This document shows, piece after piece, positions 1-64,000 of a DNA stretch of 64,000 nucleotides (position 1 is its first letter; each line of letters begins with the position of its first letter). Below the pieces are notes generated by a model. The model saw nothing but the letters and a program-made list of their open reading frames with translations. It made no database searches and had not been told where the DNA came from. The translations under genes and the position numbers were made by a program. This DNA comes from Pararhizobium sp. IMCC21322 (GTDB taxonomy: Bacteria; Pseudomonadota; Alphaproteobacteria; Rhizobiales; GCA-2746425), in contig NZ_CP132335.1 of assembly GCF_030758295.1 (NCBI RefSeq), positions 4,254,412-4,318,411 on the forward strand, in the 5' to 3' direction.

Positions 1-447
1 GGCAGCATCAAACGCCGCCACAGATGGTTCTTCCCTCTCAGCAGGTTCGGGCCTGCGCGGCTGGGGTTGTGGCGGGACGGGCGCCGGAGCAGCCTCGGGC
101 GGCGCAGTTCTGCGCATATCTTCAGCTTCGTCCTGAACCTGACGGGAGGAACGTTGTGCCCTGAACTGGGCTTCCTCTTCTTCCAGTTGCGCAAGGCGCG
201 CAGCATTTTCGCGCTCGGAATCGGTTATGATCTTGCCAGACACATAATCTTCCTCGACAGAGCGAATACTGTCTTCCAGCTCCAGCCTTTGCCGCGAAAC
301 CTCTGAAGGCGGCAATGGTGGGTTCATGGCATCAAGCTGTCTGCTGATTGCAGTGCGTGCGCGGTCATAAACGGACCGTCGCGCCTGTCCCGTTGCCACA
401 GGAAGAGCCTCGATTGTTTTTCTCAAAACCTTATAGAAATCAGCCAT
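1..447 (-). CDS. Conserved hypothetical coiled-coil protein, 3' end beyond window
   Basis: The frame is open from ATG 447 to the window edge (149 codons), so only the N-terminal part is seen. It begins MADFYKVLRKTIEALP, continues with a helical, Arg- and Glu-rich stretch (residues about 40-85), then a low-complexity Pro/Ala/Glu segment (about 90-140). There is no signal peptide or membrane segment. It lies 89 bp downstream of purA on the same strand and may be co-transcribed. Proteins of this type occur in Hyphomicrobiales, but I know no function and do not assign one. The start is the first ATG and no long upstream extension exists. Confidence 0.7.
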   Translation of the reverse strand, partial: MADFYKVLRKTIEALPVATGQARRSVYDRARTAISRQLDAMNPPLPPSEVSRQRLELEDSIRSVEEDYVSGKIITDSERENAARLAQLEEEEAQFRAQRSSRQVQDEAEDMRRTAPPEAAPAPVPPQPQPRRPEPAEREEPSVAAFDAA

Positions 448-536
448 ACGCTTACACTTTATCCATTAGTCTTCAGCCGATGCTTGGGCTGCCCGCCCCG
501 GGTTTCCGATCGGGTGATCAAAACCCTAACATAACC

Positions 537-1826
537 TTAATCATGAAACGGATCATGCACAAGAATTGTGTGATCCCGTTCTGGGCTGGTTGATAACATG
601 GCAACCGGCGCGCCGATTAATTCTTCGATCCGGCGCACATATTTTATTGCCTGTGCAGGCAGTTCAGCCCAGCTTGTTGCACCGGCAGTGGTGGCATTCC
701 ACCCTTCAAAACTTTCATAAATCGGCTCAACGCGACGCTGCCCGCCTTGTGAGGCAGGAAGATGATCGATCAATTCGCCATCAAGCCTGTAGCCGGTACA
801 GATCTTGATTTCCTCAAGCCCGTCCAGAACATCAAGTTTGGTCAATGCAATGCCTGTCATCCCGTTGGTGCGAACGGTTTGGCGTACCAGCACCGCGTCA
901 AACCAGCCACAGCGCCGTTTACGACCTGTAACGGTGCCCCATTCATTGCCGTGCTCACCCAGATACTCGCCGGTATCATTCAGCTGTTCCGTCGGAAAAG
1001 GCCCCTCACCAACCCGCGTCGTGTAGGCCTTGGTAATACCCAGAACGTAGCCGATCGCGCCAGGCCCAAGGCCAGACCCTGTGGCTGCTTGTCCCGCTGT
1101 CGTGTTGGAGGATGTGACGAACGGATACGTTCCGTGGTCGATGTCCAGCAACGCGCCCTGCGCGCCCTCAAACAGGATGCGCTTTCCGGCCCTGCGCTCG
1201 TCGTCGAGCAATTTCCACACAGTATCCATGTAAGGCAGAACTTCATCCGCGACCGATTCTAACTCGTCAAACAGGCTTTGTGGATCAATCTCGTCATAGC
1301 CAAGTCCGCGCCGAAGCGGATTATGATGGCTCAACAGACGGTCAATCTTGTCGGGCAATGTTTTCAGATTGGCCAGATCCATCACCCGGATTGCGCGCCG
1401 CCCAACCTTGTCTTCATATGCAGGCCCGATGCCGCGCTTGGTTGTACCTATTTTGGTACCGGTGTTTGAATTCTCGCGCACCGCATCCAGCTCGCGGTGC
1501 AAGGACAGGATCAGCGTTGCATTATCAGCAATACGCAAAACGCTGCGATCAATGATGATATCCTGCGCGCGCAGCCGTGCGATTTCTGCAACCAGCGCAT
1601 GCGGGTCAATGACGACGCCATTGCCAATGACCGATAGCTTGCCGCGCACCAGACCTGATGGCAGCAGGCTCAGCTTGTAGCTGACCCCATCAATGACCAA
1701 TGTATGTCCGGCGTTGTGCCCTCCCTGAAACCGAACCACGATATCCGCGCGTTCGGACAACCAGTCCACAATCTTACCCTTGCCTTCGTCGCCCCATTGC
1801 GAGCCGACGACAACCACATTGGCCAT
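537..1826 (-). CDS. purA: Adenylosuccinate synthetase
   Basis: PurA catalyses the GTP-dependent joining of IMP and aspartate to adenylosuccinate, the first committed step to AMP, in the cytoplasm. The 429-residue length is normal. The N-terminal P-loop region reads [11 protein letters not shown], with the family's catalytic Asp13 and His41 (GGHNAGH) in place, and the IMP-binding segments are intact ([11 protein letters not shown] around residue 300). The start at ATG 1826 puts the signature at the usual place. It is followed on the same strand by the partial coiled-coil gene. I saw no regulatory element in the 160-bp upstream gap. Confidence 0.98.
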
Positions 1827-1996
1827 GTTGAAAGCCTCATATTAAAAAATTGAAATTCCCGGACTTTGCATCCAGCGCCCATGCGCATACGCAATTCCGA
1901 GCGCCTTGGCAAATCTGCAGGCAAGGAAAGTCCCGGTTTTAAACAAATTCATCCAAATTTTTCACAGCTTCCCTAAGGTTGGTTCATTCAGAGCGC

Positions 1997-2437
1997 TCAA
2001 ACGGGATTTTGAGGCTCACCAACCTCAACAATATGACCATCGGGATCATAAAACCGGAACACCCTTTGTCCCCATGCTTGTTGCTGTATGTCGTGTATCA
2101 CATTGAGCCGATCAGCAATTCGGTCAAATGTGGCGTCCAGTTCATCATCTTCAAAATACAAAACCAGATTCCCCCGGCCATAAAACCGCGCGTTTTTAGA
2201 ATCTCCAGTTTCAGCATCCCCAGCTTCAGTATCCCCTGTTTCGGTATCATGGCCATAGATGATGCGGTGAAGGGACATACCTTCATGCAGCACAAACCCA
2301 TTGTCAAATTGTACGAAATTGCCGTGGTCGTGCAAAATATTCAGTCCAAGCACATCTCTGTAAAAGGCTTTTGCGCGCGCCAGATCTGCCACGAAAGGAA
2401 TTGGATTGATAAATTTCACGGCAGTTGTTCGTCCCAT
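1997..2437 (-). CDS. VOC (glyoxalase/bleomycin-resistance fold) family protein
   Basis: This is a single VOC domain of about 146 residues. N-terminal FINPIPFVADLARAKAFYRDVLGL and C-terminal RVFRFYDPDGHIVEVGEP are the hallmark first and last strands. VOC proteins bind a metal and act as lyases, dioxygenases or antibiotic-binding proteins; this one cannot be placed further. An acidic linker (ETGDTEAGDAETGDS) interrupts the middle of the fold and is encoded by three tandem 15-bp units. ATG 2437 is preferred over the GTG at 2443, although neither has a strong ribosome binding site. It stands alone, divergent from the exporter at 2550. Confidence 0.85.
   Translation of the reverse strand: MGRTTAVKFINPIPFVADLARAKAFYRDVLGLNILHDHGNFVQFDNGFVLHEGMSLHRIIYGHDTETGDTEAGDAETGDSKNARFYGRGNLVLYFEDDELDATFDRIADRLNVIHDIQQQAWGQRVFRFYDPDGHIVEVGEPQNPV
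2202..2246. repeat. Three tandem 15-bp units inside the VOC gene
   Basis: The units tctccagtttcagca, tccccagcttcagta and tcccctgtttcggta follow each other directly. Because the unit is a multiple of three, the array adds five residues per copy (a D-x-E-x-G pattern on the minus strand) without changing frame. It lies in a loop between the two halves of the VOC fold. Confidence 0.85.
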
Positions 2438-2549
2438 GGTCACGCGAAGCGATTATGGTATAGAAAGACCTCAAATCCCACCGGTCCGATAGTCCGGTCC
2501 TGGGCCTGTAATTCACATCTGGTGTCAAATCCGATTTGGGTCGACTATT

Positions 2550-3476
2550 TTGCATTCCTCTCCGCTGAAAAATGCCTTCCTGTGGTTGTTCAATCAACCC
2601 TATCTGCTGCTGGCAACCACAATGCTGTGCTGGTCAGGGAACGTGGTTCTTGCCAGAGCTGTCGCGGGTGAAATACCGCCGATCATGCTGGCTCAAATTC
2701 GCTGGATCGGGGCAAGCCTGCTGCTGATGCCATTTGCATGGCGCTATGTCAGACATGACTGGCCTGTTATCCGCAAGCATTTGCCCCTTATGCTGCTTTT
2801 AGCTTTCACCGGCATAACCAGCTACAACACGCTCGCCTATCTGGGTTTGCAACACACCACAGCTTTGAACGGTCTGCTGCTTCAGTCAGCAGCCCCCCTG
2901 GTTATCGGGTTCTGGTCTCTCGCCCTGTTTGGCGATGCGATGACGCCGCGTCAACTGGCAGGAACGCTCATTTCGTTGTTTGGCGTTTTGATTATCCTGA
3001 CGGGCGGTCAGCCTGAAATTCTACTGTCGCTGGACTTCAATACAGGTGACATTCTGTTCTTCTGTGCCTTGCTGTTTTACGGAATTTACTCCTCCGTCCT
3101 GCGCAAGAAACCAAGGATGCACTGGGTCAGTTTTCTGTGGGTCACAGTGGTGTTCGGCGCCATTATGTTGCTGCCTGCGTTCTTCTGGGAACTGGAAACC
3201 GGCACACCAACCGAACTGTCCTGGCGCAGTTTTGCTGCCTTTGCCTATGTCATTCTGTTCGCAAGTCTGTTGGCGTATGGTTGCTTCAACCGCGGCGTAG
3301 AGTTGATTGGCGCCAACAGGGCTGGCCCCTTTTTCCACCTTATGCCGTTATTCGGATCATTGATGGCAATTCTGTTTCTGGGAGAACAACCCGCTTTGTT
3401 TCATGCAGCCGGATATGGGCTTATTCTGCTGGGTGTCATATTGGCGCAACGCAAAAGTCGATCAGCTTTGCAGTGA
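2550..3476 (+). CDS. EamA-family (DMT superfamily) transporter
   Basis: A ten-segment inner-membrane protein of about 308 residues made of two EamA repeats. The first starts near LLATTMLCWSGNVVLARAV and the second near GDILFFCALLFYGIYSSVL. Members export amino acids, metabolites or drugs; the substrate here is unknown. The start is a TTG at 2550, as no in-frame ATG lies near the first membrane segment, so the N-terminus is uncertain. It is divergent from the VOC gene. A second EamA protein lies at 11931-12872, and the two are clearly different sequences. Confidence 0.88.
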   Translation: MHSSPLKNAFLWLFNQPYLLLATTMLCWSGNVVLARAVAGEIPPIMLAQIRWIGASLLLMPFAWRYVRHDWPVIRKHLPLMLLLAFTGITSYNTLAYLGLQHTTALNGLLLQSAAPLVIGFWSLALFGDAMTPRQLAGTLISLFGVLIILTGGQPEILLSLDFNTGDILFFCALLFYGIYSSVLRKKPRMHWVSFLWVTVVFGAIMLLPAFFWELETGTPTELSWRSFAAFAYVILFASLLAYGCFNRGVELIGANRAGPFFHLMPLFGSLMAILFLGEQPALFHAAGYGLILLGVILAQRKSRSALQ

Positions 3477-3585
3477 AAGACATGGGTGCAGTGAGACACG
3501 TAGGTGCTATGAAATACATGAGTGCAGTCACGCATCTGCATAAAGCTGATGCCTGACGCATTTTTTTAAGAAGATGATTTCTGGA

Positions 3586-3924
3586 TCAGACCGCTGCATC
3601 ACCGGTTTCGCCCGTCCGAATACGAACAGCACTTTCAAGTGGCAGCACAAAAATCTTGCCGTCTCCAATATTGCCTGTCCGTGCCTCATTGCTCAGCACT
3701 TCCATGACCCGCTCGCTATAATCATCAGAAACCGCAATCTCCAACTTTACCTTCGGCAGATAGTGGATAGCATATTCGGCACCGCGATAGATTTCTGTGT
3801 GCCCCTTCTGGCGTCCATAACCCTTAACCTCTGTCACGGTCAGACCACTGACCCCGACTTCCGATAAGGCTTCACGAACAGGATCCAGTCTGTGCGGCTG
3901 AATAATGGCAATTATATATTTCAT
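3586..3924 (-). CDS. glnK: Nitrogen regulatory protein P-II (GlnK type)
   Basis: A 112-residue P-II trimer subunit that senses 2-oxoglutarate, ATP/ADP and uridylylation and blocks the ammonium channel or relays nitrogen status. The T-loop GRQKGHTEIYRGAEY is intact, with the uridylylatable Tyr51. The second signature (RTGNIGDGKIFVLP) is also present. ATG 3924 has a good ribosome binding site (AGGAG). It lies 23 bp downstream of amt on the same strand, which supports the GlnK assignment rather than GlnB. The usual order in related bacteria is glnK then amt; here amt comes first. Confidence 0.93.
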   Translation of the reverse strand: MKYIIAIIQPHRLDPVREALSEVGVSGLTVTEVKGYGRQKGHTEIYRGAEYAIHYLPKVKLEIAVSDDYSERVMEVLSNEARTGNIGDGKIFVLPLESAVRIRTGETGDAAV

Positions 3925-3947
3925 AAATAACTCCTGATCTTGTTCGC

Positions 3948-5156
3948 TTACAACCTGTATCCACTCTCACCATGGGTGGAAAAGTCAAGTCCTTCAAGCT
4001 CTTCGTCTTCATTGACCCGCAGGCCTACCAGCGCTTTGGTGATCCACACAATAATGATGGTCGCAATAACCGACCAGGCAAGTACCGATCCAACGCCCAG
4101 CAGCTGAACCGCGAATTGACCACCAATGGTGGTGCCGTCCAGACCCGTTCCGCCTGGCAATCCTGCAAGGAACGCGGTCAGAAGTGTACCCAGCGCACCG
4201 CCGATACCGTGGACAGCCAGCACGTCCAGAGAATCATCTACTCTCCATCTGTGCTTCACCAGATCGACCGCAATGTAGCAGACTACGCCGCCCGCCAATC
4301 CAAGCATCATGCCGGCCATTGGGCCAACGAAACCCGAGGCGGGTGTGACAGTGGCAAGTCCGGCAATTGTGCCGGTCACCATGCCGACGAGGGAGGGTTT
4401 TCCAAACCGCACCCACTCAATCACAACCCAGACAAGCGATGCGGTCGCAGCCGACATATGCGTTACAAGCATTGCCATTCCGGCATCGCCATTGGCACCA
4501 AGCGCACTGCCCGCATTAAACCCGAACCAGCCGACCCACAACAAAGACGCGCCAACCATAACCATCCAGGGCGCGTGTGGCGGTTGCACCGTTTTGGGAA
4601 AGCCACTGCGAGCACCAAGCATGACGGCAATCACCGCCGCCGAGGCACCGGCCGTTACATGAACCACGATGCCCCCGGCAAAGTCCATCACACCTCGTTC
4701 GGCCAACCAGCCGCCACCCCAGACCCAATGGGTCACAGGTGCGTAAACAAGGAGCAGCCAGGCTGCACTTATAATGAGCACCGCAGAAAACTTGATGCGT
4801 TCCACAAAAGCGCCCACCATCAAAGCAGGCGTGATGATCGCAAATGTCATCTGGAACGTGAAAAACACCGTCTCTGGCAGCGTGGTTCCATCATAGACTG
4901 TGTCTCGTCCCACACCGTTCAGAAAGGCTTTCTGCAGCCCTCCAATCCAGGCCGAGCCCTCAGAAAAAGCCAGGGAGTAGCCGACAACCAGCCACAAAAC
5001 AGAAGCAAGGCAAGCAATTGCCATGCAATGCATCAGCACTGACAGGATGTTTCTGGATTGCACCAGCCCGCCATAAAACAGGGCAAGCCCCGGCAATGTC
5101 ATTAAAAGCACCAAGGCAGTGCTCGTTAGAATCCAGGCTGTATCTGCAGCGTCCAT
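3948..5156 (-). CDS. amt: Ammonium transporter (Amt/MEP/Rh family)
   Basis: An 11-helix inner-membrane ammonium channel of about 402 residues. It starts with ADTAWILTSTALVLLMTLPGLALFYGGLV, the first transmembrane helix of Amt proteins that lack a cleaved signal peptide. The pore-region sequences THWVWGGGW and HGIGGALG are present, the latter carrying a pore histidine. A GTG at 5168 would add four residues, but the GGGGGA just before ATG 5156 reads as the ribosome binding site, so I start at 5156. It is presumably co-transcribed with glnK and gated by it. I found no sigma-54 -24/-12 box upstream. Confidence 0.95.
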   Translation of the reverse strand: MDAADTAWILTSTALVLLMTLPGLALFYGGLVQSRNILSVLMHCMAIACLASVLWLVVGYSLAFSEGSAWIGGLQKAFLNGVGRDTVYDGTTLPETVFFTFQMTFAIITPALMVGAFVERIKFSAVLIISAAWLLLVYAPVTHWVWGGGWLAERGVMDFAGGIVVHVTAGASAAVIAVMLGARSGFPKTVQPPHAPWMVMVGASLLWVGWFGFNAGSALGANGDAGMAMLVTHMSAATASLVWVVIEWVRFGKPSLVGMVTGTIAGLATVTPASGFVGPMAGMMLGLAGGVVCYIAVDLVKHRWRVDDSLDVLAVHGIGGALGTLLTAFLAGLPGGTGLDGTTIGGQFAVQLLGVGSVLAWSVIATIIIVWITKALVGLRVNEDEELEGLDFSTHGESGYRL

Positions 5157-5258
5157 TATTCCCCCCACGGCTAATATTTAGGCAGTTGCCAGTTCAATAT
5201 TGCGCCGGGCCGGGACAGTCAATGACCGCTGCAGGATATGTTTGGTTCAGCGCCCTTT

Positions 5259-6860
5259 TTAAAGCGTGAAGTTCAGCGGCTTGACCTGCTGAACGTTTTC
5301 CAGCGCGTTGATTGTTGCCATGACTTCAGCGTTGACTTCCTGATCAACAGCCACAAGCGCAATGGCATTTCCGCCTTCAGAATCCCGGCCAAACTGCATA
5401 TGCGCAATATTGACGCCAGCTTCACCCAGCACGGTTCCGATACTGCCAATAAATCCGGGACGATCATCATTGGTGACATACAGCATGCGGGGCTTCAATT
5501 CGGCTTCCATATTGATGCCCTTGATCTGAATGATCCGCGGCTTGCCATCTGCAAACACCGTACCGGCAACAGACCGTTCCTGACGTTCGGTGATCACGGT
5601 CAGGCGAATATAATTTTCATAAACGCCCTCCTGGGAGCGGCGCACCTCTTCCACCCTGATGCCACGTTCCTTGGCAATAGCAGGCGCAGACACCATATTG
5701 ACCGTCTGCAATTGTGGCTGCAGAACGCCCGTCAAAGCTGCAGCGGTCAGTGCCCGTACATTCATCTCGGCCACATCTCCTTCATATTCAATCCGAATAC
5801 CCGAGATGCCGGATTCAGTCAGTTGACCGGCAAACGAGCCAAGCAAATCAGCCAGTTTGACAAATGGCGCCAGAAGCGGTGCTTCTTCAGCCGAAATTGA
5901 AGGCATGTTCAGCGCATTGGTAACCGCACCATTCAGCAAATAATCAGACATTTGCTCAGCCACCTGAATAGCCACATTTTCCTGTGCCTCTGTAGTCGCC
6001 GCCCCCAGATGCGGGGTGCAGACAACATTTGGCAAGTTGAACAAGACACTGTCGGTCGCAGGCTCCGTTGCAAACACGTCAATAGCTGCGCCACCAACCT
6101 TGCCGGACTTCAAGCCATCAGCCAGCGCATCCTCATCAATCAGCCCACCGCGTGCGCAATTGATAATCCGAACACCCTTCTTCATCTTTTCAATGGCCGC
6201 AGCATCAATAATGTTGCGGGTCTTGTCTGTCAGCGGCGTATGCAGCGTAATGAAATCCGACCGCTTTAACAACTCATCCAGATCAACCTTTTCCACGCCG
6301 ATTTCCATTGCACGTTCCGGTGACAGGAAGGGATCGAAGGCAATGACTTTCATTTTCAGGCCAATGCCGCGTTCCGCAGCGATAGATCCAATATTACCGC
6401 AGCCGATCACACCAAGGGTTTTTGCGGTCAGCTCAACGCCCATGAATTTGGACTTTTCCCATTTTCCGGCATGGGTCGAGGCATTTGCTTCCGGCAGTTG
6501 ACGCGCAACCGCAAACATCATGGCAATGGCATGTTCAGCCGTTGTGATGGAATTTCCAAAAGGCGTATTCATGACAATGATACCCTTTTGCGTCGCCGCC
6601 GGAATATCAACATTGTCAACGCCAATGCCAGCCCGGCCAATGACTTTCAGATTGTCAGCAGCAGCGATAATTTTTGCGGTGGCTTTCGTCGCGGAGCGGA
6701 TGGCAAGACCATCATAATTGCCAATAATCTCGGCAAGCTTGTCTTTGTCTTTTCCAAGATCAGGCTGGAAATCAACATCAAGACCCCGGTCTTTGAATAT
6801 CTGAACAGCCGTGGCTGACAGTTTATCGGAAATCAGAACGCGTGGCATTTTTTTAGTCAT
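5259..6860 (-). CDS. serA: D-3-phosphoglycerate dehydrogenase
   Basis: SerA oxidises 3-phosphoglycerate to 3-phosphohydroxypyruvate with NAD+, the first step of serine synthesis. It is the long form (533 residues): catalytic and NAD-binding domains with the Rossmann motif GVIGCGNIGS (about residues 145-155), catalytic Arg/Glu/His segments (INCARGGLIDE, TPHLGAAT), an intervening domain, and a C-terminal ACT domain (residues about 460-533) for possible serine feedback. ATG 6860 follows a GGAGAG box; the in-frame ATG at 6872 would place that box inside the gene. It lies 94 bp downstream of serC and is probably in the same operon. Confidence 0.97.
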   Translation of the reverse strand: MTKKMPRVLISDKLSATAVQIFKDRGLDVDFQPDLGKDKDKLAEIIGNYDGLAIRSATKATAKIIAAADNLKVIGRAGIGVDNVDIPAATQKGIIVMNTPFGNSITTAEHAIAMMFAVARQLPEANASTHAGKWEKSKFMGVELTAKTLGVIGCGNIGSIAAERGIGLKMKVIAFDPFLSPERAMEIGVEKVDLDELLKRSDFITLHTPLTDKTRNIIDAAAIEKMKKGVRIINCARGGLIDEDALADGLKSGKVGGAAIDVFATEPATDSVLFNLPNVVCTPHLGAATTEAQENVAIQVAEQMSDYLLNGAVTNALNMPSISAEEAPLLAPFVKLADLLGSFAGQLTESGISGIRIEYEGDVAEMNVRALTAAALTGVLQPQLQTVNMVSAPAIAKERGIRVEEVRRSQEGVYENYIRLTVITERQERSVAGTVFADGKPRIIQIKGINMEAELKPRMLYVTNDDRPGFIGSIGTVLGEAGVNIAHMQFGRDSEGGNAIALVAVDQEVNAEVMATINALENVQQVKPLNFTL

Positions 6861-6954
6861 AAGTCTCTCCATAAAGCCGCTTCGGTTCCAAAAGGCAGGA
6901 CCGGGGCCAGAATCAATCTGAATTGGTCTGAATTAGTTTAGGAAATTTGGGGAA

Positions 6955-8154
6955 TCAGGCGGCTTGTGACAGCGCAGTTTTCTGCGCCGCAAATGCCCAG
7001 TCGAGCCAAGGCAAAAGTGCTGCCAGATCGGACTGTTCAACGGTTGCACCGGCCCATATACGCAAGCCCGGAGGGGCATCGCGATAGGCACCGATGTCAT
7101 ACGCCACGCCTTCCTTATCCAGCGCAGAAACCATAGCTTTTGCAAACGCAGACTGATCATCTTCAGACAAAGCGGTGACTGCCGGTTCCACGATTTTCAA
7201 ACACACAGATGTGTTGGATTGAGTGGCGGGGTCAACGGCCAGAAAATCAATCCAGGGCGTTTCAGCAACCCAATCGGCAATGGTTTTTGCATTGGCATCA
7301 GCACGGCCACGCAGGCCATCCAGACCACCGACGGACTGCGCCCATTCCAGCGCGTCCAGATAATCTTCCACACACAGCATGGAAGGCGTGTTGATGGTCT
7401 CTCCATCAAAAATGCCCTTAATAATTTTGCCACCCTTGGTCAGGCGAAAAATCTTCGGAAGCGGCCAGGCCGGCGTGTAGCTTTCCAGCCGTTCGACGGC
7501 CCGCGGCGACAGGATCAGCATGCCATGAGCAGCTTCTCCGCCTAGCACTTTCTGCCAGGAATAGGTCACAGCATCCAGCTTGTCCCAGGCCAAATCCTGC
7601 GCAAAAGCAGCAGACGTGGCATCACAAAGGGTCAGACCTTCACGGTCAGCAGGTATCCAGTCACCATTTGGCACACGCACACCGGAGGTTGTACCGTTCC
7701 AGGTGAACACCACATCATTAGCAAAATCCACAGATGCCAGATCCGGCAATAGACCGTAGTCCGCAGTCAATGTGCGCTGGTTGTCGAGTTTCAGTTGTTT
7801 GACAGCATCTGTTACCCAGCCGGAGCCAAAGCTTTCCCAGGCCAGAAGATCAACACCACGAGCGCCCAGAAGCGACCACATGGCCATTTCAAAAGCGCCC
7901 GTGTCGGAGGCAGGCACGATCCCGATAAGATAATCATCAGGCACCTGCAGAACGGAGCGGGTCAGGTCAATCGCCTGCTTCAGCTTGGCCTTGCCTACTT
8001 TGGCACGGTGCGACCGCCCAAGAGCGGCATCAGCAAGCCCATCCAGCGACCAGTCAGGTCGTTTGGCACAGGGACCGGATGAAAAATGGGGATTATTAGG
8101 ACGCAACTCAGGTGTGCGATGCCCGGCCGTCTGGCCAGTATTTGCATGTGTCAT
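6955..8154 (-). CDS. serC: Phosphoserine aminotransferase
   Basis: SerC transfers an amino group from glutamate to 3-phosphohydroxypyruvate, giving phosphoserine; it is a PLP-dependent class V aminotransferase. The 399-residue sequence is of the longer alphaproteobacterial type ([15 protein letters not shown] at the N-terminus). The PLP lysine is most likely in [16 protein letters not shown]. The ribosome binding site GAGAGGG lies just before ATG 8154 and within a predicted final stem of the leader RNA. It is the first gene of serC-serA. Confidence 0.95.
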
Positions 8155-8218
8155 GCTACCCTCTCAGATAGATAGCCTCTCGGTGGGGAGAGGTGGCCCA
8201 CCGCCGGGGATAATGGAA
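8155..8218 (-). promoter_or_regulatory. Putative serC leader RNA (structured 5' UTR, pseudoknot-capable)
   Basis: On the minus strand immediately before serC, CGGTGG (near 8203) can pair with CCACCG, and CCTCTC can pair with GAGAGG. The two stems interlock, which would be an H-type pseudoknot. A last stem, CTATC with GGTAG, closes over the GAGAGGG ribosome binding site of serC. From memory, a described alphaproteobacterial serC leader motif has its final stem overlapping the serC ribosome binding site, and this fits. Ligand and mechanism are not known to me. The remaining 240 bp up to 8456 show no gene. Confidence 0.6.
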
Positions 8219-8456
8219 AGCCCGGATTTCCGCAATAGGGAAAGTGATCTGACCTGTCGATTCATTTTGAACGTTGCAGGAACATATCGCTAATTTGCAA
8301 CCAGCCCATACTGCGAGATCGGGTTCTGGGTCCATTCTCCAAATTCCAAATCATTGACGGTCGCCACTCAACTTCAAGTTAAGGAATGATTCAATCTGTT
8401 TGATGTAAGTATCTTTAGAGATTTGCTGTTAAGTCAGATCTTCGAAAGGTTTACTA

Positions 8457-9551
8457 ATGTTCAAAGAAATTCTGATCGGTCTGGTGCAAGCACTTGCGAT
8501 CATGACATTGCTCTCATTTTTTTATGGAGCCGCACAACGGTCAATCTCTAATCTGCCAATGAGAAGAATTGCGACCGGATTTATTTTAGGTCTTGGAGCA
8601 TTGTTCGCGATGGCCGCACCTACAACCTTTGCGGACGGTGTTATCGTCGACGGACGAACCGTGTTCGTGGGTGTGGCGGCGGCTTTCGGTGGCGTGTTGT
8701 CAGCCTTGGTTGTTGTTGTGATGGCAGGCTCGTACAGACTTTACATCGGAGGATTGGGCGCATATGCCGGATTTGCCGGCATAGTGATCGCAGCTCTCAT
8801 CGGATTGGCCTGGCACTTCGCTACAAAAGAAGGGAATCAGGGAAAACTCAGAAATCTCTTTTTCCTTGGAGCTGCCATACCTTTGAGTGTTATCGCGGTT
8901 TTCATACTACCGATTGATCTTGCATTACGACTCTCATCAACTATTTTGCCTATCTTGATCCCTTACTCGATTATGAGCACGCTCATTTTCGGCATCCTTT
9001 TGCAAAGGGAGCAAAAGCTTGTTTTCACAGAGAAGAAATTACGTGAAGCGGCAGATAACGACTTTCTGACCGGACTGCTTAACCGCAGAGCATTTACCAC
9101 CCGCGTCCAGGACACGTCGTCCACCGATACATCAATATCGACTTTGGTCATTCTGGACCTGGATCACTTCAAGAACATCAATGACGAATTTGGTCACAGT
9201 GCTGGAGACCAGGCGCTGATACATTTCGGCGATCTGCTGACCCAGATATGCAGAGGATCTGACACCGTCGCCAGAATTGGCGGTGAAGAATTCGCCGTGT
9301 TCATGAACAGAACCAATGCCGAACAGGCAAAAATCGCTTTAGACCGCATTCTCAATGCCACAAGACAACAATCAATCGACGTCTCAGGCAGGACAATCTC
9401 TTTCACGACAAGTGCAGGTGCAGTCGAGTTTGCTCCGTCCCAGGTTGGGTTCGAAGATGCATTTATAGCGGCTGACAACGCGCTGTACCAAGCAAAGAAG
9501 CAGGGTCGAGATCGACTGGTGTTCGATACACTGGCCAAGAAAGTTGCTTAG
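8457..9551 (+). CDS. Membrane diguanylate cyclase (5TMR-LYT sensor + GGDEF)
   Basis: This enzyme should make cyclic di-GMP from two GTP. Residues 1-180 hold about six hydrophobic segments resembling the LytS/YhcK-type 5TM receptor domain (conserved DGVIVDGRTVFVGVAAAFGG). The GGDEF domain covers about 195-360, with the intact active-site GGEEF at residues 275-279 and the substrate/metal segment DLDHFKNINDEFGHSAGD. An inhibitory-site RxxD (RGSD, 266-269) lies five residues before GGEEF, so product feedback is likely. There is no EAL domain. It is a single-gene unit beginning at ATG 8457; the input signal is unknown. Confidence 0.93.
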   Translation: MFKEILIGLVQALAIMTLLSFFYGAAQRSISNLPMRRIATGFILGLGALFAMAAPTTFADGVIVDGRTVFVGVAAAFGGVLSALVVVVMAGSYRLYIGGLGAYAGFAGIVIAALIGLAWHFATKEGNQGKLRNLFFLGAAIPLSVIAVFILPIDLALRLSSTILPILIPYSIMSTLIFGILLQREQKLVFTEKKLREAADNDFLTGLLNRRAFTTRVQDTSSTDTSISTLVILDLDHFKNINDEFGHSAGDQALIHFGDLLTQICRGSDTVARIGGEEFAVFMNRTNAEQAKIALDRILNATRQQSIDVSGRTISFTTSAGAVEFAPSQVGFEDAFIAADNALYQAKKQGRDRLVFDTLAKKVA

Positions 9552-9707
9552 CAAGCCTTCATTTGGCTGTAATAAAGCTCACAGCCTGCCGACGGCATCA
9601 ACTCTTTACGTCAGATGCCGACACGCAATGATGAACGGCAATTTCAGTCTGTTTTCCACCGCCACACCCGTGGCAGCGAACTCAAAACGCGATCATGCAT
9701 AGATCAG

Positions 9708-9745
9708 AAAAACCGACGAGCCGTTCAAACGGCTCGTCGGAAAAT
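9708..9745 (-). terminator. Rho-independent terminator
   Basis: A 13-bp perfect stem (ccgacgagccgtt, 9713-9725, against 9728-9740) is flanked by A residues at 9708-9712, which become a U-run on minus-strand transcripts. It lies just past the stop of the secreted-protein gene at 9763. Confidence 0.85.
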
Positions 9746-9762
9746 AGACAATAATCCATATA

Positions 9763-10086
9763 TCAATTCGCCGTCTGGCAGCCCTTCAATGAATTGTCGA
9801 TGGCGAGACAGAAGCAGCCCGCCAAGCGTTCTGTGTACTCGATATGCGAGTTGTCCGGATTGCTCATGCATTCGTCGATTTCATCACCGGACCCACCTGC
9901 CTGCGACATGAATTTTTTATCATGCTTCTGAGAGCGCACAATTCGCTGCAGTTTTAGCGGGATTTTTGTCGATTCCATTTTCACGGATTTAGCAAGCAAT
10001 GGTGCTGGTGATACCGATGTCAGCACGATGGCCAGCACGGCAACCAATGGAACAGTTGCACATATTTTTAATGATGGGGTTTTCAT
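9763..10086 (-). CDS. Small secreted Cys-containing protein, unknown
   Basis: A 107-residue protein with a clear signal peptide: MKT, a hydrophobic core VPLVAVLAIVLTSV and a likely cleavage after PLLAKS or nearby. The mature part is Lys/Arg-rich at first, then acidic, with four Cys in the last 40 residues (ECMSN, CFC, GC), which suggests disulfides in the periplasm. ATG 10086 follows AGAGGAAA; an in-frame TTG at 10104 would swallow that site. It is followed by a strong terminator and preceded by the tandem-domain protein on the same strand. I recognise no family. Confidence 0.7.
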   Translation of the reverse strand: MKTPSLKICATVPLVAVLAIVLTSVSPAPLLAKSVKMESTKIPLKLQRIVRSQKHDKKFMSQAGGSGDEIDECMSNPDNSHIEYTERLAGCFCLAIDNSLKGCQTAN

Positions 10087-10200
10087 GGTCTCGTTTCCTC
10101 TCAATTGTTCTTGAATGTCTGCGTTTTGGTAGAGCGGGCTTCAAATTGGACCACCTCCCCCGTTATACGATTGGGGAAGTGAACCAAATTGGAAGGCGAC

Positions 10201-10761
10201 CTATTTGCAGGCTTTGGCGGTTGCTGTGCAGTTCCAAAGGTCTTTTGCGCCTTTGCTGCAGGAGAATTTGGGGTTTTGGGCTTTGCCCCAATGAGCAAAT
10301 GACTGGCCGTAGGTAGAGGCGGCCTTCAAACCCCAGCGATAGGTCGCAGATTCCTGAGCTTTGCTCTTCTTGAAGTAGAACATACCCTTGGCGGATAATT
10401 TGCCTTCGCAGACTTTTACCTCTTTTGCAGGCTTGGCAGATGCGCGGCAGCGCCAGGCTTCGGCATTTGGTTTTCCGGGTACATCAACCCAGCTACATTT
10501 CATTGTTTTCTGTTTGGCTTTGCCCCAATGAGCCCATGAGCTGCCATGCTCTTCAGCAGCGGCCAGTCCCCAGCGATAAACGGCGGAGTCTTTAGCCTTG
10601 TCCTTGTTTTTATAATATTTGGAATAGCCATTCACCAATGGCTTGGTCATTGTCTTTGCCTCGGCGCTATCGGCGGTAAAGGTCGACATTGCGGCGACGG
10701 TACAGATCGTAAGAACAGCGGCCTGCACAGATGTGGTAAGTGATTTGATTGAAGTGGTCAT
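10201..10761 (-). CDS. Secreted protein with two copies of an unnamed Trp/Cys domain
   Basis: A 186-residue protein. Residues 1-35 are a signal peptide (cleavage after AEA likely). Two copies of a roughly 60-residue domain follow at about 46-110 and 125-185, offset by 79 residues. Shared positions include YRWGL (62/141), AHWGKA (77/156), a CS pair (89/168) and W-x-C (103-105/176-178). Each copy has two Cys placed to pair; Cys118 and Cys185 are extra. The pattern resembles small secreted proteins of other alphaproteobacteria, but I know no named family. ATG 10761 follows AAAGGA; the longer frame upstream to 10830 lacks such a site. Confidence 0.75.
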   Translation of the reverse strand: MTTSIKSLTTSVQAAVLTICTVAAMSTFTADSAEAKTMTKPLVNGYSKYYKNKDKAKDSAVYRWGLAAAEEHGSSWAHWGKAKQKTMKCSWVDVPGKPNAEAWRCRASAKPAKEVKVCEGKLSAKGMFYFKKSKAQESATYRWGLKAASTYGQSFAHWGKAQNPKFSCSKGAKDLWNCTATAKACK

Positions 10762-10916
10762 GGTCTTGGTCCTTTCTGTTGGTTGCAGAAACATCATTAG
10801 TTGCGTTTGCTTGAAGAAGTTCTGAACCATTCGTTCAGACTGTATTCATTTTCAGGTTGAGTAAAGCGCACCCAGAGGATGCAGGGCCAATTTCCAAAAA
10901 ACCGCGTCGAAAAACA

Positions 10917-10956
10917 AAAAACCCGCAGCAGTGCCAATCAGCACCATTGCGGGTTT
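10917..10956 (-). terminator. Rho-independent terminator
   Basis: The stem aaacccgca (10919-10927) pairs with tgcgggttt (10948-10956), with an inner GTGC/GCAC pairing. A run of A at 10916-10921 gives a U-run on the minus strand. It ends the outer-membrane barrel gene, whose stop is at 10996. Confidence 0.8.
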
Positions 10957-10995
10957 GAAGGTTTGCGAAGCACGCGGCTTCGCAATTCGTTTTGT

Positions 10996-11772
10996 TTAGT
11001 TGAAGGTGTAGCGTCCACCCAGGCGGAACTCATGAAAATCTACATCTTCGTAGGTCACTTTTCCAGTCAGGCCTGGTGTATCAGACTCGCCACCTTCCAC
11101 ATCACCTACCCACAGATAGCGGTAGTTGGCGTCAATTGCGAAGTTCTGGGAAACTTCATATGTCACACCAGCCATGGCCGCTGCTGCAAAGTTCCAGGCA
11201 CCATCAGCTTGGAAGCTCGAGAAAGATGTCCCGCCAACGTTCAGACCATATTGCCGTCCCACATCAATATAGGCAAGGCCAATACCACCGCCGATATACG
11301 GCGTGAAGGATGAGCTGTTTTCCCAATCAAAGTAAATATTGGCAAGCAATGTGTACATGGAGCCGGAGCCATATTCGTCGTTCAAATCCACGCCAGCGGC
11401 ACAAATGGGGGCCGCGCCCTGACATTCCGTATTACCTTCAAAGTCCCACGTAGCACGATAATCCAGCGTCAAATCTGCACGGAAAAAGTGGTTGAATTTG
11501 TAACCGACACCTACGCCAATAAGCCACGTATCGCTGAAGTCTTCGTTCAGGAACTCCTGATAGCCTGCCGATCCATTGTAGCTGACCTCGTAATCGCGGG
11601 TGGCAACATAACCAATGTCGCCGCGCAAATACCAGGCCCCTGCCTTGTCATAAGTCGGTTCTTCATACACATATGTTGGCAGGTCAGCAGCAAATGCTGG
11701 ACCTGCAAGAATGGTCGCAAGCGCGGTTACCGCGCCTAAAGCCCTAACAACCCTGTTGCCTGTCATAATCAT
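10996..11772 (-). CDS. Outer-membrane beta-barrel protein (Omp25/31-like)
   Basis: About 258 residues, with a signal peptide ending in AGPAFAADLP, the typical start of rhizobial Omp25/Omp31-type porin-like proteins. The mature part has alternating strands of an eight-stranded barrel (WYLRGDIGYV, FTPYIGGGIGLAYI, AIDANYRYLWVG) and ends HEFRLGGRYTFN, with a terminal aromatic-x pattern for BAM recognition. ATG 11772 has AAAGTGAG seven bases upstream; the GTG at 11784 and ATG 11766 are alternatives. It has its own terminator. A second barrel of the same general class is at 17272. Confidence 0.85.
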   Translation of the reverse strand: MIMTGNRVVRALGAVTALATILAGPAFAADLPTYVYEEPTYDKAGAWYLRGDIGYVATRDYEVSYNGSAGYQEFLNEDFSDTWLIGVGVGYKFNHFFRADLTLDYRATWDFEGNTECQGAAPICAAGVDLNDEYGSGSMYTLLANIYFDWENSSSFTPYIGGGIGLAYIDVGRQYGLNVGGTSFSSFQADGAWNFAAAAMAGVTYEVSQNFAIDANYRYLWVGDVEGGESDTPGLTGKVTYEDVDFHEFRLGGRYTFN

Positions 11773-11848
11773 GTCAATACTCACTTTAGAAATCCAATAC
11801 GCAGGTTCTATCTTGATTAAAACCTGATGTAATATTGAATTGTTAAGG

Positions 11849-11863
11849 TTAAAAACTAATTAA
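11849..11863. promoter_or_regulatory. Candidate CtrA full site (TTAA-N7-TTAA)
   Basis: TTAA-aaactaa-TTAA matches the spacing of the classical CtrA box. It lies between the divergent barrel gene (start 11772) and exporter (start 11931). The surrounding DNA is very AT-rich, so a chance match is quite possible. Confidence 0.25.
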
Positions 11864-11930
11864 ATTCATAATTTTATGTGTTAATTTTACGTTTACTTAA
11901 GGTTAACAAATAGTAAAAGCGAAAATTGAA

Positions 11931-12872
11931 ATGCAAGAACAATCGGTTACTGCTCTACTAGATAGAACAGCCAGACATTGGTACATTCTGGTGATTCTCG
12001 TTACCCTTTGGGGCACCTCGTTTGCTTCCAGTAAGATCGCCGTTGAAACCATTCCACCGGTCTGGGTAACCGCTTTGCGCATTGCCATCGGTGCGGGTCT
12101 GATGTTGATTTATCTGATCGTGCGGCGGGAACGTCTCAGCAGACGGCCACATGATTGGCTGTGGTTTCTCTGGCTTGCCTTGTTGGGAACAGTTATCCCA
12201 TTTCTGTTGATCTCCTGGGGCGTCCAGTACGTCCCGTCCAGCGTTGCTGGAATCCTGATGGCCACCGTGCCATTGGCCGTCATTATATTGGCGCAAACGC
12301 TGTTACCAGACGAACCCCTGACACGGCGCAAAATGGCCGGTTTTCTGATCGGCTTTATCGGTGTGGTCTTTCTGGTTGGCATAGGTGGCACCAAATCTTT
12401 GCAAAATGGGCCGCTCCAATTATGGGCTCTGTTGGGCATTACCACGGCAGCCTTGTGCTACGCCCTGAATGGAACAACGGCGCGCCTGATGCCGGTTATG
12501 AGCAGCGCCTCCAAAACGGCTGGTGTGCTGCTCGCCGGCACATTGGTCGCCGTACCCTTGGCGATGATTGTGTCGCCAGATGGATTGAACCAAGCCAGCA
12601 TGGCCAGCCTTTGGGCGGTGCTGGCGCTTGGTATCTTCCCCACGGCCCTGGCAACCATATTATTGTTCGTCATACTGCAGGAAGCGGGCGCGTCCTTTGT
12701 CGCCCTGTCAAACTACCTTGTGCCAGTCTTTGCAGTTATGGTTGGCGTCGCTCTATTGGATGAAGTTCTGCAATGGAGCGACTGGGTTGGACTGTTCCTG
12801 GTGCTTTGTGGAATCTTTATCACGGAACGTTTCAAAAGCAGGAAAGTCAAAGTGGCACCATCCTCCACTTGA
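11931..12872 (+). CDS. EamA-family (DMT superfamily) transporter
   Basis: A ten-helix exporter of 313 residues with two EamA repeats (first helix YILVILVTLWGTSFASSKIAVETIPP; second repeat from about residue 160, LWALLGITTAALCYALNGTTA). The loop QTLLPDEPLTRRKMAGFLIGFIGVVFLVG is typical of the RhaT/YdcZ-like branch. Substrate is unknown. It starts at ATG 11931 without a strong ribosome binding site. It is transcribed toward the formylglycine-generating-enzyme homologue 91 bp downstream, and co-transcription is possible. Confidence 0.88.
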   Translation: MQEQSVTALLDRTARHWYILVILVTLWGTSFASSKIAVETIPPVWVTALRIAIGAGLMLIYLIVRRERLSRRPHDWLWFLWLALLGTVIPFLLISWGVQYVPSSVAGILMATVPLAVIILAQTLLPDEPLTRRKMAGFLIGFIGVVFLVGIGGTKSLQNGPLQLWALLGITTAALCYALNGTTARLMPVMSSASKTAGVLLAGTLVAVPLAMIVSPDGLNQASMASLWAVLALGIFPTALATILLFVILQEAGASFVALSNYLVPVFAVMVGVALLDEVLQWSDWVGLFLVLCGIFITERFKSRKVKVAPSST

Positions 12873-12963
12873 TTTATGACACTTAAAGAAATTTTACCGG
12901 GGTCAGCCATTGGCGTTTCGTTGGGTTTCTCATATTGTCGCCGCATCACAAAACGGATCTCAA

Positions 12964-13935
12964 ATGACCGATTATCAGAAACAGGATCAGCAAAGCTCCA
13001 GTTGCTGCACCCCTTCAAACGGAACCTCCACTGAGCCTGAAAAACAATTGGGATCAGCCGTCAGCAGTATCGACCAGTCAGTTGGCGCGATTTCCATTCC
13101 AGGTGGCTCCAGCCTTTTAGGGACAAACCGGCCAGAAGTGCAGAATGACGGCGAAGAACCGCTCAGAAAATCAAAACTCACCCCCTTCAGGGTAGCCGTG
13201 ACAGCGGTCACCAATCAGGATTTTGAAAAATTTGTGTCAGAGACAGGCCATGTCACCGAAGCAGAACAATTCGGCTGGTCGTTTGTTTTCTGGGCACAGG
13301 TTCCAGACAGTATCGGCGCAACGCAAGGGGTCGCCGGGGTCGAATGGTGGCGGCGTGTTGACGGCGCAAACTGGCGCGAGGTGAACGGGCCAGGCACCGC
13401 TGCAACGGCGTGGCACCCTGACCATCCGGTGGTGCATGTGTCCTGGAATGATGCGCGCGCCTATGCAGCCTGGGCAGGTGGCCGCTTGCCAACGGAAGCT
13501 GAGTGGGAGCATGCCGCACGCGGCGGCCTTGGCGATGTGCGCTTCCCCTGGGGCGACAAGGAACCAAATGAGATAGACTATTTCCCTTGCAACGTCTGGC
13601 AGGGGAAATTTCCGGATACCAATATGGAACTGGATGGTTACGCCACCACCGCCCCGGCAAAATCCTTCGAGCCGAATGGTTACGGGCTTTACAATATGGT
13701 CGGAAATGTCTGGGAATGGACATCCGAGCCGATGAGCATCAAATCGTTGAAAAAACAGGCCCGCATCAAAATGGCGGGCATGAAGGGATATAAATTGTCC
13801 AAAGGTGGTTCATTCCTGTGCCACCCCAGCTATTGCTACCGCTACCGGATCGCCGCCCGCTCCGGCACATCGCCCGATAGTACGACAACCCATATCGGTT
13901 TCCGGGTGGTTTGGCCGGAAACAAATAGCGATTAA
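12964..13935 (+). CDS. Formylglycine-generating-enzyme (SUMF1/EgtB-type) family protein
   Basis: A 323-residue FGE-sulfatase domain protein. In true formylglycine-generating enzymes two cysteines five residues apart bind copper and oxidise a sulfatase cysteine. Both are present here, Cys286 (GGSFLCH) and Cys291 (SYCYRYR), in the canonical C-terminal segment followed by [18 protein letters not shown]. Other family blocks are present: [35 protein letters not shown] and NMVGNVWEW. No signal peptide is seen, and the N-terminal 40 residues are polar with a CC pair. No sulfatase gene lies in the window, so the substrate is unknown. The stop overlaps the end of convergent glmM. Confidence 0.88.
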
Positions 13936-15278
13936 GCAGCAGGCCGCCCGATGAGATCCACAAGATCATCCACAAGCTTGTTGACCTGCACAGGATCGTC
14001 GGATTCAGCCATGACACGGATAACCGGCTCTGTGCCTGAAGGCCTGATCAGCAGACGCCCGCTATTACCCAGCATCGCCTCTGCATCCAGAATTGCCCCT
14101 TTGACATCTGGTCTGTCCAAAGGGGACTTTCCGGAGAAACGAACATTTTTGAGCAATTGGGGCACAGGCTCAAACCGGTTGCAGACGTCACTAACCGGTT
14201 TCCCCTCCTGCTTCACAACAGCCAGAATCTGCAAGGCTGCAATCAGCCCGTCACCGGTCGTCGTGTAGTCAGACAGCACAAGATGGCCTGATTGTTCACC
14301 GCCAACATTATAGCCATGAGCACGCATGTGTTCGACCACATAGCGGTCACCAACATTCGTGCGCGCCAATGTCAGATCCTGATCTGCCAAAAATCGCTCG
14401 AGGCCAAGATTGGACATGACAGTCGCCACAATACCAGGAGCTGACAGGCGATCCTGCTGCTTCCAGGATTGCGCTACGACAGCCATCAACTGGTCACCGT
14501 CAATAATAGTGCCCTTTTCATCCACCATCAGAACGCGGTCAGCATCACCATCAAGGGCAATGCCCACATCAGCGCGGACTTCACGCACCTTGTCGACCAG
14601 TTGTTGCGGCGCAGTTGAGCCACAGCCCCGATTGATGTTGAACCCATCGGGCTCCACACCAATGCGCACCACGTCAGCGCCCAACTCCCACAACGCCTCA
14701 GGTGCTGCCTTGTAGGCCGCTCCATTCGCGCCATCGACAACAATACGCAGGCCTTCCAGCGTCATGCTGCGTGGCAGGGTTCGCTTTGCGGTTTCAATAT
14801 AGCGATCCAGAACACCATCCACGCGTTTGGCGCGGCCAAGTGCATCTGGTTTTGCAAGATTTCCGGACAAGTCTGCATCAAGCAGAGCTTCAATTTCCTG
14901 CTCTTTTTCATCAGAAAGCTTATAGCCGTCGGGTCCAAACAGCTTGATACCATTGTCATGATAAGGGTTGTGACTGGCAGAAATCATAACCCCGATATCT
15001 GCACGCAGGGACCGTGTCAGCAGGGCCACGGCCGGTGTTGGCACCGGACCGGTCAAAAACACATCCATACCAACCGATGTAAAGCCGGCCACCAACGCGG
15101 TTTCGATCATGTAACCGGACAATCGCGTATCCTTGCCGATAACAACCCGGTGCCGATGATTGCCTCTCATAAAGGTTAGTCCGGCAGCCATGCCGGTCTT
15201 CATGGCGATGTCAGGCGTCATCGGAAATTGATTTGACTTGCCACGAATTCCATCCGTGCCAAAATAACGTCGGCCCAT
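13932..15278 (-). CDS. glmM: Phosphoglucosamine mutase
   Basis: GlmM converts glucosamine-6-phosphate to glucosamine-1-phosphate for UDP-GlcNAc, peptidoglycan and LPS. The 448-residue length is normal. The phosphorylated active serine is Ser102 in [13 protein letters not shown]; the metal loop DGDADR and the phosphate-binding [11 protein letters not shown] near the C-terminus are intact. ATG 15278 follows GGGGAACAAGAG; the longer frame from 15299 adds a poorly conserved leader. In many relatives glmM directly follows ftsH; here about 3.4 kb separates them. Confidence 0.97.
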
Positions 15279-15435
15279 GCTCTTGTTCCCCACATTCATG
15301 TCAGGTCTGGTGTTTTAAACCGATTGCCTCAAGAAAGATTAAACAGGCTGTGCCTGATCGACACCAGCTGCCGGACAATACTGGTTTAAAGCGAAAGTTG
15401 GGAGACACAATTCATTGCAGATCAATACGCTCGCA

Positions 15436-16380
15436 TCAAAGCAAGGCTATGCGTTCCAGCAATAATTTATAAAACGCGTTTGCATCTACGTCGCGCACAT
15501 AGGTGACATTCGGTTCATTGCCAGAAACCCGCCACCAGTCCGCAACCGTCATTCCCAAAGTAAGCTGTGACTCTGTCTCCACCTCGACATTGATAAAGCG
15601 AGAGCTGTAGATGTCCGGTTGCAGAAGATAGGCAATCACGTTGGGATCATGCAGAGGACCCCCGTCCGTGCCATATTTATCTTCATCAAAACGTTCAAAA
15701 AACTCCAACCATCCGGCACAAGCATCACCAACACGACTGCCCAGTGCACGAAACGCTGCAATCCGCGCCTGACTGGTGAGGGCCTGATGCGTGCAATCCA
15801 GCGGAAACATGGTGATCGGAATGCCACTTTCAAAAACAATTTTTGCGGCGTCCGGATCAACAAAAATGTTGAACTCCGCTGCTGGCGTAATGTTACCACC
15901 CGCAAAAAAACCTCCGCCCATCATAACAATTTCTTGAATGCGAGGGGCAATACGCGGCTCTTTTTGCAACGCCAGCGCCAAATTGGTCAGAGGACCAAGC
16001 ATACACAAGGTAACGCTGTTCTCAGGTCGGTTCAGCACGGTTTCAATCAGAAAATCCACGCCGTGCTGGCTCTGCAGTTCCATGCTCGGTTCTGGAAGAA
16101 CAGCCCCATCCAGTCCGGTCGATCCGTGGACATGCTCTGCGGTGACCAAAGCTCTTTTCAATGGCCGGTTGGCACCCGCATATACAGGAACATCTGTCCG
16201 GCCAGCCAATTCACAGACGACGCGAATGTTACGGGTGGTCAGATCAAGTGGCACATTCCCGGCAACGCCAATGAAACCCAAAACATCCAGCTCCGGGCTG
16301 GCAAGCGCAAGTAAGATGGCCAGAGCATCATCCTGCCCCGGATCAGTATCAACAATGACGGAACGTGCTGGTGATGTCAT
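15436..16380 (-). CDS. Inosine/uridine-preferring nucleoside hydrolase family protein
   Basis: A 314-residue enzyme predicted to hydrolyse the N-glycosidic bond of ribonucleosides. The calcium-binding signature DTDPGQDDA stands at the N-terminus. Further family segments are present: VYAGANRPLKR, the MLGPLTNLALAL helix, MMGGGFFAGGNITPAAEFNIFVDPDAA, and DPNVIAYLL, which carries the late metal Asp. ATG 16380 is preceded by GAGAGG, so the frame's extension to 16413 is probably not translated. It lies upstream of glmM on the same strand (157 bp gap). Nucleoside preference cannot be told. Confidence 0.92.
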   Translation of the reverse strand: MTSPARSVIVDTDPGQDDALAILLALASPELDVLGFIGVAGNVPLDLTTRNIRVVCELAGRTDVPVYAGANRPLKRALVTAEHVHGSTGLDGAVLPEPSMELQSQHGVDFLIETVLNRPENSVTLCMLGPLTNLALALQKEPRIAPRIQEIVMMGGGFFAGGNITPAAEFNIFVDPDAAKIVFESGIPITMFPLDCTHQALTSQARIAAFRALGSRVGDACAGWLEFFERFDEDKYGTDGGPLHDPNVIAYLLQPDIYSSRFINVEVETESQLTLGMTVADWWRVSGNEPNVTYVRDVDANAFYKLLLERIALL

Positions 16381-16504
16381 GATGCCTCTCGTACAATTTC
16401 CTGCGCCCAACATGCCGGTTTTTCGGCGACCGAACAGACGCTATGCCAGGGTCGGCCTATCAATAACACTTTGCATGGACATATGAAATCAGGCTGCTGA
16501 CCCT

Positions 16505-17110
16505 ATGAAACCATTGCTGCCTTCATCTTTCCCGAATTCGAACTTCTGGACCTGTTTGGCCCACTGGAAATTTTTGGCATGCACGAAAAACAATTCCGGA
16601 TCAAACTCATAGCCGAAACCGCAGGTCCGATTGCCAGCCAACAAGGCCCCCGGTCCGTGGTCGACACGGTCATATCGGACAACCCCCCTTTTGATATCCT
16701 ACTCATTCCCGGCGAACCGGAACACGGACGCAGGTCAATAACGACCTTCTCCTGCAATGGTTGCGAACAGCTGCCGACAGATCGGAGCTTGTCTTAAGTG
16801 TGCACCGGCAGCTTACTTCTTGCACGATCCGGGTGTCTGGACGGCAAGCGTGCAACCAGCAACAAGGCAGCCTCTCAAATGGGTCTAGAGCCAGGGACCC
16901 AATGTCCTGTGGCAGAGGCAAGCCAGATGGGTAGAAGATGATCGTTTCATGACCTCATCCGGTGTTTCCGCTTGGATCGATATGAGCCTTGCTGTCATTG
17001 AAAAAATACATGGAAAAAAGCGGGCACAAAGAGTGGCCGGGTGGGCTGAATATGACTGGCATCAAAACCCGGAATGGGACCCGTTTGCAGGCCTGAACGG
17101 GCTGGTCTGA
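16505..17110 (+). pseudogene. Decayed DJ-1/PfpI-family (class I glutamine amidotransferase-like) gene
   Basis: Parts of one DJ-1/PfpI protein appear in order but in shifting frames. IAAFIFPEFELLDLFGPLEIFG (from 16513) is out of frame with the ATG at 16505 by one missing base. DILLIPG is followed by a one-base loss near 16716, then VNNDLLLQWLR; a two-base loss near 16800 breaks the nucleophile elbow (expected SVCTGS); TAG interrupts at 16886. The C-terminal part reads WQRQARWVEDDRFMTSSG to AGWAEYDWHQNPEWDPF and ends at 17110. With at least three indels and a nonsense codon it cannot make a protein. Confidence 0.88.
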
Positions 17111-17174
17111 GCAAACCGCATACCAGAACCTGAACCCAGTTCATGGATGGAACTGACGCGAGGCCTTGGATAAA

Positions 17175-17205
17175 CAAAAACCCGGCACGAAGGCCGGGTT
17201 TTTCG
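17175..17205 (-). terminator. Rho-independent terminator (bidirectional)
   Basis: The stem cccggc (17181-17186) pairs with gccggg (17193-17198), with A-tract and T-tract flanks on both sides. On the minus strand it follows the barrel gene whose stop is at 17272. Confidence 0.85.
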
Positions 17206-17271
17206 GGTTCAGACCCGTATTGCTTAAAAAGACGCTTTCAAGCTCACCAAATCTGGTGATGCAAGATAGTG

Positions 17272-17994
17272 TCAGCCGCCAAATTTGACCTTCACCGCAG
17301 CTTCAATGCTGTGAGTACCGAATGAGTCAATGGAAACAGGATCGGGTGCTTCATCCGCATAATCAGTTGATGCGATATGCAGATAGCGATATCTGGCACC
17401 CAGCGACACAGTATCAGTCAAGCTGTAATCAAGCCCCACAAAGGCCTGGCCTGCAAATGCCCAATCATTGTCATGGAGATTATTTGGTAAAGCGGGTATT
17501 GTAATGTCCAAATCAACGCGCGCCGCACCTGCGCCAACACCGACATAGGGACGCCAGCGATCATATTGCTGTCCGACGATCACATTGCCCATAAGGGTCA
17601 GAACACTTGCATCACCACTTGTAGGAGCTGTTACGCCCCCCGGCGCCGGCCCGGCGACAGAAATTGAGTCAACATCCATTTCAAAATAGCTTACTTCAGC
17701 CTCAATGCCTATCATGCTGTTGAAATCATAGCCAAGGGCTCCACCAAAGCGATAACCATCTTCAACATCAACACTAATATTGCGCGTGGAAGGTGCTGCG
17801 GGAAACACAATCTCGCCGTCCACATCACCCGGCATCACGTAGCCAGCATGAAGACTGGCGTAAAATCCAGCAGGCGGAAGCGGAGCTGGCTCGATTGGCT
17901 CAACATATACTGTCTGAGGTAAATCAGCAGCCAGTGCCAATCCGCCAGACAACAGAAGCGCCGACCCTACAAAACCCATTTTTCTGAAAAACAT
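17272..17994 (-). CDS. Outer-membrane beta-barrel protein, Omp25/31 or OmpA-barrel like
   Basis: About 240 residues. The signal peptide (MFFRKMGFVGSALLLSGGLALA) is followed by ADLPQTVYVEP, the same mature start style as the barrel at 10996. A short Pro-rich linker precedes eight amphipathic strands (FYASLHAGYVMPG, YRFGGALGYDF, YVGVGAGAARVDL, SLGARYRYLHIAS). It ends in VKVKFGG rather than a terminal Phe. ATG 17994 has AAGGAA at suitable distance; ATG 18003 would be too close to it. It is probably a surface-exposed structural protein, with no function assigned. Confidence 0.82.
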   Translation of the reverse strand: MFFRKMGFVGSALLLSGGLALAADLPQTVYVEPIEPAPLPPAGFYASLHAGYVMPGDVDGEIVFPAAPSTRNISVDVEDGYRFGGALGYDFNSMIGIEAEVSYFEMDVDSISVAGPAPGGVTAPTSGDASVLTLMGNVIVGQQYDRWRPYVGVGAGAARVDLDITIPALPNNLHDNDWAFAGQAFVGLDYSLTDTVSLGARYRYLHIASTDYADEAPDPVSIDSFGTHSIEAAVKVKFGG

Positions 17995-18600
17995 TATTGC
18001 CATTCCTTGTTCAATACTTATTTCCGCGAATTTGCTGTCCTGAGACTGCTAAAACTGAAATTTTGCGCTTTTGATTTTGGCGCATTCGGAGGCATCCGAT
18101 AACGACATCTTCGATTCATAGTTGCATAATTCAACTACACCATCAAATGCTATAGTGCTCTGAGATTCCAATAAATTTTAAGTGTGTTCATTGTGCAACT
18201 GTTCATATTCGGGAAAATAAAACCACCGGATGAGTAACCAGAATTGAGTTGCGTTCCGAAAACCCAGAATCGAAGGAAAGCAGAACAAGAAAAAAGCATG
18301 TTTCCCCATAACTACCCAGTATTAAACCCTTGCAAACAAAAGATTTTCCGCCTTGGCAGCGCACTGACGAACATCTGATGTCAACTGAAAGTTTGGCGAA
18401 TAGCAAGAGGGCTAAAATTCAACCTTTAATTGAATTTGGAAATATGATTTCTTTCAGGATTTAAGAACAATGGCGCTGGAAATCGTCAGGCATTCGAGCC
18501 GTTGCGATGACGTGCTATTCAACAATTCCCCCATCCCGCGGGGCTTGTGCTTAGAAAAGGGCGATTCCGGATGCCAATGTATCGCGGCAACACCATGCAA
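17995..18600. other. AT-rich intergenic region without a gene
   Basis: About 600 bp between the barrel gene and the ftsH terminator. It must hold the promoter of the barrel gene near its low-coordinate end. Open frames here are short and show no protein-like composition, and I saw no RNA gene. Confidence 0.5.
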
Positions 18601-18601
18601 A

Positions 18602-18626
18602 AAGCCCGGCACAGGGCCGGGCTTTT
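18602..18626 (-). terminator. Rho-independent terminator after ftsH
   Basis: The stem aagcccggc (18602-18610) pairs with gccgggctt (18616-18624). Flanking A and T tracts make it usable in both directions. It lies 30 bp past the ftsH stop on the minus strand. Confidence 0.88.
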
Positions 18627-18654
18627 AGATAATTGCTTGAAATTCAGACAGCCA

Positions 18655-20580
18655 TCAGGATGGCTGTGGCTCCATGCCGGGATCTGGCTCCGACGGTTTG
18701 GGTTTGGGAGCACCAGCACTTGGCACTGCCGAGCCACGCGGCGTTGATGGTGTATCATCATCCTCACGCACCGGTGGATTGCCCTTCAGCAACTCGGTGA
18801 TCTCATCGCCACTGAGTGTTTCATACTCCAGCAATCCCTGAGCAAGAGCTTCCAGATCGTGCTTCTTATCAGTCAGGATTTGCTCAGCTTCCTGAAACCC
18901 TTCATCGACAATCCGGCGCACTTCCGCATCGATGATCTGAGCTGTGTCTTCAGAAACATTCTGCGTCCGGGCAACCGAATGGCCCAGGAACACTTCTTCC
19001 TGATTGTCGCCATAGGCGACTTTGCCAAGCTTGTCCGAGAAACCCCAGCGGGTCACCATGGCGCGTGCAAGACGCGTAGCCTGCTCAATGTCAGAGGACG
19101 CACCAGAGGTAACATTCTCCGCACCAAAGACCTGCTCTTCCGCAACCCGTCCGCCCATCATGATCGCCATACGGCTGGTCATCTGGGTAAGGCTCATGGA
19201 AATCTGGTCGCGTTCTGGCAATTGCATCACCATACCCAGCGCACGTCCACGTGGGATGATTGTCGCCTTGTGAACCGGATCTGTTTTAGCAACATTGATC
19301 GCCACAATAGCGTGACCAGCTTCATGATAGGCCGTCAGCTTTTTCTCGTCCTCGGTCATGACCAATGTGCGCCGCTCTGCGCCCATCATCACCTTATCCT
19401 TGGCATCTTCAAACTCTGACATGGTGACAATCCGTTTGGAGCGCCGGGCCGCCAGCAAGGCAGCCTCATTGACCAAATTCATCAAATCCGCACCGGAGAA
19501 GCCGGGCGTACCACGAGCAACCACCTTCAGATTGACATCAGGCGCCAGAGGCACATTGCGTGAGTGAACTTTGAGGATTTTTTCACGACCCGTAACATCG
19601 GGATTTGGGACAACCACTTCGCGGTCAAAACGACCCGGGCGCAGCAACGCAGGATCCAGAACATCAGGACGGTTGGTTGCAGCTATGATGATGACACCTT
19701 CATTAGGCGCAAAACCATCCATCTCGACCAGCAACTGGTTCAATGTCTGCTCACGTTCATCATTACCACCGCCAAGACCGGCACCACGATGCCGCCCGAC
19801 CGCGTCAATCTCATCGATGAAGATGATACAGGGCGCGCTTTTCTTGGCCTGCTCGAACATATCACGCACACGGCTTGCACCAACGCCCACGAACATTTCC
19901 ACAAAGTCAGAACCGGAAATCGTAAAGAACGGGACCGCGGCTTCACCGGCTACAGAACGTGCCAGAAGGGTTTTACCGGTACCTGGAGGTCCAACCAGCA
20001 AGACGCCACGTGGAATACGCCCGCCCAAGCGCTGGAATTTCTGTGGGTCGCGCAAAAACTCGACAATCTCTTCCAGATCTTCCTTGGCTTCATCAACACC
20101 AGCCACATCGTCAAAAGTCACCCGGCCATGCTCTTCCGTCAGAAGCTTGGCCTTAGACTTGCCAAAGCCCATGGCACCACCGCGACCACCGCCCTGCATC
20201 TGGCGCATGAAGAAAATCCATACACCCAGAATAAGGATCATCGGCAGCCAGGAGATCAGCAGTCCGATAAGACTGAAGCCCTCGGAACTTGGTGGCTCGA
20301 CGGTTACGGCAACACCGCGCTCTGTCAGCTTGTCGACAAAGTCGGTATTATCGGGCGCGCGGGAGACGAAGCGGCCATTGTTGTTGTAAACACCAGTGAT
20401 ATCAGTGCCGGCAATCGTAACGCTACGAACCGTGCCCTGTTCTACTTCACTGATAAACTGCGAATAGGGGATCGAGTCACCGCGACTGGTCTCACCTGGA
20501 TTCTGAAACAGGTTAAACAGCGCGATCAGCAAAAGGCCGATAATGATCCAAAGCGCAAAATTGCGGAAATTTCCGTTCAT
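18655..20580 (-). CDS. ftsH: ATP-dependent zinc metalloprotease FtsH
   Basis: A membrane-bound AAA+ protease that degrades damaged or regulatory membrane and soluble proteins. Residues 1-125 hold two transmembrane helices ([35 protein letters not shown]) around a periplasmic domain. The AAA domain has Walker A GPPGTGKT, Walker [12 protein letters not shown] and the SRH arginines. The zinc site HEAGH is in the protease domain at about residue 420. The C-terminal 35 residues are Pro/Asp-rich and variable. Its length of 641 is normal. It is the last gene of the run from tolQ, with a terminator right after it. Confidence 0.98.
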
Positions 20581-20768
20581 TCTATGTCCTTAAAGGTCGC
20601 CTCGGCCCAACGACGGACCCCAAAACGCGCGACTGAAATTGTGTATGCCATCAAAATAGGGAGATGGAGGGCATATGCCAAGGCGCATTCCGGCAAGAAA
20701 TAAGCTTTCTTGCAAAAAGGTGAACGCAAAATCAGGCAAAACGATGCTGTTGCGGCGGATTCAGCGGT

Positions 20769-22028
20769 TTATCGGACCAGCAGTCCTTCAAAAGATTTAA
20801 AGACCGGCTCGTCAAAACTTGCGACCGGACCGTCAAGAACACGCGGTCGGAAGATAATTTTGTGAGGGAACGTCTCCGGCTGGACGATAGGACTGCCTGG
20901 AATAGGCCCGCCGATAGCTGGCCTGATCTCGCCCGCACTTGGTGCTTCAATTCCCAGTTGAACGATAAAACGCCCATCCCATGGAACCGACTGTCCAGCC
21001 TCCACCGATGTGACCGGCAAGTCCCGCTGAGCCCGTGAGATCGTCCAAATCTCGCTTTTCCCCGGGGACAGGACGCATCGCCCGGTTGAGAAGGCCTTTC
21101 TGTCTCCGTCGTCTGCAATAAGTCTTCTGACCGCTTCTTTTGCCTGGGAAAAATCGACCATATAGGCGTCGCCACCGACAAAGCGAACCAGCTCACGCAG
21201 TGTTTCAACGGCAATTATGTGCGGGATTGGCCGCAGCACATCTGCATGCAAATGCACATCTGCATCAACGCGTTTGCAACCGGCATCAATGACAGTGGCA
21301 ATGTGCCGCGCCATAACAGCCCGCCAACGCCCCATCAGTGAAGCATATGCGGCAACTCTTTCCGTCTTGAAGTCACCCAAATCCAAACATTGCAGTTTTT
21401 GTCGTGCGCGTGGGCGCTCAAACTGCATATTCTCATTGGTCGGATCATCAATCCATTGAATGCCGGAGCGGCGAAGCACTGTGCGCAATTGATCACGGCG
21501 AAGCGATAAAAAGGGGCGCAGCACACGCAAGCCGGGATACCGCGTTTCAGGCGCAATGCCCGCATGCCCCCGCAAGCCACCACGCCGCACACGCATCAAA
21601 AGCGTCTCAGCCACATCATCCAATGTGTGTCCAAGCAATAATTGTCGCACGCCGCGTGTCCTGCACGCTGACAGTAGCAAATCGCGGCGCATCACGCGGG
21701 CACGTTCAGCAACAGCCGACGAAGGTTTTGCTCCGCTCCAGGTCAATACGGCATGGTGGACATCGTGGCGATTGCAAAAGTCAGCCACAAATACGGCGTC
21801 GCCGGCCGAGCCACTGCGCAAACCATGATCCACCGTCAGAACATGCAAAGGGGCTGTCAGCGCATCACGCAGACGCAAGTGCAGAACACTTGCGAGCAAC
21901 GCCATACTGTCCCCGCCCCCGGACACCGCAATGGCGACCGGCGAACGCCAGTCTACCGATTTCAAATGTGGTAAAAACGGCGAAAATTCAGAGGAGAGCC
22001 TGGTGGGAGAATTATCCGTTAAATGCAT
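20769..22028 (-). CDS. tilS: tRNA(Ile)-lysidine synthase
   Basis: TilS modifies the wobble cytidine of the CAU anticodon of tRNA-Ile to lysidine, using ATP and lysine. The PP-loop SGGGDSMAL lies at about residues 35-43, followed by TVDHGLR and the LLLGHTLDDVAETLLMR segment. The 419-residue length fits, and the C-terminal part is weakly conserved as usual. The ATG at 22028 overlaps the end of cpoB by 10 bp, indicating coupled translation. A 188-bp gap separates it from ftsH. It is essential in nearly all bacteria. Confidence 0.95.
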   Translation of the reverse strand: MHLTDNSPTRLSSEFSPFLPHLKSVDWRSPVAIAVSGGGDSMALLASVLHLRLRDALTAPLHVLTVDHGLRSGSAGDAVFVADFCNRHDVHHAVLTWSGAKPSSAVAERARVMRRDLLLSACRTRGVRQLLLGHTLDDVAETLLMRVRRGGLRGHAGIAPETRYPGLRVLRPFLSLRRDQLRTVLRRSGIQWIDDPTNENMQFERPRARQKLQCLDLGDFKTERVAAYASLMGRWRAVMARHIATVIDAGCKRVDADVHLHADVLRPIPHIIAVETLRELVRFVGGDAYMVDFSQAKEAVRRLIADDGDRKAFSTGRCVLSPGKSEIWTISRAQRDLPVTSVEAGQSVPWDGRFIVQLGIEAPSAGEIRPAIGGPIPGSPIVQPETFPHKIIFRPRVLDGPVASFDEPVFKSFEGLLVR

Positions 22029-22840
22029 TTCGCAGATTTGCGTTCATCACGCACACGCTGCTTGACCGGCGACGAAGCGGCCGGATATTTGCGCACAAGT
22101 TCGGCATAGGTTGCACAGGCAGCTTCTGTTTCGCCGAGTTCATACAACGACAGGCCAAGCTTCAGCAGACTGTCAGGCGCTTTCGCACTTTGCGGAAACT
22201 TGGAATAGGATTCCAGAAACTCATTGGCAGCATCACGATATGCGCCTCTGACGAAAAGGCTTTCTCCAAGCCAGAAACGAGCATCACTCACCAATGGATC
22301 AGTTGGATGTTCGCTCAAAAACTGCCGCAAGGACCCTTCAGCCGTCTGATAGTCACCCCGCAGGATATGACCATAGGCCAATTCATATTCAGCGCGTGGA
22401 GATGCGCCGGGAACCGACGCTGCAAGAGGCGCAGAGGACGGTGCTATCGGGTCTACGCCCAAACCGCCACTGGCACCAATAAGGGCTGATAAATCCAGTG
22501 GCCCGCCTTCGCCATTGACCACCGCTCCGCCGGACAATGTGCCAAGATTTGCCGGTGGAGCGCCAAGGCCGTTATTTGCAGGCACGGGCTGAGCTGCCGA
22601 TCCCAAAGGTGCTGAGCCAAGCGGTGCAGATGGTTGGCCGCCACCATTATTCTGTCCACCATTATTCTGTAAAGCGAAACTCAGCCGTTCGATTTGACCG
22701 GTGAGGTCACGAATCTGCGCCTCCAGACGATCAACCCGCATGGTCAGTTCAGCGGCTTCCCTGGACGACTGCGCATGCGCAGGCAAAGCCAGCAACAGCG
22801 TTGCGAGAATGACAATCAGAAAATTCTTGACCAGCAGCAT
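22019..22840 (-). CDS. cpoB: Cell division coordinator CpoB (YbgF), Tol-Pal associated
   Basis: A 273-residue periplasmic protein. The signal peptide ends in LALPAHA|QS. A short trimerising coiled coil (about 28-60, LTMRVDRLEAQIRDLTGQIERL) leads into a low-complexity Gly/Asn/Pro linker. Tetratricopeptide-like repeats follow at about 148-270 (YELAYGHILRGDYQTAEGSLRQFL, ARFWLGESLFVRGAYRDAANEFLESY). CpoB coordinates peptidoglycan synthesis with outer-membrane constriction through TolA and PBP1B. It sits between pal and tilS, the usual place, after a terminator-like hairpin downstream of pal. Confidence 0.93.
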   Translation of the reverse strand: MLLVKNFLIVILATLLLALPAHAQSSREAAELTMRVDRLEAQIRDLTGQIERLSFALQNNGGQNNGGGQPSAPLGSAPLGSAAQPVPANNGLGAPPANLGTLSGGAVVNGEGGPLDLSALIGASGGLGVDPIAPSSAPLAASVPGASPRAEYELAYGHILRGDYQTAEGSLRQFLSEHPTDPLVSDARFWLGESLFVRGAYRDAANEFLESYSKFPQSAKAPDSLLKLGLSLYELGETEAACATYAELVRKYPAASSPVKQRVRDERKSAKCI

Positions 22841-22931
22841 TTTAAAAGTCCCGGTTTCGGCAATTCACAACCATTATTTCGCCTTTTAACTGCGACGAAA
22901 ATAAGACGATGCAAATCCGAATTGCAGATGC

Positions 22932-22966
22932 AAAAAAGGCCCGAACCACGGTTCGGACCTTTGTTT
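22932..22966 (-). terminator. Terminator-like hairpin downstream of pal
   Basis: aggcccgaac (22937-22946) and gttcggacct (22951-22960) form a nearly perfect stem, followed on the minus strand by a run of six U from 22937-22932. It probably ends or attenuates the pal transcript before cpoB. Confidence 0.75.
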
Positions 22967-22981
22967 CCAGTAAGGCGTCAA

Positions 22982-23506
22982 CTAGCTGCCAGCGCCTTTC
23001 AGCGTCGTAACAGCGCGGCGGTTCTGAGACCAGCAGGAGATATCGTTACAAACAGCAACCGGTCGTTCCTTACCGTAGGAGATTGTGCTCATACGGCCAG
23101 CATTGATACCGCGTGCAATAAGGTAGGCACGTGCAGCAGACGCACGACGTGCACCAAGAGCAATATTGTACTCACGGGTGCCGCGCTCATCCGCGTGGCC
23201 TTCAATGACAAAGTTGTATTTTGGATATCTGGCCAGCCATTGTGCTTGCAAATCAAGAGTTGATTTCGCGCGGGCGGTCAAATCAGTGCTGTCCGTTTCG
23301 AAGAAGACACGATCCCCAACATTCACGGCAAAGTCCTGAGCTGAACCAGGTTTTGCGTTGGCCCCACCAGACGCGTTCACATCATACTTGTTGCCGCCGG
23401 CACAGCCAGCCACAGTAAGGCCCAGCAGCAGGACTGCAAGGATTTTTACAGCGCCACCGACAGGGAAAATTCTTGCCAATGGACGAAGGACTTGTTGTGC
23501 AAACAT
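22982..23506 (-). CDS. pal: Peptidoglycan-associated lipoprotein Pal
   Basis: A 174-residue outer-membrane lipoprotein. The lipobox LTVAGC gives a lipidated cysteine at about residue 35. The OmpA-C domain (about 65-170) binds meso-diaminopimelate in peptidoglycan and carries the signature FVIEGHADERGTREYNIALGARRASAARAYL. Pal works with TolB and TolA at the division site. It is monocistronic or first of pal-cpoB, with 236 bp of upstream DNA containing three CtrA-like boxes. Confidence 0.97.
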   Translation of the reverse strand: MFAQQVLRPLARIFPVGGAVKILAVLLLGLTVAGCAGGNKYDVNASGGANAKPGSAQDFAVNVGDRVFFETDSTDLTARAKSTLDLQAQWLARYPKYNFVIEGHADERGTREYNIALGARRASAARAYLIARGINAGRMSTISYGKERPVAVCNDISCWSQNRRAVTTLKGAGS

Positions 23507-23658
23507 GTCCGGTAACTCCTAAATTCAAATTCTTATGATGGCTCAAGGCGATTCATCCGCCTGAGCCTCTGATTCCGCCCGCACACTGTCTTCAATCAGA
23601 TTGCGACTGAATTACGGACAAATTGAACATTTCTATTAAAAGCCAATCTATTCCATCC

Positions 23659-23701
23659 ATGGTTAAATCAGTGTTCGCAAGCATGGTAAACCAACGGTTA
23701 A
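23659..23701 (-). promoter_or_regulatory. Cluster of CtrA-like boxes upstream of pal
   Basis: Within 43 bp, three related 8-mers lie in the same orientation. Read on the minus strand they are TTAACCGT (23701-23694), TTTACCAT (23690-23683) and TTAACCAT (23666-23659). TTAACCAT is the 8-mer form of the CtrA motif in Rhizobiales. The cluster is 150-195 bp upstream of the pal start. Binding is inferred, not shown. Confidence 0.4.
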
Positions 23702-23742
23702 TTTAATGACACTGCCCTTTTGTTTTTGCGACGCGCTTTCCA

Positions 23743-25104
23743 TCAGTTCAGCAGCGGAGACCAGGCCGGGTCCGACGCAAAATTCGGTGTTAAGACCTGC
23801 CGCTCATTATACCCTGTCAAATCAATAGACCACAATTGCGGACCAGAATTTCCACCCTGGGGTTCCCGGAAAAACATAAGGACGCGGCCGTTAGGTGCCC
23901 ATGTCGGCCCCTCATTGTGAAAGCCGGATGTCAAAGTGCGCTCACCTGAACCGTCTGTGCTCATGACACCGATCAGAAACTGGCCTTGAGAGCGTTTTGT
24001 AAATGCAATCAAATCTCCACGTGGCGACCAGACAGGCGTGGAATAGGATCCTTCGCCAAAGCTGATACGCGTGGCTTCACCGCCATTGCCGCCCATGACA
24101 TAAAGCTGTTGTGAGCCACCGCGGTCAGATTCAAACACAATGCGCGACCCGTCCGGCGAAAATGAAGGGGATGTGTCAATGGAAGCGGAATTCGTCAGGC
24201 GGGTGGTCCGTTTGGACCGTAAATCCATTGTGTAGATGTTTGCATTGCCATCCTGTTGCAGGCTCATCACAACCCGTTGCCCATCAGGCGAGAATCTGGG
24301 TGCGAAGGTCATGCCGGGAAAATTACCAACCACTTCGCGCTGCCCGGTATCAATGTTCAACAGGAACACCTGTGGCTTGCCAGTGGCGTAGGACATGTAG
24401 GTGATTTCCTGACGGCTTGGGCTGAAACGCGGGGTTAGCACCAGATCACCACCACTGGTCAGATACTGCACGGACGCGCCATCCTGATCCATGATTGCCA
24501 GGCGTTTGGTGCGATTGTCCTTGGGACCGGTCTCATCAACAAACACAACGCGCGTGTCAAAATAGCCCTTTTCTCCGGTCAGCCGTTCATAAATTGCATC
24601 TGCAATAATATGCGCAACCCGCCGCCAGTTATCTGGTTGGGTGAAGAAACGCTGTCCGGCGATCTGTTTGCCGCCAAACACGTCCCACAAACGGAATTCA
24701 GCCCGAATACGACCATCCGCTTCCTGGACAATACGTCCCACCGCCAATGCCTGTGCGCTCAGCACCCGCCAGTCTGGAAAGCGTGGCATGGCATCTGGAT
24801 TGGCATTTTGATCGATATAGGTTGCAGGATCGATGGCCCGAAACAGGGCAGACCGTTCCAGATCATTGATGATCACCTGCGTCACATCCTGGCTCAGCTG
24901 GTCCACCTGCCCGGTGCTGCCAATAAAACTGGGTATAGCAATCGGCAATGCCTGAATGTTTCCCCTGGTAATATCCAACTGCAATTGCGCAGATGCCGAG
25001 GTTGGCACAAATCCGGCCAGCACAAATGCCAGCACTAATGTGGCATTACGCAGCATGGACACCCAGTGGCTGGTAGCTCTGTTCAAATGGCGCATACACA
25101 TCAT
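23743..25104 (-). CDS. tolB: Tol-Pal system protein TolB
   Basis: A 453-residue periplasmic protein with a signal peptide ([19 protein letters not shown]; cleavage near residue 39). It has an N-terminal alpha/beta domain and a C-terminal six-bladed beta-propeller, visible as repeated FSPDG/WSPRG motifs ([40 protein letters not shown]). TolB bridges Pal and TolA. The ATGATG start overlaps the tolA stop, so translation is coupled; the mature N-terminus depends little on which ATG is used. Confidence 0.97.
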
Positions 25105-26003
25105 CCCTGAAACATTTTTGAAGGGTCGAAATTAAACTCGATCACACTCCAAGTGTCGTATTTTTCCTGTGGCATATAAGAATATGGTGCACAGGCCTGC
25201 ACGGCTCGCAATGCGCGCTCCGAGGCAATCTGAAATGAAACTCCCGCGCCGGAATTCAAGACCCTTGGAGGCCCTGCAATGGTGCCGTCAATATTGAGAA
25301 CCATTTCGACGCGTACTGCAATACTTTCTGCAGCCTCCATACCCGCTTGCAAGCTCCAGCACTGTTCCAACTGACGACGCAGAAAATCAATTTCATTCTG
25401 GCTGAGCTGATTCGAATTGTCACCATTTTGAACGCCCAATTGCTGCTGCTCGGGTTGCGGCGCCGCACCCTGCGGTTTCTGCTGGTTTAAAAGCGCAGCG
25501 ATTTTGTCGCTGTTGAAATCTTCCTGCGTTGGCGTTTCCGGTCGCGCAGGCAGCGTTGGCCGCGCGCGGGGTGGCGGCGCCTTTGAGAAATCAAGCTTTG
25601 GCTCAGGCGCAACCTCCGGCTCCTTCGCCTCTTCAGGCTCAGGGGGTGCAGGCTCGGGTTCAACCGGGTCCGGAATTGGCTCTGGGGGCGGTGGCTCCGG
25701 CGCTGGCGGCGGCGGCGTTGCCTCAACAACTTTTGGGGCCGGCTCTTCCCGGGGTTCTTCAACCGGGGTTTCGGTCTCAACGGGTGTCGGCGGTGTTGGT
25801 TCAGGCTCGGGCGGCGGCGGGGTATCCGGCTCAGCCTTCAAATCCCCGACCCGCTTTTGCGACAATTCTTCAAATGGAACAATTTCAATCGGCAGCGCAT
25901 CTATTTCGGGTGCTTCCAGACGTGCAGGCTCTGGCAGAGCAAGCACGCCCCACGTCATGATGGCCATATGGGCAACGCTGGAAAGGATTAAACCGGTCTT
26001 CAT
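25101..26003 (-). CDS. tolA: Tol-Pal system protein TolA (energy transducer)
   Basis: A 300-residue inner-membrane-anchored protein. It has one N-terminal transmembrane helix ([19 protein letters not shown]), a long Pro/Glu-rich stalk (about 55-150, many PPPPEPEP-type repeats), a Gln/Asn-rich linker, and a C-terminal TonB-like domain (about 205-300, ending [19 protein letters not shown]). TolA uses the proton force harvested by TolQ-TolR to reach TolB/Pal. The extended Pro-rich stalk replaces the helical Ala/Lys stalk of E. coli, as is common in alphaproteobacteria. Confidence 0.93.
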
Positions 26004-26021
26004 CAGAGTTTGTAAACAATC

Positions 26022-26477
26022 CTAATTGTTGGATGACCGGTCAGTTGTGACCAGCCCAAGCCGGGTAAACCCAGCCGCGCTGATGGTTCCCATCAGCTGC
26101 ATAATTGTTCCGTAATCTGTGTTGCGATCACCACGCACATAAATGCGTTCTTCATACCCATTTTCAGCAATAGCAGTCAGTTTCGGAACCACCTCATCAA
26201 TGGGGATTTCCGTTTCCTGCAAAAACACAACGCCGTCCGCATTGATGGAAATGCTGATGGGCTCTGTATCACCGCTCAATTGCCGTGCTGAAGTTTCCGG
26301 CAGATCAATTGGCACACCAACGGTCAAAAGAGGTGCTGCCACCATGAAGATGATCAGCAGGACCAGCATCACATCGACCATTGGCGTCACATTGATCTCG
26401 CTCATGGGTGGCTGATGCCCGCGTCCGCCTCTGCGTCGCCCACCAGATCGTCTGCCACTGCCAACATTCACTGCCAT
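26022..26477 (-). CDS. tolR: Tol-Pal system protein TolR (ExbD family)
   Basis: A 151-residue inner-membrane protein. A basic Gly/Arg-rich N-terminus precedes one transmembrane helix with the proton-path aspartate (INVTPMVDVMLVLLIIFMVAAP), followed by a periplasmic ExbD domain (PETSARQL to GLVTT). It pairs with TolQ in the proton channel. It starts 4 bp after the tolQ stop, so the two genes are tightly coupled. Confidence 0.97.
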   Translation of the reverse strand: MAVNVGSGRRSGGRRRGGRGHQPPMSEINVTPMVDVMLVLLIIFMVAAPLLTVGVPIDLPETSARQLSGDTEPISISINADGVVFLQETEIPIDEVVPKLTAIAENGYEERIYVRGDRNTDYGTIMQLMGTISAAGFTRLGLVTTDRSSNN

Positions 26478-26480
26478 GGA

Positions 26481-27185
26481 TCAGGCCCTTTCATCCATCT
26501 GGCGTGAAAGAATGGCTGAAAACTCATCAGCGAACCCTTCAAGCCGTGTGGTCAAACGACCCAACTGACTGCTGAATTTATTATAGGCAATAACAGCTGG
26601 AATGGCTGCCAGCAGGCCAAGCGCGGTTGCCAGCAAAGCCTCGGCAATGCCGGGAGCAACAACAGCGAGATTGGTTGTCTGGGCAGCCGCAATAGCCTGG
26701 AAACTGGTCATGATGCCCCATACTGTTCCAAACAGGCCGATAAAAGGACCTGCCGAGCCAACAGTCGCCAATATCAAAAGGCGCCGTTCCCAGCGTTCGA
26801 CCTGCTGAGAAATGGCCACATCCATGACTTTATCAAGGCGCATCTGCAGCCCGCCCACAGACCGTGCGCCACCTTCATAAGTTCGTTTCCACTCACGCAT
26901 CGCAGTGACAAACAGGGCGGCGGACCCGGTGTTGTTGCGCTGCGACAAACTGCGATACAGCTCTTCCAGCGACTGGCCGGACCAGAACACCTGTTCAAAG
27001 CGGTCCATCTGCGCTTTGGCGCGTCGATAAAGAATGGATTTGTCAATCACAATGGCCCAGCACCACACAGATGCCAGCACCAATCCAATCATGACAGTTT
27101 TCACAATCAGATGCGCTTGCAGAAACAGGGACCAGAGCGAAATATTTGCTCCCCCATTCAGCGCTGCCTGGCCGAGATCTTCCAT
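26481..27185 (-). CDS. tolQ: Tol-Pal system protein TolQ (ExbB family)
   Basis: A 234-residue, three-helix inner-membrane channel protein. The first helix follows ISLWSLFLQAHLIVKTVMIGLVLASVWCW. The MotA/ExbB core has TVGSAGPFIGLFGTVWGIMTSFQ and APGIAEALLATALGLLAAIPAVIAYNKF. ATG 27185 follows AAGGAA and matches the family's start; the 33 extra residues available to 27284 look unrelated. It is the first gene of tolQRAB, with 250 bp upstream that holds a CtrA-like box. Confidence 0.97.
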   Translation of the reverse strand: MEDLGQAALNGGANISLWSLFLQAHLIVKTVMIGLVLASVWCWAIVIDKSILYRRAKAQMDRFEQVFWSGQSLEELYRSLSQRNNTGSAALFVTAMREWKRTYEGGARSVGGLQMRLDKVMDVAISQQVERWERRLLILATVGSAGPFIGLFGTVWGIMTSFQAIAAAQTTNLAVVAPGIAEALLATALGLLAAIPAVIAYNKFSSQLGRLTTRLEGFADEFSAILSRQMDERA

Positions 27186-27388
27186 AATTATGTATTCCTT
27201 CAATGCGTGCTCAAGAAGCCGTTTCAGCCATGCAGACAGATGCAGTTTCTGCATCGGATATGCATAGCCAGCGTGTGTCTTCAAAAACTATGTCAATATA
27301 AGGGCGTCAACACCGCCAGAACCCTTGAATTATCCAATTGGAACGCGGCAGAATCCCGCATCCGTTCCAAAGCGATTAAGACTTTATC

Positions 27389-27396
27389 ATGGTTAA
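27389..27396 (-). promoter_or_regulatory. CtrA-like box upstream of tolQ
   Basis: An exact TTAACCAT on the minus strand, 204 bp upstream of the tolQ start in the ybgC-tolQ gap. It is in the same orientation as the boxes upstream of pal. The motif fits CtrA in Rhizobiales; function is inferred. Confidence 0.35.
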
Positions 27397-27436
27397 TTTA
27401 TCGTAAGTACGCTCAGTTAAACTGAAATGCACCCGA

Positions 27437-27880
27437 TCAGCTGGATTTGGAAATATCTCGGAAGAGGGTCTGCATATCAGCGGGCAGACGCTGTGGCTTG
27501 CCATCCTTGATGAGAGCAACGGTGACTGTTGCAATTACAAGAGGTATGCTCTGGCGCTGAACCACCTGCTCAAAAACCAGCCGAACACCGGAGCTTTGGA
27601 TAAGTTTCGTTCTGACACTCAACAGATCATCAATCCCGGCGCCAGCCAAAAACCGGATATCCATATGTGCTACGCCAAAAGCCATGCCCTTGTCGGAAAG
27701 AACCGCATGGCTGAGTTTCAGGCAGCGCAGGAAATCGCTGCGACCCCGTTCCATGAATTTCAGATAGGCCGCGTGATACACCACGCCTGAAAAGTCTGTG
27801 TCCTCAAAATAAATCCGCACCGGGCGCTCATGCACTCCGTCTGAAAGCCTGCCATCAATTGGATAATGACCTTCAGCCAC
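27437..27880 (-). CDS. ybgC: Tol-Pal associated acyl-CoA thioesterase YbgC
   Basis: A 147-residue hotdog (4HBT) thioesterase. The active-site segment YFEDTDFSGVVYHAAYLKFMERGR has the conserved Asp and the YHA/YL motif. E. coli YbgC acts on acyl-CoA or acyl-ACP and links to phospholipid enzymes. It lies between ruvB and tolQ, the conserved place; ruvB ends (stop at 27886) 5 bp before its start at 27880, so the two are coupled. Confidence 0.94.
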   Translation of the reverse strand: MAEGHYPIDGRLSDGVHERPVRIYFEDTDFSGVVYHAAYLKFMERGRSDFLRCLKLSHAVLSDKGMAFGVAHMDIRFLAGAGIDDLLSVRTKLIQSSGVRLVFEQVVQRQSIPLVIATVTVALIKDGKPQRLPADMQTLFRDISKSS

Positions 27881-27885
27881 GCGCT

Positions 27886-28938
27886 CTACGAATCCTCTTC
27901 AAACAGGCTGGCCTGTTGTTCTCTGAAACTCTTTGGCGCAGCCATGCCCATATGATTGAAGGCCCTGGGTGTCAGCATACGCCCGCGCGGCGTGCGCTGA
28001 ATATACCCCTGTTGAATAAGATAGGGCTCAATGATCTCCTCAATGGCATCACGCGGCTCTGACAGGGAAGCGGCAATAGTCTCGATACCTACAGGGCCAC
28101 CGCCAAAGTTCTGCGCGATCGTCCCGATGTAGCGCCGATCCAGCGCATCCATTCCCGCTGCATCCACTTCCAACTGCAGCAATGCTGCATCTGCCACCTG
28201 CCGGGTAATCTCGCCACCCGATTGCACGATTGCAAAATCCCGCACCCGGCGCAGCAGACGTCCGGCAATCCGGGGTGTTCCTCGGGAACGACGTGCAATT
28301 TCCTCAGCGCCATCTTTTGAAATACCAACCTGCATCAACCTTGCACCGCGCGTGACGATGTATTCCAGCTCTTCATTTGTGTAGAAATTGAGCCGGATCG
28401 GAATGCCAAACCGATCACGTAACGGTGTGGTCAACAAACCAATCCGTGTTGTCGCAGCCACCAGTGTAAAGCGCGCCAGATCAATGCGAACCGACCGTGC
28501 CGCCGGCCCTTCCCCGATGATCAGATCAAGCTGAAAATCCTCCATTGCCGGATACAGGATTTCCTCAACAGCCGGGCTGAGGCGATGAATTTCGTCAATA
28601 AACAAGACATCGCGCTCTTCCAGATTGGTCAAAAGCGCGGCCAGATCACCCGCTTTGGTAATCACCGGGCCAGATGTGGCCCGGAAATTCACCCCCAATT
28701 CCTTGGAGACAATCTGCGCAAGAGTTGTTTTGCCCAAACCCGGAGGGCCTACAAACAAAACATGGTCCAATGGCTCGTTGCGGGTTTTTGCAGCTTCAAT
28801 GAAGACCTGCATGTTCGAGCGCGCTTGCGCCTGCCCCACGAAATCCGTCAGTCTTTGCGGACGCAATGTGGAATCCGCATCGTCAACGCCTTGCGTATCG
28901 GGTGCTACTACTCGGTCGGATGAAGTGGAATCGCTCAT
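27886..28938 (-). CDS. ruvB: Holliday junction branch migration helicase RuvB
   Basis: A 350-residue AAA+ motor driving Holliday junction migration on RuvA. It shows Walker [12 protein letters not shown], Walker [11 protein letters not shown], sensor-1 [18 protein letters not shown], and a C-terminal winged helix ending [18 protein letters not shown] 25-residue Ser/Asp-rich N-terminal extension is normal. It is 76 bp downstream of ruvA. Confidence 0.98.
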
Positions 28939-29014
28939 AATCTGCTTTTAGAGCACATTTTCTCAATGTTGAACCATTTGATGGTCAAGGGTCTGGGTGG
29001 TCTGAAATCTGGCC

Positions 29015-29635
29015 CTAGCCGCCACTGAGTTCCTTCAGTCCAAGACGTATCAGGGTCTGAGCGTCCGGCGCCTCCCCATCACGTGCAATAATGCGTGCCA
29101 ATGCGCCGCTTGCCTGAGCCTGCGCATAGCCAAGATTGACCAGCGCGGAAACGGCATCAGCCACCGGAGCAGACGCAACGCCAGATCCCAAATCGCCCTG
29201 CAGGCTTAATTCTGCAGACACGGCACCGGTCAGCGCCGGCGATTTGTCTTTCAACTCCGTGACAATGCGCTGTGCAACCTTTGGACCCACTCCTGGCGCT
29301 CGGGACACCATGGCCTTGTCCTGAAGGGCAATGGCTGAGGCAAGATCGCTGGAACTCAATGTGCTCAAGATTGCCAGAGCAACTTTGGCACCCACGCCCT
29401 GCACAGTCATCAACAGCCGGAACCATTCGCGCTCCGCGCCACTGGCAAACCCGAACAACTTGATTTCCGTCTCGCGCACATGGGTCTCAATAGACAACAC
29501 CGCCGCCTCCCCGACTTGCGGCAGCGCCTGCAAGGTGGTTGTCGAGGCATGAACCTGATAGCCGACACCGTGAACATCGACGATGACCCAGTCATCGCCA
29601 TAGGAATCAATTGTGCCTTTTAGTTTGCCGATCAT
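29015..29635 (-). CDS. ruvA: Holliday junction branch migration protein RuvA
   Basis: A 206-residue tetrameric junction-binding protein. It begins [31 protein letters not shown] (OB fold), then helix-hairpin-helix motifs ([26 protein letters not shown]), then domain III (about 155-206) that contacts RuvB. ATG 29635 matches the family start, and the frame upstream to 29704 adds unrelated residues. ruvC, usually just upstream of ruvA, is not here; a DUF1192 gene is found instead. Confidence 0.96.
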
Positions 29636-29728
29636 AAGACTTCCCGGATTTGGCGTTGTGACGCCTGTTATGAGGCAATCTGTGATTCGGAGCAACGCAG
29701 GCACAAGGACCAGCTCAAAAGAGACGTT

Positions 29729-29923
29729 TCAGGATTTAAAAAATGCTTCTGCGGCAGCGATAGAACCGCTTTTGCCTTCAATGGCCGCTTCCATTCGGGA
29801 GATTTCCTCCCTCAACATCAAAATACCCTCTTGCAGTTCTTCAACAGAGAGATCAGACAAATCTGCTCCAATTGCATGGGCGGATGTTTCAATCTTGCGA
29901 CCTTCTTCATCATAACGCGGCAC
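29729..29923 (-). CDS. DUF1192 family small protein
   Basis: A 64-residue cytoplasmic protein. The core IGADLSDLSVEELQEGILMLREEISRMEAAIEGKSGSIAAAEAFFKS is the DUF1192 pattern: two acidic turns, then a short coiled coil. The family occurs in alphaproteobacteria and has no known function to me. I start it at GTG 29923, which follows GGAGAA and gives the family length; the longer frame to 30019 would overlap the start of qor on the other strand. It is divergent from qor, an arrangement I recall as common in this order. Confidence 0.75.
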   Translation of the reverse strand: MPRYDEEGRKIETSAHAIGADLSDLSVEELQEGILMLREEISRMEAAIEGKSGSIAAAEAFFKS

Positions 29924-29994
29924 ATCATTCTCCTGCTTGACCAAGCCAGTATCGCTTTGACACTGTACCACAATGTAAAATGCGGAGTTTTCAA

Positions 29995-30999
29995 ATGTCA
30001 TCCCCCCTTCCCGATTCAATGCAGGTCATCGCCATTCAAGAACCCGGTGGCCCGGACGTTCTGAAACTACAGGAACGCCGGATTGCCGTTCCCTATGAAG
30101 GTGAAGTGCTGATCAAGGTCTCGGCTGCCGGGGTCAATCGACCGGATATCCTTCAACGCCAGGGTGCTTACCCACCACCCAAAGGCGCATCTGATCTGCC
30201 CGGACTGGAAGTTGCCGGAACCATCGTCAAGCTGGGCCGCAACACCAGCCGCTATAAAATTGGTGACACCGTATGCGCGCTTTGCCCCGGCGGCGGTTAT
30301 GCGCAATATGCTGCGGTTCCCGAGGGCCATGCCCTGCCAATCCCGGATGGTCTGGATTTCACGCAGGCCGCAGCCCTGCCTGAAACCTTCTTCACTGTGT
30401 GGACAAATGTCTTCCAGCGCGGTGCTTTGCAAAGTGGCGAGACGCTGCTCATCCACGGTGGCAGTTCCGGGATCGGGACGACGGCCATTCAAATTGCAAA
30501 AGCGCGTGGTGCAATTGTAATCGCAACCGCAGGCTCAGATGAAAAATGTGCAGCCTGTAAATCCCTGGGCGCAGATCACACCATCAACTATCAAACCACT
30601 GATTACGTCGATGCTGTCAAAGACATCACCGGCGGCGCAGGAGCCAATGTCATTTTGGACATGGTGGGCGGTGACTATATTGAACGCAATTACAGGGCAG
30701 CAGCCATTGAAGGCCGCATCATCCAGATCGCCTTCCTGAACGGAGCTATAGCCGAGGTGGACTTTACGCGGCTGATGATCAAACGCTTGACCCACACCGG
30801 CTCAACCCTGCGTCCCCAATCCGTGGCAGCAAAGGCCAAAATTGCACAGGAACTGGAGGCCGAAATCTGGCCGCTCATTGCCAACGGCACAATAGCGCCC
30901 AGGATCGATAAGGTTTTCAGGTTTGAAAATGCTGCCGAAGCCCACACCTATATGGAAACGGGCACCCATATCGGCAAAATTGTCCTGACATTAGATTGA
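29995..30999 (+). CDS. NAD(P)H:quinone oxidoreductase, MDR superfamily (Qor/PIG3-like)
   Basis: A 334-residue zinc-free medium-chain reductase. GroES-like N-terminal domain: AAGVNRPDILQRQGAYPPPKGASDLPGLEVAG, typical of the quinone oxidoreductase PIG3 subgroup. Rossmann NADP motif: LLIHGGSSGIGTTAIQIAKARGA. It lacks the zinc-ligand pattern of alcohol dehydrogenases. ATG 29995 follows GCGGAG. It probably reduces quinones or acts in oxidative-stress defence. The next gene on this strand is 326 bp away. Confidence 0.9.
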   Translation: MSSPLPDSMQVIAIQEPGGPDVLKLQERRIAVPYEGEVLIKVSAAGVNRPDILQRQGAYPPPKGASDLPGLEVAGTIVKLGRNTSRYKIGDTVCALCPGGGYAQYAAVPEGHALPIPDGLDFTQAAALPETFFTVWTNVFQRGALQSGETLLIHGGSSGIGTTAIQIAKARGAIVIATAGSDEKCAACKSLGADHTINYQTTDYVDAVKDITGGAGANVILDMVGGDYIERNYRAAAIEGRIIQIAFLNGAIAEVDFTRLMIKRLTHTGSTLRPQSVAAKAKIAQELEAEIWPLIANGTIAPRIDKVFRFENAAEAHTYMETGTHIGKIVLTLD

Positions 31000-31325
31000 G
31001 ATGTTTAAGCAAAACAATTGCCAGGCCACAAGACTGGGGGCAGGCCCCGTTAAATTGACATGCGCCGAACGGCAGGATTGCGAACAATTTGATCCTATGC
31101 CTGCTCTTAAATCCGGCGTAGTCGGTTCAAGATTTGATAAATGGACATTATCGACACGCGAAGTTCGACATTCAGACGAATGCCACATATTGGTTAAATG
31201 GAGACCATCCCATTCTCGGACCGGGGTCTACAAGCACGCTATTCTAACTGTGGGTTGGCGGTTTTGATTCAGGTCAACGCGCGTGACAGCGGGAAGATTA
31301 TTGTGAATCAAAATGGAGATTGAAA
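31000..31325. other. Intergenic gap between qor and usp
   Basis: This 326-bp stretch has a possible 88-codon frame (31001-31267), but its composition is not protein-like and it has no ribosome binding site. It presumably carries the usp promoter. Nothing else is recognised. Confidence 0.45.
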
Positions 31326-31733
31326 ATGTATAAAAATATTCTTGTTCCCATCGCCTTGGACCATGAACGTGACACCGAATCTGCACTTGATCTGGCCCAC
31401 AAACTCTTGGAAAATGGCGGCAAGATCACAGCCTTGCATGTATTGGAGCATGTCGCCGGATATACCCAACAATATCTGCCCAAGGATCAACTCGCAAAAC
31501 GGCACATCGAAGCTGAAGCCAATTTGGTCAAAGAGATAGAAGGTCAGAAGCAAATTGAGCCAGTCGTGATCACCGGGCATTCAGGCCGCTCGATTGTTGA
31601 TTATGCAGAAAGTAACGGGGTGGATTGCATCATCATCGCTTCGCATCGGCCAGGCTTGCAGGACTATTTCCTCGGATCGACAGCCGCACGGGTCGTTCGT
31701 CACGCCCACTGCGCTGTGCACGTGATCAGATAG
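31326..31733 (+). CDS. Universal stress protein (UspA family)
   Basis: A 135-residue single Usp domain. It begins MYKNILVPIALD and ends AARVVRHAHCAVHVIR, the standard first and last strands. The nucleotide-loop region is IIASHRPGLQDYFLGSTA; the GST triplet is kept, but the first glycine of the usual G-2x-G-9x-G motif appears changed, so ATP binding is uncertain. ATG 31326 follows GGAGAT. The last 139 bp of gene and flank are duplicated at 33001-33139. Confidence 0.9.
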   Translation: MYKNILVPIALDHERDTESALDLAHKLLENGGKITALHVLEHVAGYTQQYLPKDQLAKRHIEAEANLVKEIEGQKQIEPVVITGHSGRSIVDYAESNGVDCIIIASHRPGLQDYFLGSTAARVVRHAHCAVHVIR

Positions 31734-31740
31734 GCGGGTT
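31602..31740 (+). repeat. Duplicated segment, copy 1 (3' end of usp)
   Basis: 139 bp nearly identical to 33001-33139, in direct orientation and offset by 1399 bp. I count three differences in the region compared. Weaker similarity continues for about 80 bp beyond (gctgctgaat ... atgcggacga in both). Confidence 0.92.
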
Positions 31741-32253
31741 TCGACGCTCAGCTAAGCGCTCGAAGTTGCCGATTGCTGCTGAATAAATTGATGACCGCCA
31801 TGCGGACGAGCTGCCGTCTTCAATCTGGATAATTGTCTGGCCCGCGACCATCAATCCTTATGAAATCAGAGGAAAGATGAAGCTGTCGCACCTTTTTTAC
31901 GGCCCGTTGTTTCAGTCGTGCACACCAATAATACGTCTTTGTCGAGATAGGTATCGGCTGATTTCGATGAAAAAGTCCGTCTTGAAGTAGTCGGTATCAG
32001 CTGATTCCAGCCCTTCGCCCTCTTAAATAATAAGTATCCGTCCTGCCTCACCTGACGGCGGTTGATATCGGAAACTGGCGAACAGAAGAACAGGGGATGA
32101 TACAATCTGAACGCTGCGTGAATGTCCCGTTCAGATTTCATCAATCATGTATGAACCAGGGTCTGGACTCAATTGTTATTTTGAGGGTCAATAAACGACA
32201 TCAGGAGAAGTAACGATCATTCGCAATCCACACCAAGGAAAGGAACTGGGAAT
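31734..32253. other. Intergenic region without a recognised gene
   Basis: 520 bp. Its first 80 bp are a diverged copy of 33133-33220. A 92-codon minus-strand frame (31866-32144) has no family resemblance and I do not call it. The last 60 bp precede the small secreted protein and contain AGGAAAGGAA, its ribosome binding site. Confidence 0.4.
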
Positions 32254-32580
32254 ATGAAACATTTAGTTCAAGGTATTGCCATAGCGGTCGCCGCACTCAT
32301 GCTCTCGTCCACTGTTGGCTTCACTCAGTCATCGAAAGTTGAAAAGAGAGACAATATCAGCATCGAAGCCGTTAAGCGGGTGGATGTTCGAGGACCAAAG
32401 CAATTCAAAAGAGTGCTTTCAGGCCGGGTAAAAGGTGAAGGCGGCGGTATCGTCGAATGTCAGCCGATCAACAGTAAGTGGTGCAACGTCGGCTTTACGA
32501 AATTCTGTGCGGAAAGTAATGGAATTGGCTCGTCCGATCCCGACGGCGGTCTTATCTGCACATATCCGGGTGCTGACTAG
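32254..32580 (+). CDS. Small secreted Cys-containing protein, unknown
   Basis: A 108-residue protein with a signal peptide (MKHLVQGIAIAVAALMLSSTVGFTQS; cleavage near residue 24). The mature part is basic at first, then carries four Cys (VECQP, WCNVG, KFCAES, LICTY) in the last 45 residues, suited to two disulfides. The WCNVGFTKFC spacing and the DGGLICTYP end look deliberate, so I think it is a real periplasmic or extracellular protein. ATG 32254 follows AGGAAAGGAA. It lies between the two copies of the usp 3' end. Confidence 0.65.
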   Translation: MKHLVQGIAIAVAALMLSSTVGFTQSSKVEKRDNISIEAVKRVDVRGPKQFKRVLSGRVKGEGGGIVECQPINSKWCNVGFTKFCAESNGIGSSDPDGGLICTYPGAD

Positions 32581-32694
32581 AGTCCGAACTCTGAAAGGCT
32601 TTTACAAATTGTCCAAAAGGTTTGTTTTCATCACTGGATGCTGAGACTGCAATTAGCGAGTTGTCCTTGCATTCAATTGAGAAGCTGATCCAGC

Positions 32695-32970
32695 GTGAAA
32701 TGCGTCTCGAAGTTGGTGAACCCCATGTTGGGAGAAGAAATCAGACTGTCCCGGAAAAGCTCATTGATTGGGGAACAACTTAAAGCCACCGGTGTTGAGC
32801 CGACTTTTCGCAAAATTGGTCGAGCCATGAATGTTTCACCGAGTACTGAACTACGATGGTTCGAACCGGAGGAAGTCGAGCGAGAGGTGGATTTTTGGGC
32901 CGGGCATTTTGATGAGGACGGGTCGTTCAAAGGTTTGACCGGCAAAGATAATCTGTTGCGGACAAACTAA
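32695..32970 (+). CDS. Hypothetical protein with HTH-like segment, possibly a fragment
   Basis: A 91-codon frame starting at GTG 32695. Residues about 38-60 (EPTFRKIGRAMNVSPSTELRWF) look like a helix-turn-helix, followed by an acidic stretch EPEEVEREVDFWAGHFDEDG. Composition is protein-like, but no ribosome binding site is evident and no family is recognised, so it may be the end of a broken gene. It ends 21 bp before the usp fragment. Confidence 0.35.
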   Translation: MKCVSKLVNPMLGEEIRLSRKSSLIGEQLKATGVEPTFRKIGRAMNVSPSTELRWFEPEEVEREVDFWAGHFDEDGSFKGLTGKDNLLRTN

Positions 32971-32991
32971 CTTGTGCAACGCCCGGGCAAG

Positions 32992-33132
32992 ATGGTTGAA
33001 TATGCAGAAAGTAACGGGGTGGATTGCATTATCATCGCTTCGCATCGGCCGGGCTTGCAGGACTATTTCCTCGGATCGACAGCCGCACGGGTCGTTCGTC
33101 ACGCCCACTGCGCTGTGCACGTGATCAGATAG
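32992..33132 (+). pseudogene. C-terminal fragment of a universal stress protein gene
   Basis: 46 codons (MVEYAESNGVDCIIIASHRPG... to ...HVIR, TAG at 33130-33132) equal to the last third of the Usp at 31326. The N-terminal two thirds are absent. The duplicated copy is too short to fold as a Usp domain. Confidence 0.85.
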
Positions 33133-33139
33133 GCGGGTT
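33001..33139 (+). repeat. Duplicated segment, copy 2
   Basis: Direct repeat of 31602-31740. Its left boundary coincides with the junction between unrelated sequence and the usp fragment near 32995. Confidence 0.92.
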
Positions 33140-33300
33140 CTAGCGCTTCCTCTAACGGCTCGAGGTTGCCGTTAGCTGCTGAATGGACTGATGGCCGCAA
33201 TGCGGACGAAGTGAGCTTTCGCTGCGTTCTCACCAATGGCCGCAATGAACACATTCCGACTTCACAATTTGTTGGAACGGACTAACGGCAGACCAATCTG

Positions 33301-33759
33301 TCAGGATTGATCTGAACTGGAAGCAAGTGCGGCGAGGTTATCGAGCGCCGCAGACCAACCATTGCTGTAATCTTTGAAAAGATCCGGCCCAGCGAGGCTG
33401 GCGATTTGCAAAGTGACACGCAGAGCGCTGCCTGTTTCATTCTTCGATATTTCGTGGCTGCAAAGCGAGATCGACATGGTCTGCCCCCCGACGACAAGTG
33501 TTTCCGTGAAAGACAAGAACTCCGGTGTGACCACGTGGAAAAGACCAACAGTGTTGAACTCAGGTGCTTCTTTCGGACCGCAGCGGGTTTTTTCATGACC
33601 TCCGGCGCGGCAATCATACTCGTCAATGATTACTACGCTGTCGTCATTTGGTGCGCTCCACTTCTGTCGTGTGTCACGGTTGGTTATCACGTAGAACAGA
33701 CGGTCAGGGGAACAGGCGATGTCGCGTTCTAGAATCAGGGTTTCAAAGTCAGCCATCAT
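33301..33759 (-). CDS. SRPBCC/AHSA1-family protein
   Basis: A 152-residue START-like (SRPBCC) protein. It begins with LILERDIACSPDRLFYVITNRDTRQKW and ends in ETGSALRVTLQIASLAGPDLFKDYSNGWSAALDNLAAL, the usual first strand and long C-terminal helix of AHSA1-type proteins. These bind hydrophobic ligands or act with an adjacent ArsR repressor; the ligand is unknown. ATG 33759 or 33756 follows AAGGAAAG and overlaps the end of arsR, so the two are coupled. Confidence 0.88.
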   Translation of the reverse strand: MMADFETLILERDIACSPDRLFYVITNRDTRQKWSAPNDDSVVIIDEYDCRAGGHEKTRCGPKEAPEFNTVGLFHVVTPEFLSFTETLVVGGQTMSISLCSHEISKNETGSALRVTLQIASLAGPDLFKDYSNGWSAALDNLAALASSSDQS

Positions 33760-34084
33760 TACTTTCCTTCTCAAGATGTTCGGCAAGAGCGGATAGGCGA
33801 TCAAGTCGACCTTTCCAGATATTGCGCTGCCGGTTCAGCCAATCTTCGGCCGCCGCAATCGGAGCGGCTTCTATATGGACCGTGCGGACGCGGCCGATCT
33901 TTTTGGAACGGATTATCCCCGCGGATTCTAGCTTGCCCAAATGCTTCAGGAAGGAGGGCATAGCCATGTCATGAGGCGCGTGCAGTTCCGACACCGGGGC
34001 AGGGCCAGTGATAAGGCGTTCGATCACAGCGCGCCGGGTCGGGTCGGCAAGGGCGGAAAAGACGTTATTCAAATTGTTATCCAT
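33749..34084 (-). CDS. ArsR-family winged-helix regulator
   Basis: A 111-residue repressor. It starts with the family pattern NNVFSALADPTRRAVIERLITGPAPVSELHA, then a recognition region MAMPSFLKHLGKLESAGIIRSKKIGRVRTVHI. There is no Cys-x-Cys metal site, so it belongs to the non-metal ArsR group usually paired with an AHSA1/SRPBCC gene, as here. It probably represses its own operon. A palindrome lies 66 bp upstream. Confidence 0.93.
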   Translation of the reverse strand: MDNNLNNVFSALADPTRRAVIERLITGPAPVSELHAPHDMAMPSFLKHLGKLESAGIIRSKKIGRVRTVHIEAAPIAAAEDWLNRQRNIWKGRLDRLSALAEHLEKESNDG

Positions 34085-34510
34085 ATGGCTAAGTAATCGG
34101 CCCCGCCAGGCACGTCAAGAAAAAAAGGTAGCCGATCGGATAAGTATTTTGGAGGTAACACCTCCATACCAACGATTTGTTGGAGGGCAGCTTAGGCAAC
34201 GGTGAGATTGAGTAACGGCAGCTTTGCACGCTTCTTACTAGTTCAGGCACCGCGCAGCACCCGTCACTGTGGGCTCCAAACAGTTATTCAAAGTTTTGGA
34301 TTTAATGGGCCGTGAACCTCGGGCCTGACCCTAATACATAAAATCCGGTCGATTGGCAGTCACACATTGCGCCAACAGCGAAAGCGCCGTATATAGGGTC
34401 AAATTCCCATCAACACATTTGTTCGGTGCGGCGCTCCAGCTTAAGAAAAATGGCTGGCGGCAGACGGAGGATTTTGTCTGCTGTACCGTACAGGAATGCG
34501 AGGATAAGAC
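34085..34510. other. Divergent intergenic region between arsR and trcR
   Basis: 426 bp. It contains the palindrome at 34150-34166 near the arsR side and, at the trcR end, GCGAGGA as the trcR ribosome binding site. No open frame looks real and no RNA gene was seen. Confidence 0.5.
34150..34166. promoter_or_regulatory. Perfect inverted repeat, candidate ArsR operator
   Basis: TGGAGGT-aac-ACCTCCA: 7-bp half-sites with a 3-bp spacer, 66 bp upstream of the arsR start. Dimeric ArsR proteins bind such dyads near their own promoters. No other strong dyad is near. Confidence 0.5.
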
Positions 34511-35260
34511 ATGGCCGCTACTCTTTTGATGCCCAAGGCAACTGCCGTCTGGCTGGTTGACAATACTGGACTGTCATTTGACCAGATTTCCGCTTTCTGC
34601 AAATTGCATCCGCTGGAAGTCAAATCCATCGCTGATGGCGAGTTCGCGCAAGGCATCAAGGGCCTCGACCCTATTCAGACCGGTCAGCTGACCCGTGAGG
34701 AAATTGACAAAGCGCAGAACGATCCCGCCTATCGCCTCACCCTCTCACCGCCAAAAGTGCGGGTTCCGGAAACCAAGCGCCGTGCCCCGCGCTATACACC
34801 TGTCTCACGTCGTCAGGATCGGCCAAATGCCATTTTGTGGCTGGTACGCAATCATCCGGAGTTGAAGGATTCCCAGATCATTCGCCTTGTCGGCACCACC
34901 AAACCGACCATTGCAGCCATTCGCGAACGCACCCATTGGAATTCGGCTAATCTGACACCGATGGATCCGGTGACACTTGGTCTTGCCAGCCAGATTAATC
35001 TGGATATGGAAGTTACCAAATCCGCCAAGGATGCACCTGCCAAACCGGCTGAAGATGAAGGCGTTACCTTACTGTCGCCGGAAGAGACCACATCTTTGGA
35101 TGCTTTGGAGCGCGCAAGTGCGGCCCTGTTTGGCGGCGCTGAAATGCCAAGCAAATCCGATATGGAAAATGAAGAAGAACTTGACGCGGATGCTGTTTTT
35201 GCAAAATTGAAAAATTTGAAAAGCGACGACACCAGCGATGATACGGAAGTTCAGGAATAA
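34511..35260 (+). CDS. trcR: DUF1013 / cell-cycle transcriptional regulator TrcR family
   Basis: A 249-residue protein conserved in alphaproteobacteria. Domain 1 (1-80) has an HTH-like segment (WLVDNTGLSFDQISAFCKLHPLEVKSIADGE). Domain 2 (about 95-155) repeats the theme (NAILWLVRNHPELKDSQIIRLVGTTKPTIAAIRERTHWN). The C-terminus is acidic and low in complexity. The family has been annotated as a cell-cycle regulator acting with RNA polymerase. It starts at ATG 34511 after GCGAGGA. It is convergent with the ParA gene. Confidence 0.88.
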   Translation: MAATLLMPKATAVWLVDNTGLSFDQISAFCKLHPLEVKSIADGEFAQGIKGLDPIQTGQLTREEIDKAQNDPAYRLTLSPPKVRVPETKRRAPRYTPVSRRQDRPNAILWLVRNHPELKDSQIIRLVGTTKPTIAAIRERTHWNSANLTPMDPVTLGLASQINLDMEVTKSAKDAPAKPAEDEGVTLLSPEETTSLDALERASAALFGGAEMPSKSDMENEEELDADAVFAKLKNLKSDDTSDDTEVQE

Positions 35261-35277
35261 TCACTTCGCCTCATCAA

Positions 35278-35313
35278 CTGGTCGCTTGCTTTATGCAAAA
35301 GGCAAGCGACCAG
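35278..35313. terminator. Hairpin between convergent trcR and parA-like genes
   Basis: A 12-bp perfect inverted repeat: ctggtcgcttgc (35278-35289) with gcaagcgaccag (35302-35313). There is no following U-run in either direction, so it is a weak terminator candidate, but its place between two converging stops fits. Confidence 0.5.
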
Positions 35314-35324
35314 ACTGAAAAAAT

Positions 35325-35972
35325 CTACGCTTTCAAAGCCTTTTGAATTTCCTTGAAAAGAGTTTGCACTTCCTCAATTGCAAGCTTGTTTCCGCCCTGT
35401 TCAAGCACCGAACTGCCCTGCCCCATGGCCGAGGCGTAGGCTGTGCGATTTCCCAACGTAGCCTTGGCCACTGTCGGTCCGTATTTCTGCAGGGCTTCCA
35501 GAACTTCGCCCGTCAGTTTTGCCCGGGGTGGCACGCGGTTCAGAACCACCAGCGCAGGCACATCCTCTTTTGCCGCCAGATCCAGTGTCAGCTGCGTTGC
35601 CCACAAATCAACCGGTGAGGGCTGCATGGGTATCAGCACAAGATTGGCAGCTTCTATGGCCGGTTGCGCCTCCCGATCAGATTTCGGCGGCGTATCTGCA
35701 AATACAAAATCATGATCACGGGCCATGGCGCGGGCCTCACGACGTGCCCCCCAACCACTTGCGGTTCGAAAACTGAAGCCGGCGGCTTCTTCACCCAGGA
35801 ATTCTTCACGGGCTTCAAACCATTCCCCCAAACTGCCCTGGGGGTCCACATCCAGCAAAGCAACGGATGCACCTTTTTTGGACAGCAGGGCCGCAGCAGC
35901 CATGTGGGCTGTCAATGTGGTTTTTCCTGACCCACCCTTTTGCTGAGCTATGGTAATAATGGTTCCGGTCAT
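35325..35972 (-). CDS. ParA-family (MinD/Mrp-like) partition ATPase, orphan
   Basis: A 215-residue deviant-Walker ATPase. It has QQKGGSGKTT (residues 10-19) with the signature lysine, DVDPQGSLGEWF and FVFADTPPKSD. No parB or parS-like partner is adjacent, so it is not the chromosomal parAB pair. Orphan ParA proteins of this size position plasmids, chemoreceptors or other cargo. It lies tail-to-tail with trcR. ATG 35972. Confidence 0.88.
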   Translation of the reverse strand: MTGTIITIAQQKGGSGKTTLTAHMAAAALLSKKGASVALLDVDPQGSLGEWFEAREEFLGEEAAGFSFRTASGWGARREARAMARDHDFVFADTPPKSDREAQPAIEAANLVLIPMQPSPVDLWATQLTLDLAAKEDVPALVVLNRVPPRAKLTGEVLEALQKYGPTVAKATLGNRTAYASAMGQGSSVLEQGGNKLAIEEVQTLFKEIQKALKA

Positions 35973-36072
35973 GGCGACAGCCTTTTCAAAAATGAACAGG
36001 TATCATGACATATTGCACTGCACAATCGCAAGTGATCTAAACAACGGGCCTCTTCGCGCGCTGCAAAAACCG

Positions 36073-36861
36073 TCAAGTTTCCCCGACAGGTACCGTATAA
36101 TTCAACGCGAGACGCCCGCCATCAGCATAAATCGTCTGTCCAGTGATGTAGCTGGCATCATCCGATGCCAGAAATGCGGCAATGGAAGCAATCTCGGACG
36201 CTTCGCCAATACGCCCCATCGGCGTACGTGACAGAATTCGATTCTTGGCTTCCGGGTCATTATTTACCGCAGCCAGAATATCTGTGTTGATGGAACCGGG
36301 TCCAATCGCGTTAACGCGAATGCCCCGGCTTGCCAGCGAAAGTGCCATAACCTTGGTCAATTGCTGAACACCACCTTTTGAGATGGAGTACGGCACCTGA
36401 GTTGGAATTGCGACCTGTGCATTGATGCTGGACATGTTGATGATTGATCCGGGCGCTCGTCCCTCTTCAATCTGATCCACCATTTGCCGTGCAGCGGCCT
36501 GGCCACACAGAAATGCGCCCTTCAGATTGACCTGCATGACCCGGTCAAAATCCTCCTCGGAGATATCCAGAAAATCATCACTGTGAATAATACCTGCATT
36601 GTTGATCAGAACATCCAGCGAGTTGAAGCTGTCGAGCGTGGCGGCCATCAGGTTGCGAACTGAAAGCCGGTCCCCCACATCGCAATGGACAAAACGCACA
36701 TCACCCGATTCCTTAAGAGACTTTTCGGCTTTATTGCCCGCTTTCTCATCCACATCAGCAATAATGACTTGCGCTCCCTGTTCCAGAAAGCGACGCGCGC
36801 ATGCAAGGCCAATACCCTTAGCACCACCCGTTACGACGGCGGTCTTGTCATCCAATGTCAT
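36073..36861 (-). CDS. Short-chain dehydrogenase/reductase
   Basis: A 262-residue classical SDR. NAD(P) motif TGGAKGIGLA at the N-terminus, NNAG at about residue 88, catalytic Ser...Tyr-x-x-x-Lys in SSINAQVAIPTQVPYSISKGG, and IRVNAIGPGSI. An Asp after the second strand (ADVDEK) points to NAD preference. The substrate is unknown. It follows the acyl-CoA synthetase by 92 bp on the same strand, so the two may be co-transcribed. Confidence 0.93.
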   Translation of the reverse strand: MTLDDKTAVVTGGAKGIGLACARRFLEQGAQVIIADVDEKAGNKAEKSLKESGDVRFVHCDVGDRLSVRNLMAATLDSFNSLDVLINNAGIIHSDDFLDISEEDFDRVMQVNLKGAFLCGQAAARQMVDQIEEGRAPGSIINMSSINAQVAIPTQVPYSISKGGVQQLTKVMALSLASRGIRVNAIGPGSINTDILAAVNNDPEAKNRILSRTPMGRIGEASEIASIAAFLASDDASYITGQTIYADGGRLALNYTVPVGET

Positions 36862-36953
36862 GAAAAATCCATTGCTTGTGTCACTGACCCGACCATGCCG
36901 TTTTCAGCCATCAAGTTCAAGCACAAGGAAGACGCAGCCAAAGGTCTTTTGCT

Positions 36954-38849
36954 TCAGCCAGCTTCCAGCACGGCGGCAATCTCGTCCAGAATGGCAGGAT
37001 CATCAATTGTTGCTGGCACGGGATAAGGTTCCTTATTGGCAATTTTCTGCATGGTCGCCCGCAAAATCTTGCCGGATCGTGTTTTTGGCAGACGCAAGAC
37101 AGTCGCGACACGCTTGAATGCGGCAACAGGTCCAATGGTTTCACGCACCAGTTTGATGACTTCCGCCTCGATTGTTGCATCGGCGCGGTCAACACCGGAA
37201 TTGAGGATCAGAAATCCCATAGGAAGCTGACCTTTCACCGCGTCATTCACGCCCACAACAGCGCATTCGGCAACATCTGGATGATTGGCAATTGCCTCCT
37301 CAATGGCGCCGGTGGAAAGGCGGTGGCCAGCTACATTAATGATGTCATCGGTACGGGACATGATGAACAGATAGCCGTCATCATCGATATATCCGGCATC
37401 GCCGGTTTTGTAGAAGCCCGGAAACTCTGCAAGATAGGCTTCTTTAAATCGCTCATCATCTTTCCACAATGTGGGCAGGCACGATGGCGGCAATGGCAAT
37501 TTCACAACAATATTGCCCAATGTTCCCGCTGCCGCAGCATGCCCTTCATCATCAAGCACCTGAACATCATAACCGGGCATGGGGACCGAGGGAGATCCCT
37601 TCTTGATGGGCAATGTGCCCAATCCAACCGGATTTCCAGCAATTGCCCAACCGGTTTCGGTCTGCCACCAATGGTCAATCACCGGCACCCCAAGTCGATC
37701 CTCGGCCCAGGAAATTGTATCGGGATCAGCACGTTCTCCAGCCAGGAACAGCGTTCGCAGACTGGAAATATCGTAATTTTCCAGATACTTGCCTTTTGGG
37801 TCTTCTTTCTTGATAGCGCGAAAGGCTGTGGGCGCTGTGAACAACGCCGCGACCTTATGCTCTTCAATGATCCGCCAGAACGTACCCGGGTCCGGCGTTC
37901 CAACGGGTTTGCCTTCAAACAGAAGCGTGGTGCAGCCCCGAAGCAATGGCGCATAGACAATATAGGAGTGGCCAACCACCCAGCCCACATCAGATGCTGC
38001 CCAGAAAACATCTCCCGGTTCCATGTCATAGACGGCAGACATCGACCAATTCAAGGCAACCATGTGGCCGCCAACATCACGCACCACACCTTTGGGCTGA
38101 CCGGTCGTGCCTGATGTGTAGAGAATGTAAAGCGGGTCTGTTGCCTTCAGGGGTACACAGTCACTCGTCCGACCCTGCGCTTTTGCTTCTGAGAGTTCTT
38201 TTCCATAGTCGAAATCCCGCCCGTCAATCATCGTGGCAGACGCCTGTTCTCGTTGAACGATAAGGCACGCACCTGGCTTGTGAACGGCAATCTCGATCGC
38301 TTCATCCAGCAACGGCTTGTATTCGACAATCCGGTTGGGCTCGATACCGCAGGAAGCGCTGATGATTAGTTTGGGCCGGCAGGCATTGATACGTTTTGCC
38401 AGCTCATTGGCGGCAAACCCGCCAAACACAACAGAATGGACAGCGCCGATGCGGGCGCAAGCCAGCATTGCAACCACGGCTTCGGGAACCATCGGCATGT
38501 AAATGACCACTCGGTCGCCAGCGCTCACACCGTGGCTGAGCAAAATTGCGCCGAGTGCCGAGACGTCCTGCTTCAATTCAGCAAAGGAAATGCTGCGTTT
38601 TGTCCCGGTAACCGCGCTGTCATAGATGATGGCTGCCTGCCCGGGCCGGTCTCGATCAGCATGCCGGTCGACACAATTGTAGCATGTGTTCCCTACGGCA
38701 TCGGGAAACCAGCGACCATAAACCCCGAGATCGGCATCGAAAGCCCTGCTTGGTGGCGTCGACCAGTCAATCTCTCTGGAAGCCTGCATCCAGAATGATT
38801 CAGGATCATTTTTCCAGCTGTCATAAATATCAAAATAACGGCTCGTCAC
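36954..38849 (-). CDS. prpE: Propionyl-CoA synthetase-like acyl-CoA ligase (PrpE type)
   Basis: A 631-residue ANL-superfamily ligase activating a short acid with ATP and CoA. It has the P-loop YTSGTTGQPKG, the DHWWQTETGW substrate/adenylate motif characteristic of acetyl/propionyl-CoA synthetases, and the C-terminal acetylatable lysine in PKTRSGKILR. Its N-terminus YFDIYDSWKNDPESFW matches PrpE more than Acs. GTG 38849 lies eight bases after GGGGAGGG; the frame's first GTG (38876) would put this site inside the gene. Acetate, propionate or related acids are possible substrates. Confidence 0.9.
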   Translation of the reverse strand: MTSRYFDIYDSWKNDPESFWMQASREIDWSTPPSRAFDADLGVYGRWFPDAVGNTCYNCVDRHADRDRPGQAAIIYDSAVTGTKRSISFAELKQDVSALGAILLSHGVSAGDRVVIYMPMVPEAVVAMLACARIGAVHSVVFGGFAANELAKRINACRPKLIISASCGIEPNRIVEYKPLLDEAIEIAVHKPGACLIVQREQASATMIDGRDFDYGKELSEAKAQGRTSDCVPLKATDPLYILYTSGTTGQPKGVVRDVGGHMVALNWSMSAVYDMEPGDVFWAASDVGWVVGHSYIVYAPLLRGCTTLLFEGKPVGTPDPGTFWRIIEEHKVAALFTAPTAFRAIKKEDPKGKYLENYDISSLRTLFLAGERADPDTISWAEDRLGVPVIDHWWQTETGWAIAGNPVGLGTLPIKKGSPSVPMPGYDVQVLDDEGHAAAAGTLGNIVVKLPLPPSCLPTLWKDDERFKEAYLAEFPGFYKTGDAGYIDDDGYLFIMSRTDDIINVAGHRLSTGAIEEAIANHPDVAECAVVGVNDAVKGQLPMGFLILNSGVDRADATIEAEVIKLVRETIGPVAAFKRVATVLRLPKTRSGKILRATMQKIANKEPYPVPATIDDPAILDEIAAVLEAG

Positions 38850-39401
38850 AGGCAACACCCTCCCCGGTATCCGCACGTGATTGTTTTATGAACCCTAAGA
38901 GAGCCTATGACATCTGTCTACTGAACCTTGGTGGTAAAGCCAGCGTTTTGGCAGGTCTCCGGAAAGACAAAATGAGCGTTGATCTGCGCATAATTAATGA
39001 ACACGCATCAACAACGTCGAAAATAACAGATGAACTGAAAAGCTCAGAGCACAAATTTAAAATCAATATTTCATTATAAATTTCAATATGATAAATAAAT
39101 TAACTTGAATTAAATTAATAATTCAATTTCAAGCCTGATTTAGACATTTAACTTGATTTCCATTAATGATCATTGTCGCCAACACCGAGCAGTCAAATGC
39201 CAACCCTCTGCGCAGATATGGCTACACAGAAAACGGCCCGCGTCCAAAACAGCCGACTGAAAACCCTCAATACGGATCACGCCACAAGATTGAGGGCATA
39301 CAGGTGCTTCTGCTACCATGGCGGGAGAAAAAATCGATATTTTGGCTGCTTTGGAGACAAAAAGACTTGCGCAGCATTGAGTGTAAAGGCATTTAGGGCG
39401 C
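38850..39401. other. AT-rich intergenic region
   Basis: 552 bp between divergent prpE and the TauE-like permease, with strongly AT-rich DNA around 39060-39170. Short frames occur but none is protein-like. It must hold both promoters. No RNA gene or repeat was recognised. Confidence 0.5.
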
Positions 39402-40157
39402 ATGATTACAGACCCATACTTCTATCTGGCCGCAATCCCTGCAGTTTTGTTCGTTGGAATTTCAAAAGGCGGTCTTGGGGCGATTGCCCTGTTTGGCGTG
39501 CCAATTATGGCCTTGGTTATTTCGCCGGTTCAGGCAGCTGCCATCATGCTTCCTATACTTCTTATAATGGATGTTGTGGCAATCAAATCCTATTGGGGTG
39601 TGTTTGACCGGCAGATGTTGAAAGACATGCTTCCGGCCGGAACCGCTGGAATTGCGTTTGGATGGGCGACTGCAGTTTATGTGGATGATGTCATGCTCAG
39701 GCTTCTGCTGGGCATCATGACACTGCTGTTTACGTTGAAGCACTTTTTCTGGAGAGACACCGGTCCAGCCAAGCCAAGGAATGCGGTCAAGGCCGCAGCA
39801 GCCGGGTTTGGAGCGGGATATACAAGCTTCGTCAGCCACGCCGGGGCGCCGCCATATCAACTCTATTCACTGCCATTGAAAATGGACCGGCGTATATTTG
39901 CAGGCACTTCGGTGATTTTCTTTGCCGCCATGAATGCCATCAAGATGATCCCCTATTTTGCACTCGGGCAGTTGGATACAACAAACCTCACGACATCAGC
40001 CGTTCTGATGCCGCTGGCCTTTGTCTCAACGCTTATTGGCATCTGGCTGGTCAAAATTGTCAGCCAGACTGCTTTCTACCGCATTATGTACAGTGCCCTC
40101 TTTCTGGTATCCCTGAAACTGATCTGGGATGGCCTGGTGGGATATCACCTTGTCTAG
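39402..40157 (+). CDS. TauE/SafE family sulfite exporter-like permease
   Basis: A 251-residue inner-membrane protein with about eight helices. The family pattern is clear: VGISKGGLGAIALFGVPIMALVISPVQAAAIMLPILLIMD in the first half, and GFGAGYTSFVSHAGAPPYQLYSLPLKMDRRIFAGTSVIFF in the second. TauE-type proteins export sulfite, sulfoacetate or other anions; no sulfur gene is adjacent, so the substrate is open. It is monocistronic, divergent from prpE. Confidence 0.92.
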   Translation: MITDPYFYLAAIPAVLFVGISKGGLGAIALFGVPIMALVISPVQAAAIMLPILLIMDVVAIKSYWGVFDRQMLKDMLPAGTAGIAFGWATAVYVDDVMLRLLLGIMTLLFTLKHFFWRDTGPAKPRNAVKAAAAGFGAGYTSFVSHAGAPPYQLYSLPLKMDRRIFAGTSVIFFAAMNAIKMIPYFALGQLDTTNLTTSAVLMPLAFVSTLIGIWLVKIVSQTAFYRIMYSALFLVSLKLIWDGLVGYHLV

Positions 40158-40300
40158 AGTCTGAACCCGGTTGGGAGACTGATTTGTGTTTAGACCCCGG
40201 GAATTAGACCCCTGGAAAAAGCACCACTTATTGTAACCTTCATGCCTTTTAAACGTTATGGTAGCAAAGCGTTAAACATCCCACCAGAACTGCGACTTAA

Positions 40301-40316
40301 TTAAGGTGCGTTAACC
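40301..40316 (+). promoter_or_regulatory. CtrA-like site upstream of flagellin
   Basis: TTAA-ggtgcg-TTAACC, 85-100 bp upstream of the flagellin start. The spacing is six rather than the usual seven bases. CtrA controls flagellar genes in many alphaproteobacteria, but this site is only a candidate. Confidence 0.35.
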
Positions 40317-40400
40317 GGTCGTTAGAACCTTTCTTGGCAATTTGCATCAGCGCCCCAGAAGCGGGCTGCGAGTTTTTAGTTCCAAGAAAGGACAACTACC

Positions 40401-42344
40401 ATGGGTTCCGATATTACACTTTCCAAAGCCGTCCGCGGCAATCTGCTTTCCCTGCAGAGCACTTCCGATTTGCTTACGAAGACACAGGAGCGCCTCTCTA
40501 CCGGCCTCAAAGTGAATTCAGCTTTGGATAATCCAACCAACTTTTTCACAGCTTCTTCATTGAACAGCCGCGCGAGCGATTTGAGCCGCCTGCTGGACTC
40601 TGTTGGCAACGCCACACAGACATTGGAAGCTGCCGACAATGGCATCTCCGCCATCACCGACCTTGTTGAAGCCGCTCAGGCGACAGCCCGTCAGGCCCTG
40701 CAGACATCTTCAGGCATCACAGGTGGTACAACGACCATCGCATCCGCAACCGGTACAGGCGCAGCAATCGGAGCTGACACAGCCGCAGCGCTCGAAGGAT
40801 CGGCAACAAACGACCTTGCTGGAACAACTTCCGCCGCTGTTCTGGAAGGTGGCGCACTGACTGGAACCGACGCTGCTTCCACCCTTGGCGCAGCAGCTGA
40901 CAGCTTCGAGCTTTCGATTGGTGGCGACACATATACATTCGATCTGTTTGACAGTGGCACTGCCGCTTATGCAGGGGCCAATGTCGGCATCGACATTGCA
41001 GCCGGTGAGACAATTGCTGATGCGATTACCGCTATCAATGGTGCTCTGGCAGCTGATGGCAATAGCGCTGCCATCAACGGCTCCGGCAATTTTGAAATCA
41101 CTGCAGGCGATACCGCTGATACAATCACAATTGATCCGAACACCAATTCGACAGCAGGGTTCCTGACTGCGCTGGGTGTTTCATCAGGCGGGACAGCGGC
41201 TCCAACAACTGATTTATCAGCTTCACAGATCGCAGCTGATGGTGATTCATTTGAGTTGTCCGTTGGATCCAACACATATTCATTCGATTTCTTTGACAGT
41301 GGTACAGCTGCCTATGCCGGCGCCAATATCGGCATCGACATTGCAGCCGGTGAAGAAATCGCCGATGTCATTGCTGCCATTGATTCTGCTCTTTCTGCTG
41401 ACGGCAACGGCGCTTCCATCAACGGCTCTGGAAACCTGGAAGTCACTGCAGGTGCAACTGGCGAAACCGTCACAATCGATCCGAATGCGACCTCCACAGC
41501 TGGCGTGTTGACTTCACTTGGTCTGACGTCCGGTGATACTGCTGATACAACAAATGCTGATCTTGCAGCATTGGCTGGTAGCGACCTGACAGCTGATGTA
41601 GGTAGTGCAAGCTTCTCCTACAGCTTCACAGCAGCCAGCACCAAAGCGGATCTGGATGCACAATTGGCAACCTTCGCCACTGACAACGCTGAAGTGGCCG
41701 TTGCATCAACAGACGCAAGTGGTAACCTGACAATCACTGCCGCAGAGGAAACAGACAGCGTTACTCTTGGCGGTACGGCTCTGACCAGCTTCGGTACAAA
41801 CCTCACGACAACAGCAATCGACCCAGTAACAACTGGCGGTACGAACCGTCGTGAAGACCTGGAAACCGATTTCAATGAGCTTCTGGTCCAGATTGACGAA
41901 TTGAAAAATGATGCTGGTTTCAACGGCAAGAACCTGCTTGATGGTGATGATCTGAAAGTGACCTTCAACGAAGATGGTAGCAGTTCACTGACCATCGGCG
42001 GCGTAGACTTTGACAGTGCGGGCCTTGGGTTGAGTTCAGTAACTGCCGGTGACTTTGATACAGATGCAAACATTGAGGCAACTCTTGCTACGCTGGATAC
42101 GGCAACCTCAACTTTGCGGTCGCAGGCATCAAAATTCGGTTCCAACCTGTCCGTTGTGGAAACTCGTGAGAGCTTCACCAAGGAAACAATCAACACTCTG
42201 GAAACAGGTGCTGCCAACCTGACACTTGCTGATCTCAACGAAGAAGGCGCGAACCTGCTGTCGCTCCAGACACGTCAGTCCTTGTCTTCCACAGCACTCT
42301 CTCTGGCTTCTCAGGCCGATCAGAACGTGCTGCGGTTGCTCTAA
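40401..42344 (+). CDS. Flagellin, enlarged by internal repeats
   Basis: A 647-residue filament subunit. The conserved ends are clear: N-terminal D0/D1 (about 1-105, QSTSDLLTKTQERLSTGLKVNSALDNPTNFF) and C-terminal D1/D0 (about 485-647, ending SSTALSLASQADQNVLRLL). The middle carries an Ala/Thr/Asp-rich hypervariable region with two tandem 115-residue repeats (about 167-281 and 282-396) and a third, weaker unit. These resemble flagellin-IN/hook-IN domains and should project from the filament. ATG 40401 follows AAAGGA. A terminator follows. Alphaproteobacterial flagellins are often 280-420 residues, so this one is long. Confidence 0.95.
   Translation: MGSDITLSKAVRGNLLSLQSTSDLLTKTQERLSTGLKVNSALDNPTNFFTASSLNSRASDLSRLLDSVGNATQTLEAADNGISAITDLVEAAQATARQALQTSSGITGGTTTIASATGTGAAIGADTAAALEGSATNDLAGTTSAAVLEGGALTGTDAASTLGAAADSFELSIGGDTYTFDLFDSGTAAYAGANVGIDIAAGETIADAITAINGALAADGNSAAINGSGNFEITAGDTADTITIDPNTNSTAGFLTALGVSSGGTAAPTTDLSASQIAADGDSFELSVGSNTYSFDFFDSGTAAYAGANIGIDIAAGEEIADVIAAIDSALSADGNGASINGSGNLEVTAGATGETVTIDPNATSTAGVLTSLGLTSGDTADTTNADLAALAGSDLTADVGSASFSYSFTAASTKADLDAQLATFATDNAEVAVASTDASGNLTITAAEETDSVTLGGTALTSFGTNLTTTAIDPVTTGGTNRREDLETDFNELLVQIDELKNDAGFNGKNLLDGDDLKVTFNEDGSSSLTIGGVDFDSAGLGLSSVTAGDFDTDANIEATLATLDTATSTLRSQASKFGSNLSVVETRESFTKETINTLETGAANLTLADLNEEGANLLSLQTRQSLSSTALSLASQADQNVLRLL
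40899..41588 (+). repeat. Two tandem 345-bp coding repeats in flagellin
   Basis: Units start at 40899 and 41244 (offset 345 bp, 115 codons). Shared residues include DSFELS, DSGTAAYAGAN, GIDIAAGE, INGSGN, TIDPN and STAG. Protein identity is high over about 95 residues. Codon differences show that the copies have diverged since duplication. Confidence 0.88.
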
Positions 42345-42370
42345 GCTCCGTCAAAAAATTGAATTAAGAA

Positions 42371-42398
42371 GGCAGGTGCCCTGGCACCTGCCTTTTTT
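42371..42398 (+). terminator. Rho-independent terminator after flagellin
   Basis: ggcaggtgcc (42371-42380) pairs with ggcacctgcc (42383-42392), followed by six T. It lies 27 bp after the flagellin stop and separates flagellin from flbT. Confidence 0.92.
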
Positions 42399-42443
42399 AT
42401 TAGCTGACGGTTCTGCTATAACCCAATGTGAAAGGATTAATCC

Positions 42444-42869
42444 ATGTCACTGCGCGTTGAACTGAAGCCAAATGAAAAAATGATCGTCGGCCAAACCGTC
42501 ATTACGAATGGCGATCAACGAACGAAGCTGACAATTGACGGAAACACGCCAATACTTCGCGCAAAGGACATATTGCTGCCCGAGCAGGCCGATACGCCTG
42601 CCAAATGCGTCGCACTGGTTGTTCAAACGATGTACCTGTCAGACACTCCGGAACAGCATCACTCTGATTATTTCAAATTAATCAATGAGATAGTCGCAGC
42701 TGCCCCCAGCACCATCGTTCATATTGAGGCAATAAATAACCTGATATTAACCAATGAATTGTACAAAGCATTGAGAGCGACAAAGGCTCTGATAGCATAT
42801 GAAGGGGAGTTGCTAGCACATGCAACAGGCGGCGCAAATTTATCAGAAGACACAACAGACAACAACTAG
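42444..42869 (+). CDS. flbT: Flagellin mRNA regulator FlbT
   Basis: A 141-residue cytoplasmic protein. In Caulobacter FlbT binds the 5' UTR of flagellin mRNA and blocks its translation until the hook is complete. The family pattern is MSLRVELKPNEKMIVGQTVI...AKDILLPEQADTPAKCVALVVQTMYL. It lies directly downstream of flagellin and overlaps flaF by 50 bp. ATG 42444. Confidence 0.95.
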   Translation: MSLRVELKPNEKMIVGQTVITNGDQRTKLTIDGNTPILRAKDILLPEQADTPAKCVALVVQTMYLSDTPEQHHSDYFKLINEIVAAAPSTIVHIEAINNLILTNELYKALRATKALIAYEGELLAHATGGANLSEDTTDNN

Positions 42870-43179
42870 CCCACGGCAGTTGGAAGCTCGGCTTTTACTG
42901 AAGGCCGCTCACCGGCTGGAAGACGTCAACAAAGATGAAGCGCTGGACCGTGACGCAATGCGCGACGCCCTTGCTTACAACAAGAAAATCTGGACGTTGT
43001 TTGTAACTGCCGTCACAGAAGAAGACAGTCCCTTGCCGACAAACATTCGCGAAAACATTGCCAATCTCGGCATCTTTGTTTTCAAACAAACCCGCATGGC
43101 TGAAGGCCGTATGGACAAGAGCGTTCTGGGCTCCCTGATTTCGATCAATCGCGAAATTGCTGGCGGTCTGCGCGGCTAA
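42820..43179 (+). CDS. flaF: Flagellar biosynthesis regulator FlaF
   Basis: A 119-residue protein needed for flagellin translation or secretion; it acts opposite to FlbT. Family pattern: QIYQKTQQTTTSPRQLEARLLLKAAHRLE and NKKIWTLFVTAV. It starts inside the last codons of flbT in another frame (50-bp overlap), so the pair is translated together. It ends in MDKSVLGSLISINREIAGGLRG, as in relatives. Confidence 0.95.
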   Translation: MQQAAQIYQKTQQTTTSPRQLEARLLLKAAHRLEDVNKDEALDRDAMRDALAYNKKIWTLFVTAVTEEDSPLPTNIRENIANLGIFVFKQTRMAEGRMDKSVLGSLISINREIAGGLRG

Positions 43180-43190
43180 GCCCCAAAATG

Positions 43191-43215
43191 CGTCAGCAGA
43201 GTTTTTCTGCTGACG
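43191..43215. terminator. Hairpin between convergent flaF and flgL
   Basis: A perfect 9-bp stem (cgtcagcag / ctgctgacg) with an A/T-rich loop (agttttt), 12 bp after the flaF stop. It lacks a clear U-run, so it is a weak terminator. Confidence 0.5.
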
Positions 43216-43306
43216 ACGACAATCTGAAATGACCAGTATTTCAGCGCATTTGGATCAGACAAACACAGCGTCTGAACCACTGAAAATCACCCCGACAAGA
43301 CAAATT

Positions 43307-44806
43307 TTAGATGTAATTCACCAGCGACATGTCGAACAGGATCGACGTAGCGCGATAACTTGCTTCCAGTCGGGTCTGCAAAGTCAGAAGGTTGACTGAA
43401 ACTTCATTCAGATCGGCACTTTCGATGCCGTCGACCAACGTCTTCAGCGTTCCGGTTTTCACATTATGGCGCGTATTTGCGTTATTGGCGGCACTGCGTG
43501 CTGCACTCAACTCGCCGGCAATCTGCTCCAGTTTCTGGACACCTGCAGGATAAGAAATATTCTGCAGTGTTTTATCGGCAAGAAGACCGTAACGTATCTC
43601 GTCATTCTGGTTGTCTTCGGTGAACGTACTGCTGGAGAAAACAGCAAGATTTTGCACCAGAACCCGAAAGGCTTCCTCATTTGCACGCGCGCCATAGGAA
43701 ACGGTCAGATTGTCATCAATTCGGGCCGTGGCCGTACTGCGCGCGGAATCCGTACTGTTATCACCCGTGTACCAGAACACCGTATCGCTCTCGGTGCCAT
43801 CTCGCAGACCGGTTGCGCTGTCAAAAGGTGGGCCGTCAATCCTCTGTGGCACGCCGCCGCCATCATAGTCAAAAAAATCTGCGCCTGCCGCCATGGCAGA
43901 TGCTGCGCGCACATCAACGGCAGTCAGTTGCTCAAGCGTATCAGTCAGAGCCGCCGCAAGGTTTGAAGCCGTAGCATCCGGTGTTGCACCAATTTCGAAG
44001 GCATTGTCGCTGCCTTGTCCGGCTGCGGCGGCAACCAGTTCAATATTTTGTGTCGTGCCGTCGGGCAATGTGACACTCACTGACAGCGTTTCACCCGCTA
44101 TCGGTTGCCCGGTAAACTCCACATCAAATGTCGCAGGCGCAGCAGTGGGTCCGGTCAGCACCGTGTTTGTCAAACCGTTGGAAACGCCTTCAATTTTCAC
44201 GCCGAAGGGGTGCACACCGTCTTCGGCCATTTGAACTTGCGTCGTTGAGGGTTGAGTGACATCAACCCGTCCGGTTCCCGAAGCACCTGTGTCCGCCAAC
44301 AGCCGTTCATCGCGATGCTGTACAAAGCCGGCGCGGTTGCCTTCACCATCCATGACGGCATTGACTGTCTCGACCGGCTTATTGGAAACATCCTGACCCG
44401 CGAACAGATAACGGCCTCCCGCCTCAGAATTCAGCATAGAGAGCGTTTCGCCCAGGAGATTGTGCGATGTGACCTGGCCTTGTGACCTGCCGTCACCAAG
44501 CAGTTGGTAGATATTGGGGTCCATACTGCCGCGCGCTTCAGTTGCCACGCCATCCATACGCGTCAGCACCTGATCGGAAATACTCAGCCGCAGTTCAATC
44601 AGCGTAATGCTGGACTGATAGGATTCCAGTCGGGACACGTCACTGCGAAAGGCAATTGAAAGGCTGCGTTCACTGCCAATACCCGCATAGGTCTCTGACT
44701 TTCGCCCGGTCGCAAGCTGTTGCTCAAGACCCGACATGGACTGGCGCAATTGCACAAGATCGCGAACGATTGAAGTAGAGCGGGAACCGACAAGAGCATC
44801 AACCAT
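43307..44806 (-). CDS. flgL: Flagellar hook-filament junction protein FlgL (HAP3)
   Basis: A 499-residue junction protein, flagellin-like at both ends: LRQSMSGLEQQLATGRKSETYAGIGSERSLSIAFRSDVSRLE (N-terminal) and NLLTLQTRLEASYRATSILFDMSLVNYI (C-terminal). The central 300 residues are longer than in many FlgL proteins and include a VTLPDGTTQNIELVAAA...ATASNLAAALTDTLE stretch of flagellin-IN character. It follows flgK with 1 bp between and is the last gene of flgE-flgK-flgL. Confidence 0.92.
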   Translation of the reverse strand: MVDALVGSRSTSIVRDLVQLRQSMSGLEQQLATGRKSETYAGIGSERSLSIAFRSDVSRLESYQSSITLIELRLSISDQVLTRMDGVATEARGSMDPNIYQLLGDGRSQGQVTSHNLLGETLSMLNSEAGGRYLFAGQDVSNKPVETVNAVMDGEGNRAGFVQHRDERLLADTGASGTGRVDVTQPSTTQVQMAEDGVHPFGVKIEGVSNGLTNTVLTGPTAAPATFDVEFTGQPIAGETLSVSVTLPDGTTQNIELVAAAAGQGSDNAFEIGATPDATASNLAAALTDTLEQLTAVDVRAASAMAAGADFFDYDGGGVPQRIDGPPFDSATGLRDGTESDTVFWYTGDNSTDSARSTATARIDDNLTVSYGARANEEAFRVLVQNLAVFSSSTFTEDNQNDEIRYGLLADKTLQNISYPAGVQKLEQIAGELSAARSAANNANTRHNVKTGTLKTLVDGIESADLNEVSVNLLTLQTRLEASYRATSILFDMSLVNYI

Positions 44807-44807
44807 T

Positions 44808-46676
44808 CTATATCCTTATGATGGTTTCAAGCAGTTCCTGGACCACCTGCATAACCCGTGCATTGGCGGCATAGGCTGTCTGTAGCTCAACCAGACGGGC
44901 CATCTCTCGGTCAATCGAAACCTCGGTGCTCTCTGAAAAGCGATTTTGCAGAATATCGATGACATTGCTTTGGCTGTTCGCGCTGTTTGCCGCCTGCTCT
45001 GCCTCTGCACCGCGCACCGATATGATCTGCGATACAAGATCGTCGACAGTGCCGGAGAAAGGTGCTGATACTGTACCAATACCGCTTTCCGACGCGTAGG
45101 AGTTAACTGTTCCGGTCAGGGCATCGAACAAAAACAACGGCCGGGCGGAATCGCCATCCAGAGTTTCCGGGCTGGTCTCATAAATCACAAGACGGGAATT
45201 ATCTTCAATCAGATTGCTGTTCACTGCGATCCGGCTTGAGAAGCCCTGAAGCTGAGAGGTTCCATCCTGAGAGTTGGAAAATGATGTGCCCCCGACATCA
45301 ACAAAAAACGGCAGCGCCACGCCTTCACCAGTCAGCGAAGTTGAGGTGATCTGCGCATCAAAGCTGACAATTTCAACAGCGTTGACGACACCATCATCCA
45401 GAATTCGAATCGTATCACCACCTTCATCAGACACCTGAAAGCTGCCGCCCAGCGCTGATTGAATTTGGGAAATCACCGAACTCGTGCCACCAGAAAAATC
45501 GATACCGATAACGGTATCATCTGATCGTCCGGTCACACTGTCAGACAGCGGCAGGGACTCCGGGTCATCAACACGCACAAAACTGATCGTGCTCTCTTGA
45601 CCGCTCGACACATTTGAAACGGTGAAGCTTATGGGATTGCCAGCCTGCAGACCGGTCAGATTCAGATCAAACCCATCCTGCGTGCCTGAAGTAACCGCAG
45701 TTCCTTCTTCGGTTCGGTTGCCAAGCGCTGATGCCATGGCCGCGGCGAACTGATCCAACTGCCCCTGCGCCTCCACCAGAATGTCATCTCTGAGATCGCG
45801 TGCAGCCGCAACGGAGCCATTGCGCAGCAAGCCTGGCTGCAGCAGGTCCACCTTCGAACCGCTGGTAGTCACCAGATTGATGGTTCCAACGCTTCTGTCG
45901 TCAGACTTGAAATCATAGGCCGTTTCCGTGGTGACCTGACCACGGCTGTCAAATTCAAGAACAGCGGCTGTACCATCGAACAATGAGGCACCGCCGGCGG
46001 TGCTGATGCGAACACCTCCCTTGTTATCCTTGGAAATCTGCACGTCCAGATACTGGGCCAGTTGATCAACATAGATATCGCGTTGATCTTCAAGATCAGC
46101 AGTCCCGCTGGAACTGCTGGAATTGGCCAGGATCCGGTCATTGAGGCGTTGTATGTTCTGAAGCGCCGCGTTCATTTCTCTGACGCTGTCACGCAGGAAC
46201 GTTTCGTTTTCCTGCCGCATGGTTTGAACGTCGTCACTCAGGGAGTTCAGCTGACCTGCAAGCACCTGACCGGATGTAATCGCCTCTGAACGGGTGGCAT
46301 AACTCTCCGGTGTGGTCGCCAAGCCTTCCAGCGCACTTGTAAAACTGCTGAAAAGGACATCCAGCCCATTGGTGCCACCAGGTGTGCCGAACAATTCATC
46401 AAGGCGTGACTGATAGGAATCAATCCGTTCAGCATAACGGCCGCTGGCACTTTCGGTGCGGAGTTGCGTTTGAATGGCTTCGTCAAGCGAGCGCTGAATG
46501 CGGGTCGAGTCAAGACCAATGACCCGGCCATCTTCCACCAGCGAAGTCTGATCAATCGTTTTTGCTGTGTATCCGGGCGTGTCAGCATTCGCGATATTCG
46601 TCGCGGTCAACTGAAGCCCGCGCTGATTTGCGTTCAGTCCGGACAGTGCCATGGATAGCGCGGATGTCAGGCCCAT
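44808..46676 (-). CDS. flgK: Flagellar hook-associated protein FlgK (HAP1)
   Basis: A 622-residue hook-filament adaptor. The rod/hook N-terminal motif LSGLNANQRGLQLTATNIANADTPGYTAK is intact, as is the C-terminal helix MARLVELQTAYAANARVMQVVQELLETIIRI. The central region (residues 320-480) is variable. It lies 54 bp after flgE and is probably in the same operon. Confidence 0.95.
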   Translation of the reverse strand: MGLTSALSMALSGLNANQRGLQLTATNIANADTPGYTAKTIDQTSLVEDGRVIGLDSTRIQRSLDEAIQTQLRTESASGRYAERIDSYQSRLDELFGTPGGTNGLDVLFSSFTSALEGLATTPESYATRSEAITSGQVLAGQLNSLSDDVQTMRQENETFLRDSVREMNAALQNIQRLNDRILANSSSSSGTADLEDQRDIYVDQLAQYLDVQISKDNKGGVRISTAGGASLFDGTAAVLEFDSRGQVTTETAYDFKSDDRSVGTINLVTTSGSKVDLLQPGLLRNGSVAAARDLRDDILVEAQGQLDQFAAAMASALGNRTEEGTAVTSGTQDGFDLNLTGLQAGNPISFTVSNVSSGQESTISFVRVDDPESLPLSDSVTGRSDDTVIGIDFSGGTSSVISQIQSALGGSFQVSDEGGDTIRILDDGVVNAVEIVSFDAQITSTSLTGEGVALPFFVDVGGTSFSNSQDGTSQLQGFSSRIAVNSNLIEDNSRLVIYETSPETLDGDSARPLFLFDALTGTVNSYASESGIGTVSAPFSGTVDDLVSQIISVRGAEAEQAANSANSQSNVIDILQNRFSESTEVSIDREMARLVELQTAYAANARVMQVVQELLETIIRI

Positions 46677-46730
46677 TTCAGTGCCTCCTGAAGCAGATCA
46701 CAGACAAGGGATCAGAACCCTGCCCCATAT

Positions 46731-48731
46731 TTATCGGACCATGTTGAGTGCTTCTTGCAGCATTTCATCTGCGGTAGAAACAATCCGGGAATTGGCGGAA
46801 TAGGCTTGCTGCGTCACAATGAGTTTGGAAAACTCGTCCGCAATGTCTGTGTTGGAGTTTTCAATTGATTGTCCGACAATCGCACCGGTGGAATCCAGAA
46901 TGGCCTGACCGGATTCCGAGGTGGCCTCAAAGGCACCGCCATCAAGTCGCAACAGACCATTGTCCGCATTGAAGGACACCAGCGGGATATCCACGATATT
47001 CAGGCTCAGACCATTGGAGTAGTTGGCAACGATGGTTCCACCATCGGCCACCTGAACCCCGACAAGCTCGCCGGATGCCAATCCATCCTGAGAAAAATCA
47101 TTGACCTGAACATTGCCATTCGGATCATCATATTGGGTCAGGCCACCTGACCCGTGAATGAGATTGATGTCACCAAGGTTTGCGCCGTCCACCACAATTC
47201 CGCTAAGCGTAATCTGGCTGACAACCGGATCAAGCGTTCCATCGCTACCAAATGTATAGGTCTGTCCGATGTTACGCCACATGGTGTCGGTCCCGACTGC
47301 ATCAGGATTTTCCAGATAGAACATATTCCAGGTGTCGGTCCCGCCATTGTCGTCACTGTCAACCTTGGCCCAGCGAAACTGGATATTCACCGGGGACCCG
47401 TTTTCATCATACACTGTGATCGCGCCACCGCTGACCGAGCTGCTGATGAAAGCTGTGTTGTCATTGGCAACAACCACACCTGCTGCAGGCAGATAATCAC
47501 CTGCCGTGATGCCAAAAACATCCTCGTCAACAGTTCCGGCAACAGTCAGACTGGCCGTTGCAGAGGTCGCCTCAATCGAGATGTCGCCTGTGCTTGCATT
47601 CACACTCGCTGTCACACCAGCCAGACCAGCAAGAGCGGTGTTCAATTCCGCCAGTGTGGAAATTTCACCGACTCCGGTGCCAAATGTGATGGTCTGAGCA
47701 CCGCCAGAGGCCACATCAACAGTTAATGTTTCACCCTGAGCAACGGCCCCTTGTGAGATCAGGTTTGTGGCTCCTGTGGTTCCGCTGATGAGACCGAGTT
47801 CCGTCAAAAGAGAGGTCGTTGATCCGGAGTCGACATCAATATTCGTATCCGCATCAGCGGATTCCAGTATCAATTCATTGGAGGTGCCAAGGCTGGCGCT
47901 TATGCCGGTCGTACCTGTTTCCAGATTGATGGCAGCAAGGGTCGCGGTTGCATCATCCGCTGCATTTATGGTTATGCTGGTCCCGTTCAGTATCAGCGTC
48001 CCACCTGCAGAAGACAGACCGGACAGATCCGTCGTTCCGGAATCAGTTGCAATTGCATCCACAGCCAGCGTTGCGCCAGTGCCTGTAATCGTTGCCGAAG
48101 CTGTTGACGAGGCTATGGGATTTGCAGAAAAGTTGATCGGATTCAACAATTCGCTGTTTGCTTCATCCGGATCTGCATTGGCTGTCAGAGGATAGCTTGC
48201 AAGATTGGCCCGATAATCAATTTCCTGGGTCGCCTGCGCTGGCAGAAAATCATTCGAGAGCTGAATGAGGTCAGGTACGCTGCCAACCGGATTTCCCGTT
48301 GTCGGATCCAGTTCCAGCCCTTTCAGGTAATAGCCCGACCCGTTGACCAGATAGCCTTCAGCATCGATCGTAAAGTCGCCACGCCGAGTGTAAACATCGG
48401 TGCCGGAGAAGATCGCGCGGTTATCACTGGTGCTGACTTTTTCCTGCACGATAAAATAACCATCCCCGGAAACCGCCATATGGGTGTTGATAGAGGAGGA
48501 TGAAATATCCCCCTGCACCGTTGCCGTGGAGCGCGAGAACATGGAGACCGAACCGGCGGTTTGATACTGGGCGCTGTTTGAGCCGCCCGTCACCAGATCG
48601 GAAAATGTGGTGTCCTGGCGTTTAAACGCCGTTGTCTGCGAATTCGCGATATTCCCCGAAATATTTTCCAGTGCGAATGACTGCGCCCGCAATCCGCTTA
48701 CCGCAGTATTCAATGCCCCAAAAATACCCAT
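46731..48731 (-). CDS. flgE: Flagellar hook protein FlgE, with a large central insertion
   Basis: A 666-residue hook subunit. N-terminal MGIFGALNTAVSGLRAQSFALENISGNIANSQTTAFKRQ and C-terminal IADEFSKLIVTQQAYSANSRIVSTADEMLQEALNMVR are standard. Between ELLNPINFSANP (about residue 200) and SSVSGGAITVYDENGSPVNIQ (about 432) lies an extra block of about 210 residues, rich in Thr, Ala, Ser, Gly and Asp. It has two flagellin-IN-like units (about 240-314 and 329-411). Hook proteins in related bacteria are often near 400-450 residues. It is first of flgE-flgK-flgL; about 200 bp of AT-rich DNA lies upstream. Confidence 0.95.
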   Translation of the reverse strand: MGIFGALNTAVSGLRAQSFALENISGNIANSQTTAFKRQDTTFSDLVTGGSNSAQYQTAGSVSMFSRSTATVQGDISSSSINTHMAVSGDGYFIVQEKVSTSDNRAIFSGTDVYTRRGDFTIDAEGYLVNGSGYYLKGLELDPTTGNPVGSVPDLIQLSNDFLPAQATQEIDYRANLASYPLTANADPDEANSELLNPINFSANPIASSTASATITGTGATLAVDAIATDSGTTDLSGLSSAGGTLILNGTSITINAADDATATLAAINLETGTTGISASLGTSNELILESADADTNIDVDSGSTTSLLTELGLISGTTGATNLISQGAVAQGETLTVDVASGGAQTITFGTGVGEISTLAELNTALAGLAGVTASVNASTGDISIEATSATASLTVAGTVDEDVFGITAGDYLPAAGVVVANDNTAFISSSVSGGAITVYDENGSPVNIQFRWAKVDSDDNGGTDTWNMFYLENPDAVGTDTMWRNIGQTYTFGSDGTLDPVVSQITLSGIVVDGANLGDINLIHGSGGLTQYDDPNGNVQVNDFSQDGLASGELVGVQVADGGTIVANYSNGLSLNIVDIPLVSFNADNGLLRLDGGAFEATSESGQAILDSTGAIVGQSIENSNTDIADEFSKLIVTQQAYSANSRIVSTADEMLQEALNMVR

Positions 48732-48934
48732 GACAGTTCCTCTACTTTACACCAATCTACGACAGCCAGGCAGGCAGCCGATGCTCAATTCTGTGTTTCA
48801 AGTGTCGTGCCAGATTTTTAACTGTTTAATTTCAGATACTTAGATAGAATTAAACAAAACTAGGAAAAAATCACCCTGCAGATTTTGCACGCAGCCCTGC
48901 AGTTTTTGCCGCATTTGAGGCTGCTAAATAGCAA

Positions 48935-50215
48935 TTATCGGCCACTTTTTTCCTGCCAGCGATCTTTCAACTGCATACCCCAATACACCAGTTGCGTGCC
49001 TGCACGCCCAAAGGCGCCGCCACTCCAACGCGCGCCAAAGGGCTGAAACATTCGCCAGCGATCATCACCCTGTAATAGTGCATCCGCGACAATGTCTGCG
49101 CCCATTGCCGTTGTGCTCAACCCATACCCTCCAAAAGCGGTGCAGGACCAAAGGCCGGGTTCCAATTCGCCAATAATTGGCATTTTGTGAACCGCATACC
49201 CCATCAGGCCGGACCAGGCATGACGGATGCGAAGATCGTGTAGCTGCGGGTAAATCTCTACAATCTGTCGTTTGAGCAAGTTTGCCAAAAAGCGTGGCTC
49301 CGATCTTTGGGTGGTAATGCGGCCGCCCCACAAAAGTTGATCCCCCTCAACCCTGCGATAATAATCACCGGCAAGCCGCGTATCAGCAATCGCGCCGCGA
49401 AACCGGATCGCATCGTCAAGCGAAGATCCCAGACCATCCGTGCTGACGACATAAGTTGCAATCGGCAGAACCGCACCTGCGAGCGGACGATAGAGTTGAC
49501 CAAGATAAGCAGACCCCGTCAGAACAACATTGCGGGCTTTCACCCTGCCCTGCGCTGTTGCTATCTGCCAACTGGCCCCCTGCTTTTGCAAACTGACGGC
49601 AGGTGTTCTTTCATACAAACTCACCAATCCAGTTGCCAGAACCTGCTCTTTCAAACCTTGCACATATGCCAGCGGATCAATCGTGAAGGTGTGTGGATCA
49701 TGGATCGCATGGTGGTAGGTGTTGCTGCTTAACTGTGCAGCCAAAGCGTCCGGCGACAATATTTTCAAGCGTTGATCGTGAACCGCATTCATATGATGAA
49801 CAATACGCTGAAGCGCGCCGGGAGCATTGTAGCGCAACAGTTTAAGCTGCCCGTCTCCCTGAATCACGCCGCCCATAGCGGTTGCGCGCAGTCGAACAAA
49901 TTCAGCACCCTTGACCGTTTCTGCAAACAGGGTTTTGGCAGTGTCGACGCCGAGATTCTTTTCAAGCAACTCGACCGACTGCGCAAATCCGGGTGAAACA
50001 AAACCACCATTGCGTCCGGACGCGCCAAACCCAACCTGCTCTGCCTCTAAAAGCACACAGCTTCGTCCCTGCTCCGCCAGCCTCAGGGCCAGTGTCAGCC
50101 CGGCCAGACCACCACCAACAATACAGATATCTGCATCCACTGCACCTGACAGAAAAGGCTGGGATTCCGGTTTTGGCTGCAGCCGTTCAGAATAGTAAGT
50201 TTGCGGATAAGACAT
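48935..50215 (-). CDS. FAD-dependent amino acid/amine oxidase (DadA/PuuB family)
   Basis: A 426-residue DAO-type flavoprotein. The FAD motif DADICIVGGGLAGLTLALRLAEQG starts at about residue 28, followed by GFGASGRNGGFVSPGF, typical of the gamma-glutamylputrescine oxidase branch. C-terminal LWSCTAFGGYGLSTTAMGADIVADAL closes the fold. The substrate could be a polyamine derivative, sarcosine-like amine or D-amino acid; no puu genes are near. ATG 50215 is chosen; seven more residues are possible to 50236. Confidence 0.9.
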   Translation of the reverse strand: MSYPQTYYSERLQPKPESQPFLSGAVDADICIVGGGLAGLTLALRLAEQGRSCVLLEAEQVGFGASGRNGGFVSPGFAQSVELLEKNLGVDTAKTLFAETVKGAEFVRLRATAMGGVIQGDGQLKLLRYNAPGALQRIVHHMNAVHDQRLKILSPDALAAQLSSNTYHHAIHDPHTFTIDPLAYVQGLKEQVLATGLVSLYERTPAVSLQKQGASWQIATAQGRVKARNVVLTGSAYLGQLYRPLAGAVLPIATYVVSTDGLGSSLDDAIRFRGAIADTRLAGDYYRRVEGDQLLWGGRITTQRSEPRFLANLLKRQIVEIYPQLHDLRIRHAWSGLMGYAVHKMPIIGELEPGLWSCTAFGGYGLSTTAMGADIVADALLQGDDRWRMFQPFGARWSGGAFGRAGTQLVYWGMQLKDRWQEKSGR

Positions 50216-50312
50216 GAAATTAGCCAAGATGCACAAAATTTAAGGACAACTCGCCACGATTTAGGCTTAATCTCAAGAGCGAATGATTTTGAACGGGATA
50301 AATGAGGCAAAA

Positions 50313-51635
50313 ATGGCGAAAGCTCTGCGCAATGGCGTGTCCGCACTGGAAGCCACGACCAAGGTAACCTTGGCCATTCTGGCGCTGGCCAGTGGCATCT
50401 ACACCTATCTGGGTGTTCGGGGCTTGTTGGACGGCACCGCCAATCTGGTGTTTTTCGGCGCTGTCATCTATTCCGTCGCCGTCTCCGTGGGGATTTACGC
50501 GTTCTGGTCTTATCTGATCCGGTTTGCCCCCCATTTGCGCTCGGCATCCGGCCGCGGTCTTCTGTTCATGGCAATCGGCCTTGGTAGTGTCATGATTATT
50601 GCCATGTCGTCCTGGTTGAATGCAGCAGCATTGGCTGGCAGCGCCGCATTGGAGCAGCACCTGGCCGTTACCATTGAAGATTACCAGCAGGATCTCAGCG
50701 AAGCCCACAACAATGCACTGGCGGCCCAAAGCCTGCTGCCAGATATTCAACTGGCCGCTGACCGTTTCCAGCGACTGTCCCGCGAAGAGGAAGCATCAGG
50801 CGCACTGACAGGCACATCCGGTTCGGGCACCGTGGTTCAGTTACTGCGGCAAATGTCCACCCAATTGGATGGACTGGCGCGAGAAGTGGAAGCCTCCCGC
50901 ACGCAGGTCAAACAATTGTTTGAAGAGGGCGGCGAACAGCTTAACCGCATGCGGCGACTGGTATCAGCCTCCGGCCCAATTGCGCCGCGCAGCGATGCCT
51001 TTTCCGAAGAAGCTGTCACGCTGACAGGCGTTATTTCAGCTCTGCAGGAAACCTCCATCGCGCCTTCTGTAAAACGTGCGGCAGATGATCTGACCCGCAG
51101 CTTCATCGCCCCGGTGGCCGACGGCAGCACCCAGGATTTGGCGTCGCGCCAGAACGCCATGGTTGAGCGCGTCCGTGATGCCGTCGGAGGACAAGGCGAG
51201 GCATTGTCTGAAGCAGCCAATGAAATCCTCAGCCGCGAAGAGGTTAAGCCGAAACGCTTTGTGCCCATATCCGCGCCTGAAGCTGTGCTGCGCTACGCCA
51301 ATGATTTTTTGCCCAGCTGGGCCGGTGCAATTTCCATCGATCTTATGCCAGCAGTGCTGATTTTCATTCTTTGTATCGTCCATGCCGCCATCCGCCGCGA
51401 AGAAGACCCGGACGCGTTTGAAAACACCATGACAGCCGCAGATATGGTGCAGGCACTTTCACTCTTTGATCGTTTGCAGGACCATCGCCGCGACCGCTAC
51501 CGCACTGAGTTTGACCGTGGTCGCAGCAAAGACGAACCGGACCGGACAGACCCAGTGCCCGATGAGATGCATCCCGACGACCCAAAAATTGCACAAATAA
51601 AGCCCGTCGATGAGCGTGAACCAAGGCGGCGCTGA
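50313..51635 (+). CDS. Membrane protein with long periplasmic/cytoplasmic coiled coil, unknown
   Basis: About 440 residues of no family I recognise. Three transmembrane helices lie in the first 110 residues (KVTLAILALASGIYTYLGVRG; NLVFFGAVIYSVAVSVGIYAFWSYL; GRGLLFMAIGLGSVMIIAMSSW). A long helical region follows (about 115-310), with Glu/Gln/Arg heptads such as RQMSTQLDGLAREVEASRTQVKQLF. A fourth helix (SIDLMPAVLIFILCIVHAAI, about 345-365) precedes a charged, Asp/Arg-rich tail. ATG 50313 follows GAGG. Its stop is 3 bp before the ClpP-like gene, so the two are almost certainly made together. Confidence 0.85.
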   Translation: MAKALRNGVSALEATTKVTLAILALASGIYTYLGVRGLLDGTANLVFFGAVIYSVAVSVGIYAFWSYLIRFAPHLRSASGRGLLFMAIGLGSVMIIAMSSWLNAAALAGSAALEQHLAVTIEDYQQDLSEAHNNALAAQSLLPDIQLAADRFQRLSREEEASGALTGTSGSGTVVQLLRQMSTQLDGLAREVEASRTQVKQLFEEGGEQLNRMRRLVSASGPIAPRSDAFSEEAVTLTGVISALQETSIAPSVKRAADDLTRSFIAPVADGSTQDLASRQNAMVERVRDAVGGQGEALSEAANEILSREEVKPKRFVPISAPEAVLRYANDFLPSWAGAISIDLMPAVLIFILCIVHAAIRREEDPDAFENTMTAADMVQALSLFDRLQDHRRDRYRTEFDRGRSKDEPDRTDPVPDEMHPDDPKIAQIKPVDEREPRRR

Positions 51636-51638
51636 TAC

Positions 51639-52478
51639 ATGAGTTCCGTAGAGATTGACCCGCTCGAAGAAGAGCACGTCAAGACACTGTCCGACCACTT
51701 TCAGGACGCGATGCTCTGGCTTGTCTTTCTGGCCATGATTTCCATTGCTGGCTACGTGCTGATGCTCGACTACCGTCATCTGCAATATGAAGACCGTCTG
51801 GCTGGCATCGAAGATACCGGCGAGCCGGTGCCCATGAGACCGGTCAGCCCGAGCGATCAGATACGGCCCTATGTGCCAAGTTCACGGCCTGTTGGCCCGG
51901 GTCGTGGCGCACCTGATCTTACCCCCTTCGACATTGAAACGGACTTGCAGGAAAAAAGCGCCATGGTCTTCAAGACCGATGGAAAAGGCGCTCTGTTGGG
52001 CTTTGGCACCATTACACAGGGCACCGCCGAAGTATTTGAACGCGCCCTTTTGGCACGGGAAGAAGATATCACGGAAATCGTCTTGCATTCCCCTGGTGGT
52101 TCCGTACAGGACGCCCTGACAATGGCCCAGCTCATTCGCGACAGCGACATGAACACGCGGATTGTTGCCAATGGTTATTGCGCCAGTTCCTGCCCGCTCG
52201 TGTTTGCAGGCGGTGTGGAGCGCGAAGTTCACGCATCAGCCTGGGTTGGTGTCCACCAGGTTTACACACCGCCGAGCAGCTTCGGCAGCATACAGCAGGG
52301 CATGGACCAGGCCCAACGCATCAGTGCCCAATGCCAGCAGGCACTAGTGGATTACGGCGTCGACCCCGCACTCTGGATCAAAGCCATGGAAACCCCCAAG
52401 GACCAGCTTTACGTCCTGACTGTGGAAGAGCTGGAGGAACTTAAACTGGCTACCAAGGTCGAGGTACCGGAAGCGTAA
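51639..52478 (+). CDS. Membrane-anchored ClpP/SppA-fold serine protease-like protein
   Basis: A 279-residue protein. One transmembrane helix (AMLWLVFLAMISIAGYVLML, about 24-43) is followed by a Pro-rich linker and a ClpP/crotonase-fold domain (about 105-270). The segment EIVLHSPGGSVQDALTMAQLIR forms the oxyanion-side loop. NGYCASSCPLVFAGG carries the likely nucleophile Ser183 or Ser184 between Cys181 and Cys185. VGVHQVY carries the likely catalytic His206. It resembles uncharacterised alphaproteobacterial periplasmic ClpP-like proteins. ATG 51639 overlaps no gene but is 3 bp after its partner. Confidence 0.82.
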   Translation: MSSVEIDPLEEEHVKTLSDHFQDAMLWLVFLAMISIAGYVLMLDYRHLQYEDRLAGIEDTGEPVPMRPVSPSDQIRPYVPSSRPVGPGRGAPDLTPFDIETDLQEKSAMVFKTDGKGALLGFGTITQGTAEVFERALLAREEDITEIVLHSPGGSVQDALTMAQLIRDSDMNTRIVANGYCASSCPLVFAGGVEREVHASAWVGVHQVYTPPSSFGSIQQGMDQAQRISAQCQQALVDYGVDPALWIKAMETPKDQLYVLTVEELEELKLATKVEVPEA

Positions 52479-52544
52479 TTTCCCGTCCGACACTCTAATA
52501 CGCCACTTCATGGAACTGTCGTTTGTACCGCGCTATAAGATTAT

Positions 52545-53063
52545 ATGACCCGTTTGATTCTCTTGCGCCATGCAAAATCGTCTTGGAGTGATCCGGCATT
52601 GCCAGATCATGACCGGCCTTTGAACGCACGTGGCCGACAGGCCGCAAAGCAAATGGCAGACGCGCTGGTCAGTCGAAACTATCTCCCCGACACCATTATT
52701 TGTTCGACAGCGTTGCGAGCGCGCAGGACACTTGCGCCCCTGTTGTACCTTTTGGATGGCACCGTGCAATTGACCATCACCCGAGCTTTGTATGACGCTC
52801 AGGCTGAGCATTACCCTGAAATCATTGCGGCCGCGGCGCGCAAAGCAGGCACACCCAAAACCATGCTGCTTATCGGGCATAATTTTGCAATTCAGGATGC
52901 AGCTTTGGTTTTTGCCAATGGCGACGACACGAAGAGCTTCAAGGCCCTGAAAAACAAGTTTCCCTCCGGCGCCGCAGCTGTTCTGGAATTTGAAACAAAT
53001 CTGACCGAAGTCAGCGCCAATAGCGCTCGGCTGGTTGATTATCTGCGCCCACGCGATCTTTAG
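52545..53063 (+). CDS. Histidine phosphatase SixA-like
   Basis: A 172-residue phosphohistidine-type phosphatase. The phosphate-accepting histidine is in LILLRHAKSSW; NARGRQAAKQMA and CSTALRARRTLAPL give the conserved arginines; LLIGHN holds the second histidine. SixA dephosphorylates phosphohistidine on phosphorelay or PTS proteins. It is 66 bp downstream of the ClpP-like gene and 80 bp before ycjX. Confidence 0.9.
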   Translation: MTRLILLRHAKSSWSDPALPDHDRPLNARGRQAAKQMADALVSRNYLPDTIICSTALRARRTLAPLLYLLDGTVQLTITRALYDAQAEHYPEIIAAAARKAGTPKTMLLIGHNFAIQDAALVFANGDDTKSFKALKNKFPSGAAAVLEFETNLTEVSANSARLVDYLRPRDL

Positions 53064-53143
53064 AAAACAACTTTTTGCAACTGCTCCTTTGTGTGCCTAC
53101 ATGCGTTAAGTTGAGGGCTCATGCCCGCACAGGAGAATCAAGC

Positions 53144-54598
53144 TTGAGCCTTTTGGATATTCTCGACGAAGCTGCCCGCGCAACGCGCGATCAGGCTGAG
53201 ACGCTGAAGAATGACTACACAACACCCACAGTGCGTGTGGGTGTCACCGGCCTGTCCCGCGCCGGAAAGACAGTCTTCATCACAGCATTACTGCACAATC
53301 TGCTGGAGGGCGGGCGGCTGGCATTGTTCGATGCTCAGGCGCGTGGCCGTATTGCCAGCGCCTCATTGCGCCCGCAACCGGATGATGGCGTTCCAACCTT
53401 TGACTACCGCGCTCATGTGCGCGATCTGGTCAGCAAACGCCAATGGCCAAGTTCCACCCGTCAGATCAGCGAAATACGGCTCACCCTCAGCTTTGAATCC
53501 GAAAGCGTGTGGACCCGCATCTTCAAGGCAAGCCAGATCCATCTTGATATTGTTGATTATCCCGGCGAATGGCTGCTCGATCTGACTTTGATCGACAAGG
53601 ATTTTGCCACATGGTCTGAATCCGCGCTGCGCCTTGCGCAAAAGCCGGACAGGCAGGATTTGGCGCAAGATTGGTTGGGGTTTCTCAAGACGCTCACAAA
53701 GGAGCCGGAAGACGCTGAAATCAGCGCGCAGGCCGGCGCAAAGCATTTCACCAAATATCTGGCTGACTGCCGGTCAGAAGACCGTGCCCTATCCATGCTG
53801 CCACCCGGTCGCTTTCTGATGCCGGGCGATATGGCTGGCTCTCCGGCCCTGACATTCTGTCCCTTGCCACCCGAGATACAAATCGATGCACCGCAGCTCT
53901 ATGCGCTGCTGGAGCGTCGCTATGAGGCTTACAAAAGCCTTGTCGTCAAACCGTTCTTCAAAGAACATTTTGCCAAACTGGATCGCCAGATTGTGCTGGT
54001 GGATGTTCTGAATGCGCTCAATGCCGGGCCGGATTCCATTCATGATCTGGAAGAAACCCTGGCAGATGTCCTCAGTGCTTTCCGGCCGGGACGCAATTCA
54101 TGGCTGGCAGGGATTCTGGGCAAGAAAATCGACAGGGTTCTCTTCGCGGCCACCAAGGCAGACCATCTGCATCACAGCGATCATGACCGCTTGGAAGCCA
54201 TCCTTGACCATCTGCTACAGGACGCCGCCAAGCGGGTAAAATTCTCCGGTGCGGATACCGAAACCATAGCCATTTCCGCCGTTCGGGCAACACGTGAGGC
54301 GCATCTGGAGATCGAAGGCGATCGTGTACCAGCCATACTGGGAACACCCCTTGCCGGAGAAACAGCCCATGGCGAAACCTATGACGGAACTCAGGAAATC
54401 GCTCTGTTTCCCGGTGATCTGCCCAACGACCCAAAGATGATCTATGCCGAGCGCACCAGCAAGGATGAAGACCCGCTGCGCTATCTGCGCTTCAAACCGC
54501 CCAAACTGGAAGAAACCGCTGAGGGTATAAGCCTCTCCTTGCCCCATATCCGGCTCGACCGGGCGTTGGAATTTCTGCTGGGAGACAAGCTGGCATGA
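53144..54598 (+). CDS. ycjX: YcjX-family P-loop GTPase-like protein
   Basis: A 484-residue protein with P-loop GLSRAGKT near residue 38 and HLDIVDYPGEWLLDLTL as the switch/Walker B region, both diagnostic of YcjX (DUF463). The family is stress-associated and found beside ycjF; its biochemical role is poorly known. A TTG at 53144, six bases after AGGAGAA, fits the family start better than the unrelated 23-residue extension to 53075. The stop overlaps the start of ycjF by 4 bp (ATGA). Confidence 0.93.
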   Translation: MSLLDILDEAARATRDQAETLKNDYTTPTVRVGVTGLSRAGKTVFITALLHNLLEGGRLALFDAQARGRIASASLRPQPDDGVPTFDYRAHVRDLVSKRQWPSSTRQISEIRLTLSFESESVWTRIFKASQIHLDIVDYPGEWLLDLTLIDKDFATWSESALRLAQKPDRQDLAQDWLGFLKTLTKEPEDAEISAQAGAKHFTKYLADCRSEDRALSMLPPGRFLMPGDMAGSPALTFCPLPPEIQIDAPQLYALLERRYEAYKSLVVKPFFKEHFAKLDRQIVLVDVLNALNAGPDSIHDLEETLADVLSAFRPGRNSWLAGILGKKIDRVLFAATKADHLHHSDHDRLEAILDHLLQDAAKRVKFSGADTETIAISAVRATREAHLEIEGDRVPAILGTPLAGETAHGETYDGTQEIALFPGDLPNDPKMIYAERTSKDEDPLRYLRFKPPKLEETAEGISLSLPHIRLDRALEFLLGDKLA

Positions 54599-55596
54599 CC
54601 CAAAACCCAACAAAACCACGCCGGCCAAGTGCCCAATTGCTTAGCGATGCCCGCCTTGTGGACGCCCCGGACCCATTACCCGTCATCACGGAACCTGAAA
54701 TCCCGCAGCCAACAGCAAAACCGCCGCGGCGCAGATTTTCTTTCGCGCGGCTTTTTTGGGCCAGTTTCACCGGCCTTGCCGGTCTGGCATTCGGGCTGTG
54801 GCTGGATAGCCTGATCGTCGATCTGTTTGCCCGATCCGAATGGCTTGGTTACAGCGCTCTGGCCCTGACGCTTTTGCTATGCCTTGCGTTGCTGGCCATG
54901 GCTATCCGCGAACTCAGCGCTCTGGCACGCCTGAAATCAGTTCATCTCTTACAGGCACGCGCTTCCAGAGTTTTTGCAGGCAATGATCTGCAATCAGCCC
55001 GATCTTTGGTCAAGGATGTCCTGACCCTTTATGAGGGTCGTCCAGAAACCGCACAAGCCCGAACCCAGCTCAATGCCCAGCTTGGCAATGTTATGGATGG
55101 GCGAGATTTGCTGGGCCTTGCGGAGCGCGATTTGCTGAGCGGCATGGACGCAAAGGCCAATGCAATCCTTCTCAACTCAGCCAAGCGCACCAGCATCGTC
55201 ACCGCTATCAGCCCGCGCGCACTAATAGATGTGCTGTTTGTCGTCGTTGAAAATATGCGGTTGATCCGCCGCTTGTCCCAGCTTTATGGGGGACGTCCGG
55301 GGTTTTTCAGCTCCTGGCGTTTGACCCGTGAGGTCATCGGACATCTGGCACTCACCGGAGGGATTTCAGCTGGCGACAGTATGATCCAGGATGCATTGGG
55401 CCATGGACTTGCAGCCAAAGTATCAGCCCGTCTTGGTGAGGGCGTGATCAATGGCATGCTGACAGCGCGCGTTGGCCGTGCCGCCATGGCGGTCTGCCGT
55501 CCTCTGCCGTTCCTCACCAGCAAACCACCCAGCCTGAAAAGCATCGTTGGTGAATTGACAAAAGGCGCGACCGACAAACAAAGTGAAAGCGAATAA
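54595..55596 (+). CDS. ycjF: YcjF-family membrane protein (TIGR01620/DUF697)
   Basis: A 333-residue inner-membrane protein. A Pro-rich cytoplasmic N-terminus (about 1-45) is followed by two transmembrane helices (FWASFTGLAGLAFGLWLDSLIVDLF; WLGYSALALTLLLCLALLAMAI), a helical region and a DUF697 domain with the pattern TAISPRALIDVLFVVVENMRLIRRLSQLYGGRPG. It is paired with YcjX in nearly all genomes that have it, translationally coupled here by ATGA overlap. Confidence 0.93.
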   Translation: MTQNPTKPRRPSAQLLSDARLVDAPDPLPVITEPEIPQPTAKPPRRRFSFARLFWASFTGLAGLAFGLWLDSLIVDLFARSEWLGYSALALTLLLCLALLAMAIRELSALARLKSVHLLQARASRVFAGNDLQSARSLVKDVLTLYEGRPETAQARTQLNAQLGNVMDGRDLLGLAERDLLSGMDAKANAILLNSAKRTSIVTAISPRALIDVLFVVVENMRLIRRLSQLYGGRPGFFSSWRLTREVIGHLALTGGISAGDSMIQDALGHGLAAKVSARLGEGVINGMLTARVGRAAMAVCRPLPFLTSKPPSLKSIVGELTKGATDKQSESE

Positions 55597-55616
55597 ATCA
55601 CCCTGGGAATCGGCTC

Positions 55617-56462
55617 ATGCGCCATGTCACGCTGCTAACATCGGTCAATACCTGGGAGTGCGATGAGAACGCGCATATGAATGTGCAGTTCTATTTCGCA
55701 AAATTCGATGATGCCAATCGCATCTTCTGCGCAAAGTTCCCACTATCCTCCCTGACCAGAGACAATCGTCTGACACGACATGTGCGCTATCATCGTGAAG
55801 CGGGCGCGGCGGCCATGATAGAAATTTGCTCTGCCCTTGTCATGCATGAAGGGCGGCCTGCTGGCATATGCCACTTCATGAACAACGCTGCAGACAAAGC
55901 GCTCATGGCAACCGCACTGGATACCTATCAGCCGGACGCCTTGGAGCAGATTTCAGCAAGTCCGGACATACCGCTCACCAATTGGTCCGAAATCAGCGAA
56001 GCTCATCCGCGTGGACTGAATGTATCACCAGCCACCCAATCAGCAACGGGACACCACAAGACACCCACCTATAGCGGCATACTGCATCCACGAGACTTTG
56101 CTGCTGATGGCACCCTGCTGGACCGGGCTTACATTTCCTGCTTCACCGATGGCGCGCCTCACAGCTGGTCGGCTGGCGGCATTACCCCAGCCTTTCTCAA
56201 CAGCAACAATTTTGGCCGGGTTGCTGTGGAACTGAAGCTAACCTATGGCGCAAACGCCCAGCCCGGCGCTATCGTCGACATGACAACTGCATTTCAAAAT
56301 GTCGGCAAAACCACTTTCACGGTTCGCCATACGCTCACCAGCGATGGCAAAATTATTGCCTATGGTGATTTGGTCAGTCTGATGATGGACCTTGAATTGC
56401 GCAAAGCCGTTGCACTTCCGGTGGAGGCTGACCGGATGAGACAATTGGCAACCATACAATAA
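55617..56462 (+). CDS. Double-hotdog acyl-CoA thioesterase family protein
   Basis: A 281-residue protein made of two 4HBT-like halves. The first half has ENAHMNVQFYFAKFDDANRIF, equivalent to the conserved 'HMN' segment; the second has GAIVDMTTAFQNVGKTTFTVRHTL. Catalysis is probably thioester hydrolysis of an acyl-CoA; the acyl group is unknown. It begins 20 bp after ycjF and may be the last gene of the run from 50313. Confidence 0.82.
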   Translation: MRHVTLLTSVNTWECDENAHMNVQFYFAKFDDANRIFCAKFPLSSLTRDNRLTRHVRYHREAGAAAMIEICSALVMHEGRPAGICHFMNNAADKALMATALDTYQPDALEQISASPDIPLTNWSEISEAHPRGLNVSPATQSATGHHKTPTYSGILHPRDFAADGTLLDRAYISCFTDGAPHSWSAGGITPAFLNSNNFGRVAVELKLTYGANAQPGAIVDMTTAFQNVGKTTFTVRHTLTSDGKIIAYGDLVSLMMDLELRKAVALPVEADRMRQLATIQ

Positions 56463-56476
56463 GCCTTACTCCCGTG

Positions 56477-57706
56477 TCAGACAGGCTCTGAATGGCCGCT
56501 TCTGGCAAGAAGAACGAGAATGATCCCGGCTGTTCCTGCAAGCAGAAAAGCACCTGCCAAAGGATACACTGTCAGATCGTAAAACCGCCCAAAAGTCACA
56601 GCAATCACCACAGCAACCAAGCTGGATAGCGATGACACAAGTGAGGTTCCCAGACCGGCAACACGACCAAGAGATTGCATGGCCATAGAGTTGAGGTTGT
56701 TGAAAAGCGCCGAAAAGCAGAACAACAGCGCTCCAACGAATATCATGAACCAAACGAAGGGTGGTTGCCCGTCATACAGGAGGCACATAACCAGCAGAGC
56801 GGCACCCAGAACACTCATGCCGCTCAGCGCGACAAGCGACAAACGCTCCATGCCAAAACGCATCACCAATTGGCTATTGGAAAACGAGGCGATACCAACG
56901 CCAAGAGCCAGCGTCGCGAAATAGAGGGGAAATTTCGTGCCGACCCCATATATGTCCTGAAATATGGATTGCGCAATACTCAGATAAAGCAGTAATCCGC
57001 CAAAGGCCAAACCAATGGCGAGGATATATGCCATGACCTTGCGACTGTTGACCACGAGCCATGTGTTGGGCACCAATGTGCCAAAGGACAACGGAATTCG
57101 ATGTGCAACAACCAGCGTTTCTTCCTGGCGCAGCATCAGCCAGACAGAAACAATCAGACCCATAAGCAGATAGGCAAAGAAGATCGCCCGCCAGCTGGCC
57201 ACCGAAATGATGAATTGGCCGGCAGCAGGTGCCAACATCGGAACAAGAATGAACGCCATGTAGATATAGGAGATCATGCGCGCCATCGCGTCGCCTGAAA
57301 ACTTGTCGCGGATAAGCGCCCTTGAGCCGATTTTGGGGCCCGAGACCCCAATTCCCTGAATGACACGTCCCAGCAACATCATTTCAATAGACTGGGCTGT
57401 CATGGCCAGAATTGACCCAGCACAGAATATGGCCAAACCCAATAGAATGGCTTTTCGGCGGCCAATCGCGTCTGACAATGGGCCAAACAGAAACTCGCCA
57501 AACACCATGCCAAACACAAACAGGGTAATGACCAATTGTGTGTTTCTTGGATCAGCGACATTCAGCTCAACACCAATGACGCCCAATGCGGGCAACATGC
57601 CATCGATCGCAGCAGCGGTCAGCGACGTGATTAACGAGAATAGGGCAACGAATTCAACGGTGCTAAGTGGTTTTCGCGAGCCGGCCTGACCAGTACTGAC
57701 TGTCAT
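56477..57706 (-). CDS. MFS transporter, Bcr/CflA drug-efflux type
   Basis: A 12-helix inner-membrane exporter of 409 residues. Segment A-like loop GPLSDAIGRRKAILLGLAIFCAGS and motif GRVIQGIGVSGPKIGSRALIRDKFSG are typical of Bcr/CflA. Substrates of the family include bicyclomycin, chloramphenicol and peptides; the substrate here is unknown. ATG 57706 is preferred over TTG 57709. It follows the small membrane protein by 9 bp. Confidence 0.92.
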   Translation of the reverse strand: MTVSTGQAGSRKPLSTVEFVALFSLITSLTAAAIDGMLPALGVIGVELNVADPRNTQLVITLFVFGMVFGEFLFGPLSDAIGRRKAILLGLAIFCAGSILAMTAQSIEMMLLGRVIQGIGVSGPKIGSRALIRDKFSGDAMARMISYIYMAFILVPMLAPAAGQFIISVASWRAIFFAYLLMGLIVSVWLMLRQEETLVVAHRIPLSFGTLVPNTWLVVNSRKVMAYILAIGLAFGGLLLYLSIAQSIFQDIYGVGTKFPLYFATLALGVGIASFSNSQLVMRFGMERLSLVALSGMSVLGAALLVMCLLYDGQPPFVWFMIFVGALLFCFSALFNNLNSMAMQSLGRVAGLGTSLVSSLSSLVAVVIAVTFGRFYDLTVYPLAGAFLLAGTAGIILVLLARSGHSEPV

Positions 57707-57715
57707 CAAAAGCGC

Positions 57716-58258
57716 CTATTTGTCGTGCAGCGGCGGTGCAAAGCGCTGCACAGCGCGGACAAACTCGTGCCTTTCGCCGAGGGTACGATGCGGCCAGATA
57801 CGGTAACCCTTCAACTTGCCGAAAGGGGCTGGTTGATTCTTGAACAGCATGGCCCAGGGGTGCACGCCAACCTGTTTTGCGACCTCATCTACCAGCCCGA
57901 CACCCAGAAACGGCATCGCCGTCTGAGCCTCGATCTTGTACCACAGCATGGCATCCCAGGGTATGATCTGACGCGAGATGCGTCGGTCATAAACACCGTG
58001 CTGGTTCACAATCAAAACAGGGTTTTTATCGAAAACATGCAAAGCAAGGACGGCACCAACGGCGACAAAAGCAATCAGCAAAAACCAGTCAATCCCGCTA
58101 CCAACACCTGATATAAGCGCCAACGCTTCCAGAAGTATGACCAGGCAGGTTGCAGCCAGCCAGATGCCCATGACCTTGCGGTTCAAATAAGCACTAAATT
58201 CCCCAGCGGAGGCCGAACCGGCCTCAACACTGTCAGCTTCCGGCCCTTCTGTGTCCAT
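57716..58258 (-). CDS. Membrane protein with PH-like domain (STM3941-like)
   Basis: A 180-residue protein. Two transmembrane helices (KVMGIWLAATCLVILLEALALISGV; IDWFLLIAFVAVGAVLALHVF) are followed by a soluble domain beginning NPVLIVNQHGVYDRRISRQIIPWDAMLWYKIE, the pattern of STM3941-type PH-like proteins. The function is unknown. It is coupled to the MFS gene (9 bp) and probably shares its promoter, suggesting an accessory or sensor role for the exporter; that is inference. Confidence 0.72.
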   Translation of the reverse strand: MDTEGPEADSVEAGSASAGEFSAYLNRKVMGIWLAATCLVILLEALALISGVGSGIDWFLLIAFVAVGAVLALHVFDKNPVLIVNQHGVYDRRISRQIIPWDAMLWYKIEAQTAMPFLGVGLVDEVAKQVGVHPWAMLFKNQPAPFGKLKGYRIWPHRTLGERHEFVRAVQRFAPPLHDK

Positions 58259-58426
58259 TTGATACGCTCTTTAACTCATCATGTTGCAACAACCGATCTT
58301 GTCGCGTCTGGCGCGCAAACAATCAAGCAAAAGATGAAGCTGCACACGAAGCACATCACAAACCGTAGAACTTGCATTGTTTCATATTTGGGATAAATTC
58401 TCATAAATGAAAACCAGTGAAACGCC

Positions 58427-58975
58427 ATGAATGCGGGTGAAAACCTTGCCGCGCGGCTGAAAGGACTGCGCCTCAAACAGGGGTGGTCACTGGATCAACT
58501 GTCCGAGCAGTGCAAGCTGAGCCGAGCCACCCTGTCTCGCATTGAAAACGGTGACGTCAGTCCAACAGCTCAGGCGCTTGGCAGATTATGCGCAACCTAC
58601 AGAATTACACTGTCTCGCTTGATGCTGATGGTCGAAACCAACGATACCCCTTTATTGCGCCGGGAAGACCAACCTGTTTGGGAGGATAAGAAAACCGGCT
58701 TTGTCCGCCGCTCAATCTCGCCGCCTTCTGACAGTCTGATGTGCGAAGTGCTGGAATGCACCCTCGCCCCCGGTGCAGAAATAACCTATCCGCAACCACC
58801 AAAAGCTGGAATGGAACATCACCTCGTGCTGCTGAGCGGTGAGTTGTTACTTGAAGTGGAAGGCACCAGCTATGAATTGGTGCCGGGGGATTGCCTGCGA
58901 TACCGGCTGTCTGGCTACAGCACATTTAAAGCCCATAAATCCAGGGGCGCCAGATACCACTTCATCATTCTGTAA
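58427..58975 (+). CDS. XRE-family regulator with C-terminal cupin domain
   Basis: A 182-residue protein. HTH_3 domain at 7-62 (LAARLKGLRLKQGWSLDQLSEQCKLSRATLSRIENGDVSPTAQALGRL) and cupin_2 domain at about 105-180 (MEHHLVLLSGELLLEVEGTSYELVPGDCLRYR). Such regulators (PuuR/SutR type) repress catabolic or transport genes in response to a small molecule. It is 6 bp upstream of a GNAT gene, so the acetyltransferase is likely its partner. Confidence 0.93.
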   Translation: MNAGENLAARLKGLRLKQGWSLDQLSEQCKLSRATLSRIENGDVSPTAQALGRLCATYRITLSRLMLMVETNDTPLLRREDQPVWEDKKTGFVRRSISPPSDSLMCEVLECTLAPGAEITYPQPPKAGMEHHLVLLSGELLLEVEGTSYELVPGDCLRYRLSGYSTFKAHKSRGARYHFIIL

Positions 58976-58981
58976 AGAGCC

Positions 58982-59521
58982 ATGCACAAAACAGACCTCA
59001 CCACTCGATGCCTGGATCTGCAACAATTCGATCAAGCAGTGCCGATACTGACAGACCTGCTGCACTGCTGTGTCCATCAGGGAGCCAGCATCGGCTTTGT
59101 GTTACCCTTCAGCATTCAGGACGGTGAAGCGTTCTGGCAGCAGCGTGTGCGGCCATCCCTTGCAACAAACCGCCGGGTGGTCATCGTCGCGGAAGTAGAT
59201 GGAAAAATTGCCGGGTCGGTCCAGTTGGATTGCGACCTGATGCCCAACCAGAAGCACAGAGCGGACGTTTCCAAACTGCTGGTCCACCCATCATGCAGGC
59301 GTCAGGGAATTGCTCGAACTCTGATGGCGGAATTGGAGCGACAAGCTCTGAAACGCCAGCTCACCCTTCTGGTGCTCGACACAAGAACATGTGATGCCGC
59401 GCAAGCTCTCTACGCCTCAATAGGGTTTGAAGTTGCCGGAACTGTACCCGGATTTGCATTAGACCCATTTTCCAGGAAATTCGATGCCACAACCTATATG
59501 TTCAAAAAGCTAAGGACCTGA
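58982..59521 (+). CDS. GNAT-family N-acetyltransferase
   Basis: A 179-residue acetyltransferase. The acetyl-CoA loop is VHPSCRRQGIARTLMAELERQALKRQLTLLVLDTRTCDAAQALYASIGFEVAG, with the R-x-x-G-x-A pattern. XRE-cupin/GNAT pairs often act on small amines or antibiotics; the substrate is unknown. The start is 6 bp after the regulator, and the YcaQ-like gene follows 14 bp downstream on the same strand. Confidence 0.93.
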   Translation: MHKTDLTTRCLDLQQFDQAVPILTDLLHCCVHQGASIGFVLPFSIQDGEAFWQQRVRPSLATNRRVVIVAEVDGKIAGSVQLDCDLMPNQKHRADVSKLLVHPSCRRQGIARTLMAELERQALKRQLTLLVLDTRTCDAAQALYASIGFEVAGTVPGFALDPFSRKFDATTYMFKKLRT

Positions 59522-59535
59522 TTCTGGAAAGTCAA

Positions 59536-60741
59536 ATGGCATCAAAACCACCACTTCGAATCCACAACCGCGACGCACGCCGCCTTTGGCTGGCAGCGCA
59601 GGGGCTGGCGACACCGCCAACAGGGCCATTGGATACGATGGACATCATCCGCAAGCTTGGCTTTGTCCAACTGGACACGATCCGCGTTGTCTCACGCGCG
59701 CATCATCATATCATCTGGAACCGCAACCAGCATTATCGCGAACCTATGCTCAACAAACTGATGGCGCAGCACCGTCAATTGTTTGAACATTTCACCCATG
59801 ACGCCTCCGTTCTGCCCATTGAGTTTTATCCCATGTGGCAGCGCCAGTTCCGCCGCATGAAACAGCGCTACGACCGTGCTGGATATTTCACCTCCATGCC
59901 GAATGAAGAGGGTCGCGAAGCCATCAAACGCCGCATTGCCCAGGAAGGCCCGCTCTCCACCCACGCCTTCGACACGAAAGTTAAAGGCCCAAAGGAAATG
60001 TGGGCCCGACCTCCGCACAAACTGGCACTGGACTACATGTGGTTCTGCGGCGAGCTGACCACTTCACACCGCGAGAATTTCAAGAAGTTCTACGATCTGG
60101 CCCACAATGTCATCCCGGTGGATTTGCACAGTCAGGACCATGGTGACGAAGCACAGATCGACTGGCTCTGCGATGCCGCTCTTCAACGCATCGGCTTTGG
60201 CACGCTGGGTGAAATCCAAAGGTTCTGGGGAGCAACCGACGCCAGCGAAGTGAAGGACTGGGCCAACCGAAACAGTGCAAACCTGATTGAGGTGGAACTG
60301 CAGGCAGCTGATGGCAGCTGGAGCACGGCAATTGCGCCACCGGATATCGAAACGCGTCTTGCCAATACACCGCCCCCAACCTCACGCTTGCGCATTCTCA
60401 ATCCGTTTGACCCGGTCATTCGAGATCGAAACCGCCTCAAACGTCTTTTTGGCTTTGACTACCGCATTGAGATTTTCGTTCCCGCTGCCAAGCGACAATG
60501 GGGATATTATGTATTTCCGATTTTGGAAGGTGACCGGTTGGTCGGGCGCATTGAGGCCAAAGCTGACCGGGCGAAGGGACATTTGAATGTTCTGAATCTA
60601 TGGTCAGAACCCAAAGTCAAATGGACCAACGCGCGTGCCGAAAAATTAGCCGCCGAACTGGACCGCTTTGCAAGGTTTGTGTCTTTGCAGGAAATCAACT
60701 GGCATTGCGGCACTCAACCAGAATATTGGCAACCGGAATAG
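59536..60741 (+). CDS. YcaQ/AlkX-type winged-helix DNA glycosylase family protein
   Basis: A 401-residue HTH_42 protein. The segment LGFVQLDTIRVVSRAHHHIIWNR contains the Q-x-D motif (Gln45, Asp47) held by the YcaQ branch, which unhooks interstrand crosslinks. The C-terminus has the conserved LNPFDPVIRDRNRLKRLFGFDYRIEIFVP. I infer a DNA-repair role for alkylation or crosslinks. It is the third gene of the run with XRE-cupin and GNAT, and ends at a shared terminator. Confidence 0.9.
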   Translation: MASKPPLRIHNRDARRLWLAAQGLATPPTGPLDTMDIIRKLGFVQLDTIRVVSRAHHHIIWNRNQHYREPMLNKLMAQHRQLFEHFTHDASVLPIEFYPMWQRQFRRMKQRYDRAGYFTSMPNEEGREAIKRRIAQEGPLSTHAFDTKVKGPKEMWARPPHKLALDYMWFCGELTTSHRENFKKFYDLAHNVIPVDLHSQDHGDEAQIDWLCDAALQRIGFGTLGEIQRFWGATDASEVKDWANRNSANLIEVELQAADGSWSTAIAPPDIETRLANTPPPTSRLRILNPFDPVIRDRNRLKRLFGFDYRIEIFVPAAKRQWGYYVFPILEGDRLVGRIEAKADRAKGHLNVLNLWSEPKVKWTNARAEKLAAELDRFARFVSLQEINWHCGTQPEYWQPE

Positions 60742-60767
60742 ATGTGTCAGCGGCGCAGCAATCGAAT

Positions 60768-60807
60768 TTGGAGCCGGGGTGACAGAAACACCACCCCGGC
60801 TCCAAAA
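60768..60807. terminator. Bidirectional terminator between ycaQ-like gene and pntB
   Basis: A 13-bp stem: ttggagccggggt (60768-60780) with accccggctccaa (60793-60805), followed by a short A-run (60804-60809) that gives a U-tract on the minus strand after pntB. It serves both converging transcripts. Confidence 0.85.
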
Positions 60808-60809
60808 AA

Positions 60810-62210
60810 TCAATCGAGGGTTTTGACGATGTTCTCAACCATCTTCTTGGCGTCAGACAACAGCATCATCGTGTTGTCCTTGTAGAACAACGTATTGTCG
60901 ATGCCAGCATAACCGGACCCAAGCGAACGCTTGATGAAGAGGCAGGTGCCAGCCTTATCCACATCAAGGATCGGCATTCCATAAATGGGCGATGTCTTAT
61001 CATCGCGTGCCGCTGGATTGGTCACATCATTCGCCCCGATCACAAACGCCACATCGGCCTGCGCAAATTCGGAATTGATGTCATCCAGTTCAAACACGTC
61101 ATCATATGGCACATTGGCTTCAGCCAGCAGCACATTCATGTGCCCCGGCATACGGCCAGCCACCGGATGAATGGCGTATTTCACTTCCACGCCTTCTGCC
61201 TTCAGCTTGTCACCCATTTCCCGCAAAGCATGCTGCGCCTGGGCAACAGCCATGCCGTAGCCTGGCACGATAATGACCTTGGAAGCATTTTTCATGATGA
61301 AGGCTGCATCCTCGGCAGACCCCTGCTTCACCGTCCGCTCAATCCCATCATCACCGGTGGGAACCGCAGCAGCATCGCCGCCAAAGCCACCAAGGATCAC
61401 AGAGATAAAGGAGCGGTTCATACCCTTACACATGATGTAGGACAGGATTGCACCGGAAGAACCAACCAAAGCCCCAACAATAATCAAAGCCAGATTGCCA
61501 AGGGTAAAGCCGATACCGGCAGCAGCCCAACCTGAGTAGGAGTTCAGCATGGACACCACGACGGGCATATCCGCGCCGCCGATAGGTACGATGATCAGGC
61601 CACCCAGTATGAGGGCCAGCAGAACAATCATCCAGAAGACGAAATGGCTTTCAGTGCCAATCAGGATCATCAGAAGGATGACGATACCGGCAGCAAGCGC
61701 AATATTGATCGCATGACGCCCAGGCAGAATGATCGGCGTGCCGCTCATGCGGCCATCCAGTTTCAAAAACGCTATAACCGAGCCTGTAAACGTGATCGCA
61801 CCAATGGCGACACCAATGCTCATTTCAATAAGGGCAGCGGCCGGAATTTCACCAACAGCACCAATGCCAAAGGCAGTCGGTGCATAAAGCGCAGCAGCAG
61901 CCACAAACACGGCGGCAAGACCAACCAGTGAGTGAAACGCTGCCACAAGCTGCGGCATGGCCGTCATCGGTATGCGTTTTGCAATGACGGCTCCAATGCC
62001 ACCACCGATACCAATGCCAAGTACGGTCAGAACAATACTGCCAACCGACGTGCCTGACAGAAACAGTGTGGTGATTATGGCAATTGCCATACCAATCATG
62101 CCGAAACGGTTACCCTGTCGGGCTGTTTCAGGGTTGGAAAGACCACGCAGCGCCAGAATAAACAGAACGGCTGCGACGAGATAAAGAAGTGCGGAAAAAC
62201 TTGCTGACAT
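60810..62210 (-). CDS. pntB: NAD(P) transhydrogenase beta subunit
   Basis: A 466-residue proton-translocating subunit. N-terminal membrane domain with about nine helices; C-terminal NADP(H)-binding domain III with GYGMAVAQAQHALREMGDKL, HPVAGRMPGHMNVLLAEA and VIGANDVTNPAA. It uses proton influx to reduce NADP+ with NADH. It is the last gene of pntAA-pntAB-pntB, 12 bp after pntAB. Confidence 0.98.
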   Translation of the reverse strand: MSASFSALLYLVAAVLFILALRGLSNPETARQGNRFGMIGMAIAIITTLFLSGTSVGSIVLTVLGIGIGGGIGAVIAKRIPMTAMPQLVAAFHSLVGLAAVFVAAAALYAPTAFGIGAVGEIPAAALIEMSIGVAIGAITFTGSVIAFLKLDGRMSGTPIILPGRHAINIALAAGIVILLMILIGTESHFVFWMIVLLALILGGLIIVPIGGADMPVVVSMLNSYSGWAAAGIGFTLGNLALIIVGALVGSSGAILSYIMCKGMNRSFISVILGGFGGDAAAVPTGDDGIERTVKQGSAEDAAFIMKNASKVIIVPGYGMAVAQAQHALREMGDKLKAEGVEVKYAIHPVAGRMPGHMNVLLAEANVPYDDVFELDDINSEFAQADVAFVIGANDVTNPAARDDKTSPIYGMPILDVDKAGTCLFIKRSLGSGYAGIDNTLFYKDNTMMLLSDAKKMVENIVKTLD

Positions 62211-62222
62211 GTGTTCGGGCCC

Positions 62223-62687
62223 CTACCGCTGCTTCTTTTTGTACATCGCCAGCATGCGCTGGGTCACAAGAAAGCCGCCAAATATGTTAACGCTGGCCAA
62301 AATCAGCCCGATGAATCCGAATGTCCGTGCGACACCGCCACTATCACCGGAGGTGAGATCCACCCCAACGGCCAACAATGCACCAACAACGATCACCGAT
62401 GAAATCGCATTGGTGACCGACATCAGCGGCGTGTGCAAAGCCGGTGTCACCGACCAGACGACATAATAGCCTACGAAGATCGCAAGCACGAAGACCGCCA
62501 GACGAAACACGAAGGGATCAACCGCCCCACCTGTTGCGCTATGGACGGCAGCACCGACCGCGTCACCAGCCTGTTCCAGCGCGGAAAGGGCTGCCTGCGC
62601 GGCCCTGTCTGCTTCATTTGCAGCAGACCGTGCAGCTTCTGCTGCTGCCTTAGCCTGTTCTGCCAGTTGTTCAACATTCGTTGCCAT
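62223..62687 (-). CDS. pntAB: NAD(P) transhydrogenase alpha subunit part 2
   Basis: A 154-residue protein holding the membrane domain that is fused to PntA in E. coli. A helical Ala-rich N-terminus (about 1-50, [25 protein letters not shown]) leads to three transmembrane helices ([73 protein letters not shown]). The Ala-rich extension is longer than the core needs. It lies between pntAA and pntB. Confidence 0.96.
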
Positions 62688-62705
62688 ATCAGACCTCGCT
62701 CAAGC

Positions 62706-63842
62706 TCAGGCTTTTTCAGAGAAATTTGGATGAACGACAGCGCCATCGCGTGTCAGTAGTGTGGCTGTCACCAGTTCGTCTTCCCAATCGACAGCAAGCT
62801 CACCGCTTTCCTTGTCCATCATGGTTTCCAGAAACGACGCCAGATTTTTTGCGTAAAGCTCGGAGGCAGTTGCAGCGATGCGCCCGGGCACGTTTTTGTG
62901 GCCGACAATTTTCTTGCCCCCAACATCTACCGTTGCACCGGCTTTGGAACCTTCAACATTACCGCCGCGCTCAACCGCCAAATCAACCAGAACCGAACCG
63001 GGCCGCATGGCCGAAATCATCGCTTTGGTAATGAGGCGGGGCGCAGGACGCCCTGGAATAAGGGCCGTTGTAATCACGATATCCTGTTTGGCCATATGTG
63101 CTGTCACAAGCTCGGCTTGCTGCTTTTTGTAATCGTCAGACATTTCCTTGGCATAACCGCCAGCAGTTTCAGCCTGCTTGAACTCGTCATTCTCGACCGC
63201 AACAAATTTGCCGCCGAGCGATTCAACCTGTTCTTTGGCAGCCGGGCGTACATCCGTTGCCGACACAACAGCCCCAAGCCGCCGCGCCGTCGCAATGGCC
63301 TGAAGGCCGGCAACCCCGGCACCCATGACAAACACACGCGCAGCTGGGATGGTTCCTGCCGCCGTCATCATCATGGGCAGGGCCCGATCAAATTCTGAGG
63401 CTGCATCAATGACAGCCTGATACCCTGCCAAATTTGCCTGAGATGACAATACATCCATCACCTGCGCCCGTGTGATACGGGGCATCAGCTCCATGGAGAA
63501 TGCTGAAACACCGGCTTTCGCCATGGCGTCCAGATCCGACTTGTCGCCATAAGGCTCAAGCATCCCAATCAGAAGCGCCCCCTTGGGTACGCTCTTTAGT
63601 TGCGTAGCATTGGGGCGGCGTACACACAGCACCACATCGCTGCCTTTCAGCGTCGCAGGCGCAGTCTTGCCGATAGTGGCACCAGCTTCAACGAATAAAG
63701 CATCGGGAACACGTGAACCTTCACCTGCTCCTGCTTGCACCATCACACTGGCACCGCGATCAACAAAGCGTTTTATCATGGCAGGAGAGACGGCAACACG
63801 GGCTTCATCAGCGCTGGCTTCGCTCAACACGGCAATTTTCAT
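62706..63842 (-). CDS. pntAA: NAD(P) transhydrogenase alpha subunit part 1
   Basis: A 378-residue NAD(H)-binding domain I. It has the alanine-dehydrogenase/PNT N-terminal domain (LSEASADEARVAVSPAMIKRFVDRGASVMVQAG) and the Rossmann segment FVMGAGVAGLQAIATARRLGAVVSATDVR. It delivers hydride to PntB. ATG 63842 fits the family. The gene is 87 bp downstream of the small oxidase subunit IV-like gene. Confidence 0.98.
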   Translation of the reverse strand: MKIAVLSEASADEARVAVSPAMIKRFVDRGASVMVQAGAGEGSRVPDALFVEAGATIGKTAPATLKGSDVVLCVRRPNATQLKSVPKGALLIGMLEPYGDKSDLDAMAKAGVSAFSMELMPRITRAQVMDVLSSQANLAGYQAVIDAASEFDRALPMMMTAAGTIPAARVFVMGAGVAGLQAIATARRLGAVVSATDVRPAAKEQVESLGGKFVAVENDEFKQAETAGGYAKEMSDDYKKQQAELVTAHMAKQDIVITTALIPGRPAPRLITKAMISAMRPGSVLVDLAVERGGNVEGSKAGATVDVGGKKIVGHKNVPGRIAATASELYAKNLASFLETMMDKESGELAVDWEDELVTATLLTRDGAVVHPNFSEKA

Positions 63843-63929
63843 GGATTGTACCCCCTCATCGAAGCGTTTCCACTTCTCGTATCATTCGAAGCGCACTGGC
63901 TTCCGGTCCGGCTGGTTGCCACACCTTAA

Positions 63930-64000
63930 TTACAGCAGAAAAATAGCCATCAGGATCAGGATCACGCTAACCGCAATCGTGCCGTATTTGCTCATCGCAA
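63930..64000 (-). CDS. C-terminal end of aa3-type cytochrome c oxidase subunit IV-like protein
   Basis: Only the last 22 residues are inside the window: AMSKYGTIAVSVILILMAIFLL then TAA. A single helix ending AIFLL is the typical end of the small CoxIV-type protein that often stands just upstream of pntAA in alphaproteobacteria. The rest lies beyond the window, so the call relies on this short match and position. Confidence 0.6.
   Translation of the reverse strand, partial: AMSKYGTIAVSVILILMAIFLL

Follow-up and report, generated by a model that had tools for sequence, protein, structure and literature searches.

A conserved alphaproteobacterial gene pair encoding a four-pass membrane protein and a membrane-anchored protein with a predicted ClpP fold

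The window analysed here is a 64,000-nt stretch of one contig of the 5.25 Mb genome of Pararhizobium sp. IMCC21322. It contains two intact plus-strand genes, here called COIL (50313..51635, 440 aa) and CLP (51639..52478, 279 aa), which lie 3 bp apart with the junction TGA-TAC-ATG, just as a sequence-only reading of the window had described them; the COIL start at 50313 is backed by the aligned start of relatives. COIL is predicted to be a four-pass inner-membrane protein with a periplasmic helical bundle at about residues 108-306, between transmembrane helices (TM) 3 and 4, and CLP to consist of a single N-terminal TM (residues 25-43) and a ClpP-fold domain facing the periplasm. Two plus-strand features stand out in COIL: the GALTGTSGSGTV loop (residues 163-174; 50799..50834), which is kept even in distant homologues that lack CLP, and Asp343 (51339..51341) in the DLxP motif of TM4, which is common to the distant homologues. 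In CLP, on the same strand, the stretch Cys181-Ala-Ser183-Ser184-Cys185 (52179..52193) places the predicted nucleophile Ser183 between two invariant cysteines, and His206 (52254..52256) aligns with the catalytic His of ClpP; the CASSC motif and the positions of Ser183, Ser184 and His206 had been read correctly from the sequence. The nearest records with the pair are an Alphaproteobacteria MAG (98% COIL identity) and Rhizobiales bacterium IMCC20636 (94%).

The pair was followed across genomes in three differently anchored samples, obtained with a CLP query (41 genomes), a COIL query (199 genomes of the order) and a COIL profile (the GTDB contig collection). The CLP query matched in 19 of the 41 genomes and gave 13 near-full-length matches at E 2.8e-34 or better, all 13 with COIL directly upstream, counting one locus (L009) whose contig begins in COIL so that only the COIL end is visible; 13 partial CLP matches had no COIL inside their short flanks. 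The COIL query matched in 49 of the 199 genomes, the match being close in 42 (E 7.1e-120 or better; COIL at least 57% identical to the window protein), and CLP lay downstream on the same strand in 30/30 loci, a count that covers 30 of the 42 close-COIL genomes. The COIL profile found 392 relatives, and CLP follows COIL in 79 of the best 80, hereafter the named loci; at the 80th (L105) the contig ends inside the COIL frame. At one locus of the 79, L068:10290-12000, the two genes are about 1.7 kb apart. The coupling of the two genes proposed from the window alone thus holds in all three samples, and far from being rare neighbours elsewhere they adjoin in nearly every named locus. On these sequence data COIL and CLP look like an obligate partnership, and COIL now defines an uncharacterised membrane family that is tightly conserved and has a protease as its near-obligate partner.

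The distribution of the pair is patchy within the order (close COIL in 42/199 genomes) and rare outside it. Among 289 genomes sampled across the class, the window genome and three more from outside the order have a close COIL, with CLP adjoining each by coordinates; four more genomes held a distant COIL only, and two held a CLP-core match without COIL. The pair also occurs on large replicons, namely pSymB of S. meliloti and plasmids of Phaeobacter, Paracoccus and Shinella. On the Phaeobacter inhibens plasmid pP88_a (L168:6870-10892), an MgtC/SapB gene precedes the pair and a lytic murein transglycosylase gene follows it. S. meliloti and Phaeobacter are genetically tractable, and the presence of the pair in both makes its function directly testable.

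No family in Pfam, NCBIfam or PADLOC reached its cut-off with COIL; the Pfam scan gave no SPFH domain, its rows at E<=1 being two other families below cut-off. Four hydrophobic regions were found at about residues 17-35, 38-69, 78-108 and 332-363. The AlphaFold2 model (mean pLDDT 81.2, from an alignment that drew on 55 of the 80 named loci) has helices at 2-40, 43-74 and 78-139, more helices as far as residue 306 and finally a long one at 329-364 that spans the fourth hydrophobic region. The four-helix part of the earlier description is borne out by these regions, but the long coiled coil is not, since several helices rather than one extended coil are predicted between TM3 and TM4. Over 81 rows the mean number of Lys and Arg residues was 2.9 at positions 64-81, 2.0 at 357-371 and 0.02 at 101-115. 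Because the first two loops are positive and the third is not, hydropathy and charge together suggest that COIL has both termini cytoplasmic and its bundle periplasmic. Foldseek returned no match for the COIL fold at E <= 0.001; the best matches were chains of the tweety homologue TTYH2 (from E 4e-3, TM-score about 0.2). With VIA-align, designed bundles gave Z up to 13.1 (rmsd 3.5, 184 aligned), ahead of ClyA, TorS and McpS sensor domains, and for the modelled structure these matches are no more than the level that VIA-align expects for helical bundles generally.

CLP scored 21.7 bits against the Pfam ClpP family (PF00574), narrowly over the cut-off of 20.2, and phmmer against solved structures returned Coxiella ClpP at E 5e-6. 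A read-through AlphaFold2 model, whose alignment drew on 62 of the 80 named loci, had a mean pLDDT of 83.5, with the ClpP-core blocks mostly at 94-98 and falling to 72 around model residues 651-660. The 50 Foldseek matches listed for this model were all ClpP chains (E 4e-6 to 2e-5), with TM-scores by target of 0.48-0.68, mostly about 0.6 or more. As modelled, CLP has the ClpP fold. Its Ser183 and His206 align with the nucleophile Ser and the His of ClpP, and far from being poorly conserved both are invariant, together with Cys181, Cys185 and Ser151-Pro-Gly-Gly, in 80/80 rows (the window and 79 loci); position 184 is Ser in 60 rows and Ala in 20. Leu257 of CLP aligns with the catalytic Asp of ClpP. 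CLP has no Asp at this canonical site, which is Leu in 74/80 rows, and the acids nearby vary (Asp255 in 35/80 rows); position 158 is Asp in 78 rows and Glu in two. Since the canonical Asp is replaced and nearby acids are variable, CLP may use a dyad or another acid, for example at position 158, or may no longer be active. Lys and Arg residues are more numerous before the CLP TM than after it in 53/80 rows and less numerous in 14/80; in the window protein one such residue precedes the TM and two follow it, so there the positive-inside rule leans slightly away from a periplasmic ClpP domain. Judged by hydropathy and charge, a periplasmic location of this domain is likely but not certain.

CLP is 33-44% identical to the window protein (two nearest of 23 rows excluded, in an alignment that drew on 23 of the 79 named loci), compared with 53-64% for COIL (three nearest of 55 rows excluded); by these alignments COIL is the more conserved of the two. 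CLP is probably not the housekeeping ClpP, because its own genome holds two stronger ClpP matches (L172 and L173). A further ClpP-like match over the family cut-off lies in the same genome in a 336-aa open frame (L174, contig position 1003404-1003586). Outside the ClpP family, CLP gave weak matches to phage ClpP-like and head-maturation proteases in PHROGs (E 1e-7 or worse), matches to NCBIfam phage protease models far below cut-off (E 7e-8) and a weak match to NfeD1b_N below cut-off (E 0.005); the defence libraries gave no match for the pair. COG3904-type periplasmic ClpP-like proteins form a family with a CASAC-type motif; the L188 sequence carries SCASAC.

COIL homologues also occur apart from CLP. 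No CLP match was found among the called ORFs of eight distant COIL homologues (L137-L144) even at E 10, or within the short loci of four further ones from the class-wide sample (L180-L183) at E 1e-3, and HMM and hhalign comparisons found no CLP-like partner among 22 neighbouring ORFs in mobile elements. Profile comparison with hhalign joined the paired COILs and the eight unpaired ones at Prob 100 and E 2e-39. In five of the eight, the fetched region includes a VirD4/TraG-type coupling protein (L137, L139, L140, L141 and L144; in L141 as two pieces), a check that is limited in L138 and L142 by contig ends beside COIL; in L143, an 11 kb contig, tblastn with three coupling-protein queries found none. 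In three extended elements (G003, G194 and G102), Pfam identified a MobA/VirD2-type relaxase in 3/3 and ArdC in 2/3, and a large serine recombinase was present in 2/3. Small cysteine proteins adjoin COIL in several unpaired loci, and seven small proteins from these elements had no Pfam match above cut-off. The recurring set on the elements (L137:4113-9141 and L138-L144, with flanks L190-L195) comprises the coupling protein, the COIL homologue and small proteins, the last being by eye of three kinds with W-C-Y...C-x-F/W, CxC and RRP motifs. This links the COIL family with an unnamed set of genes that recurs on mobilizable elements of alphaproteobacteria.

A COIL tree of 41 rows put all 29 paired COILs on one side of a branch with support 95/91, recovered in 98% of 200 bootstrap trees; the tree is unrooted, and the unpaired rows sit on very long branches in an unsure order. 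On this evidence the association with CLP would have changed once. The conserved COIL loop persists in the 12 unpaired rows (G163 and G167 in 12/12, G170 in 10/12 and G172 in 11/12), and so, to varying degrees, do S99 (11 rows), N103 (8), E159 (12), R226 (9), D343 (11) and P346 (10). Because distant COILs without CLP share these core residues, the COIL core can probably act without CLP, and COIL probably has an independent function.

The CLP gene of S. meliloti 1021 (L165:7259-8041, NC_003078) encodes 261 aa, or 243 aa when read from the second Met, and in a sister strain the pair is followed by genes for an ion transporter, an inositol monophosphatase and an ABC ATPase. The printed length of SMb20360 is 243 aa (PMC3462710), and SMb20362 and SMb20363, as named in the available passages of PMC12542648, fit the downstream product order of the sister strain. 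From this agreement in length and gene order we infer that the S. meliloti CLP is SMb20360 and COIL its upstream neighbour. By the passages of PMC3462710 that deal with it, SMb20360 resembles ClpP and was published as a COG0740/ClpP-like ORF; its reporter fusions were expressed in nodules but not in free-living cells, and its disruption mutants supported normal alfalfa growth. The same source, citing Pobigaylo 2006, describes a tagged SMb20360 mutant as highly competitive under salt/detergent stress. On that account, cells under envelope-type stress can gain from losing CLP. This speaks against CLP simply being a protective protease and favours a function that is costly and conditional; the S. 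meliloti unit appears to be conditional rather than housekeeping. An envelope-stress role, which the sequence-only reading had suggested, thus has indirect support, insofar as a stress phenotype is cited for SMb20360, but that phenotype is a gain on disruption, the opposite of what a protective protease would give. The literature searched contained no mention of SMb20359, the tag expected for the S. meliloti COIL; the pair can hence still be called undescribed in that literature, as had been proposed, whereas its presumed protease counterpart already has published mutants (PMC3462710).

We weighed several explanations of how the pair may act. In the window, CLP is followed on the same strand by genes for a SixA-type histidine phosphatase (PF00300, E 1e-9; the sixA model at E 3.5e-7, below that model's cut-off), YcjX (DUF463, E 2e-165) and YcjF (TIGR01620, E 1e-98) and by a thioesterase-like gene, and the run of the pair with SixA, YcjX and YcjF that had been noted earlier is indeed present. 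Joint action of the pair with these three proteins would fit this run and its recurrence downstream of the pair in 5/80 named loci (L057-L060 and L099, which belong to close relatives and to Afifella/Afifellaceae). It would also fit the CLP-anchored sample of 13 loci, where sixA and ycjX sit within the short flanks at the window locus, in four genus mates and in L007, which comes from another family. However, tblastn at E 1e-5 found no sixA-ycjX-ycjF in the other 75 of the 80 named loci, and cut flanks do not account for the absence, because in 66 of these 75 the sequence continues downstream of the pair for 3 kb or more, and in 59 for 5 kb or more; nor did such a cluster appear among the recurrent neighbours beyond 3 loci. 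As a general system the pair-sixA-ycjX-ycjF module, which the sequence-only reading had proposed, is largely refuted: the place of the pair before these genes is a trait of the window lineage and a few others, and joint action with them seems highly improbable. Clustering of the ORFs in about 6-7 kb around COIL gave no third constant neighbour, the commonest family (ABC-transporter ATPases) reaching 11/80 named loci, with the proviso that the greedy ORF caller at times chose wrong-frame ORFs and a small conserved gene could escape; one larger cluster, in 23 loci, consists of ORFs called antisense to the pair. With sixA-ycjX-ycjF in so few loci and no third constant gene, the pair therefore stands as a unit alone.

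We give a probability of about 0.5 to the reading that COIL and CLP form a two-gene inner-membrane proteolysis unit in which COIL is the dedicated membrane partner of CLP. CLP would be held by its one N-terminal helix with the Ser183/His206 ClpP-fold domain in the periplasm, and COIL, with its four TM helices and periplasmic bundle, would hold CLP and deliver or gate envelope substrates; alternatively COIL itself would be the substrate, as in the archaeal STOPP/stomatin pair. By analogy, COIL is best read as a membrane scaffold, substrate receptor or substrate of CLP; the reading builds on the gene pairing, the predicted fold, the conserved residues and the single group of paired COILs in the tree, and adds the membrane topology, contact between the two proteins, proteolysis and its substrates by inference. 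The distant COILs without CLP, with their probable function of their own, count against a two-gene unit, and so does the cited S. meliloti phenotype, a gain rather than a loss under stress. That COIL is the specific substrate, clipped by CLP so that a membrane function is switched off or released, seems possible but rather unlikely. The one-to-one pairing without a third constant neighbour would suit it, as would the existence of COIL apart from CLP, which may make it worth controlling, and there is a precedent in the archaeal protease 1510-N, which specifically cuts the C-terminal hydrophobic region of its operon partner, the p-stomatin PH1511 (PMC3795559, in the passages available). Yet the most conserved COIL loop (163-174) is equally conserved in homologues without CLP and so would not be a CLP-specific cleavage site. 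Replacement of the canonical Asp by Leu, and the two cysteines invariant in 80/80 rows that flank the presumed nucleophile, could instead point to CLP as a pseudo-protease, whose ClpP fold serves for binding and not for cutting and which stabilises COIL or reads the redox state of the periplasm through Cys181/Cys185. This we consider unlikely, as Ser183, His206 and SPGG are invariant in the same rows, which is unusual for a dead enzyme. More speculatively, and in our view improbably, COIL may be a membrane component of mobile-element DNA transfer captured by the chromosome under a dedicated periplasmic ClpP-fold protease, possibly redox-gated by Cys181/Cys185 astride the nucleophile; the two would then form a new kind of switch in the envelope, giving up fitness under stress in return for some other benefit, perhaps control over DNA that enters or leaves the cell.

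Compared with known systems, SMb20360 is the presumed counterpart of CLP itself, and the passages of the literature that treat it make no mention of an upstream partner. The COIL homologues on mobilizable elements belong to the same family as the paired COIL and have the same loop and TM4 motifs, but differ in lacking CLP and, in five of eight, in having a coupling protein in the fetched region. DUF4407 (PF14362) resembles COIL by eye in TM layout, the Gly-rich loop and E/DxxP in the last TM. The loop and last-TM motif of one DUF4407 protein (L150:1234-2577) look COIL-like by eye. Profile comparison gave a best hhalign Prob of 10.5, which is not significant, with a five-row DUF4407 alignment (searches for more rows in plasmids returned 1 and 4 records); Pfam gave no DUF4407 row for COIL at E<=1, and the window genome had no DUF4407 match. 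With ClpP (S14) peptidases CLP has in common the predicted fold and the Ser and His positions, and it differs from them in its TM anchor, its cysteine pair and the Leu at the Asp position. The closest parallel in layout is the STOPP/NfeD-type 1510-N with PH1511, where, in the available passages of PMC3795559, the gene of a membrane-bound serine protease likewise lies beside that of a dedicated membrane partner. That system has a Ser-Lys dyad and an SPFH partner, whereas CLP has an invariant Ser and His, and its partner is a four-pass helical protein that gave no SPFH match; the likeness to PH1510/PH1511 is therefore one of arrangement.
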